DNA of 64,000 nt from Caldilineaceae bacterium bin34. GTDB taxonomy: Bacteria; Chloroflexota; Anaerolineae; Caldilineales; Caldilineaceae. The position numbers and the translations under genes are program-made. The notes beneath the pieces are model-generated. The model was not told the DNA's origin and ran no database searches. It saw only the letters and a list, made by a program, of their open reading frames with translations. Location: assembly GCA_002238555.1 (NCBI GenBank), contig MPMO01000010.1, positions 41,008 to 105,007 on the forward strand, given 5' to 3'. Positions 1 through 64,000 of this stretch are shown in pieces (the first letter of the stretch is position 1; each line of letters opens with the position of its first letter).

Positions 1-1
1 C

Positions 2-916
2 TCCGAACTGCTGCTTGGGATTCTGGTCCTGGGTTGCTTCGGTTACGGAGGACACCTGGGATGGGGGTATTTCTCCCATGCCGTGTACGGACCGCCGCCT
101 TTCGACGGCGAAAGGGCCCTGGAACACGTGCAGGCCCAGGTCGACCTGGGGCCGCGCCCGACGGGCTCCCTGGCCAACCGCCGCACCAGGGTCTTGATCC
201 GGCAGCACCTGGCAGCCCTGGACTGGCAGGTGTACGCCCACCCGTTTGCCTTGCCGAACGGTGATCGCGGCGAAAACCTGCTCGCCTGGAAGGGCTCCGG
301 ACCCGATCTGCTGCTGGGCGCCCACTTCGATACGCGCTTGTTTGCGGATGAAGATCCGGATCCGGACCTCCGGACGCGCCCGGTGATCGGGGCCAATGAC
401 GGAGCATCGGGCGTGGCGGTGCTGATGGAACTGGCGCGGGCCCTGGAGACCGACAAGACGGGCCACCGGATTTGCCTGGCCTTCTTCGACGCCGAGGACA
501 ACGGCAACATCCCCGGCTGGCACTGGATCCTGGGATCCTCGGCGTTCGCGGCGGACCTCGATCTGTTGCCGGCCTGCAACAACCCCACGGCGGTTGTCAT
601 CGTGGACATGGTGGGGGACAGCCGCCAGGAACTGCCCCTTGAGCGCACCAGCACCCCGGAATTGCAGGCCGCCATTTGGCAACAGGCCGCCGAACTGGGC
701 CTGGAGGCCTGGTTTCAGCCGGTGCCGGGCTACTCAATCCTTGACGATCACCATCCGTTCCTGAATGCCGGCATTCCGGCGGTGGACATCATTGACTTCG
801 ACTACCCGTGGTGGCATACCGTAGGCGACACGATGGACAAGGTCGGCGCGGACAGCCTCTGGCGCGTCGGCACCGTCCTGGAGAACTGGCTGGAAGCAGG
901 CGCCGCATGGCGGTGA
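2..916 (+). CDS. M28-family zinc peptidase / glutaminyl cyclase-like, 5' partial
   Basis: Predicted metallo-aminopeptidase or glutaminyl-peptide cyclotransferase-like enzyme of the M28 fold. Numbering from the GTG at base 83, it has the metal-ligand series GAHFDTR (H81, D83), GANDGASG (D106), FFDAED (E138-D139), a later VDMVGD aspartate and a C-terminal WWHTVGDT histidine. The frame stays open upstream of the GTG to base 2 and encodes a hydrophobic stretch (LLLGILVLGC) that resembles a signal peptide or imperfect lipobox. I therefore think the true start lies before the window and the enzyme is exported or membrane-anchored. Fold assignment is secure; peptidase versus cyclase is not resolved. 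Confidence 0.82.
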   Translation, partial: SELLLGILVLGCFGYGGHLGWGYFSHAVYGPPPFDGERALEHVQAQVDLGPRPTGSLANRRTRVLIRQHLAALDWQVYAHPFALPNGDRGENLLAWKGSGPDLLLGAHFDTRLFADEDPDPDLRTRPVIGANDGASGVAVLMELARALETDKTGHRICLAFFDAEDNGNIPGWHWILGSSAFAADLDLLPACNNPTAVVIVDMVGDSRQELPLERTSTPELQAAIWQQAAELGLEAWFQPVPGYSILDDHHPFLNAGIPAVDIIDFDYPWWHTVGDTMDKVGADSLWRVGTVLENWLEAGAAWR

Positions 917-1106
917 CATTGCCGCTTGCCGGTGTGGCTGTCCAGTGGCCGCCAAGGCCGCGACATCCTCGCGGCCTTGCCGAATCTTCCGACCGACGGC
1001 GTCCACCTAACCTATACTGACTCGCCAACCGCCGAGTGTTGGCCTGCGATGCGGCAACCAATCCGGCCTCCCGCACTCTTTATCCTCCCTTTAGGATCCC
1101 CTTCCC

Positions 1107-2027
1107 ATGAATCCCATCCTGCTGGAAGTCGGCAATTTTTCCCTGCACTGGTACGGACTGCTGATTGTCGGAGGAGCCACGCTGAGCGCGTTTTCAAGCA
1201 CCCTGTGGGCCAAGCGTTCGGGCGGGGATCCGGACCACATCTGGAACCTGCTGGCCTGGTGCCTGATTGCCGGCATCCTGGGCGCGCGGGTCTACCACGT
1301 GCTCAGCTCGCCGGCGGACGGTGGCGGCTGGGCCCACTACCGTGAAAATCCGATGGACATCATCAACTTCTGGTCCGGAGGATTCAGGGGGCTGGGCATC
1401 TACGGCGGACTGATTGGCGGGGTCCTGGCCGTCATCGTCTATGCCTGGATCTCGAAAATCAACGTGCTGCAGTACCTGGACTACATCGCGGTCAATGTCC
1501 CGCTGGCCCAGGCCGTCGGCCGGTTCGGGAATTTCGTAAACCAGGAGCTGTACGGGCCGGCCACAAACCTGCCCTGGGCGTTCCACATCAACCCGGACTA
1601 CCCCTGTCAGGTACCGGAGGGCGCCCTGGGGGTGTGCTCCGACCCGAACATCACACAACAGGCCATCGACTGGTACGCCACGAACGGATTCCATCCCACC
1701 TTCTTCTACGAGATGATTTGGAACCTGATGGCGGTGCTTGTCATCAACCTGCTGTTCCTGCGCTTCGGCAAGCGCCTGCGCTTCGGGGACGGGGTCCTGA
1801 TGCTGTTCTTCTTCTACCCGGTGGGACGCTTCCTGGTCGAGTTCCTGCGTCCCGATGCCTGGATGATTGGCAGTTCCCTGGCAGCCGCCCAATGGTTTGC
1901 GCTGATTTCGGTGGTGGTCACGGTGGCCGCCTTCCTGTACCGGCATGTGGACTGGCCCGGACATCCGGAGGCCAAGGACTCATGGATCGGCATGAGCGAT
2001 CCGAAGGCGGTGGCTGCTTCCTCGTAG
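1107..2027 (+). CDS. lgt: Prolipoprotein diacylglyceryl transferase
   Basis: Transfers diacylglycerol from phosphatidylglycerol to the lipobox cysteine of prolipoproteins in the cytoplasmic membrane, the first step of lipoprotein maturation. The 306-residue product is a polytopic membrane protein with the Lgt signature GRFGNFVNQELYG (family-essential Arg, Asn and Glu) and a later GRFLVEFLR segment carrying the second conserved Arg/Glu pair. Length is normal. It stands alone in a 190-bp gap after the M28 gene. The window holds several candidate substrates (hydrolase at 5.8-7.2 kb, nuclease-like protein at 16.2 kb, sugar-binding protein at 37.7 kb, proteins at 43.3 and 51.2 kb). A diverged paralogue lies at 33667-34416. 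Confidence 0.96.
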   Translation: MNPILLEVGNFSLHWYGLLIVGGATLSAFSSTLWAKRSGGDPDHIWNLLAWCLIAGILGARVYHVLSSPADGGGWAHYRENPMDIINFWSGGFRGLGIYGGLIGGVLAVIVYAWISKINVLQYLDYIAVNVPLAQAVGRFGNFVNQELYGPATNLPWAFHINPDYPCQVPEGALGVCSDPNITQQAIDWYATNGFHPTFFYEMIWNLMAVLVINLLFLRFGKRLRFGDGVLMLFFFYPVGRFLVEFLRPDAWMIGSSLAAAQWFALISVVVTVAAFLYRHVDWPGHPEAKDSWIGMSDPKAVAASS

Positions 2028-2112
2028 GACGGCGATTCCCGGCCCGGCCGCTCCCTGGCGCGGATTCCGGTCGACATCGAGCGAACGGCGGCGGATACAA
2101 AGCCCTGGTTGT

Positions 2113-2400
2113 TCAGGCAATCAGTTCGACGTGGCTGTCCAGCACCTCGACATCCAGCCGGGCATCCAGAACCCAGTTGCGCACAGCCTGCAATTGGCTG
2201 TGGACATGGCTGTCGTTGGTGCTCACGACCACCACGGAGATCTCCGCACGCGTCAGCACATCCTGGGCATCCGATTCGCAGACCGAGGCGTTGAACCTGG
2301 TTCGAATGCGGCGGATGGCGGGCGCGATGCGGCTGCGCTTCTCCTTGAGGGAGGCGGTGCCCTCCAGATAGAGTTCGAGCGTCAGCAATCCAACCGACAC
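2113..2400 (-). CDS. YlxP-like DUF503 family protein
   Basis: Small protein (95 residues) matching the DUF503/YlxP family: VGLLTLELYLEGTASLKEKR at the N-terminus, then RIRTRFNASVCESDAQD and RAEISVVVVST. YlxP-type proteins are small cytoplasmic proteins often encoded near translation and ribosome-assembly genes; function is poorly defined. The frame is open far upstream, but that part overlaps the lipoate ligase gene, so I chose the GTG at 2400, immediately before the conserved start, preceded by a purine-rich GGCGAGG. It lies 82 bp downstream of the lipoate ligase-like gene on the same strand and may be cotranscribed with it. Confidence 0.8.
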   Translation of the reverse strand: MSVGLLTLELYLEGTASLKEKRSRIAPAIRRIRTRFNASVCESDAQDVLTRAEISVVVVSTNDSHVHSQLQAVRNWVLDARLDVEVLDSHVELIA

Positions 2401-2482
2401 GGTAGCCTCGCCATCTGTTGCGCGTCCGTCGTCAAGGCGATGCAATTCACTCGGAGGGTGCGGCAGAGGCTCGACGCGCAAC

Positions 2483-3430
2483 TCACCGCAGATTGAGCCA
2501 AGTGCCGGCCGCATAACGGACCCTCGCCAGCCGGGCCGCCGCCTCCAGTTCCGCCGGCCGGCTGCCCTCTTCGGCCCAGTCCACCCGGGCATGGTTGCCG
2601 AACCCACAGGCAAACGTGCGCGCCAGGGGTTGCCAATCCGGCAATTCGCCTTTGACGTCCGGCATGTCCATTGCATGCGCCAAGGTGGTTGCCGTTTCCC
2701 GCAGGCGGTTGCGCAGCCGCTCCCGGTCACCGGCATCCAGGCACAACACTTCGGCCAGGGCTGCCGGATCCCCGTCCAGTGGCAGGCTGGCGCGCTGCCG
2801 GACGCAACCCCGTCGCCGGCACCCGGCATCCAGGCACAACACTTCGGCCAGGGCTGCCGGATCCCCGTCCAGTGGCAGGCTGCCGTGCTGCAGGACGTAA
2901 CCGTGTCGCCGGCACTGGGCACTGCCCACAAGCTTGCGGCCCGCGACGGCAAGCTCCCACGCACTGACCTGCTCGAGACAGGCGGCCGAAGCAGTCGCCG
3001 TCCTGCGCGCACGGGCCTGCAACGGATCCGCATTGACACCCAGGGCCGCCAGGGCGGCCCGCAAGGATCCGGCCAGGGCGCGGTAGGAATCCAGGATGCC
3101 CAGTTGGGCGACGGGGTGTGCCAGAGGCAACAGAAGCGCGTAGGTAAGTTCGCTCCCGTGCAGAAGCGCCCGGCCGCCGCTGAGCCGGCGTACCCAGTCC
3201 CAACCCCTATCGTCGAGTCGGTCGAGGTCCAGATCGGCAACGGACTGAAACCGGCCGATGCTGACCGCGGCCGGAGACCACCGATACAGGCGCAGGGTCG
3301 GCGGTGCGCAACCGGAGGCCACGGATTCGGCCAAGGCTTCGTCCATTGCCATGTTGACGCTGGCCCGCCGCGGCTGCGGCTCGATGATCAACCGCCAGGT
3401 TTCAGCCACGGGCAGCCTGCACACGGCCAA
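2483..3430 (-). CDS. Lipoate-protein ligase / octanoyltransferase-like protein (LplA/LipM fold)
   Basis: Likely attaches lipoate or octanoate to lipoyl domains of 2-oxoacid dehydrogenases or GcvH. Recognised from NMAMDEAL near the N-terminus, the substrate-loop motif RRLSGGRALLHGSELTYAL and the later RKLVGSAQ (invariant lysine of the BPL/LplA/LipB superfamily). Length 315 residues. Odd feature: just after the RKLVGSAQ lysine motif a 31-residue block (SLPLDGDPAALAEVLCLDAG core) occurs twice in tandem, from a 93-bp direct repeat at 2731-2916. This inserts an extra helix-sized unit in the body of the enzyme. The neighbouring YgfZ-like gene fits a lipoylation, glycine-cleavage or Fe-S theme. Ligase versus transferase cannot be told from sequence alone. 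Confidence 0.82.
   Translation of the reverse strand: MAVCRLPVAETWRLIIEPQPRRASVNMAMDEALAESVASGCAPPTLRLYRWSPAAVSIGRFQSVADLDLDRLDDRGWDWVRRLSGGRALLHGSELTYALLLPLAHPVAQLGILDSYRALAGSLRAALAALGVNADPLQARARRTATASAACLEQVSAWELAVAGRKLVGSAQCRRHGYVLQHGSLPLDGDPAALAEVLCLDAGCRRRGCVRQRASLPLDGDPAALAEVLCLDAGDRERLRNRLRETATTLAHAMDMPDVKGELPDWQPLARTFACGFGNHARVDWAEEGSRPAELEAAARLARVRYAAGTWLNLR
2731..2916 (-). repeat. 93-bp tandem duplication inside the lipoate ligase-like gene
   Basis: Two head-to-tail copies, 2731-2823 and 2824-2916. The first 59 bases (2731-2789 and 2824-2882) are identical, the rest diverged. The unit is 31 codons, so the reading frame is kept. Confidence 0.9.
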
Positions 3431-3515
3431 TCCGGATTCCCCGCCGAGAGGCCACCGAACGGGGCAATCCGGGAACAGCCCCCTCCATGCCGCGGTACGC
3501 GACCACCATCGCGCC

Positions 3516-4478
3516 CTAGACCAAACTCGCTTGGCGCATGGCCGCCACGACGGCAGGCCGGTCTCCGGCCATTACCGTCTGTCCTGGCGCGAGTTGCCGG
3601 GAACGGACAACCGCCAGCGACGGCCATGTGCCGTCTGCCGACACCGAACCGGCGGAGGTGACCTCCCCCAACGGCCGCCCCTCCAATTTGACAGGATCAC
3701 CCGTGGCCAGCGGCTGCTCGGACTCCAGCAGCACCAGCCCCCGGGCCACGCGATCGTAGTTGAGCTGCCGTGCAATCACCTCCTGCCCCGGATAGCACCC
3801 CTTGTTGTCCGAGCAGATTGCGTCCAGGCCTACTTCCAGGGGGTTGAAGGCCTCCGTGTACTCGTATCCGTAGCCACCCCGCACGGACCGGATGCGCAAA
3901 TGGTCATATTCGTCCCAATTGGACCACAGCGTACCGTGGCCCTGTTGCACGGCCCGGCGGACACCATCCGTCTCGGCCGCGGGGATCAACAGTCCAAATC
4001 CGGGAAGTTCGAGCAGGTTCTCGTACAGGCACAACCGATCGCCGACACGGGCGACCATAGCCGGCTCCGCCGCGGCAAACTCCAACAACTCCACAACAGC
4101 GGAGGCCCCGTGGCCCACCAGGTACAGGAAGTCCCATTGGTCACTCACATCCTCCACAGTGACCTGATCCATGAAGAAGATGTTGCCCTGCAACATGCTG
4201 CCCAGAGCCTCCGACCCGTGTGGCGGTGCGATCAGCCAATATCCTTCATCATCCCGAATCACGCTGAACACGGCCTGGATACGGCCCGTGCCTGTCAGGA
4301 GAGCCGTGGGCCGATGTCCCCCAACCGGCAGGCGCATGTCGTTGGTCGTCATGCGCTGAAGAAAATCCTCACTGTCGTCGCCACTCATCCACAGAACTCT
4401 CGGTCCGCGATCCGGAAGCAGGCAGGCTCCCTGTGGCATGTGTTCCTTGCCGATTTCGAGTTCTCCGGTATGGGTCAT
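3516..4478 (-). CDS. ygfZ: YgfZ/GcvT-type folate-binding protein
   Basis: Tetrahydrofolate-binding protein of the YgfZ/IBA57 family, which assists maturation or repair of certain [4Fe-4S] enzymes. The diagnostic motif KGCYPGQEVIAR with its conserved cysteine is present, followed by the C-terminal barrel segment (GDPVKLEGRPLGEVTSAG). The frame can start at 4541, but I prefer the ATG at 4478 (MTHTGELEIG) because it has a clear GGAG six bases upstream and avoids overlap with the WD40 gene. With this start it is 320 residues. It is encoded about 85 bp upstream of the lipoate ligase-like gene on the same strand, suggesting a shared operon. Confidence 0.9.
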   Translation of the reverse strand: MTHTGELEIGKEHMPQGACLLPDRGPRVLWMSGDDSEDFLQRMTTNDMRLPVGGHRPTALLTGTGRIQAVFSVIRDDEGYWLIAPPHGSEALGSMLQGNIFFMDQVTVEDVSDQWDFLYLVGHGASAVVELLEFAAAEPAMVARVGDRLCLYENLLELPGFGLLIPAAETDGVRRAVQQGHGTLWSNWDEYDHLRIRSVRGGYGYEYTEAFNPLEVGLDAICSDNKGCYPGQEVIARQLNYDRVARGLVLLESEQPLATGDPVKLEGRPLGEVTSAGSVSADGTWPSLAVVRSRQLAPGQTVMAGDRPAVVAAMRQASLV

Positions 4479-4533
4479 GGTCACTCCAAATGCATGCAAG
4501 TCAACGGCAATCCTGCAGGGGATAGTTTTGAGT

Positions 4534-5502
4534 CTACTCATCTTCCCGTGGATTGCGGGTGGTTATTCCAGGCGGCGAAGCAGATTCCTTCCCGGGCACG
4601 ATTCTTAATTGCGTTGGGTGCCATACCCGTACCGTGCCGTCATCACCGCCACTGGCCAGGGTCTGCCCGTCCGGGCTGAACGCCACGCTGTGGACCACAC
4701 GCTGGCCCTCCAGAATGTGGTGGAGGGTACCCGCGGCCACATCCCACAGACGGACAGTGTCGTCCCAACCACCGCTGGCCAGAATCAGCCCATCCGGACT
4801 GAAGACCACGCTCGCGACCACGTCCGCATGGCCTTCCAGGATGCGGAGGAGGGTCCCTGTGGCCGCGTCCCACAGGCGGATGGTGTTGTCCCCACCGCCG
4901 CTGGCGAGCGTCCGTCCGTCCGGACTGAACGCCACGCTGAGGACCTCATCCGCATGGCCCGGCAGAATGTGATGAAGCTCCCCTGTGGCTGCGTCCCACA
5001 GGCGGACAGTGTTGTCCCACCCGCCGCTGGCGAGGATTCGCCCATCCGGACTGAATGCCACGCTGAAGACTCCGTCCGCGTGGCCCAGCAAAGCGCAGCG
5101 GAAGGTGCCCGTGGCTGCATCCCACAGGCGGACGGTGTCGTCCCACCCACTGCTGGCCAGAGTCCGCCCGTCCGGATCGAACGCCACACTGAGGACGTAA
5201 TCCGTGTGGCCTCTCAGGATGTGCCGGAGGGTACCCGCGGCCGCATCCCACAGGCGAATGGTGTTGTCCCCACCGCCGCTGGCAAGGGTCCGCCCGTCCG
5301 GACTGAACGCCACGCTGTGGACCCCATCCTTGTGGCCTTTCAAGGCATACCGAAGAATGCCCGTGGCCACATCCCACACATGGACAGTGTCGTCATCACT
5401 GCCACCAGCCAGAGCTCGTCCGTCCGGACTGAACGCCACCCCGTCAAAACGCATCCTGAAGCGGGTCGTGGTGTCGGTGGGCAGGATGAGGGTAGTCTGC
5501 AT
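4534..5502 (-). CDS. WD40 repeat protein, single seven-blade propeller
   Basis: Seven tandem WD40 repeats of 42 residues (126 bp in DNA), each of the form [29 protein letters not shown]. Seven blades is exactly one closed beta-propeller, expected to act as a protein-interaction scaffold. There is no signal peptide, enzymatic domain or transmembrane segment. Repeats are very similar to each other, pointing to recent amplification or homogenisation. The frame is open to 5676, but the ATG at 5502 starts just before the first blade and is the likeliest start. The last codons end 55 bp upstream of the chosen ygfZ start. Partner proteins are unknown. Confidence 0.85.
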   Translation of the reverse strand: [322 protein letters not shown]

Positions 5503-5794
5503 GGTCGGATGAACCCGCTTGGAACGGACTGTTTTCGACACCTCTGCAGAAGTTGACCAACACCTTAATAGCCAGTACGGGCACCATGGGACATCATCGC
5601 CAAGTGCACGCAGGCCGGTTGGCAATACTTGCTCACAGTCGTCCCCCATCCGCGACCGGTGTCGGGTCCCTGCCAACCTATCTCTACAGAACTGCCGCTT
5701 CGTCGGTCATGGAACCGTGCCCTGTAGCCGACGACCAGGCAAAACCAAGGCAAGCGAACGGTGGCGGCTCGGGCAACCGGAACCGGTGCGTCGC

Positions 5795-7207
5795 CTATTG
5801 TGCACCAGGCTCCTGCTCCAGCCATCCGTGGAGGAATTCGAGTACGCTGGCGAACAGATAGCGCGTAGTGTCGGAGGTGCGGGCACCCAGCTTCAGGTAG
5901 TGGCTCTCGTCCTCGAAGTAAATGGTCTCAACCGGCACCCCGGCGTCACGCAGGGCCGATTCGTACTCAAGCGATTGGGACAACGGCACCATTTCGTCCT
6001 TCAGTGTGTGGATCAACAAAATGGGCGGCATCGCGGACGCCGAATACACGGGCGCGTACTGCATGTAGCTGTCCGGCCGCTCGTTGGCCGTACCCAGCAT
6101 GGCCAAGGCGTAGCGCAAGACCAGCGGCCACTCCATTTCACCTGAATAAAATGCCGCCGCACCCGTGAACGCGTTGCTGATTCCGCCCAGGGTCACCACC
6201 GCGGCAAACTCCCGGTCCGAGATCCGGATCAGCTTGTTGAGAATGGCGGCGCCATAGCTGCCGCTGATGGCCAGAAGCCTTGAATCGTCCAACCTGGGAT
6301 CCAGGAGGCCCTGCGCGGCAAACTGGAGCATCAGGCGCGCGTCCAAGGCATGTTCGGTGACATTGCGCCCCCGGGTGCCGATTGGGGACATGGCCACGAC
6401 GCCGAAACCCTGACTGGCGAATCCAACACTGATGTCCTCCCAGTTCCTGGTGGCATTGGGATAGAGTGCCAGGAGCATCGGGATTTGGTCTTCCGGGCCG
6501 GCATCGAGCGGCAGGTATAGGTACAGCGAATCGTTGACCGCCTCCGCCCGTTCAAAGGTCCATCGATGCACTTGGGCTCGGGCCCCCTTGGGGAACGGGG
6601 TCTCCACAACGTAGCTGCCGGCCGGTTCAAGACTGTAGGTCTCCGCGGCAACCGGGCCCAACTCATCCCGCAGCTCCATTTCCAGTTCGATCACGGGCGC
6701 AACCGCAGTCACATCGTCCTGGACGGTGATTGAGACCGGCAATCCCAGAATCGACCTCGGCATCCCGTACTCGAAACCCGGAGCCCCGGCAATGGGCACG
6801 TAGGAGCCTTGTGGCAGATCTGTCAGCAGATAGCGCCCCTTCGCGTCCGTGTGCGTGACATGCGGTGTTCCCGCAGGCTGGGCTACCAATACCACGGCAT
6901 CGGCAACGGGCTTGCCTTCGTGCACCACCTGCCCGGCCAACATTCCTTGGCCGGGCGGCAGGGGAGGCCCAAGATGAGGCTCTCCCCCGGCCATCGCCAT
7001 CTCAATTGGATTGGTGATCACCGACATGCAGCCGGATGCCATCAGCGCCGTTCCAACCAGGATCCAAAACAGGCTGATGCGCCACTCCCAACATGAGCGG
7101 GATCGCGTGTTTCCGCGGGTCGAAATCGTGTTCACGCGCGAACCGGCGTGGCACCCCTCAAACCAGGCTTTGGAATGCAACTTGTAATGGCGGAGGGAAG
7201 ATTGCAT
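5795..7207 (-). CDS. Lipoprotein alpha/beta hydrolase with carboxypeptidase-regulatory-like domain
   Basis: Probable exported, lipid-anchored serine hydrolase. Order of parts: basic N-terminus, hydrophobic segment ending in the lipobox ALMASGC (about residues 54-60), a carboxypeptidase-regulatory-like beta domain (GQVVHEGKPVADAVVLVAQP to GFEYGMP), then an alpha/beta hydrolase domain of prolyl-oligopeptidase type. Candidate triad: nucleophile in ISGSYGAA, Asp in HTLKDEMVP, His in EDESHYLK. The N-terminal region before the hydrophobic segment is long, so the start may be an internal GTG at 7135. Substrate unknown; peptides or esters are both possible. It depends on Lgt for anchoring. Confidence 0.8.
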   Translation of the reverse strand: MQSSLRHYKLHSKAWFEGCHAGSRVNTISTRGNTRSRSCWEWRISLFWILVGTALMASGCMSVITNPIEMAMAGGEPHLGPPLPPGQGMLAGQVVHEGKPVADAVVLVAQPAGTPHVTHTDAKGRYLLTDLPQGSYVPIAGAPGFEYGMPRSILGLPVSITVQDDVTAVAPVIELEMELRDELGPVAAETYSLEPAGSYVVETPFPKGARAQVHRWTFERAEAVNDSLYLYLPLDAGPEDQIPMLLALYPNATRNWEDISVGFASQGFGVVAMSPIGTRGRNVTEHALDARLMLQFAAQGLLDPRLDDSRLLAISGSYGAAILNKLIRISDREFAAVVTLGGISNAFTGAAAFYSGEMEWPLVLRYALAMLGTANERPDSYMQYAPVYSASAMPPILLIHTLKDEMVPLSQSLEYESALRDAGVPVETIYFEDESHYLKLGARTSDTTRYLFASVLEFLHGWLEQEPGAQ

Positions 7208-7621
7208 GACGGGGATTTGGGGATTGCGCCATCAACTGGCAGGAAGCCTGAAGCACCGGGAACGCGGGCGGCGACCGTGGCCACTGCCCGGAAATCCCAC
7301 GGCTTCCCCATTCAAGAATAACAAGCCAAAACGGAAATTGGCAGCAACACGGCAACAATCAACCTGACCGTGTGGAAGCGCGCCGTCGCCGGAAACTTGG
7401 TTGATTGCGAATGCGCCTTGCTGGACTGCTTGAGGCAATCCGGAGGACCGGGTTTGGCGCTGCCTTTGCGACAATGGTTCAGTTCCGGGTGACGGCAATC
7501 CCATGTGCCCGCTTCGGACACACGCGAACCGAACCATCATGGTGGCAGCTTTCGCCAGGCCCTGCCGCAATCAGCTTGCCGCTGTCAGCGCGAACGAACG
7601 CTCCGCTTCCAGGAAACACGC

Positions 7622-10600
7622 ATGCAAGGCTACTACCGACATCCGACCGTCCAAGGGAATCGAATTGTCTTCGTCAGCGAAGACGACTTGTGGTCCATTT
7701 GCCTTCAGGGCGGAGTACCCCTGCGTCTCACCAGCAATCTTGGCGAAATCGAGTTTCCCCTGCTGTCTCCCGACGGATCCCGGATTGCGTTCGTGGCCCG
7801 CGATGAAGGCGCTCCCGATATTTATGTAATGAATTCCGGTGGTGGCCCCGCCGATCGCCTGACGTGGCAGGGAGATGCCATGCAAACGGCGGCGTGGAGC
7901 CCCGACGGCGAGTGGATTCACTTCGTTACATCGGCCCGCCAGCCCGTGCGCGGATCGACGGTTCTCAATCGGGTTCGCAGCTCACCGTCCCGGTTTGTTG
8001 TCGAGGAGGTGCCCTTGGGCCGGGCCTCCTCGATTGGGTTCGGGCCCGACGGGGCCATGGTTCTGGGCCGCAACACCGGCGATCCGGCCCGTTGGAAGCG
8101 ATACCGGGGCGGCACCGCCGGCCGGCTGTGGGTATCCCCCGGGGCAGACGAGCAGTTCAGCCGCATTCTTCCCGATCTGGACGGCAACCTGGCCTCGCCC
8201 ATGTGGATTGGGACCGACCAAGGTCTGGCCGACGAACGCATATTCCTGGTCAGCGACCATGAAGGCTGCGGGAACATCTACAGTTGCCTGCCTTCCGGCG
8301 AAGACCTCACCAGGCACACCAACCTTGCCGACTTCTATGCGCGCTATCCATCCTGGGGCTTGGACGGCGATGGCCGGCCCGTCATCGTCTTCCATGCAGG
8401 AGCCGACCTCCACCTGCTGGACATCCTGAACGACACCGCCGTTCAGATAGACGTGACCTGGTCCTCACCGAGGGTGCAGCGCAACCGCAAGTTCGCGGAG
8501 GCGTCGGACCATCTCGAGTCGGCCGATTTGCATCCGGAGGGCCATTCGGTCGCGCTGTCCGCGCGCGGCAAGGCCTTCGCATTCGGAAACCATGCCGGCG
8601 GGGTCCTGCAGCTGGGGACATCCCAAGGCGTGCGCTATCGCCTGCCTTCCTGGCTGCGGGACGGCAAGCGCATCGCGGCCGTAACCGATGCCATGGGCGA
8701 AGAGCGCCTCCAGGTGTTCACGCCGGGCCGCGAGCCGGCCGAGGCTGACTTGCACGAGGGGTTCGCCTTCGGCCGGGCCATGAATCTGTACGTCAACCCG
8801 GCGGCGGACATCGTGGCAATCACAAACCACCGCTACGAACTCTGGCTGTACAACCTGGAGGACCGGACACACCTGCTGGTCGACCGGTCGCCGCACGGCC
8901 ACATCGAGCACGCCGACTGGTCCCCGGACGGCCGCTGGCTGGCCTGGGACAGGGCTCCCACGCTGCACAGCCATGCCATCCGTCTATACCGCAGGGAAGT
9001 GCCGGTGCCCGACGGCGAGGAACCCGATGGTTCGGAACAGCCCCTGACCGTGGACCTTGGGACACCCGTATTGCAGGACCACTGTCCGGTATTCGACCCC
9101 AAGGGCCGCTATCTCTACTTCCTGAGCAGCCGGATCCTCAACCCGGTCTACGACACCGTTCAGTTCAACCTGTCGTTTCCCGCCCCCATGCGCCCCTATC
9201 TGGTTACGCTGCAGGGGGATCTGCCCAATCCGTTCGTGCCGCGCACCGGTGAGGATGCGGACGAGGAGGACGAAGAGGAGAAACAGGAACAGACCAAGCC
9301 CGACGCAGACGGCACGCCCGCGGCGAACGGCGCTTCGACGGCGGAAACCACCGACGGATCGGACAAGGCGAAGCCGGACAAGGCAAAGGATCCCGCTCCC
9401 GATCCCCTACAGGTTGACGTCGACGGCATCGCGGACCGGATACTCCCCTTCCCGGTGCCTGCAGGCCTGTTCACCGTCCTGGCGGCGGCCGAGGATCGGG
9501 TGTTCTGGCTGGCTTCGGAAACCAGGCAGACCATGAAGGATCCGTGGTTGGACGATGAAACATCGCACGGAGCCACACTCCAGGCTTGGGTGTTCAAGGA
9601 CCATAAACCGAGCGAGGTGGCCACGGATGTGTCCGACATCAGCCTGTCCGCCAACCGCAAACACCTGCTGTACCGGGCCGATCAGCGCCTGCGGGTCATC
9701 AAGGCCAGCGAAAATGCCGACAGCCTGACCAATGAAGGCGCGCCCCGCGTCACCGGGTGGTTGGATCTCGGTCGCATTCGCCTGTCGATCGAGCCTTCGG
9801 CCGAATGGCAACAGATGCTCGCGGAGGCCTGGCGACTGCAGAGGGACCAATTCTGGACGCCCGAGATGTCCGGCGTGGACTGGCAAGCAGTCCATGACCG
9901 GTACGCCCCCCTGGTGCAGCGACTCGCAAGCCGGCGCGAATTCAGCGACCTGTGCTGGGAAATGCAGGGCGAACTGGGCACGAGCCACTGCTACGAGTTC
10001 GGAGGCGACTACCGACCGGGGCCCCATTGGCCGATCGGCACCCTGGCCGCGGAGTTCGAGTGGCAGGCGGATCCGCCGGGATGGCGGCTCGACGACTGGA
10101 TTGAAGGCGACGTGTGGGAGCCCGAAGTCCATTCCCCGTTTGCCGAGGCCGGGATCGACGTGGCCAGGGGCGACCTGCTGGTTTCCGTCAACGGACAGTC
10201 CGTTTCGGAGAGCGTGCCTCCCGCCAGCCTCTTGGTCAACCTGGCCGGGCAGGAAGTTCAGCTTGGTTTCCGGCGCGGCGCCCAAGTCGAGTCTGCCGAC
10301 AATGAGTCGCCAGCCGCAACCGACATGCTGAAGGGAGTCACGGTCCGCACCATGACCGGTGACAAACGTGCGCTGTACCGTGCCTGGGTGAACGCCAACC
10401 GGGCGAAGGTGCATGCGGCGGCGGACGGCCGTCTCGGCTACCTGCACATTCCCGACATGGGACCGTGGGGCTATGCGGAGTTTCACCGCGGCTTCCTGGG
10501 CGAACTCCATCGGCAAGGCCTGGTCGTTGATTTGCGCTTCAACGGCGGCGGCCATGTGAGTGCCCTGCTGCTCGAAAAGCTGGCGCGCCGCCAACTTGGG

Positions 10601-11077
10601 TTCGACCAAACCAGGTGGGGGGGAGTCGCACCCTATCCCGAGGAGTCGGTGTCCGGTCCCATCGTGGCCCTGACCAACGATGCCGCCGGCAGCGACGGCG
10701 ACATATTCAGCCATTCGTTCAAGCTGATGGGACTGGGAACGCTGATCGGCATGCGGACCTGGGGCGGTGTGATCGGGATCTGGCCGCGCCATGCCCTGGT
10801 GGACGGCACGGTCACCACGCAGCCGGAGTACAGCTTCTGGTTCAAGGATGTGGGCTGGGCAGTCGAGAACTACGGCACCGACCCCGACATTGAAGTCGAA
10901 ATTTCGCCCAACGACTTTCGCGAGGGACACGATCCCCAACTCGACGCCGCGGTGGCCGAAGCACTGCGCCTGCTGCAGGAGCAACCGCCTCTCCGGTTCG
11001 AACCCGGAGACCTGCCGAACCTGGCCGGCGCCCCCCAACTGCTACCGGGAACAACAGCGAAGGACAACGACCGATGA
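7622..11077 (+). CDS. Tricorn protease homologue (S41 peptidase with beta-propellers and PDZ)
   Basis: Large cytosolic peptidase that trims oligopeptides. Parts in order: an N-terminal propeller (repeats such as FPLLSPDGSRIAFVARDEG), a second propeller, an acidic low-complexity linker (about residues 540-595, Glu/Asp then Ala/Lys/Pro), a PDZ domain and the C-terminal S41 catalytic domain. Putative catalytic residues are H789 in GTSHCYEF, S1024 and D1025 in AGSDGD, and E1082 in ENYGTDPDIE. The 58-residue Ser-Glu spacing equals that of Thermoplasma tricorn (S965-E1023). I chose the ATG at 7622, preceded by AGGA, rather than 7505. The stop overlaps the next start (ATGA), so it is cotranscribed with the glycerate kinase. 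Confidence 0.93.
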   Translation: MQGYYRHPTVQGNRIVFVSEDDLWSICLQGGVPLRLTSNLGEIEFPLLSPDGSRIAFVARDEGAPDIYVMNSGGGPADRLTWQGDAMQTAAWSPDGEWIHFVTSARQPVRGSTVLNRVRSSPSRFVVEEVPLGRASSIGFGPDGAMVLGRNTGDPARWKRYRGGTAGRLWVSPGADEQFSRILPDLDGNLASPMWIGTDQGLADERIFLVSDHEGCGNIYSCLPSGEDLTRHTNLADFYARYPSWGLDGDGRPVIVFHAGADLHLLDILNDTAVQIDVTWSSPRVQRNRKFAEASDHLESADLHPEGHSVALSARGKAFAFGNHAGGVLQLGTSQGVRYRLPSWLRDGKRIAAVTDAMGEERLQVFTPGREPAEADLHEGFAFGRAMNLYVNPAADIVAITNHRYELWLYNLEDRTHLLVDRSPHGHIEHADWSPDGRWLAWDRAPTLHSHAIRLYRREVPVPDGEEPDGSEQPLTVDLGTPVLQDHCPVFDPKGRYLYFLSSRILNPVYDTVQFNLSFPAPMRPYLVTLQGDLPNPFVPRTGEDADEEDEEEKQEQTKPDADGTPAANGASTAETTDGSDKAKPDKAKDPAPDPLQVDVDGIADRILPFPVPAGLFTVLAAAEDRVFWLASETRQTMKDPWLDDETSHGATLQAWVFKDHKPSEVATDVSDISLSANRKHLLYRADQRLRVIKASENADSLTNEGAPRVTGWLDLGRIRLSIEPSAEWQQMLAEAWRLQRDQFWTPEMSGVDWQAVHDRYAPLVQRLASRREFSDLCWEMQGELGTSHCYEFGGDYRPGPHWPIGTLAAEFEWQADPPGWRLDDWIEGDVWEPEVHSPFAEAGIDVARGDLLVSVNGQSVSESVPPASLLVNLAGQEVQLGFRRGAQVESADNESPAATDMLKGVTVRTMTGDKRALYRAWVNANRAKVHAAADGRLGYLHIPDMGPWGYAEFHRGFLGELHRQGLVVDLRFNGGGHVSALLLEKLARRQLGFDQTRWGGVAPYPEESVSGPIVALTNDAAGSDGDIFSHSFKLMGLGTLIGMRTWGGVIGIWPRHALVDGTVTTQPEYSFWFKDVGWAVENYGTDPDIEVEISPNDFREGHDPQLDAAVAEALRLLQEQPPLRFEPGDLPNLAGAPQLLPGTTAKDNDR

Positions 11078-12450
11078 CAGTGCCCGGCAGGAGCCGGTTC
11101 GACCCGCGCGTCCTGGACGCGGACCCGGAACGAAGGCGCACGGTACTCCAAGTGCTGGAGGCCGCGCTCGAGGCCGCGGATCCAGCCCGCGCGGTTCTGG
11201 ACCACGTGTCACTGGACGGCGACCAACTGCAACTGGCGGATCAAACCATCGACCTGTCCGGCGTGGACCGCATCCTGGTGACCGGGGCGGGCAAGGCCGG
11301 TGCATTAATGAGCCAGGCGTTGGAGGCCATCCTGGGGGACCGGATTGCCGCGGGCCTGGTGGTGGTCAAGGACGGCCACCGGGCGCCAACGGAGATCATC
11401 GAAATTTGCGAAGCCCGCCATCCCGTACCCAACGAGGCCGGCGTGACGGCGGGCCGCCGCATCCTTGAACTGCTGGCGGACACCACGGAACGGGACCTGG
11501 TGATCAACCTCCTGTCCGGCGGTGGTTCCGCATTGCTGGTGGCCCCGGCCGAAGGCCTGACCCTGGCCGATCTGCAGGCCATGACAGCCAGCCTGCTGGG
11601 GGCCGGGGCGACGATCAACGAGATCAACTGCCTGCGCAAGCACTGCAGCCTGGTCAAGGGCGGGCAGCTGGCCCGTTCCATCCACCCGGCTCGCTTCGCC
11701 ACCCTGGCCGTGAGCGACGTCATCGGCAGTCCATTGGACGTGATTGCCAGCGGTCCCACGGTCCCCGACAGCGGTGACTGGCAGGAAACCCGGAGCATCG
11801 TGGAGAAATTCCAGTTGATGCCGTCGCTGCCGGCGCCCATCCGCGCCCGCCTGGAAGCGGGGTGGCGCGGCGAACTTCCCGATACTCCGAACGCCGACGA
11901 TCCTCTCTTCAAGGGCAACCCCACGCTTGTGGTGGCGGACAACCGCACGGCCATGGCCGCGGCCGAGACCCGGGCACGCGCACTGGGCCTCAACACGGTG
12001 TGGATGTCCTCGTACGTGGAAGGGGAAGCGGCCGAAGTCGCGAAGGTGTTGTGCGGCTTCGGACGCGAGGTGGCCGGATACGGCCTGCCCGTACCCGCTC
12101 CGGCCTGTCTTCTGTTCGGGGGGGAAACAACGGTAACCCTTGGTGATGACAGCGGCGAGGGCGGGCGCAATCAGGAACTCGCGCTCGCGGCCGCCTTCGA
12201 ATTGGCAGACCAACCCGGCACGGTCCTGGCCTCGCTGGCTACGGATGGAACAGACGGCCCCACGGACAGTGCGGGCGCGCTGGCGGACGCGGGATCCCTG
12301 CGGCGGGGCATGGCAGCCGGTTTGAATCCCCGTCGGCACCTCACCGGGCACAATGCCTACCCGTGGCTGACCGCAGCCGGTGACATGCTGGTTACCGGAC
12401 CCACAATGACCAATGTCAATGATTTGATGGCCCTGTTCGTTTTCGAATAG
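11074..12450 (+). CDS. Glycerate 2-kinase, MOFRL family
   Basis: ATP-dependent kinase converting D-glycerate to 2-phosphoglycerate. The 458-residue protein shows the N-terminal DUF4147 domain (RILVTGAGKAGALMSQALE, NLLSGGGSALL, NEINCLRKHCSLVKGGQLA, VSDVIGSPLDVIASGPTVPD) and the C-terminal MOFRL domain (GGETTV, GGRNQELALA, LATDGTDGPTDSAGA). Length is typical. It overlaps the tricorn stop by four bases (ATGA), indicating translational coupling. A functional link between a peptidase and glycerate metabolism is not obvious. Confidence 0.95.
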   Translation: MTVPGRSRFDPRVLDADPERRRTVLQVLEAALEAADPARAVLDHVSLDGDQLQLADQTIDLSGVDRILVTGAGKAGALMSQALEAILGDRIAAGLVVVKDGHRAPTEIIEICEARHPVPNEAGVTAGRRILELLADTTERDLVINLLSGGGSALLVAPAEGLTLADLQAMTASLLGAGATINEINCLRKHCSLVKGGQLARSIHPARFATLAVSDVIGSPLDVIASGPTVPDSGDWQETRSIVEKFQLMPSLPAPIRARLEAGWRGELPDTPNADDPLFKGNPTLVVADNRTAMAAAETRARALGLNTVWMSSYVEGEAAEVAKVLCGFGREVAGYGLPVPAPACLLFGGETTVTLGDDSGEGGRNQELALAAAFELADQPGTVLASLATDGTDGPTDSAGALADAGSLRRGMAAGLNPRRHLTGHNAYPWLTAAGDMLVTGPTMTNVNDLMALFVFE

Positions 12451-12531
12451 GCCGTCGGACCCGTAAGATTCGGGTTCGCGCAGTTCCGCAGACCCGCTCG
12501 GCAACATCGCCCACCAAAAGGAGTAACGCAT

Positions 12532-12894
12532 ATGAGCACTGTTAACATCACTGTCCAGGGAGAAGGCACCTTCTCCGTCCCGGAGGGCAAGCGACTGGTA
12601 CTCGCTCTGGTGGACGAGTGCGGCATTGACCAGATGCACGCCTGCGGCGGCAACTGCATGTGCACCACCTGTGCCGTCAGTTTCGTGGAGGGTGAGCCAA
12701 CCGTCACCACGGCAGCCGAACAGGCCAAGCTCGCGGAGCGGGGATTGAGCGGCGTCCGTCTGTCGTGCCAGATCCGGGCCGCGGACGGCATGGAAGTGGC
12801 GATTCAGAATCGCCTGGCGGGATCCGGCCGGCCGGACCCGGGCGGTCGTCCCAATGACGACATCGCACCCGATCCGGATTGGGTGAACCTCTGA
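12532..12894 (+). CDS. Adrenodoxin-type [2Fe-2S] ferredoxin
   Basis: Small soluble electron carrier, 120 residues. Cluster ligands fit C-x5-C-x2-C in ACGGNCMCTTC with the distal cysteine in LSCQIR; one extra cysteine sits inside the loop. The pattern is that of the adrenodoxin/Isc ferredoxin group rather than plant photosynthetic ferredoxins. An AAGGAG lies just before the ATG. It has a Pro/Asp-rich tail after the fold. It follows the glycerate kinase by 81 bp; its redox partner is not in the window. Confidence 0.92.
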   Translation: MSTVNITVQGEGTFSVPEGKRLVLALVDECGIDQMHACGGNCMCTTCAVSFVEGEPTVTTAAEQAKLAERGLSGVRLSCQIRAADGMEVAIQNRLAGSGRPDPGGRPNDDIAPDPDWVNL

Positions 12895-13501
12895 TAGCGG
12901 TGCCCGCCGGGATGCGCGACCGATGAGTGCCGCGTGTCCCGGCTGCCTGCGCGGTCCCTGTCCCCGTATCGGAACCTCGGAACCGACACCTGGGTTTGCG
13001 CAGGAGTAGTAGCCGCTTTATCCGTTGGCTCCGAGGCGCAAAGCCAACCAACCGCCGCGCATCGTTGGCCGCCCGGTACGCTCCGGGATGTTCCGGCAAC
13101 CCAATGCCAATGTAGACAGACACGTCGGCAGTGGCACGGGTTTCGGGAAAGGAAACCATTCCGACAGACGGTGGCCGAGAGCCCAGAAAGACCCAAAGTT
13201 GCATATCTGATTGCCGGCCGAATGCCACCGGAGCCCATCCTGAATTGGGTTGCCGCCGTCGGAAACTTCCCGGGGAACGGGCATGGCACGTTGGCGTGTT
13301 CCTGGTCTGTGATCCCCGGCGTTCCCATATTCCGCCGCGTCCCGGGTTGAGCGGCGTTTCGCATTCCGTTTTGGTGTCGAATACAGGTAGGGGCTGCACG
13401 CACGCGACCCAGCGTGCGAGACCAACCAGGGTCCGGGCCGCTGGCTGAACGTGCGGACCGGTGGGACTATCGGCCCGACGCCGCAGATACCGCAAAGCAA
13501 A
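12895..13501. other. Intergenic region without a supported gene
   Basis: About 600 bp between the ferredoxin gene and the terminator of the secreted-protein gene. Several short frames are open on both strands but none has a recognisable domain, ribosome-binding site or low-complexity-free composition. I see nothing else here. Confidence 0.6.
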
Positions 13502-13528
13502 GGGAGCGTGGAACAAATCCACGCTCCC
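13502..13528 (-). terminator. Rho-independent terminator of the secreted-protein gene
   Basis: Perfect 11-bp inverted repeat (GGGAGCGTGGA / TCCACGCTCCC) with a 5-base loop. On the minus strand it is followed by TTTGCTTTG. It lies 77 bp beyond the stop codon at 13605. Confidence 0.85.
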
Positions 13529-13604
13529 TGCATTCAGGTTGGACTTGGAACCCCGGGCCAGCGATGGGCATAGCCCAGGGCTCTCCGGTCAAACCATATG
13601 TGTT

Positions 13605-14789
13605 CTAGCCGATGGTCAGAAGCCTGGCCAGCGCCAAGGCCAGCGAAGCAGGCTGAATTTGACCGACGAGCTCGCCTGTCAACGCGTTCATGTCGCCCAT
13701 GCCGGTAGCGACCGCGATCACGAGTTCCTGCAGCGTGTCAGGGTTGATGTCCTGGAGCAGAATGCCGCCCCAGACCTGTTCGATGGCCGCGTCGGAGAAG
13801 AGACGGTCGGCCAGGGCCGGCGGCAGCATTTCCCCCATACCGGCGGCAACGGTTTCCTGAACGAACGGCGCGCGCAGGGCCTCCTGCACGATTCCGCGCC
13901 ACGTCTCATCGGCCAAGTCGTCGGCCACCATCGTGATGTAGTCGGCGGTGGACATCATCTGGCCCATCAGAACACCGTTCACGATGCCGACGACCGTCCC
14001 GGGGCTGAGATCGCCCAGGATCAGTGCCGTCACGCCCGTGCCTGCCACAAGGTCGCGCATGGAGTCGTCAAGCACGACACAGGCCGACAGGGCCTGGAGG
14101 TTGCCACTGGCATTGACGCCAACCGAGACCCGACCGCTGCTACTGATCGACACAGGGCTGATGGACGCATCGGCCGTGGCCAGGCAGCCGGTCTGGTAGA
14201 GCGATGCCACCTGACGCAGCCACCCGGTCACCGGCGTAACGTTGGCATCTGCGATCTGGTTGAGCCGGGCCGCGGACATGGTGGAGTCCTCACCCAGGCC
14301 GGAAATGGAGTTGACGACCAGGGACACGCCCAGCTCGTCGATGCCGCCCTCGGTCACCGTAACCGTGTAGTCCACGTTGTGCACGCTGCTGGTGTAGAGC
14401 GACATGTTCGGCTCGCACGTGCGCTGGGACAACTGCATGCGGGAGCGGAGGTTCATGACATTGTCGGCACCGCTTGTAATGACGGTGGAGCCCGGGACCC
14501 AGCGCATGCGAACTTCGCAGGACTCCTCGACGGAGCCGCCGTACGCCAACTGATCGTCGATCAACTTGACCACATCGTTGAGATCGACGGTCCCGTTGAT
14601 CCGCATGCTGAGAACACCGTCGTCCATGCTCACCGGATCGATGCCGTCGAAGGACACCGTCACCGTGCGGTAACCGGCCGGAATTTCGATTTCGCCGGAC
14701 GTATGGCTGTCGGCCAAGGCGGCCGAAGGGGCTAGGAGCAGAATCAAGGCTGTCAACGCCAAGGCGGATAGCAAAGTGAGTTTGCGCAT
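13605..14789 (-). CDS. Secreted protein of unknown function
   Basis: Not recognised. The product has a clear Sec signal peptide (MRKLTLLSALALTALILLLA, cleavage probably after ALA-D), followed by a beta-rich domain (IPAGYRTVTVSFDGIDPVSM) with spaced cysteines (CEVRMRW, RTCEPN, TGCLAT, SACVVLDD) and a C-terminal half that looks helical (ADEL-type, Leu/Ala/Met-rich). I chose the ATG at 14789 because GGGAG lies about six bases upstream; an earlier in-frame ATG at 14825 would spoil the signal peptide. It is monocistronic, with a strong terminator downstream and a hairpin in its upstream region. Probably an exported structural or envelope protein; no catalytic motif is visible. Confidence 0.75.
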   Translation of the reverse strand: MRKLTLLSALALTALILLLAPSAALADSHTSGEIEIPAGYRTVTVSFDGIDPVSMDDGVLSMRINGTVDLNDVVKLIDDQLAYGGSVEESCEVRMRWVPGSTVITSGADNVMNLRSRMQLSQRTCEPNMSLYTSSVHNVDYTVTVTEGGIDELGVSLVVNSISGLGEDSTMSAARLNQIADANVTPVTGWLRQVASLYQTGCLATADASISPVSISSSGRVSVGVNASGNLQALSACVVLDDSMRDLVAGTGVTALILGDLSPGTVVGIVNGVLMGQMMSTADYITMVADDLADETWRGIVQEALRAPFVQETVAAGMGEMLPPALADRLFSDAAIEQVWGGILLQDINPDTLQELVIAVATGMGDMNALTGELVGQIQPASLALALARLLTIG

Positions 14790-14934
14790 TGCGCTCTCCC
14801 AAGTTTGGAAATGGAACTGAGGCACTCGATGTCTGCCGACACGAATGACGTGCGGCGTCGATTGTACACCGGAACCGAGCGATGGATTTTAACGACTTGC
14901 AGTCGAACTGCCCTGCCAAGTTGATACATGGCAA

Positions 14935-14963
14935 CGCCTCCCGGAGCTGTATGCCGGGAGGCG
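14935..14963. other. Strong inverted repeat upstream of the secreted-protein gene
   Basis: CGCCTCCCGG / CCGGGAGGCG, 10-bp perfect stem with a 9-base loop, flanked by a further partial dyad (GGCAA ... TTGCC). It lies about 145 bp upstream of the ATG at 14789. It could be a leader hairpin or an operator; no U-tract follows on either strand, so a simple terminator is unlikely. Confidence 0.55.
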
Positions 14964-15452
14964 CGGAGGCATTGTTGCCCCCGCGTAGGCAAATCGTCAG
15001 ATTCGGACTGTACGGGTCAATCCTCTTCGAGATTGGCTGTCGTCCCGGTTCGACGAGTTTCGGCGGCGCGGGATTGCCCGCGACCACATACCGACCACAA
15101 CGTTGAGCAAGTCCGCCGGCGACCTAAAGACGGTGTGCCGTTCGGGCGACCCGGCGCGGGCCGCCGAGACCCCTCCCCAACCAAGCGTCGGGGCCCCCAG
15201 CAGCCTGGCGACCTTCAAGTGATGCCGCAGCTTGGCCGGGACCTGGACTGGGCGAAGATTCGGCGCCCGCTGTGGCGCCTGGTTTGGCGTGCACCCTTCG
15301 GGATGCGGACAGTCCCTCTACGGGTCGAACCGACACCGTCGCCAGTGGCAAGCCTGGCGATTCCAAACCACCCATTGCACAAACCACAACTGTAGTATTG
15401 GTGCAAGGGTTTCGCCATGGCCATTGAGCGTCATGTTGCGATGGGACCATCG
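14964..15452. other. Intergenic region with a possible IS701-type end
   Basis: No gene recognised. The 16-base AT-rich stretch at 15386-15401 reads CCAATACTACAGTTGT on the minus strand and recurs exactly at 52249-52264 next to a transposase remnant; an 11-base core recurs at 63863-63873 beside a transposase end. It may mark an old insertion-sequence terminus. Confidence 0.45.
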
Positions 15453-15842
15453 TCAACCAGGAACGCAGATTTCCCTTGCTGCAGCTTTCGCAACAAAAGC
15501 CGAGCGTGTCATGCCACGTGCCCGCGCGGCCTCGTCCATCGTGTCCAGAAGCCCCTTGTCAATGCTCAAATTGACCCGCACGACCCGGCGGAGGTCGGCA
15601 ATATGAGGGATCAACATCAAAACGGCGCCGGCGGCGAGGTCCTCGGCTACTTCCTCGCGGACAGCCTCGATACTGCGCGCCGGGATGATTTCCCTGTCCT
15701 CGAAAAACAGAGACAGTGCCTCGATTGCGTTCGGGACGATCTCATCGAAGGTATCGGCTGCCGAAAAGCAGCCGGGCACATCGGGAAAACGGACTCCGTA
15801 GGCGCTTCCTGCATCCTTTTCGATCACGGCCACATAGTGCAT
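15453..15842 (-). CDS. hicB: HicB-family antitoxin
   Basis: Antitoxin of a type II HicAB module. The N-terminal HicB fold (HYVAVIEKDAGSAYGVRFPD, PGCFSAADTFDE, NAIEALSLFFED) binds and blocks the toxin; the C-terminal part (RVNLSIDKGLLDTMDEAARA followed by GMTRSAFV) is a ribbon-helix-helix-like DNA-binding region, expected to autorepress the operon. Start chosen at the ATG 15842, with AAGGAG upstream. It begins 13 bp after the toxin gene, the usual hicA-hicB order. Confidence 0.9.
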   Translation of the reverse strand: MHYVAVIEKDAGSAYGVRFPDVPGCFSAADTFDEIVPNAIEALSLFFEDREIIPARSIEAVREEVAEDLAAGAVLMLIPHIADLRRVVRVNLSIDKGLLDTMDEAARARGMTRSAFVAKAAAREICVPG

Positions 15843-15855
15843 CGTCCCATTCTCC

Positions 15856-16056
15856 TTACATCCAGCCGGCCGACTTGGCGATGGCACGGGCCGTTCCCAC
15901 TGGAAGATCCTTCTGCGGGTGTGGAACGATCACCGTGATCGACCCCTTGCGGAACTTATGGTGCGATCCTGATACCTTCACGAGCTCAAAACCCTCAGCC
16001 CGACGTCGTTGAACGATCGCTCTGCTGTTTCGCTCCATGCGCAATTTTATGCGCAT
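15856..16056 (-). CDS. hicA: HicA-family mRNA interferase toxin
   Basis: Small double-stranded RNA-binding-fold toxin that cleaves mRNA when free of HicB. Diagnostic sequence: NSRAIVQRRRAEGFELVKVS then GSHHKFRKGS, with the catalytic histidine in GSHHKF, and the conserved end PHPQKDLPVGTARAI. The ATG at 16056 (MRIKLRMER) has AAGGGA upstream; the ATG at 16038 has none, so the longer 66-residue form is preferred. The upstream open frame to 16269 is not conserved. Confidence 0.9.
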   Translation of the reverse strand: MRIKLRMERNSRAIVQRRRAEGFELVKVSGSHHKFRKGSITVIVPHPQKDLPVGTARAIAKSAGWM

Positions 16057-16244
16057 GGATCCCTTGTGTCCATGGAGTGGTCGTTCTGATGTCCTGTCCC
16101 ATCCGGTCGGTGGAACCTGCGGCACTGCAGCCCGCATGCATCCTGTTCGGCTGACCATTTGGGAGCCCGGCCGGATGATGCCGTGCATACTGCCGGAGGG
16201 CGGAAAGCCCTGCTCCAAACCTTCAACCGGATTTTCCACCCGCC

Positions 16245-16829
16245 ATGTCTGAACCCGCCCGGATTCCATCCCGACCCATCAACCTGCCATCGCGGCTGTC
16301 AAGGATGATGGCCGTGGCCATGGTCCTGTCCGTGGCCTCCACATCCATCGGTTGCACCATGATCATCCCGCCGCGCGAGGCCGTGACGGCATCCGAAGCC
16401 GGTTCCGCAGCTGCCACAACGAGCCCCGAGGCCGAGGCTTCGGCCGACGCAACCATCTCCGCCCACGTCCTCCGTGTCCTCAGCGGAGACACCATCGAGG
16501 TCGAAATGGACGGGCAGTCGGCATTGGTCCGCTACCTGTTCACGGACAGCCCCGACCCCGGCGAGGAACTGTACAACGAAGCGACCAAGCTCAATCAGCT
16601 GCTGGTGGGCAACGCCGACGTGTTGCTGGTTGCCGGAGAAATCGACAGGGATGGAGACGGGCGGTTGCTCCGCTACGTCCTAACCGGCAACGGCCTGCTG
16701 GTCAACGCACAAATGATCGCCGAGGGCATGGCTCGGTACGAACCCGTTTCGGACACGTCCCCGCACCACGCAGCGATGGCGACGGCCGAGGCGACGGCCA
16801 GGGACCTCGGGATTGGCGTGTGGCGCTGA
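16245..16829 (+). CDS. Staphylococcal nuclease-like lipoprotein
   Basis: Probable exported lipoprotein with a thermonuclease (SNase) fold. It has a hydrophobic N-terminus ending in the lipobox TSIGC, a Ser/Ala/Glu-rich spacer, then an OB-fold nuclease domain: RVLSGDTIEVEMDGQSALVR (Asp21 and Arg35 equivalents), FTDSPD (Asp40 equivalent; the usual Glu43 is not evident), and DRDGDGRLLRYV (Arg87 equivalent) leading to NGLLVNAQMIAEGMARYEP. Loss of the general-base glutamate would weaken or abolish nuclease activity; an alignment is needed to be sure. Start may instead be the ATG at 16305. It is divergent from hicAB and convergent with the SURF1 gene (11-bp gap). Confidence 0.82.
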   Translation: MSEPARIPSRPINLPSRLSRMMAVAMVLSVASTSIGCTMIIPPREAVTASEAGSAAATTSPEAEASADATISAHVLRVLSGDTIEVEMDGQSALVRYLFTDSPDPGEELYNEATKLNQLLVGNADVLLVAGEIDRDGDGRLLRYVLTGNGLLVNAQMIAEGMARYEPVSDTSPHHAAMATAEATARDLGIGVWR

Positions 16830-16839
16830 ACCTTCCGGA

Positions 16840-17679
16840 TCAGACAGTCCGCTCAACCTCCACGGGCCGATGCGTGCGCTTCCGGACCATGAACACATAG
16901 CCAACGCCCAGGATGAGGGAAAACAGAAACCACTGGATTGCGTAGCTCAGGTGGTTGCCTTCGCTTAGGTGCAGGTCCTTCGGCTGACGCCGTGGCCAAC
17001 CCTGTGAGTCCCCCTCGACCGGCTGCAGCAGCAGGAACATCGGAGCCACGTCCTGCCCCAGAACACGGCCCAGCAGTTCCAAATCCTCCCGGTGCAGCAG
17101 TCCCCCCGACATCGTGTCGACCTCCGTGCCGGGCGGATGGGGGTTGGCATCCTGCAGGAGACCCCGCACCTCCACCAGGCCTTCGTCCTCGTCGTACTGC
17201 GACCAGTCGTCGGACACCCAGGCCTGCGGAATCCAGCCCCGGTCGACCATCAGAAGCAGGTCCGAACCCTCCAGCCGCATGGGCGTCAGCAGGTGAATCC
17301 CGGCCTCCTCCTTGTAGAAGCGATTCTTGATTCCAACCTGGTTGCGGTAGTCAAGTACGCCCCGGGCCACCGCCTGCCGGTCATGCCAGTCGGCCTCCCA
17401 AACCGTGTCCCCGGTGACGGCCACCGGGGACGCATTCAGCCGGGCCAGGGTTTGCGTGTTCATGCCGCGCCGCCACTCCAGGCGGTCCAGTTGCCAAAAC
17501 CCGAGCTGGGCCAGGCCTGCCATGCCCAGCAGGATGAGAATTGTGGCCGGCCACCAGCGTCGCGACACCAGCACGCGCAGCAGATTCGGGGATGCCTGCA
17601 GTTCCGAGGGAGTCTCGGAGGACGGGGTCGCGCGGGCGGTCATGTCAGTTTGGCACTCAGTAGAACTGGGTTTGTCCAC
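16840..17679 (-). CDS. SURF1 family cytochrome oxidase assembly protein
   Basis: Assists heme a insertion into cytochrome c oxidase subunit I. Two transmembrane helices bracket a periplasmic domain: LVSRRWWPATILILLGMAG near residue 40 and QWFLFSLILGVGYVFMV near the C-terminus. Family motifs LGFWQLDRLEWRRG, VDRGWIP and the conserved GNHLSYAIQWF are present. The annotated start is a GTG at 17679; an ATG at 17643 is equally possible and neither has a strong ribosome-binding site. It is the last gene of the oxidase operon. Confidence 0.9.
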   Translation of the reverse strand: MDKPSSTECQTDMTARATPSSETPSELQASPNLLRVLVSRRWWPATILILLGMAGLAQLGFWQLDRLEWRRGMNTQTLARLNASPVAVTGDTVWEADWHDRQAVARGVLDYRNQVGIKNRFYKEEAGIHLLTPMRLEGSDLLLMVDRGWIPQAWVSDDWSQYDEDEGLVEVRGLLQDANPHPPGTEVDTMSGGLLHREDLELLGRVLGQDVAPMFLLLQPVEGDSQGWPRRQPKDLHLSEGNHLSYAIQWFLFSLILGVGYVFMVRKRTHRPVEVERTV

Positions 17680-17827
17680 TCTTGTTCACGGGTCCTTGAG
17701 GTTCCCAACGGGATCGCCTCTCGCCGTGCAGCTGCCCCTGTGCCACGGGACGGCCGGTGGCGGTGGTTGCGTCCGCTCTTGATCCGACAGGCGGATTGTT
17801 TCAAAAGCCTGCTTCTACTCACTGCCG

Positions 17828-18337
17828 TCAGTTTCGATCAAACAGGGCCCTGAACCAGTCCAGGAATGCCTGCCAGGCGCTTGGTGTGGCCGCGACATCC
17901 ACGTCAATGGCATGGACGACCTGATCCGCACCTTCTCCCATCAGGAGGTCGATAGTCCAGGTTCCGGCCTGCTGCAAGTCCAATCGTCCCTCGTAGAACA
18001 GCTTGTTGAGCGCGTTCTCGTGGGTAGCCGGCGCTTCGACTTCCCATCCGTCGGGATGGCGGGCGCGCATCAGTACGGGCAGGCCGGTCACCGGCTCGGA
18101 TGCGCCATCGGCAGCCATGTTGACCGACACGGTGACGTGCAGCTCTCCGGTTTGGGCCGGCAGCGGGTCCAGCCACACGTACAGGCTGTAGGGACCGGCC
18201 GCCTCGTCCGACAGGAACGGCTCTCCGCCCCCGTGCCCCCAAACCACCGACGCCGACAACAGCAGCGACAAGGCCAATGCGGCCGCGAGCGACCACCGCA
18301 GGAAACGGTGTCCGGCACAGACGGGACGAATCCTCAT
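17828..18337 (-). CDS. Exported FixH/YtkA-like protein of the oxidase operon
   Basis: 169-residue exported protein: signal peptide (FLRWSLAAALALSLLLSASV, cleavage near WGHGGG), then a beta-sandwich-like domain (GPYSLYVWLDPLPAQTGELH, VTGLPVLMRARHPDG, FYEGRLDLQQAGTWTIDLLM). The pattern resembles FixH/YtkA-type Ig-like proteins that accompany copper oxidases. Its ATG overlaps the ctaG stop (ATGA), so it is translationally coupled to it. A role in copper delivery or oxidase assembly is an inference from context. Confidence 0.7.
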   Translation of the reverse strand: MRIRPVCAGHRFLRWSLAAALALSLLLSASVVWGHGGGEPFLSDEAAGPYSLYVWLDPLPAQTGELHVTVSVNMAADGASEPVTGLPVLMRARHPDGWEVEAPATHENALNKLFYEGRLDLQQAGTWTIDLLMGEGADQVVHAIDVDVAATPSAWQAFLDWFRALFDRN

Positions 18338-19203
18338 GTTGCTTCAATCTCGTTGCAGTCCAGGCCGGAACCAATGCGGCGTGCAGCCTGGTTCAGGTGG
18401 CGCGCCAGCAGAATGACCACGCCCGCGATGTACATCATCCCGGTTGGGATCCACATGATGATGCCGGCCAGCCGCTGGTCCTGCATCACATCCATGCCCC
18501 AGAGCCGCGGCACCGTCAGATAGTGTTCGTACACCGGATTTTCAACAAAGCTGAGCAGGGCTCCAATCACCACGTGCGGGGGCACGCACAACAACAGCAC
18601 CGCCATCCGGCCGGCCAGCGAGGTGGGATGGTGAATCCGCGGCGCGGCGCCCATGACCGGCCACCAAAACAGCATGCCGGCCACAAAGAACGTGATGTGC
18701 TCCAGGTCGTGGATCAGCCCGTTGCCCTGGGCCAGGTTGTACAGGCCGGTATCGTGCCACAGGACGATGGCGCCAATGTACAGCGCATACAAAGCCCCCG
18801 GATGGGTCAGGCGTCGCGTCTCCCGCCGGAAGCGCGCCTCGGGATGCAGGAAGCGGACGACTGCGCGCCGGGCCGCAACCGGGAGCCCGTACAACAGCAC
18901 GGGGAACGGGTTGGCCCACAGCAGCAGGACCGGCACCAGCATCAACAACAGAACGTGCTGCACCATGTGCATGAACAGCAATAGGGCGCCGTAGACATCA
19001 ATGAAGGACAGCAGGGCGGCCAGCAGCAGAGCCAAACCCAGCAGATAGGCGGCCAATCGCCACCAGGCTGCCAGACGAATGCGGCCCTGCCGGCGGAGTG
19101 CGACCCATCCCGCGGCATAGACCCCGGCGGCAAGAAGGGCGACGGCCAACACCGAGGGCCGCCACTCCCAGGTTGCGAGGGCCGCCTGCAGTACCGGGTT
19201 CAC
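18334..19203 (-). CDS. ctaG: CtaG-type cytochrome c oxidase assembly membrane protein (caa3 family)
   Basis: Polytopic membrane protein of the Bacillus CtaG family (not the Cox11 family). About seven hydrophobic helices with conserved histidines typical of the family: FMHMVQHVLLLMLVPVLLLW, a later DLEHITFFVAGMLFWWPVMG and PPHVVIGALLSF. These histidines are thought to bind copper during CuB assembly. It lies between subunit III and the FixH-like gene. Confidence 0.92.
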   Translation of the reverse strand: MNPVLQAALATWEWRPSVLAVALLAAGVYAAGWVALRRQGRIRLAAWWRLAAYLLGLALLLAALLSFIDVYGALLLFMHMVQHVLLLMLVPVLLLWANPFPVLLYGLPVAARRAVVRFLHPEARFRRETRRLTHPGALYALYIGAIVLWHDTGLYNLAQGNGLIHDLEHITFFVAGMLFWWPVMGAAPRIHHPTSLAGRMAVLLLCVPPHVVIGALLSFVENPVYEHYLTVPRLWGMDVMQDQRLAGIIMWIPTGMMYIAGVVILLARHLNQAARRIGSGLDCNEIEAT

Positions 19204-19267
19204 TGTCGGAGGCGGGTACCCGTCCCCGACCGGGCGTGCGGTGGACCAATACCCGAAAGGGTTCGGG

Positions 19268-19882
19268 CTAGTGGACGGCGTGCCCGATCAGGTAGATGGC
19301 CGGGTAGAAGAAGATCCAGACCAGGTCCACGTAGTGCCAGTAGATGGCACAGGCCTCGACGCCCCAGTGCCGTTCCTCGGTGTAGACATCGCGCCGGCCG
19401 TTGCGCCAGACCACCACGATGAACGCGACCCCGGTAATCACGTGGATGGCATGCATGCCCGTCATGCCGAAGATGACGGCCCCGAAGACGCCGTCCGTGG
19501 GGCCGATGTGGTGTTCAATGAACGGAAGTTGGATCAGGCCCCACTCGAAGATGACCACGCCCAGCAGGAACACGACACCGAGAAATCCGGTAATCCACAG
19601 GCTGACCAGGAAGTCGCGCTTGCGGCCGTTGGCAATGGCCACCTCGGACCGGTTCATGAAGTAGCTGGAGGCCAGCAGGACCACCGTCACAATGAGCCCG
19701 ACGTTCTGGTCGAGTTCGGGCCGGATGATGTGGCCGTCCTCGTCCACCCACAGGGCGAACCGGGTGATCAGCAGACCCCCGAAGAGGAACAGTTCGGAAA
19801 AGAAGAACAACCACATGCCCATCCGGTTGTTCCGGGTGGCAGTGCGGTAGACCTCGATGGCATCGGCCGCCAGTGCACTCAT
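19268..19882 (-). CDS. ctaE: Cytochrome c oxidase subunit III
   Basis: Integral membrane subunit with five predicted helices (204 residues), the shorter bacterial form. Recognised from MGMWLFFFSELFLFGGLLIT, FGMTGMHAIHVITGVAFIVV and the C-terminal YWHYVDLVWIFFYPAIYL. It starts 3 bp after the subunit IV stop, a tight operon arrangement. Confidence 0.95.
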   Translation of the reverse strand: MSALAADAIEVYRTATRNNRMGMWLFFFSELFLFGGLLITRFALWVDEDGHIIRPELDQNVGLIVTVVLLASSYFMNRSEVAIANGRKRDFLVSLWITGFLGVVFLLGVVIFEWGLIQLPFIEHHIGPTDGVFGAVIFGMTGMHAIHVITGVAFIVVVWRNGRRDVYTEERHWGVEACAIYWHYVDLVWIFFYPAIYLIGHAVH

Positions 19883-19885
19883 CGC

Positions 19886-20083
19886 CTAATGTCCCTCGTC
19901 TTCCCGCCAGAGGCTGGTAATGTGCATGAAGTAGTAGACCACCAGCACGCCCTTGGCCGCGCCGAGCAGCAGCAGAATCGTCGCGCTGCCGGTCTGCAGT
20001 GCGACCAGGTACTCGATCACCGTCAGGATGAACAGCGCGATGCCGACCACAATGCCTTGCCGGAACGGGGATGACTTGCTCAT
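19886..20083 (-). CDS. ctaF: Cytochrome c oxidase subunit IV
   Basis: Small (65-residue) two-helix membrane protein of the prokaryotic COX4 family, with the typical GAAKGVLVVYYFMHI second helix. Positioned between subunits I and III, it is expected to stabilise the complex. Confidence 0.88.
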   Translation of the reverse strand: MSKSSPFRQGIVVGIALFILTVIEYLVALQTGSATILLLLGAAKGVLVVYYFMHITSLWREDEGH

Positions 20084-20135
20084 GAATGCTTCAGGGATGG
20101 GATCGGTTCAGGGGTAGTGCGGAACGCGCGCAGCC

Positions 20136-21998
20136 TCAGTGTGCCTGCGTGTGGCCGGCCTGGGACTCGTCCATGACGACGTACTCCTCCTCCAAGCCGT
20201 AGTCGTACGGCTCGCCCACAACCTGCAGCGGAGCGGCAAAGCTGTGCTCCGGCACCGGCGAGGGAATTTGCCATTCCGGCGAACGGGAACGCCAGGGATT
20301 GGCGGGGGCCCGAACCCCGATTTCGGCGCTGGTCACCAGGTTGTAGATCATGATCAGGATGGAGAGGCCGATCAGGAAGGCGGCAATCGTAGTCTCCAGG
20401 TGCCGCGCCTCGATCAATCCTCCGCCCAGCGTCGGGTCGTAGTCCACGATGCGGCGCCGCATGCCCATCGTGCCGACGGTCATCTGGCCGATGCTCATCA
20501 ACCAGAAGGCCGGTGTCATGATGTAGAAGTGAAGCTTGCCCAGGGTCTCGTTGTACATCCTACCGGTGATCTTGGGGAACCAGAAGTAGATCGCGGCGCA
20601 GAACGGGAACACGAAGCCGCCGAACAGCGTGGCGTGGAAGTGGCCGACCACGAAGTAGGTGTCATGGAGGTACAGGTCGGAGGCGACCGTTGCCAGAATG
20701 GGACCGGTCAGGCCACCCAGCAAAAAGACCGAAATGGCGCCCAGGGTGAAGAGCATCGGCGTCGGGAAGCGGAGGCGGCCGCCCCACATGGTTGCCACCC
20801 AGCTGAAGAACTTCACGCCGGTCGGGACCGCGACCAGCAAGGTCGCAATCATGAAGGGGATCCGCAGGTACTGCGAATAGCCGGACGTGAACATGTGGTG
20901 GCCCCAGACCAGGAACCCGACCAGGGCAATTGCAAGACTGGACAGGGCAATCCACCGGTACCCGAACAGGGGCTTGCGCGAGAACACCGGCAGCAGTTCA
21001 CTGATGATGCCCAGGCCCGGCAACACGAACACGTAGACCGCCGGATGGGAGTAGAACCAGAAGATGTGCTGGAAGAGGATGGGGTTGCCGCCACCCTCCG
21101 GGTCGAAGAAGCCCATGCCCAGGGCCCGCTCCGACAATCCCATGAGGAAGGCGGTACCGATGGCCTGCGTGGCCGTCAACTGGATCAGGCTGGTGGCCAG
21201 CACGGCCCAGCAGAAGATCGGGATGCGGAAGAGGTCCATGCCCTTGGGCCGCATCGTCAGGATGGTCACGAGCAGGTTGAGCGATCCCAGGATGGAGGAC
21301 AGGCCCACGAAGTAGATGGCCAGGAACAGGAACTGGTAGCCGACCGACCCTTGGGTGCTGAGCGGCGGATAGGCGGTCCAGCCGGCATCGAACCCGCCCA
21401 GGAAGGCGCTGGCCAGCAACAGCAGGGCTCCGGGGACGTTGATCCAGAAGGCGAAGGCGTTGAGCCGGGGAAAGGCCATGTCCTCGGCCCCGATCATCAG
21501 CGGCACCAGGTAGTTGGCCATGCCGCCCACCCCCAGCAGGATGGCGGCAATCACGGCCCAGCCGTGGAGGCCAATCAGCTTGTTGTACATGCCTATGCCG
21601 AGGAACTGCAGATCGGCCTGTGCCAGTTCCGCCCGGAAGATCAGGGCGAAGGAACCGCCAATCATCAGCATCAGCAACGAGGTCACGGAATACTGGATGC
21701 CAATGACCTTGTGGTTGTAGTCGGTGGAGAAATACCGGGTCCATGCCGGCTTGTCCCGGGGCGGGCCATGCACCAGGGGGGTTGCCTTGCCGCGGCACCA
21801 CTCCAGCCAGTCGTCGATGGCGCCCACGCCCCACATGAACGAAAAGCCGCCGACCAGGCCGCCGACCACAAAGACCACTTCCTGGTCCCACAGTTCCATC
21901 CCGGCCAAGAGGCGCCAAACCATGGCCACCACCATGCCCAGGACGGTGCCGGCCGCCTGGTAGATGAGGCCACGGGTTAGACCCAACTGCATCAACAT
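20136..21998 (-). CDS. ctaD: Cytochrome c oxidase subunit I, A2-type
   Basis: Catalytic subunit carrying heme a, heme a3 and CuB, with proton pumping. Twelve core helices, preceded by two extra N-terminal helices and a linker (residues 1-90). Metal ligands are visible: heme a His in LHGWAVI, CuB His and cross-linked Tyr in FYSHPAVYVF, the CuB pair in VWGHHMFTSG and the heme pair in VVGHFHATL. The segment FYSHPAVY lacks the D-channel glutamate of GHPEV oxidases and has the YS pair instead, which defines the A2 (YSHPxV) subfamily known from caa3 enzymes of Thermus and Rhodothermus. The C-terminal 60 residues are soluble and Glu/Pro-rich. Confidence 0.96.
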   Translation of the reverse strand: MLMQLGLTRGLIYQAAGTVLGMVVAMVWRLLAGMELWDQEVVFVVGGLVGGFSFMWGVGAIDDWLEWCRGKATPLVHGPPRDKPAWTRYFSTDYNHKVIGIQYSVTSLLMLMIGGSFALIFRAELAQADLQFLGIGMYNKLIGLHGWAVIAAILLGVGGMANYLVPLMIGAEDMAFPRLNAFAFWINVPGALLLLASAFLGGFDAGWTAYPPLSTQGSVGYQFLFLAIYFVGLSSILGSLNLLVTILTMRPKGMDLFRIPIFCWAVLATSLIQLTATQAIGTAFLMGLSERALGMGFFDPEGGGNPILFQHIFWFYSHPAVYVFVLPGLGIISELLPVFSRKPLFGYRWIALSSLAIALVGFLVWGHHMFTSGYSQYLRIPFMIATLLVAVPTGVKFFSWVATMWGGRLRFPTPMLFTLGAISVFLLGGLTGPILATVASDLYLHDTYFVVGHFHATLFGGFVFPFCAAIYFWFPKITGRMYNETLGKLHFYIMTPAFWLMSIGQMTVGTMGMRRRIVDYDPTLGGGLIEARHLETTIAAFLIGLSILIMIYNLVTSAEIGVRAPANPWRSRSPEWQIPSPVPEHSFAAPLQVVGEPYDYGLEEEYVVMDESQAGHTQAH

Positions 21999-22045
21999 AG
22001 CGCTCTCCGCAATGACCGGACCGCCTTCACGGTCCCGTTGCCGAC

Positions 22046-22768
22046 TTACTCCAGCTGCTCGTTAATCCAGGCGTCGAAGTCTTCCTGTAAAACCACGCGC
22101 ACATCCGCCAGCATGTAGGCATGGCGCAGACCGCACAGTTCGGCACAGCGCAGCTGGAACTCGCCCACCTCCGTGGGGGTCACCCTCAGCTCCGTGACGA
22201 TGCCGGGCACGAGGTCCTGCTTGACGCGCCACTCCACCACCCAGAAGGAATGGAGGACGTCCACGGCCGACATTGAAAGCAGGAGCGGCTGGTTGACCGG
22301 AACCACCATCTCCGTGGTCTGGAATTCCCCGTGGCCCGGATAGGCGAACCGCCAGCTCCACTGCAGACCCTCCACCTCCACCGTCATTTCATTGTCCTGC
22401 GGCGCGGTGACCTGGGCCAGAACCTGGGTTCCGATAACCCCGTAAATCGCCACGACAATGAGCGGGATGACGGTCCAGGCGATCTCGAGGCCGTAGTGGC
22501 CGTGGAAATAGTCCCCTTCCTCGTCCTCCTCGCCCGGGCGCGCCCGGAAGGCGACGATCGAGTAGCCCATGATTACCAGAACCAGCGCCCCGGCGCCCGC
22601 GATGAGCCAGACATGCTGGCCGATCAGGTTGTCGATGGCGGCCGACTGGGCGCTGCCCTGGATGGCAGGCAACGGCAGCGACAAGTCCAAAATCCACTGG
22701 ATGACCAGTGTGAAGACAACTACAAGGATCCCCGCGTACAGGAAATGTCTTCGATAGTTGCTGCGCAT
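22046..22768 (-). CDS. ctaC: Cytochrome c oxidase subunit II
   Basis: CuA-bearing subunit that receives electrons from cytochrome c. Two N-terminal helices, then a cupredoxin domain with CuA ligands: His in DVLHSFWV and CAELCGLRHAYM (C-x3-C-x3-H-x2-M). There is no fused cytochrome c domain, so the donor is a separate protein not encoded in this window. It is the first gene of the operon. Confidence 0.95.
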   Translation of the reverse strand: MRSNYRRHFLYAGILVVVFTLVIQWILDLSLPLPAIQGSAQSAAIDNLIGQHVWLIAGAGALVLVIMGYSIVAFRARPGEEDEEGDYFHGHYGLEIAWTVIPLIVVAIYGVIGTQVLAQVTAPQDNEMTVEVEGLQWSWRFAYPGHGEFQTTEMVVPVNQPLLLSMSAVDVLHSFWVVEWRVKQDLVPGIVTELRVTPTEVGEFQLRCAELCGLRHAYMLADVRVVLQEDFDAWINEQLE

Positions 22769-22831
22769 CCTTGCAGGGGCCTCAGTACGGGAACTTTGCG
22801 AGGCATCGTCACCCTCGCGCCGACCGGCCGG

Positions 22832-22840
22832 ATTGTAGCA
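22832..22840 (-). promoter_or_regulatory. Candidate extended -10 promoter of the oxidase operon
   Basis: On the minus strand TGCTACAAT lies 64 bp upstream of the ctaC start. No convincing -35 element is present at 17 bp. Confidence 0.4.
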
Positions 22841-23159
22841 CCAGAAAGGCCCTGAAACGGCATGGGCACCGCCAGTCCGCGACGTGCCGACCCGCTGGCC
22901 GCATGCAACGGAAGGCCTTCACGCGGTTGGGTGGACGCCAACTCCCGTTGCAGGTCCCAGGCCCCGATCCCCAAGCCCTGGGCCGGAGCCCCCGCTTCCA
23001 AGATCGGAGTCCACAAGAACACGGTGAAGGCGTGGGACCTGAACGGCACGTTGCCGGCCCAGCACCGTGCGCTACTGCACGGACGCGGATGTGGATCGGT
23101 TTTGTGGCGTGGAACGCCGTCCCTCATCCAATCAGACCGCGTTCTGCCCCCGTATGTCC
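22841..23159. other. Intergenic stretch preceding the decayed TnpB
   Basis: About 320 bp without a supported gene. It may include unrecognisable remains of the 5' part of the transposon-associated gene that follows. Confidence 0.4.
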
Positions 23160-24010
23160 AGCCGCACCCAGCAGGGCGGCCTGTGGTCGCAACAGCAGGC
23201 CATGGAACGCGGCCGGCGCATCGCCATCCCGCTCAAGGTTGATCCCCTGCCTCCGGGCACCTTCCGCATCATCCTGCCGGCCAACGGACAGGCGGCAATC
23301 CACGACGCCGTGGAAGAGGCACAGGTGTGCGGCACGCGTGGCTGTGGGGATGTCGCCGTGGGCGTGGACAAGGGCTGCACCGAAGTCCACCTGGACCGTG
23401 ACGGGGAGCGGCACAAAGCAAGGTTGGGCAACCGATTGTCCGCGGAGAGCGACCACCGCAAGGTGCAGGGGCGAAGACGCAACCGGCTGCGGGTGGTTGT
23501 AGAGAATCATGCAGCCAAGGGCCGCCACCGCAAGCCGACACCATCCGGAAGAACAATCTGGGCCACCGGAAGCGGCAACGGCGGCAGTCCCTGCACCACC
23601 GAACAGGTGCGCGACCATCTCCGTCAGGCAGCCCATTCCACCGTGGACAAGGCCGGCACCATCGCCTGCGAGGACCTGTCCGCACCAATGCAGTCCGCCC
23701 CGTACCGCCCGCCGTCGCCTGAACGGATGGGGCAAGAGCGTCATGGCAGAAACCCTCACTTCGATATCTCGGCGCAGAGGTTCTGCACCGGCCTTGGTCA
23801 ATCCGGCCTCCAACTCGCAAATCGACTCCCGGACGGTCCTGTCGCCGGGCACGTATCGCGGAGACCGGTATTTTGTCCCAAAAGGATTGTGCCGGATGCG
23901 GATATCAGTACCGCCTGTAACAATCTGGTGCAGTTGGACGACGACGGGAAAACGTTGCACATCCCCGTAGGGCATGTGCGCGCCCTGCTCGCGGAACGAA
24001 CCTGGACCGC
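23160..24010 (+). pseudogene. Decayed TnpB (IS200/IS605 OrfB) gene
   Basis: Remnant of an RNA-guided TnpB-type nuclease gene. Homologous segments appear in order but in changing frames: AMERGRRIAIPLKVDP, the RuvC-I region VGVDKGCTEVHLDRDG and GNRLSAESDHRKVQGRRRNR in one frame; then DTIRKNNLGHRKRQRR in a second; EQVRDHLRQAAHSTVDKA and the RuvC-II ACEDLSAP back in the first; RRRLNGWGKSVMAETL to SNSQIDSRTVLSPGTYRGDR in the third; and PDADISTACNN (RuvC-III) in the first again. At least four frameshifts are needed, and the zinc-finger cysteines are not intact. Boundaries are approximate. No partner TnpA or transposon ends were recognised. Confidence 0.8.
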
Positions 24011-24211
24011 GGCGGGGACTTGTTTTCCACCCGGGCGAGTGGCCGGAACATGCAACAGCACCCCCGTCAACCGAGAGCGAAGTACCCGTGTCGGCCCCGA
24101 AGTGTGCCGGGTAAAGAAACCGGATTGCCCGCTGCTCGGATGCGACCAGGATGCGCGCTTGATCTACAGTAGGGCAGAGCCGTTCGGGCCCATTCCATTT
24201 CACCTTCCCTT

Positions 24212-24835
24212 ATGAACACTGAAGCAAACCAAGAGCAATGGATCCTCGACTGCCCGGATTTGAGGCGGTTCATTGAGGCGGTGCAGAAGGCAAGATCCTC
24301 GACCCGTTCCCTTCCCGACCTGCTGGACCGCCTGGAGCCGTCCTTCGAGGAGCTGCTGGCGAATCATGCCTGGCTGCCCGAACGGTTCATGCACCCTTCG
24401 GAGAACAGCGGGATGGGCGGAGGCATCGGCATGTGGCTCCTGTACCGCTCGGCGGATGGCGATCTGGCCTTTTCATCGCTGGTGGTGCCGGCCGGCAGCG
24501 AAACGCCGGTCCACGATCACCTGACCTGGGGCCTGGTGGGAATCTACAGGGGCACACAGGAGGAAACGGTGTACCGGGCCGCGGGGTCGCCCACAGACGG
24601 CAGCGCGCCCCTGACCCTTTCCGAGGTGCTGCATCTGGCGCCCGGAGACCACTATCGGCTGACACCCGACAACGACATTCACAAGGTACGGACCACGTCG
24701 GCCGAAACATCCGTGTCGCTGCATCTCCTGGGCAACGACAACGGCTGCACCTGGCGTCACCGGTACGACCCCGATGCCGATGCGGTGGCGGATTTCAGGT
24801 CGGGCTGGCTGAATGCCGAGTGCCGCGAGTACTAA
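24212..24835 (+). CDS. Cysteine dioxygenase-type cupin
   Basis: Predicted mononuclear iron thiol dioxygenase (cysteine or mercaptopropionate type). The 207-residue protein has the three-His cupin site: H101 and H103 in TPVHDHLTWG, and H157 in DNDIHKVRT, with YRGTQEET and LHLLGNDNG as supporting motifs. Substrate is not determinable from sequence. It stands alone; the preceding region is the decayed TnpB. Confidence 0.85.
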   Translation: MNTEANQEQWILDCPDLRRFIEAVQKARSSTRSLPDLLDRLEPSFEELLANHAWLPERFMHPSENSGMGGGIGMWLLYRSADGDLAFSSLVVPAGSETPVHDHLTWGLVGIYRGTQEETVYRAAGSPTDGSAPLTLSEVLHLAPGDHYRLTPDNDIHKVRTTSAETSVSLHLLGNDNGCTWRHRYDPDADAVADFRSGWLNAECREY

Positions 24836-24891
24836 CTCCGTTCCGGGCGGTGGAACGGCCATCCCCACCCCTGTGTCTACGCGCAATCAAC

Positions 24892-24920
24892 TTGGGCTCG
24901 ATGGGTTATAACGGTATACT
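24892..24920 (+). promoter_or_regulatory. Sigma-70-like promoter of the recombinase-like gene
   Basis: TTGGGC at 24892-24897, a 17-bp spacer and TATACT at 24915-24920, about 140 bp before the ATG at 25059. The match and spacing are good, but unproven. Confidence 0.55.
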
Positions 24921-25058
24921 CATGGATGCTCGACCGCATGTCCTTCCGCTGACACGGAGGACTGCCGGCTTCCGACAAGAGAACGCTGCACCTGCGGCCC
25001 TGCGGTCCGAGTTTCTGCCCCTTCGGGGGAATTCCGGTGCATCAGTACACGAAACGCA

Positions 25059-26036
25059 ATGACAGGCAAAGACACTGACCTGATCGAAATCGACGTTAAC
25101 GACAAACGAGCGCGGCGTGTGCGCAACGACAGCCGTCCTGCTGCCGTTCCGCCCGAGCCTCCCGCAAGCCAACAGGACTCGCTGGGCGAACAGCTGGTCC
25201 GGTACGGCACCCACCTGGCCGCCTCCGACCTTGCGGAGAACACCAAACGGGCCTTTGCCAGCGACATCCAAATCCTGACCGAGTACTTCCCGGAGCACCT
25301 GAGTGTCGGCAGTTTGACACTCGGGAAGCTGGAGGCCTACTTCGACTGGATGCAGAAGGAGCGCAAGGCGCCTTGCAACAACAAGACCCTGTCCCGCCGC
25401 ATCACGTCGACACGGTCCTTTTTCGGCTGGCTGATCCAGGAGGGGCACCTGCAGGAGGATCCGACCGGGGGCCTCAAACGGGTCGCGGCGGATCCGCACG
25501 TGCCGACCATCCTCAATACGGGCGACATCAAGCGGCTGAACCAGAAGGCCAGCGACATCTTCTGGAAAGGCCAGAACCCGGATGCCAGGCCGCTGTTGCT
25601 GCTTCAGCTGCTGCTGCAAACCGGCATGAAGAAGAAGGAGGTCACCAGCCTTCGCTTTTCGGATTTCATGTTCGGCAGCCGTGCCCTGGTCCATGTCCGG
25701 AGCGGGGACGGCCAACCGGCATACCGGGACCGGCACCTGCCCCTGAGTCGCAACTTCGGCTCAATCCTGGATGCCTACCGCAGCCAGTACGCCGCCGACA
25801 AGGACGACGACACGCCGGTGTTCGACTGCACGGCGCGCAACCTGGAATACCAGCTGGAGGACCTGGGCAGACAGGCCGGCCCTGTCAGTTGCAAGGTCGG
25901 CTTCGAGGTACTGCGTTGGACCGCGGCGGTGAGCGACCTGCGCATAGGGATTGATCCGGAAGCCCTGCGGCACAAGCTGGGCCTGTCCCCGGTGGCCTGG
26001 CGCAACACCAGCGTCAGGCTGCACACCCTCATTTAG
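25059..26036 (+). CDS. Tyrosine recombinase-fold protein lacking catalytic residues
   Basis: Resembles XerC/XerD-type site-specific recombinases: a SAM-like core-binding domain (about residues 42-145, YGTHLAASDLAENTKRAFAS, LSRRITSTRSFFGWLIQEGH) and a catalytic-fold domain (150-325). The active-site positions are replaced: the first Arg motif reads LLLQTGMKKKEV (Lys for Arg), the box II His/Arg region reads GFEVLRWTAA with no His, LGH reads LGL, and no tyrosine is found near the C-terminus (WRNTSVRLHTLI). The frame is intact and has a good promoter, so it is not simply decaying; a DNA-binding role is possible. It overlaps the convergent ksgA end by 8 bp. Confidence 0.72.
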   Translation: MTGKDTDLIEIDVNDKRARRVRNDSRPAAVPPEPPASQQDSLGEQLVRYGTHLAASDLAENTKRAFASDIQILTEYFPEHLSVGSLTLGKLEAYFDWMQKERKAPCNNKTLSRRITSTRSFFGWLIQEGHLQEDPTGGLKRVAADPHVPTILNTGDIKRLNQKASDIFWKGQNPDARPLLLLQLLLQTGMKKKEVTSLRFSDFMFGSRALVHVRSGDGQPAYRDRHLPLSRNFGSILDAYRSQYAADKDDDTPVFDCTARNLEYQLEDLGRQAGPVSCKVGFEVLRWTAAVSDLRIGIDPEALRHKLGLSPVAWRNTSVRLHTLI

Positions 26037-26875
26037 GGTTGCGCACCGCGGCTGCGGCGGAGGCAACCGCCTTCCACTCGTCAACCGACAGGGTTTCGGG
26101 CCTGCGCGTCGGATCAATCCCGGCCCCGCGCAGGTTCTCCGCCAACCGCTGCCTGGGCACGGCCAAGGCGGCGGCCAGGGTCTTGGCCAATTGCTTGCGC
26201 CGCTGCCCGAACGCGGCGCGGGCCACCCGCATCACGTCCTCGGCGTCGGACGGACAGGGCACGTCCGGATGGGTCGTCAACTCCAACAGGGTGCTCCTCA
26301 CCCTGGGCCGCGGGAGAAACGCCCCCGCCGGCAACCGCAACAAGGGCTTGACGTCCGCATGCAGCTGGCAACTGACGGACAGCAGGGACATATCGCCCGG
26401 CCGGGCACGGATGCGATCGGCCACATCGGACTGGACCAGGACCACGACACGCTTCGGACGGAGGGCCGATCCGGTGTACAGGTGACGGAGAATGCGGTTG
26501 CCGGCGTGATAGGGCAGGTTGCCCACGGCCACAAAACCCAGGGTCCGCACCTCCCCGTCCCAGGCCAGGGAGGTCGGGTCCACAGCAGTGGCGTCCGCGT
26601 GCAGGATCCGCACATTGGGGCGATCGGCAAACTCGCCTTCAAGAATTCCGGCGAGGACATCATCCAGTTCGACGGCGATTACCTGGCGGGCCGCTTCGGC
26701 CAAGTAATGCGTCAGGCCACCCAGGCCGGCCCCAATCTCCAGGACCAGTGCATTCCGATCCAGCCGGGCGGCGTCGGCAATGCGCCCGAGCCAGGACTCG
26801 TCGACGAGAAAGTTCTGCGAAAGCGACCGCTTCGGTCGAATCCGGTGCCTGCGCAGCAGAGCCAGTTGACGGCTC

Positions 26876-26883
<8 letters not shown>
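26029..26883 (-). CDS. ksgA: 16S rRNA A1518/A1519 dimethyltransferase
   Basis: SAM-dependent enzyme that dimethylates two adenines in helix 45 of 16S rRNA during small-subunit maturation. Conserved features: KRSLSQNFLVDESW, the SAM-binding EIGAGLGGLTHYLAE, VIAVELDD, and the catalytic NLPYHAGN. Length (284) is normal. Its start overlaps the end of lepA by 8 bp. Confidence 0.95.
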
Positions 26884-28661
<1,778 letters not shown>

Positions 28662-28675
<14 letters not shown>

Positions 28676-29621
28676 CGGGTCCCTTGTCCATTACCTGCCT
28701 GAACCAGCCAACCGTCCGGCCCAGTCCATCCAGCAGCGAGACCCGAGGTTCCCAGCCCAAGTGACGACGGGCCCGGGTTATGTCGGGTTGTCGGCGTTTC
28801 GGGTCGTCCGCATGCGGCAGTTCGCGAAACACGCAATCCGCCTCGTTGCCGGCCAGGTCGTTGATGATCTCGGCCAATTCCAGAATCGTGCGCTCGTCCG
28901 GGTTGCCCAGGTTGACGGGCTCGCGCAGGTCGCTGTTCAGCAGCCGGCACAGGCCCTCCACAGTATCGTCCACATAGCAGAAGCTGCGGGTCTGCGACCC
29001 GTCGCCGTGAATGCGGGCCGGCTCGCCGCGCAGCGCGGAGGACACGAAACTGGGGATGACGCGTCCGTCGTCCGGCCGCATGTGGGGCCCGTAGGTGTTG
29101 AAAAGGCGGGCGATCGACGTCCGCAGGCCATGCCGCCGATGATACGCCATGACCAGGGCCTCGCCGAACCGTTTGCCCTCGTCGTAGCAGGAACGGGTGC
29201 CAATCGGGTCGACGTGGCCCACGTAGTCCTCGCGTTGAGGATGGACCTCCGGATCGCCGTACACCTCGGAGGAACTGGTGTACAGGAACCGCGCCTGCTT
29301 GGTGCGGGCCAGTTCCAGCAGGTTCCACATGCCGTGGCTGTGAACCCGGAGGATCTCCAACTGCAGGGACGAGAAATCGGCCGGACTGGCCGGACTGGCC
29401 AGATGAAAGACCGCATCCAAGGGACCGGCGACCGCCAATGACCGGACGATGTCCGCCTCCAGGAATTCGAATCCGGTTCGGTCCAGCACCGGACCCAGAT
29501 TGCGCCTCAGGTTGCCCGTCAGGAAGGAATCCACACCCAGGACCTGCCAGCCGTCATCCAACAGGCGTGCAACCAGGTGGCTGCCCACGAATCCGGCTGC
29601 TCCGCAAACGAGGGCTCTCAT
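28662..29621 (-). CDS. NAD-dependent sugar-nucleotide epimerase/decarboxylase (UXS-like)
   Basis: Extended short-chain dehydrogenase acting on a nucleotide sugar. Rossmann motif GAAGFVGSHLVARLLDDGW at the N-terminus, TSSSEVYGD, and the active-site stretch DPIGTRSCYDEGKRFGE (YxxxK), which is characteristic of UDP-glucuronate decarboxylase (UDP-xylose synthase). C-terminal GDGSQTRSFCYVDDTVEG fits. The ATG at 29621 starts directly before the Rossmann strand; the frame extends upstream without conservation. First gene of the operon with lepA and ksgA. Confidence 0.88.
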
Positions 29622-29872
29622 GTCGCCGCACCCGGACTTCCCGCGGAGGAAAGTGCGCCGGGGCCGCTTTGGCACTCGGCCTGAGACTGAAGGGAAGACG
29701 TCATCGGATGAATTCTGACCTGCGGAGGGGCCGCCGCAGCGCACGGCATGCCCAATGTGGGCAACTACATATTACTTGTACAAGGGCCTGCAACACCCCA
29801 TGCGACCACCCGGCCGGTTGGGCCGGACCGCGCATCCCGACATCCATCGCGCGGCGGCGGACGCACCAGAAT

Positions 29873-29901
29873 CTGACATTGTGCCGTAAGTTGCGTACAA
29901 T
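29873..29901 (+). promoter_or_regulatory. Sigma-70-like promoter of the ABC exporter genes
   Basis: CTGACA at 29873-29878, a 17-bp spacer, and TACAAT at 29896-29901, 52 bp before the ATG at 29954. Near-consensus elements with ideal spacing. Confidence 0.65.
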
Positions 29902-29953
29902 CTTCCGCCCTTTGGCTCCGGAAGGCCTCGATCATCGCTCCGACCCCACCCCC

Positions 29954-31762
<1,809 letters not shown>

Positions 31763-31766
31763 TCCC

Positions 31767-33563
31767 ATGGGCTTCTTCATGGACGGCCTCGACGCCGAGG
31801 CTTACGACCGCACCTACTCCGACCGGCAGCTGGTGAGCCGGATCATTGCCCAGTTCAAGCCCCAGTCGGTGTTGATGGGCTTCGTCTCGGTCACGATCCT
31901 GATGCAGTCCCTGATGGATACGGCCCTGCCCCTGTTGACCGCGCGGGGCGTGGATGCCATGGTCGGCGAGGCGAACCTGCAGCAGGGCCTGGTCCTGATG
32001 TTGATGATCCTGGTCGCAGGCGCCATGGGTTGGGTCTACAACTATGTGCGCCAACGCCAAACCAGCCGCGTGGTGGCCAATGTGGTCTTCCGCATGCGCC
32101 AACAGGCGTTTGCCGCGGTCATGCAGCGGGACATGTCCTTCTACGACGAGTTCCCCAGCGGCAGCATCGTGAGCCGGGTGACATCCGACACCCAGGAGTT
32201 CTCCAACACGGTCACCCTGACCCTGAACCTCGCCAGCCAGCTGCTGCTGGTGCTGATCCTGCTGGGGGTCATGTTCTTCATCCATGTGCAGCTGGCACTG
32301 ATCTCCGTGGTCCTGCTGCCCCTGGTGACGGTCGCGGCGCTGTCGTTCCGCCACATCGCCCGCAACGTCACGACCCAGGTACGGCGCATCCTGGCCCAGG
32401 TCAACACCACGGTGCAGGAAACGGTCACCGGCATCGCCGTGGCCAAGAACTTCCGCCAGGAACAGGCCATTTTCGACACGTTCACGGATGTGAACGAGCG
32501 CTCCTACGGTCTCAACCTGCGACAAGGATTTGTGTTTGCGGCCATTTTTCCGATCCTGTTCCTGCTGACGGGCATAGCCACGGCCCTGCTGCTGTACTTC
32601 GGGGGCCACCTGGCCTTTGCCGGCGAACTGACCACAGGGGAGTGGTTCCTCTTCATTACGACCGTCGAGAGGCTCATGTTCCCGATGACGAGCATCGCGT
32701 CCTTCTGGAGCCAGTTCCAGCTCGGCATGGCGGCGGCGGAGCGGGTCTTCGCGCTGATCGACACCGAACCGCTGGTCGTGCAGCACGACAACCGACCGGT
32801 TCCCCTGCTGGAGGGGCACATCCAGTTCCGGAACGTTCACTTCCGCTATTCCGAACAGGAGCAGGTGCTGGAGGACTTCAACCTGGACATCGCGCCCGGC
32901 GAGACCGTGGCCCTGGTCGGACACACCGGCGCCGGCAAGTCGTCCCTGGGCAAGCTGGTGGCCCGTTTCTACGAGTTCCAAAAGGGGCTGCTGCTGGTGG
33001 ACGGCATCGACATCCGCAGCTTCGACCTCGACGCCTACCATCGCCAGCTGGGCATGGTCGCGCAGTCGCCCTTCCTGTTCTCGGGCACCGTCCGCGACAA
33101 CATCCGCTACGGACGGGAGGACGCCACGGACGACGTGGCCGAGAAGGCGGCCCATGCCGTGGGCGGCGGCTTTTGGCTGCGCAGCCTGCCCCAGGGCCTG
33201 GACACCGAGACCGGCGAAATGGGCAGTTCGCTTTCACTCGGCCAGCGGCAGTTGGTGGCACTGGCCCGCCTGCTGGTCCAGGACCCGAGGATGATCATCC
33301 TGGACGAGGCCACGGCCAGCGTGGACCCGTTGACCGAAGCGCAAATCCAGGAGGGGTTGGATCTGGTACTGCAGGATCGGACCGCGATCGTGATAGCCCA
33401 TCGCCTGTCGACCATCCAGGCCGCCGACCGGATCATCGTCATGCGGCACGGTCGGATCATCGAGGAAGGCAGCCACGACAGCCTGATGCTGCAGGGCGGC
33501 CACTACGCGGAACTCTATGCCACCTACTTCCGCCACCATGCCATGGACTATGAGCTTGCCTGA
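31767..33563 (+). CDS. ABC exporter half-transporter B
   Basis: Second half of the heterodimeric exporter (598 residues). Six-helix domain, then NBD with Walker A GHTGAGKSSLGK, Q-loop GMVAQSPFLF, a signature reading LSLGQRQ rather than LSGGQ, a canonical Walker B MIILDEATASVD with the catalytic Glu, and the H-loop VIAHRLSTI. Together with gene A the pair has one probable consensus ATP site and one with altered residues. Four-bp spacing shows cotranscription. Confidence 0.93.
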   Translation: MGFFMDGLDAEAYDRTYSDRQLVSRIIAQFKPQSVLMGFVSVTILMQSLMDTALPLLTARGVDAMVGEANLQQGLVLMLMILVAGAMGWVYNYVRQRQTSRVVANVVFRMRQQAFAAVMQRDMSFYDEFPSGSIVSRVTSDTQEFSNTVTLTLNLASQLLLVLILLGVMFFIHVQLALISVVLLPLVTVAALSFRHIARNVTTQVRRILAQVNTTVQETVTGIAVAKNFRQEQAIFDTFTDVNERSYGLNLRQGFVFAAIFPILFLLTGIATALLLYFGGHLAFAGELTTGEWFLFITTVERLMFPMTSIASFWSQFQLGMAAAERVFALIDTEPLVVQHDNRPVPLLEGHIQFRNVHFRYSEQEQVLEDFNLDIAPGETVALVGHTGAGKSSLGKLVARFYEFQKGLLLVDGIDIRSFDLDAYHRQLGMVAQSPFLFSGTVRDNIRYGREDATDDVAEKAAHAVGGGFWLRSLPQGLDTETGEMGSSLSLGQRQLVALARLLVQDPRMIILDEATASVDPLTEAQIQEGLDLVLQDRTAIVIAHRLSTIQAADRIIVMRHGRIIEEGSHDSLMLQGGHYAELYATYFRHHAMDYELA

Positions 33564-33611
33564 CCCGAGCCGCCACCGGTATCTCACGGTCCGGAACGGT
33601 GCCGCAGTGTC

Positions 33612-33629
33612 CCGTGCAGGCCTGCACGG
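33612..33629. other. 18-bp perfect palindrome
   Basis: CCGTGCAGGCCTGCACGG, lying between the ABC exporter stop and the Lgt-like start. Possible operator or small hairpin; no T-tract follows. Confidence 0.45.
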
Positions 33630-33666
33630 CTGACCGGGGCTTCTCCAGAAACCTGTTCGACTACAG

Positions 33667-34416
33667 ATGCACTCGACCATTCAGCTGGGTTCGGTCGCAT
33701 TGCCGGCCGGTCCCCTGACTTCGCTGTTGGCGGTTTGGCTGGCCACCGAAGTCGCCGCGCGCATGGGCCGGTGGTACGGCCTCACGTACGATCGGATGTT
33801 TGGACTGTGCACGTCGGCGTTGCTGGTGGGCCTGGTGGTGGCGCGACTGGCCCACGTGGTCGCCTTTTGGGAGGTGTACAGCCAGTCGCTCCTGGATGTC
33901 CTGGCGTTGCGGCCGGGCGGACTGACCCCCTGGCCGGGCATCATCGGCGCGTTTGTGGCCGCCTGGATCTATCTGATGCGTTTTCGTCTGGACCCGGAGC
34001 CGGCCGGATCCGCAGTCCTGATCGGCCTCGCGGCGGGCGGGGTGGTCTGGACAATTGGCGGATACCTGACCGGCCGCGTGGTGGGCACCGAGACGGACAT
34101 GATCTGGGCTGCCATGTACGGCGAGCAGGCGCGCCATCCCACGGGCCTGTACCAGTCGCTGGGTTGCGCCGCGATTTGGACGTTCCTGTGGTACCGGACA
34201 CTGGAGCCGCGCAGGGTTCTGCTGACCGGCCTGTTCCTGGTGGCCCTGCTGTTTCTGTTGACGGAAGGTTTTCGGATCGGCCGGGCGGACGAGCTTTGGC
34301 TCGACGCATCCCAAATCGGCTGGTTGGCACTCGCCCTGTTGACCGGCTACGGCATGTGGCGGACCAACATGTCACCACACAGCGACCCGCCTGATGCCGA
34401 GTCGGCCGTGCCATAG
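33667..34416 (+). CDS. Diverged Lgt-like membrane protein
   Basis: Polytopic 249-residue membrane protein that follows the outline of Lgt (about seven helices; HPTGLYQSLGCAAIWTFLWY parallels HPTFFYEMIWNLMAVLVINL of the true Lgt; both end in a GFR/FLR arginine segment). The signature GRFGNFxNxE is not conserved: the corresponding stretch reads TGRVVGTETDMIWAAMYGEQ, so the essential Asn is missing. Probably not a working diacylglyceryl transferase. Being 103 bp behind the exporter, it may work with it, but this is inference. Confidence 0.68.
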   Translation: MHSTIQLGSVALPAGPLTSLLAVWLATEVAARMGRWYGLTYDRMFGLCTSALLVGLVVARLAHVVAFWEVYSQSLLDVLALRPGGLTPWPGIIGAFVAAWIYLMRFRLDPEPAGSAVLIGLAAGGVVWTIGGYLTGRVVGTETDMIWAAMYGEQARHPTGLYQSLGCAAIWTFLWYRTLEPRRVLLTGLFLVALLFLLTEGFRIGRADELWLDASQIGWLALALLTGYGMWRTNMSPHSDPPDAESAVP

Positions 34417-34603
34417 CCGGACTTCGGCCGGTGCCGGCCTCTCCCCGGCCTCCCTGCACAATTAACCCTTGGGTAAGGTCCCTGTTCACCCTGATCGAGA
34501 CCGCGCCCCACAAACGGAGGTTGCCGGGCTGCCGTAGCCCGAATCGCTGTTGCCGTAAGATCTCAGAGCGTTGTTGGATCCCGTCAGAATTGCAAGGCAC
34601 GTT

Positions 34604-36343
34604 ATGGCCGACATCAGCACAAACGAAAACATTCGGTATGAACCGGAAGAAAAGCCACCGATAGCCGTTGCATTGGGGGTTGGCCTGCAGGCCGCTCTGG
34701 TCATCCTGGCCCCCATTGCCCTAACGGTGGTGATTGTCGGGCGCATTGCCCAGCAGCCGGAAGAGTACATTTCGTGGGCGGTGTTTGCCGCCCTGCTCAT
34801 CAGCGGCCTCACCACGGTTCTGCAGGCGGTCCGGTTCGGACGCCTGGGCTCGGGCTACGTTCTGATGATGGGCACCTCGGGCACGTTCATTGCGGTGTGC
34901 GTCGGTGCTCTGGTCCAGGGCGGCCCCGAGACCATGGCGACGCTGATTGTCGTATCGGCCCTGTTTCAGTTTCTACTGGCCGCCAGACTGTCTTGGCTGC
35001 GCCGCATCTTCACGCCCGTGGTCTCCGGAACGGTCATCATGTTGATCGCCGCCACCGTGATGCCACTCACCTTCGCTTCATTGACGGACATTCCCGAAGG
35101 GACCTCTACCACGGGCGCATTCTGGGCGGCAGCGGCCACGCTGGTGGTCGTGGTGCTCCTGATCCTGCGCGCACCGCCCCAATTGCGCCTATGGGCTCCC
35201 ATCATCGCAATCGTTGTAGGCACAGCGGTATCCGTGCCATTCGGCCTGTACGAAACACGCAATGTGATGTCGGATCCCCTGATTGGCCTGCCTAGGGGTT
35301 CCTGGCCCGGATTGAACTTCAATGTGGATGCAAGGTTTTGGGCACTCCTGCCCGCCTTTGTGGTGGCGACCATCGTGGGAGCCATCGAAACCATCGGCGA
35401 CGGTGTGGCCATTCAGTCGCTGTCCCGGCGCAAGCCAAGGGCCACCGACTATCGGGCCGTGCAGGGCGCCCTCAACGCGGACGGCCTGGGCAACCTCCTT
35501 TCCGGCTTGGCCGGCACCCTGCCCAACACGACCTATTCCTCCAGCATTTCGCTGGCCGAGGTCACAGGCGTAGCATCGCGCCGGGTGGGCATTGTCATCG
35601 GAGTCGCGATTGCCGCAGTGGCGTTCTTCCCCAAGGTGGCAGCCCTCCTGATCGCAATACCGGCCCCTGTGGCAGCCGCCTACATCCTCGCGCTCCTGGC
35701 TCTTCTGTTCGTACAGGGCTTGCGCATCATCGTGCGCGATGGTGTCGATCACCGCAAGGCGATCGTGGTGGGGACGGCCTTCTGGCTTGGTGTGGGGTTC
35801 CAAAACCATCAAATCTTTCCTGGCCTCCTTGGCGACGGCGTCCTGGCAATACTGCTGAGCAACGGCATGACCGCAGGTGCCATCGTGGCAATCCTGTTGA
35901 TGGTGTTCATGGAACTGACAAGGCGGCGCCGCCGAAGGATGACGACGAACCTGGAAACCGAATCCCTGCCCGAGCTGAACGAATTCCTGCAAGGACTGGT
36001 TTCCAGGGCGGGTTGGGATGCCGACGCCACCGAGCGGTTGACCGCAGCCGGCGAGGAAACGCTGGCGGTCCTGATGCAGCAATATGGAGACGAAATCGAC
36101 AACGTACCCACACTGCTCGTGACCGGGCGCGTGGAGGGAGGTTCCGCGGAAGTCGAATTCATGACCGCACTCGAAGGCGAAAACATGGAAGACCGTCTTG
36201 CGTACCTGGGCGAACTGTCTCCGGTGCCGGACGACCGGGAAGTGTCCTACCGACTGTTGCAGCACTACGCGTCCTCGGTCAGCCACCAGAAATACCACGG
36301 TATGGACATTGTCACGGTAGTGGTCAAGTACCAGGGAAGATAG
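34604..36343 (+). CDS. Nucleobase:cation symporter-2 permease with extra C-terminal domain
   Basis: Xanthine/uracil permease family (NCS2). Multiple helices in residues 15-440, with family features such as GTSGTFIAV, FTPVVSGTVIMLIAATVMPL and the loop NADGLGNLLSGLAGTLPNTT leading to YSSSISLAEVTG (with the conserved NxTxxSxS-like motif). After the membrane part a basic RRRRRRMTTN stretch leads to a soluble domain of about 125 residues. LPELNEFLQGLVSRAGWDAD followed by ATERLTAAGEETLAVL resembles the helix before the N-box of serine-kinase/anti-sigma HATPase domains, but the N-box Asn and G-boxes are not clear. I chose ATG 34604 with AAGG upstream. Substrate unknown. Confidence 0.85.
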   Translation: MADISTNENIRYEPEEKPPIAVALGVGLQAALVILAPIALTVVIVGRIAQQPEEYISWAVFAALLISGLTTVLQAVRFGRLGSGYVLMMGTSGTFIAVCVGALVQGGPETMATLIVVSALFQFLLAARLSWLRRIFTPVVSGTVIMLIAATVMPLTFASLTDIPEGTSTTGAFWAAAATLVVVVLLILRAPPQLRLWAPIIAIVVGTAVSVPFGLYETRNVMSDPLIGLPRGSWPGLNFNVDARFWALLPAFVVATIVGAIETIGDGVAIQSLSRRKPRATDYRAVQGALNADGLGNLLSGLAGTLPNTTYSSSISLAEVTGVASRRVGIVIGVAIAAVAFFPKVAALLIAIPAPVAAAYILALLALLFVQGLRIIVRDGVDHRKAIVVGTAFWLGVGFQNHQIFPGLLGDGVLAILLSNGMTAGAIVAILLMVFMELTRRRRRRMTTNLETESLPELNEFLQGLVSRAGWDADATERLTAAGEETLAVLMQQYGDEIDNVPTLLVTGRVEGGSAEVEFMTALEGENMEDRLAYLGELSPVPDDREVSYRLLQHYASSVSHQKYHGMDIVTVVVKYQGR

Positions 36344-36545
36344 TGGGTACGAGCCCTTTCCGGTCCTGCCGCCTGCGGCTCTCTGGGTGCAATCCCATCC
36401 TTGTATTGGATCCCGGAATGCGGGTTGCCGGACATTCGATCATTTCGCATAGTCTCATCAACTCCACGAATGAAGTCCGGGGTGGATCGGACACCGTATC
36501 TGCCGCCTGGCGCTTGGTTTGGCAGAGTTGCAGGATTCGCAGAAC

Positions 36546-37193
36546 ATGATCGATGGAGTTGAGATCGACCACCTCCTGCTCGGCGTACCCGAACTCGGTG
36601 CCGGGATCCGGTGGCTTCAGGACGAGTTCAACATTGCAGCCGGCAAGGGGGGCCGCCACCTGGGCGTGGGCACCCACAATGCGCTGGTGGCCCTGGGGAA
36701 CCGGACCTACCTGGAAGTCATTGCTCCCGATCCGGAACAGCTTGTGCCCAAAGCCGCGCTGCCCTACGGCCTTGGGGCGCTGCCGGCGCCTCGGTTGATC
36801 AACTGGGCTGTACGGGTGCCCGACCTGGACACATGGGCTTCCAGGCTGTACCAACTGGGCATCCCCACCCAACTGAAAGCAAGGGATCGCGTCAACCCGG
36901 ACGGACGGCGACTCGTCTGGCGCACCGCAGCCATGCCGGCCACCACGTTCGTGAACGGGGCGGACCTGACCGGCCTCATACCCTTTGCCATCGACTGGCA
37001 GGACACGGTCCACCCGTCCGAAACAGCACCCACAGGGATTGTGCTTGAGTCACTGTCCCTGTGCCATCCCCAAGTCGCGCTGGTGCAGACCGCGGCGGCC
37101 ACCCTTGAGCTCCCGGTGCTGGTCGAACAGGTGGAGGAACCATGCCTGAAGGCGCAGGTGCGTTCCGGGCTGGGAATCCGCAGGATTCAGTAG
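36546..37193 (+). CDS. VOC / glyoxalase-like domain protein
   Basis: Vicinal-oxygen-chelate superfamily protein of the Glyoxalase_3 type: DHLLLGVPELGAGIRWLQDE at the N-terminus, GGRHLGVGTHNALVALGNRT, and YLEVIAPDPEQ. The His and Glu fit metal-ligand positions of VOC enzymes. Reaction unknown. The ATG at 36546 has AGGA upstream; a TTG at 36519 is an alternative start. Confidence 0.78.
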   Translation: MIDGVEIDHLLLGVPELGAGIRWLQDEFNIAAGKGGRHLGVGTHNALVALGNRTYLEVIAPDPEQLVPKAALPYGLGALPAPRLINWAVRVPDLDTWASRLYQLGIPTQLKARDRVNPDGRRLVWRTAAMPATTFVNGADLTGLIPFAIDWQDTVHPSETAPTGIVLESLSLCHPQVALVQTAAATLELPVLVEQVEEPCLKAQVRSGLGIRRIQ

Positions 37194-37690
37194 GTTCCCC
37201 GGTCCACGCCACACCGATTGCTCGATTCCGACCCCCGTTTTTATGCGAAATCCTGCTGCGCGGCCTTGTCTGGCGGGATGACCCGGCGGGAGCATGCCCA
37301 TGCAGGCCGATGGTCGTTCCTTGGCAGCCGACCGCCGGCCAGGCTACCCACTGGGACCACGGAACACTGTCCGTCCACCTTTGGATCTCGTGCCGATTTG
37401 CCGACGACAACCGGCCCTCGGAACCGGCACCCGGACAACGTGGCGCACGGCCTTCCCGGTGTGCCGATCCAACAGGAGACGACTGCGGTGCTTCCGCATG
37501 CCGAACACAGCCATCATCGGTTGCAGGCACCTGGAAATGCATGGCGGGGCCTTGAGTCCTGTTTGACTCCACCGGGTCCTAATCCTTAGGATCTGCATGC
37601 CGTCCAGGGTTTGTACCCGATTGCACCTGCGTTGGAGAACGGCTCGCGGCGGTTTTTTTCAAGTTCCAGCACACAGCGAGGTCCCTCGTT
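37194..37690. other. Intergenic region upstream of the sugar ABC operon
   Basis: About 500 bp with no gene I can support. It presumably contains the promoter of the sugar ABC transporter operon, but I see no convincing -35/-10 pair. Confidence 0.5.
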
Positions 37691-39040
37691 ATGCCCAGTA
37701 AATTTGCATTGTCCCGTCGTCAGTTCCTGAGGACGGCATCCCTGGCCACCGTCGGCGCCGCCTTGGCTGCCTGCGCGGTGCCAGTCGCAGCTCCCGGCGG
37801 AGAGGCGGAGATGGCGGCACCCACCGAACTCACCCTGTGGATGTTCTCCCTGACTCCGGAAGTCATCGACTACATCAACGCCGAGGTCACTCCCGACTTC
37901 AAGGAGGTGATGCCCGGCTTTGACATGATCGCCGAACACGTCCCGTACGACGGTTATCGGCAGAAGCTGTCCACATCCATCGTCGGCGACGCCTTGCCGG
38001 ACGTGCACGAAGCCGGCACCCAGGCGGCCGGACGGGTCGCCACCAGCGGCGAGGGAACGCCCATCGACGACTACATCAACGAGTGGGACGACCTCGACGA
38101 CTATTTCCCGGCCAACATCAAGGGCACGCAGATTGCCGGTCGGACCTGGGGTATTCCCACGTACAGCCACCCGTCCCTGACCCTCTACTGGAAGAGCCAG
38201 CTCGAGGCGGCGGGTCTGGATCCGGAGAATCCGCCGGCGACCGACGTTGAGTACCTCGAGGCCGCTGCGGCCCTGCAGACGGTGGAGGAGGGTCGCACCA
38301 TCGTTCTGGGCGGATGGGCTCCCAACAACTGGCGCAGCTTCTTCCAGGAGTTCGAAGTCCAGCTGCAGCGACTGGGCGGGGAAATGGCGGACCAGGACTA
38401 CACTGAAGTCCGCTTCAACGACGAGCTGGGCGTGGCCGCCCTCGCCTACCTGGTGGAACTGTCGCAGACGGTGTACCCCGAAGGCGTCGCGCGCCTGCCC
38501 GACGAAGCCCCGGTGCCGCACTTCCCGGCCGGGAATGTGGCCATGCACATGCGCGGCCACGGGTCGCAGCCCCGCGACGTACTCCGCTACAACCCCGATG
38601 CCTGGGACGATCTGGGATTTGGCTTCCCGTTGACGGCCCAGGAAGGCACGGGGCGCAAGAATTCCATCTCCTGGCGCAACTTCGTGTCCGTGGCCCCGAC
38701 CTCGGCCGACGTGGGCGCCTCGGTTGAATGGGCACACGTGTTCAGTTCCACCGAGCACAACGTCAAGTACAGCGAGTTCGGCGGCTACACGCCGGTCCGG
38801 CGGTCCGCCCTGGACACGGACTTCGTCAAGAACTCGCCGTATCTCGGCACCTATCTGGAGATGGGTTCCCCCAACGGCTACGACGTCATCAACCCTCCGG
38901 GCTACTTTGAGCTGCGGCAGTCCGGCGGCAACCTGTTCGAGCAGGCGGGGCTGGGCAACATTTCCGTCGAGGAAGCCGTTGCCGGTTGTGCCGAGATCTG
39001 GCAGGAGGGACTGGACAACGCGCCGCCGTACAAGATTTAG
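37691..39040 (+). CDS. Tat-exported lipoprotein solute-binding protein of a sugar ABC transporter
   Basis: Family 1 extracellular solute-binding protein. N-terminal twin-arginine motif SRRQFLRTA followed by a hydrophobic stretch and the lipobox ALAAC, so it is Tat-exported and lipid-anchored. The mature part has typical features (LTLWMFSLTPEVIDYINAEV, WGIPTYSHPSLTLYWKSQLE, GGWAPNNWRSFFQEFEVQLQ). A ribosome-binding GAGG lies upstream of the ATG. Followed by two permease genes; the ATPase is not in the window, probably shared or elsewhere. Substrate probably a carbohydrate. Confidence 0.92.
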   Translation: MPSKFALSRRQFLRTASLATVGAALAACAVPVAAPGGEAEMAAPTELTLWMFSLTPEVIDYINAEVTPDFKEVMPGFDMIAEHVPYDGYRQKLSTSIVGDALPDVHEAGTQAAGRVATSGEGTPIDDYINEWDDLDDYFPANIKGTQIAGRTWGIPTYSHPSLTLYWKSQLEAAGLDPENPPATDVEYLEAAAALQTVEEGRTIVLGGWAPNNWRSFFQEFEVQLQRLGGEMADQDYTEVRFNDELGVAALAYLVELSQTVYPEGVARLPDEAPVPHFPAGNVAMHMRGHGSQPRDVLRYNPDAWDDLGFGFPLTAQEGTGRKNSISWRNFVSVAPTSADVGASVEWAHVFSSTEHNVKYSEFGGYTPVRRSALDTDFVKNSPYLGTYLEMGSPNGYDVINPPGYFELRQSGGNLFEQAGLGNISVEEAVAGCAEIWQEGLDNAPPYKI

Positions 39041-39070
39041 CGTTGATCGTTTAGCGGACACTGCTTCCAG

Positions 39071-39104
39071 CCAGCCGGGTGCGCCGAGCGGCGTGCCCGG
39101 CTGG
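39071..39104 (+). other. Intercistronic stem-loop in the sugar ABC operon
   Basis: CCAGCCGGG / CCCGGCTGG, 9-bp stem extended by pairing within GCGCC and GGCG, followed by TCTTTGTC. It sits 30 bp after the binding-protein stop. Such structures act as partial terminators or RNA stabilisers, giving excess binding protein over permease. Confidence 0.6.
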
Positions 39105-39151
39105 TCTTTGTCAAAGCCGAACCACCGCCCATCGCATTCTTCCGCCGCAGG

Positions 39152-40090
39152 ATGGGCCTGCGGCAATCGCCCGCCATGCTTCAGGAACACTTCCTATCCC
39201 GCAGCCGTCGGCACGAGTCGCTGATGGGTTGGCTGTTCGCCACCCCGTGGGTACTGGGCCTGCTGCTGTTCAACCTGTTCCCGTTCGTGTATTCGTTCGG
39301 GCTGAGCCTGACCAGCTTCCGGATCGGCTACCCCACCGAATTCATCTGGTTCGGCAACTACGTGGAGATGTTCACGGACGACCCGGTGTTCGGGAAATCC
39401 TTCGGCAACACGGCGTACTTCGTGGCGCTCGGCGTGCCGTTGGGGCTCGTGACCTCGCTGTTGCTGGCCCTGCTCCTCAACCAGAAAGTCGTGGGCGTAC
39501 CCCTGTTTCGCACGATGGTGTTTGTGCCGTCGATCGTGGCCGGGGTGGCCGTGGCCCTGCTGTGGCTGTGGATTCTCGATCCGAACATCGGCCTGGTGAA
39601 CCACCTGCTGCGCGAAATCGGGATCCGCAGCCCTCCGTTGTGGCTGCAGGACGAGGATTGGGCCAAGCCGGCCCTGATTGTGATGACGCTGACCGGCGCC
39701 GGCGGCGCCACGATGGTGATCTTCCTGGCCGGCCTCCAAAACATTCCCACCGAACTCTACGACGCGGCCCGCATTGACGGTGCGAACAGCCTGCGGCAGT
39801 TCTTCTTCGTCACCATTCCGATGTTGTCGCCCGTAATCCTGTTCAACACCATCACCGGCATCATCGGCGCGTTTCAGGTCTTCACACTGGCCTACGTGGC
39901 CACGGGCGGGCTGGGCGGTCCCAACAACTCGACCATGTTCTACGCCCTGTACCTGTACAACATCTCGTTCTGGTGGGGCCGCTTCGGACTGGGGGCCGCG
40001 ATGGCGTGGTTCATGTTTGTGGTGATCATGGTGTTCACCATGGCGCAGCTCGCGTTGTCGAAGCGCTGGGTCTTCTACGCCGGCGAGTAG
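39152..40090 (+). CDS. Sugar ABC transporter permease (MalF-like)
   Basis: Inner-membrane permease with six helices and the EAA-like loop typical of binding-protein-dependent permeases (ELYDAARIDGANSLRQFFFV). N-terminus SRSRRHESLMGWLFATPWVL matches the family. The start may be the ATG at 39176 (MLQEHFLSRS); neither has a clear ribosome-binding site. Works with the binding protein upstream and the second permease downstream. Confidence 0.93.
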   Translation: MGLRQSPAMLQEHFLSRSRRHESLMGWLFATPWVLGLLLFNLFPFVYSFGLSLTSFRIGYPTEFIWFGNYVEMFTDDPVFGKSFGNTAYFVALGVPLGLVTSLLLALLLNQKVVGVPLFRTMVFVPSIVAGVAVALLWLWILDPNIGLVNHLLREIGIRSPPLWLQDEDWAKPALIVMTLTGAGGATMVIFLAGLQNIPTELYDAARIDGANSLRQFFFVTIPMLSPVILFNTITGIIGAFQVFTLAYVATGGLGGPNNSTMFYALYLYNISFWWGRFGLGAAMAWFMFVVIMVFTMAQLALSKRWVFYAGE

Positions 40091-40104
40091 GCAATCGAAC
40101 CCAC

Positions 40105-40989
40105 ATGGCGACCACTGCCACCCAACCCCGCACCCTCGGAACTGGTCGGCGGTCCAGGATCCACTGGATCGGGATCATCCACAAGATCTTTGTCTATGTG
40201 CTGCTGGTGTCGATTTCCCTCTTCTTCTTCTTTCCGCTGCTGTGGATGATGACCACAGCCATCAAACCCACCAGCCAAATGTTCCAGATCCCTCCGATCT
40301 GGATCCCCAAGCCACCGCAGTGGGATGTGTTCCACACCACCTGGAACCGCACAAACTTCAACGTCTACCTTGGCAACACCTTGCTGATCACGATCCTGTC
40401 GATGATCGGGCGCGTCGGCAGTTGTGCGCTGGTCGGATTTTCGTTCGCCCGCCTGCGCTGGCCCGGCAAGAACGTATTGTTTCTCATTACGTTGAGCACG
40501 ATGATGCTGCCGTTCCAGGTCCTGATGATTCCGCAGTTCCTCATCTTCAAGGAAATTGGCTGGATCAACACCCACTATCCCCTGTGGGTGCCGGCCTTCG
40601 GCGGAGCCGCGTTCTACATCTTCCTGATGCGCCAGTACTTCATGACCATGCCGCGGGAGCTGGACGACGCAGCCAAGATTGACGGCTGCGGCTGGCTGGG
40701 CATCTTCTGGCGGATCCTGCTACCGCTATCGCATCCGGCCCTGGCCACCATCGCCATTTTCACGTTCATGTCCCAGTGGAACTCCTTCCTGGAGCCGCTG
40801 ATCTTCCTCTCCTCGTCCAAGAAATACACGCTGGCCCTGGGTCTGGCCATGTTCCGGGACCAGTTCGATGTGGATTGGAATGCCATCATGGCCATGTCGT
40901 TCCTGATGGTTCTGCCCTGCCTGACCATCTTCTTCCTGGCTCAGAAATACTTCATCCAGGGAATCTCGACCACCGGTCTCAAGGGTTGA
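40105..40989 (+). CDS. Sugar ABC transporter permease (MalG-like)
   Basis: Second permease subunit (294 residues, six helices) with the EAA motif MPRELDDAAKIDGCGWLGIF and the usual C-terminal FFLAQKYFIQGISTTGLKG. I chose the ATG at 40105, 14 bp after the first permease stop; the frame is open further upstream inside the preceding gene. Confidence 0.94.
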   Translation: MATTATQPRTLGTGRRSRIHWIGIIHKIFVYVLLVSISLFFFFPLLWMMTTAIKPTSQMFQIPPIWIPKPPQWDVFHTTWNRTNFNVYLGNTLLITILSMIGRVGSCALVGFSFARLRWPGKNVLFLITLSTMMLPFQVLMIPQFLIFKEIGWINTHYPLWVPAFGGAAFYIFLMRQYFMTMPRELDDAAKIDGCGWLGIFWRILLPLSHPALATIAIFTFMSQWNSFLEPLIFLSSSKKYTLALGLAMFRDQFDVDWNAIMAMSFLMVLPCLTIFFLAQKYFIQGISTTGLKG

Positions 40990-41767
40990 TCCGCCGCTGT
41001 CTGATCCTCCCCTTCCTGCTGAGTGCCCCACCCTACATCCGCAGAACGTGCAAGCCGAGTTCACGAACACGGCCGCGCGGCGCGCTCCTGGAGATGCCCG
41101 CGGTGGTTGCTTCCGGTGCCGCTGGATGCCGGCCGTTCCATGTTCCAGGCCGGATTCCCAACCCAACGCCACGCCAACTGTTCCGATCCGGCGTGGTTGC
41201 CTCAGCCAGCAGATCCTCCGTTCGTGGAGCACAACCATGGGTGTCGCGATGATGCAGTGCAGCCGCCGTGCCGTCGACCGCCTTTGGGCACCGCTGCGTT
41301 TGGCAAGTAAGTACGGGCCTGTCCCCGCGGTGCTCGTCGCACCTGCCACTTGGACCAAGACTGAACGCTTCCGGAAATGAATTCGCCACGATGCCCGGGC
41401 AAGTCCGACACACTCGGTTGGACCCGTAGGCCTGAAGGCTGTCTGTTCAAGTTGCTGCCGACAGTCTCAAGCCAGCTACACTAACTGCGCGATTGGGACT
41501 CGCCCGGCACCGGTGCCAACAGACCCTTTGGAACGATGCCGGCAAGTTGCATCCAGGCAGGGGCCAACTCCGATCCCGCGAAGACATCCAGATGTTGCCG
41601 GGTTGGTCCCCTCCGGCCGGACGCAACCTTCCAAGCATGGCAAGGCCCCAAAAACCCATGTGACAATACCGCTGGCGAGTAACAGCCATCTTCCTGGTGC
41701 GCTCGGGTTCAGAGGGCGGAATCCAGGTACTGCCCAAACCAAATTAATACACGAAGTGGACATCACC
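40990..41767. other. Intergenic region
   Basis: About 780 bp with no recognisable gene. Short frames on both strands lack conserved sequence. A TACACT at 41477-41482 may be part of a promoter for the LysM gene, but the -35 partner is poorly spaced. Confidence 0.5.
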
Positions 41768-42877
41768 ATGCTCATGCGCGGATTTGCCGTCCGGTTGGGG
41801 TTGATACCGTTGCTCTGCCTGTTGGCATGGGCCACCTCGCTGGCCGGACCACCTGTGATGGCACAGGATTCGGATGAACCAAACGAACTTCCAACGTACG
41901 AGGTGCAGAACGGAGACACGCTTCTGGGACTTGCACAACAGTTTGGTGTGCCGGTCGAGGTGCTTGTGGCCCTCAACAACCTGGAAGAGTCTGCGGGCCT
42001 GATCCTCATCGGCCAACAGCTGTTGCTCCCCTCGTTTGCCAGTCAACCCAACCAGGAATCCGGCGAGGAATCCGGCTGTGCAACACCCCATGTGGTTGTG
42101 GAAGGCGACACCCTTTGGGGCCTGGCCGACGGTTGGGATGTGACCATTGAACGCCTTCGGGAACTGAACGGTCTGCAGGCAGGGGAGTTTCTGCTGCTAG
42201 GCGAGACCGTCTGCGGTCCCCCGGTCGACCCGGATCCCCAGGAGATTGGAGCGGACGAACAGGGCGACGCCGAAGGACCGCGGAGGCAGCCGGCATTCGA
42301 TCCCGGGTGGATTGTCCACCCCACCGAGGCCTTTTGGTACACGGTCAATCTGGGCGACACCCTGGCGTGGGTGTCCGCGCGTTACGGATTGACCACGGAA
42401 GCCTTGGCGGACGCCAACGACCTGCATCCCGATGACGACATTCAGCCGGGCCAGTTGTTGCAGGTACCGGCAAGCACTGCCGCCAGGAAACCGTGGACCG
42501 CCCGCTATTGGGCCGTTCCGGACCTTTCGGGGGAGCCGCTGCTGACCCGCGGTGAAGATGCCGTCGCACACAATTGGGTGAACGGCGCGCCTGCGGACTC
42601 GCTTCCATCCGATTCGTTCAGCGCCGAATGGACAGGTGATTTCGACTTCGCCGCCGCGACCTATCGCTTCATCGGCCTGGCCGACCAGGGAGTACGCGTG
42701 TTCCTGAACGATGACCTGTTGCTGGACAATTGGGATGGCGAAACGGCCGGACCTCTCACCGTCGACACCGTGCTCGAAGCCGGCACGCATTCCGTGCGAG
42801 TTGAGTATTGGGAGGAAACCGGTCCGGCCATGGTCTACGTATTCTGGTTCCAGTCGGTGCCCGCCACCCCCGAATGA
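41768..42877 (+). CDS. Secreted protein with three LysM domains and a PA14-like domain
   Basis: Exported 369-residue protein: signal peptide (residues 1-31, LGLIPLLCLLAWATSLAG, cleavage near VMAQD), LysM domains at about 44-88 (YEVQNGDTLLGLAQQFGVPV), 108-148 (HVVVEGDTLWGLADGWDVTI) and 190-234 (WYTVNLGDTLAWVSARYGLT), then a PA14-like beta domain to the end (ARYWAVPDLSGEPLLTRGED, NWVNGAPADSLPSDSFSAEW, FIGLADQGVRVFLNDDLLLD). LysM binds peptidoglycan or other N-acetylglucosamine glycans and PA14 binds carbohydrate. Likely a cell-surface glycan-binding protein; no catalytic domain. ATG 41768 chosen as it precedes the signal peptide. Confidence 0.88.
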   Translation: MLMRGFAVRLGLIPLLCLLAWATSLAGPPVMAQDSDEPNELPTYEVQNGDTLLGLAQQFGVPVEVLVALNNLEESAGLILIGQQLLLPSFASQPNQESGEESGCATPHVVVEGDTLWGLADGWDVTIERLRELNGLQAGEFLLLGETVCGPPVDPDPQEIGADEQGDAEGPRRQPAFDPGWIVHPTEAFWYTVNLGDTLAWVSARYGLTTEALADANDLHPDDDIQPGQLLQVPASTAARKPWTARYWAVPDLSGEPLLTRGEDAVAHNWVNGAPADSLPSDSFSAEWTGDFDFAAATYRFIGLADQGVRVFLNDDLLLDNWDGETAGPLTVDTVLEAGTHSVRVEYWEETGPAMVYVFWFQSVPATPE

Positions 42878-42954
42878 GCCAACCCCGACGGCATTTGTCC
42901 GGAAGGTTGGCTGGCGGACCATCGCAGCGTCCCTCCACAGTTTGCCGAGTTGTG

Positions 42955-42983
42955 TTGGGTCAAGGCCGCAGGCATGCGATAAT
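42955..42983 (+). promoter_or_regulatory. Sigma-70-like promoter upstream of the repeat lipoprotein
   Basis: TTGGGT at 42955-42960, a 17-bp spacer and GATAAT at 42978-42983. It lies about 280 bp before the ATG at 43264, within the 386-bp gap 42878-43263, which has no gene. Confidence 0.55.
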
Positions 42984-43263
42984 GTGTATTGGATGGCAGC
43001 ACCCGGTTCGGTGGCCTCGCGATATTCGTTGAGCCCGGGCCTTGGTTGTTGTGCGGAGCCTGCCGCGGGTACTTCCGGGCAGGTGCCCCATCCCGGGTTT
43101 GAAGTGAGGTTGACAGGGTCCGGTCATTCTGCTGAAGGCTGTTTACGGGGCTTGTCGGGAATGCGGAATGGGACCTTGTTCCGCCGTCTCGCCAAGATCG
43201 GGTGTCGTCCTGCTCCCCACGTCAGTCTCGGACCTTGACAGGGCTAGCCACAAGTAGATCCCC

Positions 43264-46200
43264 ATGACCATTCGCCGTGCCCTGCGGCTCATGCAATCGC
43301 TGACGTTCGTGGGGACTGTCGCCGCCTTGGTGTTGTGCGCATCGTCCCTGGCCGCGTGTACCGCCTCCTTGGCCGGAGTGAATGTCAACCAGGCCGAAAC
43401 CGCGGTGGAAGCGGCCGCGGCCGCTTCCCTCGACCAAGTGCCTCAAACCCTGCAACAAGTCGCAGGCCAAATCACCACCCTGGACTCGCAGCTCGAACAG
43501 GTGCGGAGTGTCGAGGCCAGCCTCCAGCAAGCCCGGCCGGCACAGGCCGTTGCCGGAGTGGCCGAGCAACTGCAGCAGTTGGCGGACCAGGCACAGCGGG
43601 AGGATGGTCGGCCCCTTCAGTTGGACGTACAGTTGGAACCTGCCCTGAACCTGCTGGACTCCGCGGCGCGCCGCGCCAACCAACTTGACCGGACGTTGGA
43701 TGACATCGACAGGGTCGCAAGCCTCGCACCAAACCTTTCGCGTTCGTTGAACAGCCGTCCAAGCCTGGTCGAATCAGTGAATTCGCTACCGACTCCGGGT
43801 GGGATCAACGATGTCGATTACCTGATCGATCCCACCCCGTATCTACAGTCCTTCGCGTTAAGTGTGGAGGCATTCCAGGACTGGGCAGCGGCTCTGGGCA
43901 GCCCGTTCGCCGGTTCCGCGACCTCGGACAACACGCCGACCCTGGATCTGGCACCGTACATGCTGGCGGCGTTTGAGTTCATGGCAGGCACCGAAACAAC
44001 CCTGATTCAGTTCAACGCGGCATTGACCGCGTTCCTGCAGGCCGGGCAGTTGGGAACGGACATCGCCGGCGCCACCAGGATGGGCACCGAGTTCGCGGAA
44101 TCCTTGGCGCAGTCCTTGGGGACCTTGGATGTCCAACGGACCGACCTTGATCAGGTGGGCCCGTTCCTGGAAGCCGTTCCGGCCCAAGGAGCCACGCTTC
44201 TGTTGCAGGCGCAACAGGCAACAAAACGCCTGGAGACCGCCACCGGTACCGGTCAGATGCAGCAAGTGGACATCCCGGTGGCAGCAGCCCTTGACATCAT
44301 GGGCCGGATTGCCCGCAACAGCGGACAGGCCGGCCACTTGGTGGAAGAGACTCTCCAACTCACTCCCGAACTGGCCAATGCCATTGGCCAACGGGAACGG
44401 GCATCCGTTGCCCTGATGCAACTGTCGGGCACCCTGGAAGCATTGAACAGGGCCCTGGTGCTGCAACCCGACCAGCAACAGGCCATCATCCATGCCACCG
44501 CCTTGGTTCAGTCATGGGCCATCCAGGCATCGGGCCTGTATCCCGAAGCCGTCATTGACTTCAGGGCGGCTGCCCACCTTGATCCCCAAATCGACACGCT
44601 TGCGGGATTGCTTGACCAGGTGGAACTGGAGCTGCAGGAGTTGAGTTCCGCCTTGATCGGCTTTGACCAGGCTTTCCGGGATGCGCCCGAGTTGGCGGAT
44701 GTCATCGTTTCCCAAGTCGGTGCAGGCGTCAATCCGGCCCTGTCTTCGGAGGCGCTGAACCTCCTGAACCAGCTGCTCGTACTGGATCCCGACCAGCAGC
44801 AAGCCCTGGCCCATGGTGTCATGCTGATGCAGGCTTGGGTTGCCGAGGCCTCAACCCTATTTCCCGATGCCGTCTCGACCACGGTCCCGGCGTTGGATCT
44901 CGAACCGCAGGTCGCCGCCCTCGTCGCGTTGCTGCATCGGGCGGAACCGCAAGTGCAACAACTGGATTCAACCTTGACCGGCGTTGACCGGGCTCTCCGG
45001 AACGCTCCCGCCCTGGCGGCATTCCTCGCCTCCCAAATCGAGGCCGGAATCGATCCGGCGCGGTCCTTGGAAACACTGAACGTCCTAAACCGGGTGCTCG
45101 TGCTGGATCCCGAACAACAGCAGGCCCTGGCCCACACGGTCCCCTTGATTCAGGCATGGGTTGCCGAAGTCGGCTCCACCGCGACTCCGGTGCTGGATCT
45201 CGAACCGCAGGTCGCCGCCCTCACCGCATTGCTGAGCCAGGCGGAACCGCAAGTGCTACAGCTGGATTCAGCCTTGCCCGGTGTTGACCAGGCGTTGCAA
45301 GGTGTCCCCGGGCTGGCCACTCTCATTGCCTCACAAATCGAGGCAGGCGTCGAGCCGATCCCGGCCTTGGAGGCGCTGAACGTCCTGCACCAGGTGCTCG
45401 TGCTGGATCCCGAACAGCAACAGTCCATGGCCCGCACGATATCCCTGATGGGGGCCTGGGTTGCCGAGACCTCAACCCTGTTCCCCGGAGCCATCCCCGC
45501 CACGGCCCCGGCGTTGGATCTCGAACCGCAGGCCGCCGCCCTCGCCGCGTTGCTGAGCCGGGCGGAACCGCAAGTGCAACAGTTGGATGCGACCTTGAGC
45601 GGAGTGGACCGGGCACTGCAAGACACCGCCGATCTGACTGCGTTCATCGCCTCCCAAATCGATGCGGGCGTCGATCCGGCTCCGTCCTTGGAGGCACTGG
45701 GCATCCTGCACCAGGTGCTCGTGCTGGATCCCGAACAGCAGCAGGCCCTGGCCCGCACGGTCCCCCTGCTTCAGACATGGGCTGCGGACGTCACAACCCT
45801 GTTGCCCGGTACCGTCTCCACCATCGGCCCGGAAGTGGATCTTGAACCGCAAACCACTGCACTGGCCGGCCTGTTGATCGGCACCGCACTGGGGGCGCAA
45901 AGACTGAACGATGCCCTGTCCGGTGTGGACCTGGCCCTACAGCGCACTCCCGAACTGGTCGATGCCGTCGTGCAACTCAACGCGGCCTCCGACCTGCTGC
46001 TGTTCCTGGAAGCCCCCGAACTCCTGAACTGGACCGCGGCACCAGCCGTCGACCCATTCCGGGTGCTGGTCGACTCGGCTGCACAGCTGGAAGGTTGGGC
46101 CGACCAACTGACCGGCCTGGTACCGGGTGCCGGCGCGGGCACCATCGATCTGGACCCGCAACTGGTGGCGGCCTTCGACTTCCTCGGACGCGCGCAGGCA

Positions 46201-46416
46201 CACATGCTGCAACTCAACACGGCCCTGGTCCGTCTGGAACTCGCTGCGCAACAAGCGCCGCACCTGACCTATGCGGGAGCGGGTGAAGGGATTGCCAGCA
46301 TTGTGGCAGGCCCATTGGGAACCGCCGGGCGCACCGTGCAGGCCATTGCCTCCGGCACCGAAGCGGTGGCGGCACTCGAGCTTGGAGAAGGACCGCAGCC
46401 GCAGGGTGAACCCTAG
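43264..46416 (+). CDS. Repeat-containing lipoprotein; upstream part of an amber-interrupted gene
   Basis: 1050 codons. Signal peptide with lipobox SLAAC (about residue 32), then almost entirely helical, Ala/Leu/Gln-rich sequence. The central part has at least five degenerate repeats of about 100-108 residues (300-324 bp) centred on LVLDPEQQQALA, QAWVAE, DLEPQVAALxALL and QLDSxLxGVDRAL. No known domain recognised. The frame ends at TAG 46414-46416, between two GPQPQ-encoding stretches, and then stays open in the same frame into the TPR protein. Sequence after the stop is homologous to the repeat before it, so this is probably the N-terminal half of a longer lipoprotein of about 2227 codons. 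Confidence 0.8.
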   Translation: MTIRRALRLMQSLTFVGTVAALVLCASSLAACTASLAGVNVNQAETAVEAAAAASLDQVPQTLQQVAGQITTLDSQLEQVRSVEASLQQARPAQAVAGVAEQLQQLADQAQREDGRPLQLDVQLEPALNLLDSAARRANQLDRTLDDIDRVASLAPNLSRSLNSRPSLVESVNSLPTPGGINDVDYLIDPTPYLQSFALSVEAFQDWAAALGSPFAGSATSDNTPTLDLAPYMLAAFEFMAGTETTLIQFNAALTAFLQAGQLGTDIAGATRMGTEFAESLAQSLGTLDVQRTDLDQVGPFLEAVPAQGATLLLQAQQATKRLETATGTGQMQQVDIPVAAALDIMGRIARNSGQAGHLVEETLQLTPELANAIGQRERASVALMQLSGTLEALNRALVLQPDQQQAIIHATALVQSWAIQASGLYPEAVIDFRAAAHLDPQIDTLAGLLDQVELELQELSSALIGFDQAFRDAPELADVIVSQVGAGVNPALSSEALNLLNQLLVLDPDQQQALAHGVMLMQAWVAEASTLFPDAVSTTVPALDLEPQVAALVALLHRAEPQVQQLDSTLTGVDRALRNAPALAAFLASQIEAGIDPARSLETLNVLNRVLVLDPEQQQALAHTVPLIQAWVAEVGSTATPVLDLEPQVAALTALLSQAEPQVLQLDSALPGVDQALQGVPGLATLIASQIEAGVEPIPALEALNVLHQVLVLDPEQQQSMARTISLMGAWVAETSTLFPGAIPATAPALDLEPQAAALAALLSRAEPQVQQLDATLSGVDRALQDTADLTAFIASQIDAGVDPAPSLEALGILHQVLVLDPEQQQALARTVPLLQTWAADVTTLLPGTVSTIGPEVDLEPQTTALAGLLIGTALGAQRLNDALSGVDLALQRTPELVDAVVQLNAASDLLLFLEAPELLNWTAAPAVDPFRVLVDSAAQLEGWADQLTGLVPGAGAGTIDLDPQLVAAFDFLGRAQAHMLQLNTALVRLELAAQQAPHLTYAGAGEGIASIVAGPLGTAGRTVQAIASGTEAVAALELGEGPQPQGEP
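46414..46416 (+). other. In-frame amber codon between the lipoprotein and TPR parts
   Basis: The TAG is flanked by CCGCAGCCGCAGG on both sides; a single C-to-T change from CAG (Gln) would explain it. No other stop interrupts 43264-49944 in this frame. Confidence 0.75.
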
Positions 46417-46590
46417 GGCCCGCAGCCGCAGGTTGAGCGCGGGAGCCGGGAACTGGTCCAGGTTCTTGGCACGCCCCCCCGCCTGGTCGAGGGCATCGGC
46501 CGGCAAGCCGGTGAGGCCGGTTCCCTGATTGGTCCGCTGGCCGCGTCGGATCAACCACTGCAACTACAACCCGCTCCACGGCTGGTCGGC

Positions 46591-49500
46591 ATGTTCCGGT
46601 CCATATCCGCCACCAGCGCGCTCGCACAGGGATGGGCGTATGAACTGGCAGGCAGGTATCCGGAGGCGGTGTCCGGATACAGCCAGGCACTCCACTTCAA
46701 TCCGGAGTTGACGTGGGCGCTGAGTGCCAGGGGGCGCGTCCGATGGCATCTGGGCCAACTGACCGAAGCGTTGGCAGACCTGGATCAGGCCATCCTTCTG
46801 GATCCCCGGCTGGCCGAAGCGCACCGGCTCCGCGGCCATGTGTACCGCGAGCTGGGCCAGCCGTTGCAGGCGGTCAGCAACTACGATGAAGCCCTGCGCC
46901 TCAGTCCCGACGATGCCGCCACACTCATTGGCCGCGGGGAGCTCAACGAACTGCTTGGGCATCCGCTGTTTGCCATCCGCGACTTTACACAGGCCATTCG
47001 GCTGGCTCCCAGATCCGCGGTTGCCTACTACAACCGCGGCCAGGTCTTCCGGGATCTGGGCCAGGCCCAACAAGCCGTTGACGACTTTGACCAGGCCATC
47101 CGATACAGACCCTTGTTTGCACCGGCCTACAACGCACGGGGCGCGGTCCTGGAGAGCCTGCAGCGTTACCAGGAAGCCCTGAACGACCTGAACGAGGCCG
47201 TGCGTCTCGCCCCCGACATGGCCGACGCCTTCCACAACCGCGGCACCGTGTATCTGAAACTGGAACAGATACAGCGGGCATGGGACGACTTCAACCGGGC
47301 CCTGGCACTGAACCCCGACTTCGCCGTCGCCTACAACAGCCGGGGCACGATCCTGTTGCAGTTGGGCAGGGCCATGGAAGCCCTGGCCGACTTTGATGCC
47401 GCCATCCGGTTGCAGCCGGACTTCGGGCCGGCACTCCGCAACCGGGGCACGGCGTATCAGACAACGGGACTCCTGGAAGAAGCCGTCAGCGACTACTCGC
47501 GCGCCATCGAACTGGAACCCAACGAACCGATCACCTACATCTACCGGGCCAGCGCCTACGACCAGATGGGCCGCCCGCGGGATGCCGTGGCCGACTTCAG
47601 CGAAGCGATTGAGCTCGATCCCAACCAGGCACCGGTCTTTTACGATCGGGGAGTTCTGCAGCAGGAACTGGGACGTCTGAGGGATGCGTTGCACGACTTC
47701 GACCAGGCGATTCGTCTGGAGCCCGATTTCACCGCCGCCTATCACGACCGCGCCATTGTGAAGACGGGCCTGGGACGCCTGGGGGAGGCCCTGGCCGACT
47801 TCTCGGCGGCGATCCGCCTCGACCCCGATTTCCTGGCGGCCTATCTCAACCGGGCCAGGCTGCACTTGGGCCTTCAACAGTACATGGAGGCCGTTCAGGA
47901 CTTTGGCGAAGCCATCCGCCTGGACCCGGATCTCTTCGAGGCCCACTACCAGCGCGGCCTCGTCCGCCACCTTCAGTTCGGGCAGTTGGAAGAGGCGGCA
48001 GCCGACTTCACGGAGGCCATCCGGATCACGCCCGACCATGCCGATGCCCACAACCGCCGGGGCGAAGTCCAGGCCGCCCTGGGCAACCCGTATGACGCAC
48101 AGGACGACTTCGACGAGGCGTTGCGGTTGGAACCCGAACACACGGCAGCCCTGTACAACCGCGGCCTGGTGTTCCTGGAACTCGACCGGCCTCGGGATGC
48201 GCTGGACGATTTCGACGCAGTGGACCGGTTGGCTCCCGGCCAGGCCACGGTCCATCACCACCGCGGCCAGGCCCGCGAAGCGTTGGGGTTCCTCGGAGCA
48301 GCCTTGGACGACTACCACGCAGCCATCCGGCTGGATCCGGACTACACCGAGGCCTATTTCCGGAGGGGACAAGTCCTCCAGCAGTTCGACAGGCTCACGG
48401 AGGCACTCCAGGACTACACCGCGGCCATCCGTTTGGATCCCCAACTGGCCGCCGCCTGGTTCCGCCGTTCCGAAGTCCTGACGGCCCTGGAACTGCCGGT
48501 GCCGGCCCTGAGCGACCTGGCCATGGTTCTCCGCCTCGACCCGGCCCATGTCCAGGCCTGGCTCAACCGGGGCGTTCTGCGCCAGGAGCAGGGAGACACC
48601 GCGAGGGCACTGGCCGACTACACCGAGGCGTTGCGCCTGGATCCGGACTTGGCAGCGGCCTACCGGAACCGAAGCACCATCCATCTTGAGAATGCCAGGC
48701 TTCCGGAAGCACTGAGCGACCTCGATGCGTTGATCGAACTGTCGCCCGCAGAAGCCAACGCCTACTACACCAGGGGCAATGTTCACAAGACGCTGGACCA
48801 CCCCGAAGAAGCCCTGCAGGACTACAACCGGGCGGTTCGACTGGGGATTGAAGAGACATTCCTGTACTACAACCGGGGTACAGTCAAGATTGTCCTGGGG
48901 CTGACCCGGGAGGCCGTGGAGGACTTCACCGCAGCCCTGCAACTGACGGCGGACCATGTCCCGGCCCTGCACAGCCGGGCCCGCGCCCATCAGGCCCTGG
49001 GCAACCTGGAGCCGGCATTGAGCGATCTGACCGAAGTCATCCGTTTGGATCCCGCCAATGCAATCGCGTTCAACGACCGGGGCATGGTGCAGCAGGAGCT
49101 GCAAATGCCCAACGCAGCCATTGCCGACTTCGACGAAGCGTTGTGGTTGGATCCAACGTATGCCGCGGCCTTCCACAACCGGGCGTTCGCCAAGCTGTCG
49201 GTACGCCGTTACCGGAACGCCATCGCCGACTTCACCTCCGCACTGGAACTGGAACCCGACTACGCCAGCGCTTTCCATGGCCGCGGCAGTGCCTGGTGGG
49301 CCTTGGTGGATCACACGAAGGCCCTGGCCGACTTCAACGAGGCGATCCGGCTGAATCCCACCGAGGCCGATGCCTTCGGCCAGCGCGGGCAGGTCTTCCT
49401 GTACATGGGCCTGTTCGACGAAGCCCTGGCCGACTTTGATCAGGCCATCGCACTCAATCCCGAGGCCGCCCGCACCTACTGCGATCGGGGATTGGTCTAC

Positions 49501-49947
49501 CGCTTCCTCGGAGAATCGGAAGCGGCCCTGGCCGACTTCAACGCAACCCTGAACCTGAAGCCCTACTCGTACTTTGCCCTCTACTACCGGGCCAACACCT
49601 TGCGCGACCTGGACGAACCACTGGCCGCCCTGGACGACTACAGCAGAGCCGTGCGGCTGAACCCGAACTTCACCCACGCCTTCTCCCGGCGCAGTGCCAC
49701 CTACAAGGAACTTGGGCAGTTGCCACAGGCCCTGAACGACATCGACATGGCCATCCAGCTCAATCCCGGCGATGCCAGCTTCTACGGGGAACGGGGCCTC
49801 ATCCGCTCTGCGTTGGGGCAGACGGATCTCGCCCGCGCCGATTTTCAGGATGCCTATTGCAGGTTCCAACGGGCCGGAACCAGTTCGGGAGTGGATTGGA
49901 TTCGATCCCTGTCACCCAATATCGCTGCCGAAGCCGTTTGCGACTGA
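46591..49947 (+). CDS. TPR protein with about 32 tandem repeats; downstream part of the amber-interrupted gene
   Basis: From the first ATG the product is 1118 residues made almost wholly of 34-residue tetratricopeptide repeats (102 bp in DNA) of the form AxxxYNRGxxxxxLGxxxxAxxDFxxAIRLDP. This makes a long superhelical protein-binding scaffold. No ribosome-binding site precedes the ATG, and there is no signal peptide of its own; the frame is continuous upstream to the TAG at 46414. The first residues (ATSALAQGWAYELAGRYPEA) match ATALVQSWAIQASGLYPEAV of the upstream gene. If the amber is read or absent in vivo, the scaffold would be lipid-anchored outside the membrane. Its last codons are duplicated at 52486-52674. 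Confidence 0.85.
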   Translation: MFRSISATSALAQGWAYELAGRYPEAVSGYSQALHFNPELTWALSARGRVRWHLGQLTEALADLDQAILLDPRLAEAHRLRGHVYRELGQPLQAVSNYDEALRLSPDDAATLIGRGELNELLGHPLFAIRDFTQAIRLAPRSAVAYYNRGQVFRDLGQAQQAVDDFDQAIRYRPLFAPAYNARGAVLESLQRYQEALNDLNEAVRLAPDMADAFHNRGTVYLKLEQIQRAWDDFNRALALNPDFAVAYNSRGTILLQLGRAMEALADFDAAIRLQPDFGPALRNRGTAYQTTGLLEEAVSDYSRAIELEPNEPITYIYRASAYDQMGRPRDAVADFSEAIELDPNQAPVFYDRGVLQQELGRLRDALHDFDQAIRLEPDFTAAYHDRAIVKTGLGRLGEALADFSAAIRLDPDFLAAYLNRARLHLGLQQYMEAVQDFGEAIRLDPDLFEAHYQRGLVRHLQFGQLEEAAADFTEAIRITPDHADAHNRRGEVQAALGNPYDAQDDFDEALRLEPEHTAALYNRGLVFLELDRPRDALDDFDAVDRLAPGQATVHHHRGQAREALGFLGAALDDYHAAIRLDPDYTEAYFRRGQVLQQFDRLTEALQDYTAAIRLDPQLAAAWFRRSEVLTALELPVPALSDLAMVLRLDPAHVQAWLNRGVLRQEQGDTARALADYTEALRLDPDLAAAYRNRSTIHLENARLPEALSDLDALIELSPAEANAYYTRGNVHKTLDHPEEALQDYNRAVRLGIEETFLYYNRGTVKIVLGLTREAVEDFTAALQLTADHVPALHSRARAHQALGNLEPALSDLTEVIRLDPANAIAFNDRGMVQQELQMPNAAIADFDEALWLDPTYAAAFHNRAFAKLSVRRYRNAIADFTSALELEPDYASAFHGRGSAWWALVDHTKALADFNEAIRLNPTEADAFGQRGQVFLYMGLFDEALADFDQAIALNPEAARTYCDRGLVYRFLGESEAALADFNATLNLKPYSYFALYYRANTLRDLDEPLAALDDYSRAVRLNPNFTHAFSRRSATYKELGQLPQALNDIDMAIQLNPGDASFYGERGLIRSALGQTDLARADFQDAYCRFQRAGTSSGVDWIRSLSPNIAAEAVCD

Positions 49948-50035
49948 GACAGCCAGTCAGGGCGTAGGTTTCGCGTTCCCGGGCTTCTGGACCCGCCCCA
50001 TTGCCACCGGCCGTGACGGTACCGGTTGGTACAAC
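49759..50035 (+). repeat. Duplicated segment, block 1 copy A (TPR tail and 3' flank)
   Basis: 277 bp covering the last TPR codons, the stop and 88 bp beyond. It matches 52486-52761, with the stop codon and its GAGACAGCCAGTCAGGG flank conserved. Most changes are single-base substitutions. Confidence 0.85.
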
Positions 50036-50536
50036 GGAAACAGTGGGGACCGGACTGTGTACACGGTCCCGCGTTCAATCCTGGGCAGAACGGAGCGGAA
50101 GTTCAGCCCGTTGTGGGCCATGTCTTCAGGGACGTTCCCAAGGCAGCCTCCCTACTGGAGATCGGGTGTTGATACCCGCCGTGCTCCTGCTCCCTGACCA
50201 ACCCATTCAACGCTTTCCAGGTTTGCTGTCAGTCGCCAGCGTTGTCTGAATCCCCCTTGGCACCAGGTCAGGTTCAGGAGGTTTGGGAAGGCGGTTGGAA
50301 TCCTCTCGCCCCCTGTCGGAACGTCGTTGCCGCTTACGCAACGAAACACTGACGAATTCACCGACCGACCCGGACAACGCGGAAACCATTCCGGCAACTC
50401 CCACCATCGTGGCAACTGATGCCCCGGAGGCAATGAGTCCGCAACTCAATCCCAAAATCACACAAGCAGGATGAACGCCATCCACTGTCCTTGTTGCTCG
50501 GATTTAGGGTTGGCCATCAAGCAGATCATGAGTCAA
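50036..50536. other. Extra 500-bp segment absent from the second copy
   Basis: No gene recognised. In the other copy the flanking blocks are joined directly (52761/52763), so this stretch was either inserted here or deleted there. Confidence 0.55.
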
Positions 50537-50970
50537 CGATGAATCTGAGCCTGCCTGCGTTCTTCGGCACGCAGTTGCCGCTCAGCCCAGTCCAAGTTCC
50601 TTGCCGCCAATAGAACAGAGGGCATCGGAACTGGAGGTGGCCCGCAGGCCATGAGCGCTCAGAGTCCATCCTCCCACCTGGCCAGCCGCTCTTCGATGGC
50701 GGCCAGGTGGATTTCCAGATCGTGAACGCTTTCGATGATCTGGTCCCGCGTCTCCTTGAACGTCTGCCCGACGCCACCTCGCCCACTCGCGGCGCAAATG
50801 CAGACTGCCCCTCCGCCAGGTTGTCCACCGCCGCGGCGATGTCGTCCAGCACCTTCAGTGCTGACCGGGTTGACTTCACCACATCCGGCACCAGGACACC
50901 AATTCGAGGCGGGACAACCGCTGGTTCACGTTGTCCGGCTCTCCGTACATGCCCCACTCGCTTTCAACAA
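50537..50970 (-). pseudogene. Decayed copy of the coiled-coil gene
   Basis: Matches 52763-53279. From the ATG at 50950 it reads a start similar to the intact copy (NVNQRLSRLELV against NVNERLARLELV), then loses frame; VPDVVKSTRSALKVLDDIAA continues in another frame and breaks again. Deletions make it about 80 bp shorter than the intact copy. Confidence 0.78.
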
Positions 50971-51191
50971 GCCACGGACCAGCGGTTTCGGCACATGGTA
51001 CTCAACGTCTGTGCACTCGGCACAGCATGTCCGTTGTCGCTTGCAGCCCCGAGCCAAAACGAAAGTGAAACAGGGCTGCCACGACATGGGGATTGGGCTC
51101 CCTCCTTCAAAAAAATATGTATCCTACACACATGTCCGGATTGTCAGGGTCGGCCCATCACAACCGGTTCCCACTTCCCGAAAGCACTCCC

Positions 51192-51899
51192 ATGCACCCC
51201 CAACCCCGCAAGGTCTTCTGGATGGTTCTCATCCTGCTCATGGGCCTGATGCCCGCGGGATGTGTCGACTCCAGCTATGCCCATGAGCACGATGACCTGC
51301 CCGTCCGGGACATCGTGCAACAACCGACGCCCGCACAACTGGCTGACGCGGTGGCCGCACACTTGGTGCCCAAGGACTTCGAAGAGTTCAACCGGCTAAG
51401 GCTGCACTTGGACGTGCGCGGCGACTTGCTGTTTGTCAAAGGCGTGGTCAACACCCGCAGCCATGATTCCGTGTACCACATCCTTGAGGACAAACCCGGT
51501 GTGCATACCGTCGTGCTTACCTACGTTCCCGGCTCCGTCGACGATGAAGTCAACCTGGAATTGGGACGCCTGCTGCACGATATCGGCATGACCACCTATC
51601 TGCCCGCACAGGCGGAGGTCGCCTCCGGGGGTACCGACCTGTTTCTGGCTGGTGTAGAGCGCATCGTGGAACGGGGTGCCCGGATCGGTGTGCACAGCTG
51701 GAGTGCCGGCGGTTCCGAGACCGGAGACACGCTTCCCCGCGATCATCCCGAACACAAGCTCTACCTGAACTACTACCGGGATATCGGCATCGACGAAGAC
51801 TTCTACTGGTTCACGCTGCAGGCTGCTTCGCCGGAAGACATTCACTGGATGACCGCAGAGGAAATGACGCAATACGCCGTCCATACAGATCTGCGCTGA
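51192..51899 (+). CDS. Lipoprotein of ClpP/crotonase-like fold
   Basis: 235-residue putative lipoprotein (MVLILLMGLMPAGC lipobox) with a domain like periplasmic ClpP-related proteins (COG3904 type): HTVVLTYVPGSVDDEVNLEL, then ASGGTDLFLAGVERIVERGA followed by RIGVHSW, then LYLNYYRDIGIDEDFYWFTL. A Ser lies in ASGGTD where the family nucleophile is found, but triad completeness is uncertain. The ATG 51192 was chosen because it directly precedes the signal peptide; the frame is open to 51093. It lies between the two copies of the duplicated segment. Confidence 0.72.
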   Translation: MHPQPRKVFWMVLILLMGLMPAGCVDSSYAHEHDDLPVRDIVQQPTPAQLADAVAAHLVPKDFEEFNRLRLHLDVRGDLLFVKGVVNTRSHDSVYHILEDKPGVHTVVLTYVPGSVDDEVNLELGRLLHDIGMTTYLPAQAEVASGGTDLFLAGVERIVERGARIGVHSWSAGGSETGDTLPRDHPEHKLYLNYYRDIGIDEDFYWFTLQAASPEDIHWMTAEEMTQYAVHTDLR

Positions 51900-51921
51900 T
51901 ACCGCGGTTGTTGGTTTTTGC

Positions 51922-52239
51922 TCAGTCTCGGCGAGGCCCGCGCCGGCGATTCCGGAGCCCGGTGTTTCCTTCCGCGGCATCCACCTCGACCGCAAACACT
52001 TGCCCTTCGATACCGGTCTCGTTGAATCGTCCTGAAAGTTGGTTGTGGGTCTGGCACAGTTCCCGACTGAGTTCCGGATCACTTGGCTCGGTTGCCCTTG
52101 CGTGGTGAAACAGGGGTTCGATCCGGAAATCCGCCAACGTGAAGACCTCCCGGTCTTCCTCCAGGAACGGGCCCGCGAATGGCTGCGTCAACAAAGACTT
52201 GTCGGTTCGCAGTTCAGCAGCCACCCGGGCCAGCAACAT
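51922..52239 (-). CDS. Small hypothetical protein, possibly cut by an insertion element
   Basis: Not recognised. 105 residues with protein-like composition (FTLADFRIEPLFHHARATEP, ETGIEGQVFAVEVDAAEGN). GGGGCAAGG lies just before the ATG, but the IS701-type end at 52249 lies 10 bp upstream, so the N-terminus or promoter may have been lost. It could be spurious. Confidence 0.35.
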   Translation of the reverse strand: MLLARVAAELRTDKSLLTQPFAGPFLEEDREVFTLADFRIEPLFHHARATEPSDPELSRELCQTHNQLSGRFNETGIEGQVFAVEVDAAEGNTGLRNRRRGPRRD

Positions 52240-52248
52240 CGCCTTGCC

Positions 52249-52485
52249 CCAATACTACAGTTGTACATGTTTGCGGCATACTGCAAAGGCCGTTTTGCCT
52301 GCCGTTCCGGAGCTCCCATGCAGGGCAAACGCAAAGTCGGATTCAAAGCAGGACGCCGGCCCTGGATCCTGGCCACCGCGCGGTCTGGTCGGCCGACGCT
52401 GTGCGCCTATGTGGCAGAACACCTGGGGGATCCTGAGGGAGTGGTCGTGCTGGATGAGACGGACATCCCCAAGCAGGGGTGCCAT
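52249..52485 (+). mobile_element. IS701-type transposase remnant with terminal sequence
   Basis: Starts with the 16-base CCAATACTACAGTTGT, followed by about 80 bp of noncoding sequence, then a fragment of a DDE transposase: YVAEHLGDPEGVVVLDETDI then PKQG (first catalytic Asp in VLDET). The preceding AVWSADAV is in another frame. The element stops abruptly at 52485 where the duplicated TPR tail begins, so most of the transposase is missing. Confidence 0.68.
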
Positions 52486-52674
52486 CTCAATCCCGGTGAT
52501 GCCAGCAATTACGGGGAACGGGACCTCATCCGCTCCGCGTTGGGGCAGATGGATCTCGCCCGCGACGATTTTCAGGATGCCTACTGCAGGCTCCAACGGA
52601 CCGAGACCAGTTCGGGGATGGATTGGATTCGCTCCCTGACGCCCGACATCACCGCCGAAGCCATCTGCGACTGA
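52486..52674 (+). pseudogene. Detached TPR tail, fused in frame to the transposase remnant
   Basis: Copy of the last 62 codons and stop of the TPR gene (LNPGDASNYGERDLIRSALG against LNPGDASFYGERGLIRSALG; ending ITAEAICD against IAAEAVCD). It is in frame with the transposase fragment, making a chimeric open frame from 52039 to 52674 that has no sign of being a real gene. Confidence 0.8.
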
Positions 52675-52761
52675 GACAGCCAGTCAGGGTGCGGGTTTCT
52701 CGGTCCCAGGCTTCCGGACCCGTCCATTGCCACCGGCCGTGACGGCGCCGGTAGGCACAAC
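52675..52761 (+). repeat. Duplicated segment, block 1 copy B, 3' flank
   Basis: Noncoding continuation of the duplicated TPR tail, matching 49948-50035. The next block (52763-53279) matches 50537-50970. Confidence 0.8.
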
Positions 52762-52947
52762 ACGATGAATCTGAACCTGCCTACGCGCCTTGGTGTACAG
52801 TTGTCGCTCCGCCAAGTCCAAGTTCCGTTTCGCCAACGAAAGAATCCGTTTTGCCACCCCGGAAAGGACATCCTCATGGCACGGAGGGCATCAGGACTGG
52901 AGGCAACCTGTGGACCCTGAACCTTGCAGGTGCACTCCGAGTCGCCC

Positions 52948-53259
52948 TCAGAGTTCGTCCTCCAGCGTGGCCAGCCGCTCTTCGATGGTAGCCAGATGGA
53001 TTTCCAGAGCGCGAACGCCTTCGATGATTTCGTCCCGCGTCTCCTTGAACGTCTGCTCGGTGTCTGCGATGGCCTGCTGAAGATCGCCCACCCGTGACGC
53101 AATTTCGGACTGCCCAGCCGCCAGGTCGTCCACAGCCGTGGCCACGTCACCCAGCACCTTCAGGGCCGACCGGGTCGACTTCACTACGTCCGGCACCAGC
53201 TCCATGACCAATTCCAGGCGGGCCAGCCGCTCGTTCACGTTGTTCAGCTGTTCGGACAT
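52948..53259 (-). CDS. Small coiled-coil protein (intact copy)
   Basis: 103-residue, strongly heptad-patterned helical protein (MSEQLNNVNERLARLELVME, DVATAVDDLAAGQSEIASRV, ETRDEIIEGVRALEIHLATI). No enzymatic domain, signal peptide or membrane helix; predicted to oligomerise. A decayed paralogue lies at 50537-50970 beside the intact TPR gene, so the original arrangement was probably TPR gene facing this gene tail to tail. Function unknown. Confidence 0.72.
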   Translation of the reverse strand: MSEQLNNVNERLARLELVMELVPDVVKSTRSALKVLGDVATAVDDLAAGQSEIASRVGDLQQAIADTEQTFKETRDEIIEGVRALEIHLATIEERLATLEDEL

Positions 53260-53526
53260 GACTCACCCACTTTCAACAAACTCAATGCCTGGTGGTCCCA
53301 ACCCATAGTACTCGGCGTTCAGGTACTGGGTACAGCATTCGCAGTCGGACATCAAACTCAGCCAAGTCGATCGCTCCCACCCTGCGGGAGACTGTCCCGA
53401 TGTCGAAAACCGATCGATCGTGGACCCTGTGCAGCAACCTGCAGCGACAGCTCCTGATGGTCTCCGCATCCGCGGGGGTGCGAAAACCGTCAGGAGCAGG
53501 TTCAATCAGTGCCCGCGACAACCGAA

Positions 53527-54018
53527 TTAGAACGGCACGTCCTGTCCGTCGTCCATATCGGAACCGGCAGCACCGCCGTCACCGGGAGAACCTCCGGCAT
53601 CCCGGCTGCGCCAATCGCCGCCACCTTGGTTCCCGCCTTGCCAATTGCCACCACCGGAACCGCTGCTCCAGTCGTCGCCGCCAGAGCTGCTGCCCCCACC
53701 GTAACCGCTGCCGGAACCGCCTCCGCCATAGTCACCGACCTGATCATCGCGGCCGCCCAGAAACTGCACGGTCTGGGCGCGCACATCCAACGATGCGCGC
53801 GGCTGACCGTCCTGGCCCATAAAGGCGTTGGACTTCACGCGGCCCGTCACCAGGACCTGGCGGCCCTTGTTCAAGTACCTACCGCAAGGCTCGGCCTGGC
53901 GACCGAAGACCGAAACCCTGAACCAGGTGGTGTCGGTCCTGCGCTCCCCCGACCGGTCGTTGTATACGTTGTTTACGGCGACATTGAAACTGCAAACCTT
54001 GTCTCCGGAAGGCATGTC
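53527..54018 (-). CDS. ssb: Single-stranded DNA-binding protein, exon 2
   Basis: Second exon of the interrupted ssb gene, codons 19-181. OB-fold sequence DMPSGDKVCSFNVAVNNVYN, TTWFRVSVFGRQAEPCGRYL then NKGRQVLVTGRV, a Gly/Ser-rich flexible linker and the acidic partner-binding tip DDGQDVPF. A gene call starting at the ATG 54015 would lack the first beta strand of the OB fold. Joined to exon 1 (55807-55860) it gives a full 181-residue SSB. Essential for replication, repair and recombination, so splicing should be needed unless another ssb exists. Confidence 0.93.
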   Translation of the reverse strand, partial: DMPSGDKVCSFNVAVNNVYNDRSGERRTDTTWFRVSVFGRQAEPCGRYLNKGRQVLVTGRVKSNAFMGQDGQPRASLDVRAQTVQFLGGRDDQVGDYGGGGSGSGYGGGSSSGGDDWSSGSGGGNWQGGNQGGGDWRSRDAGGSPGDGGAAGSDMDDGQDVPF

Positions 54019-54054
54019 GTAGGGTGGGCCGTCTCCGGCTGTCGTAGCGACAGT

Positions 54055-55335
54055 TCAGTCATGGTGGGCCTCCCTCCGAACCGTGCGTGCGACTTTCACC
54101 GCACACGGCTCTCCAGCTCGTACCTGCTCCCGCTCCCTGATGCACACGTCCTCAATTCGGTTCACCCGGTAATCGGTGCCGGGGATCCTCGCCAGCCATG
54201 ATCCCTGCCAGGCGGCCAGATGGCCCCCTTGTGGATCCAGAACGGCATTGACACGGCACCGATGCTTGTGGGCCAGCGTACGGGCCCATGAAGCCTTGAG
54301 GGTTTGCTGGAATCCTCGCAGTGGTCCGCGATCCTCCGCCAGCGCGTAGTACTGGCGCACCGCCTCGAATTCCTCCGCATAGAGAACCCCGATCCGGTGG
54401 TCGTCCAGGAAAGTCCGGTCGCCGCGCTCCGCAGGCTTGCCGCGCCGATGAAACGGCCGGGCAGCCTTCCGCATCAGTTCGGGCGACGAACGCAAGGACG
54501 CAGAGCCATCTTCACGGCACTGCATGCGATAACCGAGGAACTGCACGTCCGAACCTGTGCCCCATGGAATCCACCGGGGTTCCCGGCCACCGGGAGCATC
54601 ACCTCCCGTCAGGCTTCGGAGCACGGCTGTCACCTCGGCAAGCAGGGCCGCTACCGTGTCCCGGCTCCCCGAAGCCGCCAGCAGCAACGCGTTGCTGTAA
54701 CGGAGACTCTTCAGAACCGTTTCATCGCGTTTGCGCTTTAGTGCCGTCCGCGTGGATTCGAGATGGTCGTCCAGGTCCGTCAGGGCCAGCTGTGCACAGA
54801 CACCATGCAGTGATGCAGGTTGCAGGACCCCGCTGAACACCGTGGACGATTCGGGATCGGCCAACGGATAGGCATCGAAGTATCGGTTCAACAGCTCGGT
54901 GAACCGCCCGTCCTGCACCATGTGCGACAACTTGGGTCTGGATGGACATCCAGCGACGGAATTGGACATGGGTACTGCAATCGACGTGACCCACTGCTCC
55001 CCGGCCACCATGGCGCGGGCAGCCCTGAGAGCCGAATGCAGGCCGGTGTCCGGTGCCAGTCCGTGGACAAACCCGGGACCGTGCCCGGTCAGCCAGACGC
55101 CAATGATGCCGGCCAGGACTTCGGCCAAGGCCCGGTCCTGAACCGCATCGCCGCCCCAGCGAAACGTTTGGCCCCGCAGGGCCTCGATGAGCGATGGCAG
55201 TGCCAGGCGTGCATCCACCGTGGCGAACTGCCGATAGAGATTGGGATTGAACAGCAACCGGTAGGCCCTTTGCAGGGGCTGCCGTTTGCGTCCAAGTGTG
55301 AGCAGAGCATCCTGTACCGCTGCGGCGGACTGCAT
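54055..55335 (-). CDS. Group II intron-encoded maturase with inactive reverse-transcriptase domain
   Basis: 426 residues from the ATG 55335 (GAGGT upstream; the frame opens at 55407). It follows bacterial intron-encoded proteins: RAYRLLFNPNLY, LPSLIEALRGQTFRW, GPGFVHGLAPDTGLHSAL (for HGFRPGRGCHTAL), SGVLQPASLHG (for the GTPQGG motif), LRYSNALLLAASGS (for YADD, residues 213-216), VQFLGYRM, and the maturase X-like region RIGVLYAEEFEAVRQYYALA then KASWARTLAHKHRC. The RT aspartates and the IPKxxGKxRPL finger segment are gone, and no HNH endonuclease domain follows. The 3' end of the frame runs through domain V. It looks like a splicing-only maturase. Confidence 0.85.
   Translation of the reverse strand: MQSAAAVQDALLTLGRKRQPLQRAYRLLFNPNLYRQFATVDARLALPSLIEALRGQTFRWGGDAVQDRALAEVLAGIIGVWLTGHGPGFVHGLAPDTGLHSALRAARAMVAGEQWVTSIAVPMSNSVAGCPSRPKLSHMVQDGRFTELLNRYFDAYPLADPESSTVFSGVLQPASLHGVCAQLALTDLDDHLESTRTALKRKRDETVLKSLRYSNALLLAASGSRDTVAALLAEVTAVLRSLTGGDAPGGREPRWIPWGTGSDVQFLGYRMQCREDGSASLRSSPELMRKAARPFHRRGKPAERGDRTFLDDHRIGVLYAEEFEAVRQYYALAEDRGPLRGFQQTLKASWARTLAHKHRCRVNAVLDPQGGHLAAWQGSWLARIPGTDYRVNRIEDVCIREREQVRAGEPCAVKVARTVRREAHHD
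54078..54111 (-). ncRNA. Group II intron domain V
   Basis: 34 nt on the minus strand, starting GAGCCGTGTGCGGTGAAAGT and ending CGCACGCACGGTTC. It folds into the standard hairpin with a GAAA tetraloop; the catalytic AGC triad is at positions 2-4. This is the most conserved part of all group II introns. Confidence 0.93.
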
Positions 55336-55806
55336 TACGCATACCTCGCGGACCGATGCCGTACAAGCCTGTTCCCCTTCGCCCTGCCGCGGATGTTGGT
55401 CCGCCACCGACTACTACGGGAACTCCGTGGCCATGGCATGGCTGCCAACAGGCCATCCCGCGGTCCGTTCCATGTGTCCGTGTCTAGTCTGCTGTAGGTG
55501 CTCCGTTCGATTCCCGTCCGGACGTGCAGTCCGGCGAATCCGCCCTTGGGAGCACAGCCGGCAAGGCGCTCATGCCGGCTGCTTGGGCGGAATGCGGGAA
55601 GGCACCGAGCCTTTCCGCAGTGTCCTGTGAGGCACTCTGGAATCTGGAATTCAGGCAATTCAGCTTTCACCATGGCAGACAGGCGCGCTGCGACATGCTT
55701 TGGTCCCCTGCAGCCTTTCGGCATCGGGTCAGTCGCGGCGCCTGGCACGAACTCCCTTGTGCCGCCGGCTCCACCGGCAAGACACATGGACGGCCTAGCG
55801 GCGCAC

Positions 55807-55860
55807 GCGCATTTCAGGGTCGGCACCGAGATTGCCGACGATGGTCAGAAGTTGATACAT
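55807..55860 (-). CDS. ssb: Single-stranded DNA-binding protein, exon 1
   Basis: Codons 1-18 of ssb: MYQLLTIVGNLGADPEMR, the first beta strand and turn of the OB fold. A strong GAGGAG ribosome-binding site lies 6 bases before the ATG. The frame is closed by the intron, so this exon is too short to be called alone. Transcribed divergently from the M24 peptidase gene. Confidence 0.93.
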
Positions 55861-55958
55861 GAACACTCCTCGCTGGTGTGCAAAACGTAGGGAACCAACA
55901 CCGGCGGCAGCCATTGGTCTGCCTGCCCAGGTGGATTGTCGGATATATTAACAGCAGC

Positions 55959-57227
55959 ATGCCTCTCCTGAGGCAGATGCCAAACCACCTCGATTGGACC
56001 ATGCCCTTTCCCCTGCCCGCAATCCAGCATCGGATTAGGCTCGCCGGCCTTGACGGGTGGCTCCTGGCGGACTTCCGCGGCACCAACCCGGTCGCCCTGC
56101 ACCTGTGCGGCCTGCAATCGTCGGGAACGCGTCGCTGGTTCCTGTACATTCCCGCCACGGGTTCCCCGCGCCTCCTGGTGCACGCCATCGAGCGGGGAAC
56201 ATTCGCCGGACTGGCCACCTCGTTGGATATTCCGCTGGACACGTATGTCGGGTGGCAGGAACTTCACACCCGCGTCGGCGAACTCCTGGCCGAGGCGAAG
56301 GTCGTTGCCATGGAGTTCAGCGCCGGCAACGACGTACCCACCCTGGATCTGGTCGGAGCAGGCACGATTGAGTTGGTCCGGGAGGTCGGGCAGGTCAGGG
56401 TGGAAGGCAGCCAGGATCTGGTGCAGACATTCCAGGCGGTGCTCACGCCGGACCAGATCGCCACCCATCGCGCAGCCGCGGCGATTGTCCTCGAAACCAA
56501 GGATGCCGCCTTTGAAGAAGTCGCACGGGCCATAGAAGACGGCCGACCGTTGACCGAATACGAACTCCAGCAGTTCATCGTACAGAGGCTCGCAGGCAAG
56601 GGCCTGGACCCCGACCACGCACCCATCGTAGCCGTCAACGCCCACGCCGCCGATCCCCACTTTGAGCCGGCCGAGCAGGCAAGTTCGCCGATTCGACGTG
56701 GCGACATTCTTCTGATCGATCTGTGGGGCAAACAGGCCGACAGGCCGGACAGTTGCTTTGCCGACGTGACCTGGACCGCCTGGTGCGGCACACAGGTGCC
56801 TTTGCAGGTGGCAGCCATCTTCGAGACGGTCGGGAATGCACGCGACGCGGCACTTGAGTTCATGGACCGCGAACTGTCCAACGCGCGTCCGGTCCAGGGC
56901 GCGCAGGTGGACGACGCCTGCCGGCAGGTCATTGCGGACGCCGGCTACGGGGACGCGTTCATCCATCGCACCGGCCACAGCCTGGGCACCCAGGTGCACT
57001 TCACCGGGGTGAACATCGACAATCTGGAAACCAGGGACAGGCGCACCCTGGTCCCGGGCGTGATGTTCACGATCGAACCGGGGATCTACCTGCCGGACCT
57101 GCCGTTTGGCGAGGACGGGCGCGTTGGCGTCGGGATCCGGTCCGAAGTCAATTGCCTGGCGCGGGAACGCGGCGTCGAGGTCACCACCCTGCCCCTGCAA
57201 ACGTGCATGACGGCCCTCCTTGCCTGA
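55959..57227 (+). CDS. M24 family metallopeptidase (Xaa-Pro aminopeptidase-like)
   Basis: Creatinase/aminopeptidase P-type enzyme. N-terminal domain plus the pita-bread catalytic domain with all five metal ligands: LLIDLWG (Asp), FADVTWT (Asp), HRTGHSLG (His), TIEPGIY (Glu) and IRSEVN (Glu). Likely cleaves Xaa-Pro or a related amide bond. Starts are possible at ATGs 55959, 55977 and 56001. lutA begins 10 bp after its stop, so it is probably in the lutABC operon. Confidence 0.88.
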   Translation: MPLLRQMPNHLDWTMPFPLPAIQHRIRLAGLDGWLLADFRGTNPVALHLCGLQSSGTRRWFLYIPATGSPRLLVHAIERGTFAGLATSLDIPLDTYVGWQELHTRVGELLAEAKVVAMEFSAGNDVPTLDLVGAGTIELVREVGQVRVEGSQDLVQTFQAVLTPDQIATHRAAAAIVLETKDAAFEEVARAIEDGRPLTEYELQQFIVQRLAGKGLDPDHAPIVAVNAHAADPHFEPAEQASSPIRRGDILLIDLWGKQADRPDSCFADVTWTAWCGTQVPLQVAAIFETVGNARDAALEFMDRELSNARPVQGAQVDDACRQVIADAGYGDAFIHRTGHSLGTQVHFTGVNIDNLETRDRRTLVPGVMFTIEPGIYLPDLPFGEDGRVGVGIRSEVNCLARERGVEVTTLPLQTCMTALLA

Positions 57228-57236
57228 AATCCACCC

Positions 57237-58100
<864 letters not shown>

Positions 58101-58117
58101 CACCGGCAGCCGCGACC

Positions 58118-59554
58118 ATGCGTTCCCGCATCGACATCGAAGCCCCCTTCAAGACCCGCGTCAAGCAGGCGGTTGACGACCCGCTCTTGGCGGACACCCT
58201 GACCCGGGCCACGCTGCATCTCAAGGAACAGAAGCGCCTCAGCCTGGAGGAACTGGAATCCCAGCGCCTCCGGGATCAAATGCGCCAAATGAAGGCACAC
58301 ACGCTGCGCAATCTCCCCGAGCTGCTGGAACGGTTTGAACACAACGTCGTCATGAACGGCGGCCAGGTCCACTGGGCCGAGGATGCTGACGAAGCCAACC
58401 GCATCATCGGCGAACTGGCGGAGCGGCACCATGTGCGCAAGGTCGTGAAGTCGAAGTCGATGGCCACCGAGGAAATTCACCTGAACCGCCATCTGGAGGC
58501 GAAGGGCATCACCTGTGTGGAAACGGATCTGGGGGAGTACATCATCCAGTTGGCAGCGGAAATCCCCAGCCACATCGTGGCCCCGGTCATTCACAAGCGG
58601 ATCGACGAGATCTCGGATCTCTTCGCCGACAAGCTGTCCATGCCCCGGACTCTTGATCCCCAAGCCCTCTGCGCACGGGCGCGCGTGGAACTGCGCCAGG
58701 AGTTCCTGAGCGCCGACATGGGCATTTCCGGCTGCAACTTCGCCATTGCCGATACGGGCACGGTCTGCATTGTCACCAACGAGGGCAACGGCCGCATGGT
58801 CTCCACGCTGCCGCGGGTGTATGTCGCTGTGATGGGGATTGAGAAACTGGTGCCCACCCCTCAGGACGCCTTCCTGCAGTACCAGTCACTCACCCGCAGC
58901 GCCACCGGCCAGCGCGTCACTGTCTACCTGTCCATGACTTCCGGTCCCAGGCGCCCGGAGGACGTGGACGGCCCCGAGGAATTCCACGTGGTCCTGATGG
59001 ACAACGGACGGTCCCGGATGCTGGCGGACGGCTACGGCGAGTCGCTGATGTGCATTCGCTGCGGAGCCTGCCTCAACGTGTGCCCCGTCTACCGCCAAAT
59101 CTCGGGCCACGGCTACGGCAATACCTACAGCGGCCCCATCGGCGCCGTCATCTCGCCGCTGCTGTCGGAGGAGATGGCCCACAACAAGGACCTGCCCTAT
59201 GCCAGCACCCTGTGCGGAGCGTGCCGCGACGCCTGTCCGGTCCAGATCGACCTGCCCAAGATGCTGCTGAACCTGCGGCACGATCTGGTGTCCGGCAGGA
59301 ACATGCCGGGCACGGAACGCCGGGCGATGCAGGGGTTTGTCGGGGTGACGAGCCGTCCGGCGGCCTATCAGGCCGCTGCCCGCGTGGCACGGACCGGAAC
59401 CAGACTCCTGTCGGGGTTTGGCGACCGAAACCTGCGCAGGCTGCCCCCGCCCCTGCACCACTGGACCCGCCAGCGCGACTTCCCGCCGATGGCGAAGCAA
59501 AGCTTCAGGGAGTGGTGGGCCAAGCGATCCGGGACGCGGGGATCCGCAAAGTGA
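58118..59554 (+). CDS. lutB: Lactate utilization protein LutB
   Basis: Iron-sulfur subunit with LUD domain (residues 60-290, VVKSKSMATEEIHLNRHLEA, GCNFAIADTGTVCIVTNEGN) and two [4Fe-4S] motifs, CIRCGACLNVCPVY and CGACRDACPVQIDLPKM. Start chosen at ATG 58118, just after lutA; length is normal. Its TGA overlaps the lutC start (GTGA). Confidence 0.95.
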   Translation: MRSRIDIEAPFKTRVKQAVDDPLLADTLTRATLHLKEQKRLSLEELESQRLRDQMRQMKAHTLRNLPELLERFEHNVVMNGGQVHWAEDADEANRIIGELAERHHVRKVVKSKSMATEEIHLNRHLEAKGITCVETDLGEYIIQLAAEIPSHIVAPVIHKRIDEISDLFADKLSMPRTLDPQALCARARVELRQEFLSADMGISGCNFAIADTGTVCIVTNEGNGRMVSTLPRVYVAVMGIEKLVPTPQDAFLQYQSLTRSATGQRVTVYLSMTSGPRRPEDVDGPEEFHVVLMDNGRSRMLADGYGESLMCIRCGACLNVCPVYRQISGHGYGNTYSGPIGAVISPLLSEEMAHNKDLPYASTLCGACRDACPVQIDLPKMLLNLRHDLVSGRNMPGTERRAMQGFVGVTSRPAAYQAAARVARTGTRLLSGFGDRNLRRLPPPLHHWTRQRDFPPMAKQSFREWWAKRSGTRGSAK

Positions 59555-60279
59555 GCCAAGCCCGGCAACGAATCCTGGATCGGCTGCGCCAGGGACTGGC
59601 CGACCCGAAGATCCCATGGCCGCCCGCGGACACGCCGCCGTTGACTCCGGGTGAACACATGCACGTGGCCACCCTCAGGGCCGAGGATGCCGGGCTCGAA
59701 CAGCGATTCGCTGCGGAACTGGAGAAACTGCACGGCTCCAGCGACATCGCCGATTCGATGGTGGCTGCGCGCATGTTCACAGTGCAAAAGATCCTGGAGT
59801 GGCTGGACGATACCGGTCCCCGGCGCGTCCTTGCCTGGTCCGAACTAAACTCCTGGCTTCCGGGCCTTGAGGAAAACCTTTTCGACAGGGACGTGGAGGT
59901 GGTGGTACCGGAGTCGCTGAACAGTCTTGACACGCGAGGCGACCTGCAGGAAATTCGGGTGGGCATCACCGGTGTGGAAGTTGCGTTCGCCGCCACGGGT
60001 TCCGTCCTGTTGAAGAGCACTCCGGGCCAAAGCCGCAGCGCCTCCCTTTTGCCCCTCAACCACATCGCGCTGATTCCCGGCACGCGGCTGCTGCCCAACG
60101 TGGAGACCTGGTTGGAGCAACACCAGCAGGATGGCTCCCTGGGACACGCCATCCGCAACAGCGCCAACCTGACACTGGTATCCGGTCCCAGCAAGTCTGC
60201 GGACATCGAGTCGAAGCTGACCCTGGGGGTGCACGGCCCCAAGGAACTGCATGCCGTGCTGTACCCGGCCGCCGGCTAG
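59551..60279 (+). CDS. lutC: Lactate utilization protein LutC
   Basis: LUD-domain subunit of LutABC. The GTG at 59551 overlaps the lutB stop (GTGA), so translation is coupled; the frame is open further upstream within lutB. Family features: SQARQRILDRLRQGL, GVEVAFAATGSVLLKSTPGQ, GPSKSADIESKLTLGVHGPK ending in ELHAVLY. Together with LutA and LutB it oxidises lactate to pyruvate. Confidence 0.95.
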   Translation: MSQARQRILDRLRQGLADPKIPWPPADTPPLTPGEHMHVATLRAEDAGLEQRFAAELEKLHGSSDIADSMVAARMFTVQKILEWLDDTGPRRVLAWSELNSWLPGLEENLFDRDVEVVVPESLNSLDTRGDLQEIRVGITGVEVAFAATGSVLLKSTPGQSRSASLLPLNHIALIPGTRLLPNVETWLEQHQQDGSLGHAIRNSANLTLVSGPSKSADIESKLTLGVHGPKELHAVLYPAAG

Positions 60280-60848
60280 GGGTGTGAAAGGCATCGAACC
60301 GCTCTTGGGCTCTGCGGACTCACATTCCGACACTCCATCACAGCTCTTTTGCGCAGAGCTTGCCTGGGTTCAGAGAAAGCCGGCACGGAGGGCGCACAAT
60401 CGGACCGACAGCTCTTGGAAGGATTGCGGCCCTGTCGGGAGATCGCTCATTGCGCTGGTCGGGAAGCGGCACCAAACACTTGCACCGCCAGCTCTGACCT
60501 CGGAGACCTCCAGGAACCACATGGTTGCGGACATGGATGCTGTTGTGTCACCAGCCCCGGTTCCGGCAGTGGGGCAGGCATCGGGCGGACCCGAATCGGC
60601 AAAGTACCTGTCGGCAAGGCCAGAGGCTGGAATCAAGTCCATGTGGTGGGTCCCTTGTCGTTGGCAGGTTCGCGCCAACATCAACGGAACTCAAGCGGTA
60701 CCCTTCACAACTCCGTACTCTCCGTAGGCAACTTGCCTGACGCGTGATCGTGTTACACTCACGGCCACATCCGCCCCTTGGCAGTAGGCTGGGTTCAATT
60801 CATCCCGAACCCAGTTGATCCCGGGGGCTTTTTTCTGGAATTCGCGCC
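60280..60848. other. Intergenic region and leader of the NYN gene
   Basis: About 570 bp with no supported gene. Its right end holds the hairpin at 60789-60814 and a TTACACT (60752-60758) that could be a -10 element. Confidence 0.5.
60789..60814 (+). promoter_or_regulatory. Leader hairpin upstream of the NYN gene
   Basis: CTGGGTTC / GAACCCAG, 8-bp stem and 10-base loop, then 14 bases, then a run of six T at 60829-60834, 15 bp before the TTG start. Could be an attenuator; the spacing to the T-run is longer than in a standard terminator. Confidence 0.45.
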
Positions 60849-61544
60849 TTGACGAAAGTCGCCATCCTGATCGACGGAGGATTCTTCCTCAAGCGTCTGC
60901 GCAAGGGCCGCCCCGAGGTGAAGATGGCGGATACTACCGCGGTTAAGAATGCAATCCACCAGCTGGTCAATTCCCACCTACAACAAATCAACCAGGTTGA
61001 ACGCGTTCCCAACCCGCGTTCACTGCTGTATCGCGTGTTCTATCATGATGCCTACCCCTCTCAGGGAAAGGCACACAAGCCCGTCAGCGGCCAAGCGGTC
61101 AAATTTGCCGAGTCCGAGACAACGCGATCTCGACTAAACCTGTTTCAGGAACTGCGCAGCATGCCCAACACTGCGGTCCGTTTGGGGGAAGTGCGGCGGA
61201 TAGGCGGTTGGGCCCTGCATACCGACATCCAAAAGCGACTCCTGCAGAACAAGCTCAAGCTGGACGATCTGCGGGATGAAGATTTCAAGTTAAGTCTTCA
61301 GCAGAAAGCAGTGGATATGCGGCTTGGAATAGACATTGCCTCATTAACCTTGAAAAAACAGGCGGATATTTTGGTCCTGGTAACTGGAGACGCAGATTTT
61401 GTACCTGCTGCCAAGCTGGCCAGGCGTGAGGGCGCGAGCATCATTCCGGATCCCCTGTGGTCGAACGTTGGGCCGGATCTCCACGAGCATATTGACGGTT
61501 TGCGCAGCGGCTTTGCCCGGCCGGAACCCCAAGTGGAATCCTGA
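60849..61544 (+). CDS. NYN-domain (LabA/DUF88-like) protein
   Basis: PIN-like NYN domain protein, a predicted RNase. The N-terminal MTKVAILIDGGFFLKRL has the first catalytic Asp, DMRLGIDIASL the next, and LVLVTGDADFVPAAKLARRE the last pair, so the acidic centre appears intact. 231 residues. Start is the TTG at 60849; no ATG fits and the Shine-Dalgarno site is weak. The leader suggests regulated expression. Monocistronic; target unknown. Confidence 0.85.
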   Translation: MTKVAILIDGGFFLKRLRKGRPEVKMADTTAVKNAIHQLVNSHLQQINQVERVPNPRSLLYRVFYHDAYPSQGKAHKPVSGQAVKFAESETTRSRLNLFQELRSMPNTAVRLGEVRRIGGWALHTDIQKRLLQNKLKLDDLRDEDFKLSLQQKAVDMRLGIDIASLTLKKQADILVLVTGDADFVPAAKLARREGASIIPDPLWSNVGPDLHEHIDGLRSGFARPEPQVES

Positions 61545-61633
61545 CTGCATCCCGCTATGGACCGCCATTCAAGAGAGTTGTTCAAACCAATCCCAATCCC
61601 TGCACCAGGCAGGACAATCCAACTTCAGGAGCA

Positions 61634-62716
61634 ATGAGCGTGAGCGACAAGACTTGGAACGTAGGCATCATCGGCTGCGGGTCCGTGGTCCAGTTCGGAC
61701 ACCACCCCACCTTTTCCGCGGTCGTGGACAACTGTCAGGTTGTGGCCATCTGCGATGTGCAGGAAGAGCGGGTTACGCAGTTTGCGGCGGAGCGCGGCAT
61801 CCCCTCGGCCTATACCGACTATCGGGAGATGCTGGACAAGGAGAACCTGGACCTGGTGGTCGTGGCGGTCCCGAACATCTTCCACAAGCCCATGTCGATT
61901 GCCGCATTGGAAGCCGGGGTCAACGTGCTGTGCGAGAAGCCGGTGGCCCTGACCCTGGCGGATGCCCGGGAAATGTTTGAGACTGCGGACAAGGCAGGGA
62001 GGACCTTGACCGTCGGTACGCACTACCGCTGGTCCACAACCATGAGGATGGGACGCAAGGCGGTGGACTCCGGTCAGTTCGGCGACATCTACCACATCCG
62101 TACGGTCTACACGCGCCGGGCGGGGATTCCGGGCTTCGGCAGCTGGTTCACCAACAAGGACATGGCCGGCGGCGGTTGTGGGCTGGATATCGGCGTGCAC
62201 GCCTTGGACAAGGCCCTGTTCCTGATGGACTATCCCAAACCCGCAACGGTGTCGGCGGTGGCCTACGACCGCCTGGGTTCGCAGGGCGTGGGAACCGGGG
62301 GCTGGGGCATCGACCGCGCGGCCAAGCCCCGGGAGGGCGGTCGCTTCGATGTCGAGGATCTGGCCTACGGCCTGGTGCGTTTTGAGAACGGAACCTCCCT
62401 GATTTTGCAGTGTTCCTGGGCCATGCATCTGCCGGCGGCCGAACTGGTGGAGGTGTACGGGACCGAAGGCGGGGCCATCATCCGCCCCGACAAGCTGGAC
62501 ATCTTCCAGGAGATGCACGGTGAGCCGGTGACCATTGACGTTGAGGTACCCACAGGTGGGGAGTATTCCTCGGTGTTGCAGAGCAGGGACCTGATCCGGC
62601 ATCTGGCCGGGGACGGGACCGCGGACGTTGTGACCGGGGAGCAGGCCCTGGTGGGCATCGCCATCCTGGAGGCGATGTACAAGTCGGCCGCCAGCGGGTC
62701 CGAAGTGGCCCTGTAG
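61634..62716 (+). CDS. Gfo/Idh/MocA family oxidoreductase
   Basis: NAD(P)-dependent sugar or inositol dehydrogenase. Rossmann motif VGIIGCGSVVQFGHHP, the family CEKPVALTLADA with the catalytic Lys, and GGGCGLDIGVHALDKALFLM containing the DxxxH catalytic pair. Length (360) is normal. AGGAG lies immediately upstream of the ATG. Substrate unknown. Confidence 0.92.
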   Translation: MSVSDKTWNVGIIGCGSVVQFGHHPTFSAVVDNCQVVAICDVQEERVTQFAAERGIPSAYTDYREMLDKENLDLVVVAVPNIFHKPMSIAALEAGVNVLCEKPVALTLADAREMFETADKAGRTLTVGTHYRWSTTMRMGRKAVDSGQFGDIYHIRTVYTRRAGIPGFGSWFTNKDMAGGGCGLDIGVHALDKALFLMDYPKPATVSAVAYDRLGSQGVGTGGWGIDRAAKPREGGRFDVEDLAYGLVRFENGTSLILQCSWAMHLPAAELVEVYGTEGGAIIRPDKLDIFQEMHGEPVTIDVEVPTGGEYSSVLQSRDLIRHLAGDGTADVVTGEQALVGIAILEAMYKSAASGSEVAL

Positions 62717-62840
62717 TCCCTGGCGGACATGGCAGCACCGGGTGGATTGGCCGACAACGCGGTCAACCACGAGCCGGGCCATGCCTGTGGCGAACCAAAG
62801 GCTTGGATCATGCCTTTCGCAGGGATATTCGCGTGAGGCG

Positions 62841-62872
62841 CCGTGCTCCGGTTGAGTCACAACCGAGCACGG
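62841..62872 (+). terminator. Hairpin after the Gfo/Idh/MocA gene
   Basis: CCGTGCTC-c-GGTTG / CAACC-GAGCACGG, a 13-bp stem with one bulged C and a 5-base loop. No T-tract follows, so it may be a weak terminator or RNA stabiliser. Confidence 0.55.
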
Positions 62873-62901
62873 CATCCGCAGCCTGAATCGGCACTTCCCG
62901 C

Positions 62902-63864
62902 ATGAAGCGCTTGGCAGTTCTCATCCTCAACTACAACAACCGGGAGTACCTGGAGGCCTGTCTCGATGCCCTGGGCAAGAGTTTGAGGAGCGTCTCCCAC
63001 GACATCTGGTTTCTGGACAACGCCTCCACCGACGGGTCCGCTGCCTGGGTCCGGGAACACTATCCCGATGTTCGGGTTCTGGAGAACCCGGAAAACAAAG
63101 GCTTCGCCCACGGCAACAACCGGGGCCTGGAGCGGATAGGCATCGACGGGGATTCCGATTCAGGCCCACTTGAGCACGAATTTGTGCTGTTGCTCAACCC
63201 GGACACCGAAGTGGAGAAGGACGCCCTGCCGCGCATGCTGTCCTACATGGAGCGCCACCCGCAGGCGGGGGTGGTCGGCCCAAGGATGATTCGTCCCGAC
63301 GGATCCCTGGACACCGGGTGCAAGCGGAGCGAACCGACTCCATGGAGGTCGCTGGCCCACATGACGGGCCTCCGCAGGTTCTTCCCGCACAGTCCAATCT
63401 GGGCCGGCTACAGCTGTGGTTATGTCAAAGACGATGAGCCGGCCTTTGTCGACTCGGTGATGGGGGCCTGCCAACTGATGCGGGCCGAGGCCTTGCAGGA
63501 GGTCGGACTCCTGGACGAGGACACCTTCTTCATGTACGGGGAAGACCTGGATCACTGCGTGCGCTTTCGCCGCAAGGGCTGGCAGGTGGTCTATCTGCCG
63601 GAGGCCCGCGTCCTGCACCACAAGGGCGCGGCCACACGCAAAGACAGCGGCCGGATGATCCTGGAGTTCCACCGCGCCATGTGGACGTTCCATCGGAAGC
63701 ACTATGCGGCAGACACCCCGTGGCTTGGGAACGTTTTGGTCCACATGGCCTCCTGGGGGTTGGGATGGGCGAAGTGGACGTTGAACAGCCTGTTGCCACC
63801 CAACCGGAGGCATGTGGGTTCGGCACACATCATCATAGATGTCGATAGCGACAGACACCACTAA
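62902..63864 (+). CDS. Family 2 glycosyltransferase (rhamnosyltransferase-like)
   Basis: Cytoplasmic GT-A fold glycosyltransferase: LAVLILNYNNREYLEACLDA at the N-terminus, FLDNASTDGS, NKGFAHGNNRGLE, LLLNPDTEVEKDA (metal-binding DxD-like) and GEDLDHCVRFRRKGW (catalytic base region). A C-terminal amphipathic stretch follows. Resembles WbbL-type rhamnosyltransferases of cell-wall or exopolysaccharide synthesis; donor sugar unknown. Confidence 0.9.
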   Translation: MKRLAVLILNYNNREYLEACLDALGKSLRSVSHDIWFLDNASTDGSAAWVREHYPDVRVLENPENKGFAHGNNRGLERIGIDGDSDSGPLEHEFVLLLNPDTEVEKDALPRMLSYMERHPQAGVVGPRMIRPDGSLDTGCKRSEPTPWRSLAHMTGLRRFFPHSPIWAGYSCGYVKDDEPAFVDSVMGACQLMRAEALQEVGLLDEDTFFMYGEDLDHCVRFRRKGWQVVYLPEARVLHHKGAATRKDSGRMILEFHRAMWTFHRKHYAADTPWLGNVLVHMASWGLGWAKWTLNSLLPPNRRHVGSAHIIIDVDSDRHH

Positions 63865-63879
63865 TACTACAGTGGTAAT

Positions 63880-64000
63880 TCACAAGGTGGTGGCCTGCTG
63901 CCGGCGGTAGTGGCAGTGCAGGGCCGCCCACCGGTGGCGGCGGTGCCAGTGCGACCAGGCCAGCACCGACTCGAGGTCCGCGACCACGGGCCGCAGCCGC
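63880..64000 (-). mobile_element. C-terminal end of an IS701-type transposase, cut by the window
   Basis: Minus-strand frame ending at TGA 63882-63880 encodes a basic, Trp/His/Arg-rich tail (SVLAWSHWHRRHRWAALHCH then YRRQQATTL), like the C-terminus of IS701-family transposases. AATACTACAGT at 63863-63873 just outside the stop matches the terminal sequence seen at 15.4 and 52.2 kb, so it may be the element end. The 5' part lies beyond base 64000. Confidence 0.6.

Follow-up and report, generated by a model that had tools for sequence, protein, structure and literature searches.

In genus g1 (four genomes, all drafts, 94-98% complete), to which Caldilineaceae bacterium bin34 belongs, the only ssb gene that we found is split by a group II intron, and the conserved, RT-dead protein encoded within this intron is likely a dedicated maturase that enables the production of SSB, a reading that we consider very probable. 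The split gene lies within a 64,000-nt stretch of contig MPMO01000010.1 (positions 41,008 to 105,007, hereafter referred to as the window) of the bin34 genome, a 4.63-Mb draft that is 97.3% complete. A first-pass annotation had claimed, from the letters of this DNA, that a group II intron divides ssb and leaves 18 residues in exon 1, and this was borne out with exact coordinates. Beyond that earlier reading, we describe here a conserved maturase-like intron-encoded protein (IEP) that has lost its RT active site, the RT-dead family to which this protein belongs, and a second genus with an intron at the same ssb site.

The Split ssb Gene

Exon 1 of ssb (55807..55860, reverse strand) extends from an ATG start to codon 18, encodes MYQLLTIVGNLGADPEMR, and has a Shine-Dalgarno-like GAGGAG a short way upstream. 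Exon 2 (53527..54018, reverse strand; DMPSGDK...DDGQDVPF-stop) encodes the remaining OB fold, a glycine-rich linker, and the acidic tip DDGQDVPF; it matches the Pfam SSB profile with 80.3 bits at profile positions 19-104, and has a dN/dS of 0.133. The intron is inserted in phase 0 after codon 18, i.e., at the boundary between Arg18 and Asp19. Removing it gives the gapless DPEMR-DMPSG join that the first-pass annotation had described, and adding the 18 exon 1 residues to exon 2 raises the Pfam SSB score by 24.5 bits to 104.8, with the match now starting at profile position 4 instead of 19. Together, the two exons are an intact SSB coding sequence, and we agree with the earlier remark that a gene call beginning at the ATG at 54015 would yield an N-truncated SSB.

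Exon 1, intron, and exon 2 are found at an identical boundary in all four genus g1 genomes. Whole-genome searches with the SSB profile, the kind of check that had been proposed for detecting another ssb, found a match in 45 of the 46 genomes of the family, and in each of the four g1 genomes exactly one, beginning at profile position 19; none of the four yielded an ssb other than the split gene. A second ssb in g1 is unlikely, and its absence from these searches is not proof since the genomes are drafts of 94-98% completeness. The Rfam model RF00029 also has exactly one match in each of the four genomes (best 150 of 220-257 candidates scored in each), and neither a further copy of the intron nor any other group II intron was found in them with this model. 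At an E-value of 0.001, RVT_1 has no match in two of the genomes (G000 and G003) and one match each in G001 and G002. The G001 protein (L118:1407-3203) has 598 aa, a weak match and a YVDD motif, and by eye is unlike group II intron proteins.

Elsewhere in the window, positions 50526-50957 and 52581-53259 (reverse strand) both encode a similar VPDVVKSTRSALKVL...-type sequence as judged by eye, and the former is possibly a disrupted version of the latter.

The Intron RNA

The intron (54019..55806, reverse strand, 1788 nt) begins with GTGCG at 55806 and ends with CCCTAC at 54019, in line with the earlier claim that its ends fit GUGYG/AY. The 5' consensus GUGCG (55802..55806, reverse strand) is kept in all four g1 genomes as well as in six ssb introns of another genus, g9, discussed below. 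A covariance-model search, which the first-pass annotation had suggested as a check, gave a match to RF00029 at 54113-54019 (reverse strand) over the full length of the model (66.2 bits, E 8.5e-11, gathering threshold 40), with the 34-nt domain V intact. In the Rfam alignment, domain V occupies 54078..54111 (reverse strand) and has an AGC triad and a GAAA loop, which presumably serve their domain V roles in the window intron, and domain VI with the 3' end occupies 54019..54077 (reverse strand). We infer that the A at 54025 (reverse strand), which is the seventh base from the 3' end and lies in a bulge of two unpaired bases in the Rfam structure, is the expected branch point.

Across the four g1 introns, 92-99 of every 100 alignment columns are invariant in columns 1-500, which represent the 5' ribozyme half; the corresponding values for the ORF are 92-95 per 100 in columns 501-800 and 80-89 per 100 in columns 801-1700, and 74 of the 88 columns at the intron 3' end are invariant. 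Scanning the window intron for EBS1/EBS2 complementarity returned several matches of 5-7 bases with similar scores.

Comparison of the g1 and g9 introns gave rise to the idea of a pairing between the base that precedes a conserved ACGGAGT block and the first base of exon 2. In the window, these are a C at 55429 (reverse strand), the predicted EBS3, and a G at 54018, its predicted IBS3 partner. We compiled 17 distinct, partly related intron rows and dropped two (L093 and L097) in which the 3' end was not found; in the 15 that remained, with 3' ends that were chosen by pattern and could be wrong (e.g., in contigs with two introns, such as L078 and L085), the two bases form a standard pair in 12 cases, 10 of them Watson-Crick, a result equaled by 0.24% of shuffling trials. 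When the five ssb-intron rows that prompted or share the idea are left out, 8 of 10 form a pair (2.1% of shuffles, permutation p 0.02). The window pair is C-G (Asp codon GAC), the g9 rows L039, L041, and L090 pair A-T (Tyr codon), and the misses are L070, L078, and L081, the last of which lies in another of the G062 ssb paralogues and has A opposite C. We read the base preceding ACGGAGT as a putative EBS3 and its exon partner as IBS3, and such pairing goes with the IIB intron type.

The Intron-Encoded Protein and Its Family

The intron ORF (54055..55335, reverse strand) encodes an RT-dead maturase-like protein of 426 aa from an ATG at 55335 (or 450 aa from an alternative upstream GTG at 55407), and its 3' end passes through domain V. 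In this IEP, the RT active site YADD is replaced by YSNA, and an endonuclease domain is absent. RVT_1 was not found in it by Pfam, whereas the control IEP of the g9 genome G031 matches RVT_1 with 121.8 bits, and TIGR04416 scores 18.4 bits against a cut-off of 300. The Pfam domain Intron_maturas2 (PF01348, domain X) is present at 21.9 bits, barely above its cut-off of 20.8, and the QYY and RTLAHKH stretches are retained. The C terminus of the predicted structure is of low confidence, with pLDDT <50 from residue 401. The reading frame is open in all four g1 genomes, and the IEP is under purifying selection: its dN/dS, calculated from four close genomes and pooled over non-independent pairs, is 0.185 overall, 0.113 in the thumb/X part, and 0.38 in the C-terminal part of the palm, which is relaxed.

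The RT-dead family comprises 20 database protein clusters with identities to the window IEP down to about 38%, and YADD is lacking in all 24 aligned family members over the same range. The family may be larger, because the protein searches scored the best candidates alone (the best 7998 and the best 7997 respectively; P0009, P0011, and P0012 come from the first search alone). Its distant members are P0007-P0020, with about 38-43% identity. A contig scan of 84,980 species with the IEP, from which records close to the window genome were possibly left out, yielded five loci, namely three genus members, L062 (a distant relative at 22% identity), and L063 (a match in domain V only), and did not find the DNA loci of P0007-P0020. 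No IEP relatives were found in viral contigs, and none of 16 plasmid records spans 80% of P0011. The named close relatives by IEP are three Caldilineales/Caldilineaceae MAGs (Chloroflexota), and among 396 genomes of the class, 400 of the phylum, and 46 of the order, full-length high-scoring members are restricted to genus g1 (two of these searches scored the best 4 candidates per genome).

The L063 locus (L063:5378-6126), in a Chloroflexaceae MAG, is an ORF-less group II intron with an RF00029 score of 70.1 bits, and in its domain V region it has 46 nt in common with the window intron. Its flanks resemble a tRNA gene interrupted right after a CCA anticodon, and the split gene is not called by ARAGORN. 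Apart from the domain V stretch itself, that genome yielded no RT-dead family member that could act on this intron in trans. A candidate tRNA insertion was also seen on contig 26 of G022 (L047:4558-4592), where a group II intron is followed by an apparent tRNA 3' half.

Another Intron at the Same ssb Site

Five of the 17 genomes of genus g9 (G031, G033, G062, G064, and G067) have a group II intron at the same DPEMR| boundary, in six ssb genes in total, as G062 carries two copies. From genome to genome, the identity of these introns is 83-96%. The active site of their IEPs is YADD in G031, G064, and G067 and FADD in G033, and all four frames are unbroken. All five intron-bearing genomes also have two or three ssb genes whose match spans profile positions 2-104. 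The ssb array of G031 adjoins a gene 52% identical to the M24 peptidase neighbour of the window ssb, and this common neighbour indicates the same locus. The RT therefore looks to be working where ssb is backed up (g9), whereas it is dead where no backup was found (g1).

In G062, identical introns with the same broken RT frame occupy two different ssb paralogues (L111:1918-4340 and 5475-7897), which suggests that the intron recently passed from one ssb gene to the other by homing or gene conversion. Another g9 genome, G029, is 98% complete and has no SSB profile match, possibly due to an assembly gap at a tandem ssb array, and the SSB profile search found an N-terminal ssb fragment in G063.

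We considered shared descent of the g1 and g9 ssb introns and found no support for it: a profile of the g1 5' RNA gives the g9 ssb introns only 12-15 bits and introns at other sites up to 44-50 bits, and a quick tree of the IEPs places the RT-dead family on a long branch away from the active RTs. Based on these RNA scores and this tree, the ssb site may have been colonised twice, with two intron lineages reaching it separately.

Proposed Mechanism and Alternative Explanations

We propose that the precursor RNA would fold, that the RT-dead protein would bind it via its thumb/X domain, and that splicing would join Arg18 to Asp19. Mobility would have been lost because cDNA cannot be made, and the intron is probably no longer able to move. 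ssb is an essential gene; cells without another ssb would not survive a loss of splicing, and both the ribozyme and the maturase would thus be kept under selection, of which plant MatK is a known case. Cells of g1 likely depend on an intron that would have to be removed from every SSB message.

A different division of labor, with splicing by the ribozyme alone or by host factors and with the RT-dead protein as a decaying remnant or in some other role, has several points in its favor: most of the ORF is less conserved than the 5' ribozyme half, which is 92-99% invariant; domain V is intact; and group II introns without an ORF are known, such as the one in the apparent tRNA gene at L063. However, a frame that stays open in all four genomes, and across 20 protein clusters whose identity falls to about 38%, with dN/dS of 0.185 (0.113 in thumb/X), is not expected of a remnant, and we regard this explanation as improbable. 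It is harder still to sustain that there is no splicing at all, and that exon 2 is translated alone from the ATG at 54015 into a truncated SSB with exon 1 as a relic. That ATG, one codon inside exon 2, is indeed present in all four g1 genomes, while the g9 ssb genes that were compared have T, A, L, or S there. Nevertheless, exon 1 is intact and differs at 2 of 54 sites over the four genomes (both set the window apart from the other three) as compared with a pooled dS of 0.19 for the IEP and 0.37 for exon 2, its 18 residues fit the SSB profile as seen from the gain on joining, and the 17 nt between the GGAG and the ATG at 54015 are far for a ribosome-binding site. This explanation is therefore very unlikely.

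The gene might also be an artifact of misassembly of two loci, which the first-pass annotation had raised, or the split copy might be dispensable if SSB is supplied by an undetected second ssb. All genomes are drafts, and 8 of the 396 genomes of the class are without any ssb match, so assemblies do lose ssb. On the other hand, exon 2 is under purifying selection, the junctions are identical in four of four genomes, and a second ssb was found in none; the same intron and boundary in all four make a chance misjoin very unlikely, and we assign to either version the smallest probability among the alternatives. We favor the reading that the RT-dead IEP is a dedicated maturase for the ssb intron.

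Comparison with Known Systems and Implications

The RT-encoding introns (the ssb introns of G031, G033, G064, and G067, and those of P0021-P0023) are of the same intron type as the window intron, with the g9 copies at the identical ssb codon boundary. They differ in that they keep the ADD active site and longer fingers, the G031 IEP (25% identical to the window IEP) has an HNH domain, and the g9 hosts retain full-length ssb. LtrA (5g2x, 8h2h) and other solved group II intron RT/maturases are similar to the window IEP in fold and profile, although LtrA is an active RT of 599 aa, compared to 426 aa in the window IEP, and the two are about 15% identical.

Judged from the sequences, the g1 intron is most likely a bacterial counterpart of plant MatK, i.e., an intron that has lost mobility and is trapped in an essential gene with its own RT-dead maturase. 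MatK and the plastid trnK intron share with it degenerate RT motifs, a retained domain X, an essential gene, and presumed loss of mobility; MatK is organellar, of the IIA type, and binds several introns, whereas one group II intron was found per g1 genome (PMC4424553). The same review, from 2015, knew of a single bacterial example, O.i.I2 of Oceanobacillus iheyensis, with a degenerate ML-class IEP and exons encoding RadC (PMC4424553). Going by this published description, O.i.I2 is likewise a bacterial group II intron with an open ORF without YADD, in a DNA repair gene, and with an inferred maturase role. That case is one intron in radC, and its IEP is of the ML class, whereas in the window case the sole ssb found is interrupted, the arrangement recurs in four genomes, purifying selection has been measured, and the RT-dead family amounts to 20 database clusters.

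Housekeeping genes are rarely split by group II introns, according to a published account (PMC6003770). We found no report of a group II intron in ssb in the open-access literature, and later examples may exist. Bacterial group II introns are thought to persist by moving. In g1, an RT-dead, single-copy intron is kept through the genus (four of four genomes) within an essential replication gene of which no other copy was detected, and a family of conserved proteins stands behind it. A broader proposal, which we offer tentatively and consider possible rather than probable, is that an old, separate lineage of RT-dead maturases sustains immobile introns in essential genes across distant bacteria, and that in g1 every SSB would come from maturase-aided splicing, which could act as a switch on DNA replication.

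The g1 intron would provide a bacterial model of how a selfish intron becomes an obligatory, host-dependent one, a course that organellar introns and the spliceosome are proposed to have taken. For comparison, genus g9 would represent the state in which the RT encoded at this site probably still works and full-length copies of ssb are present.
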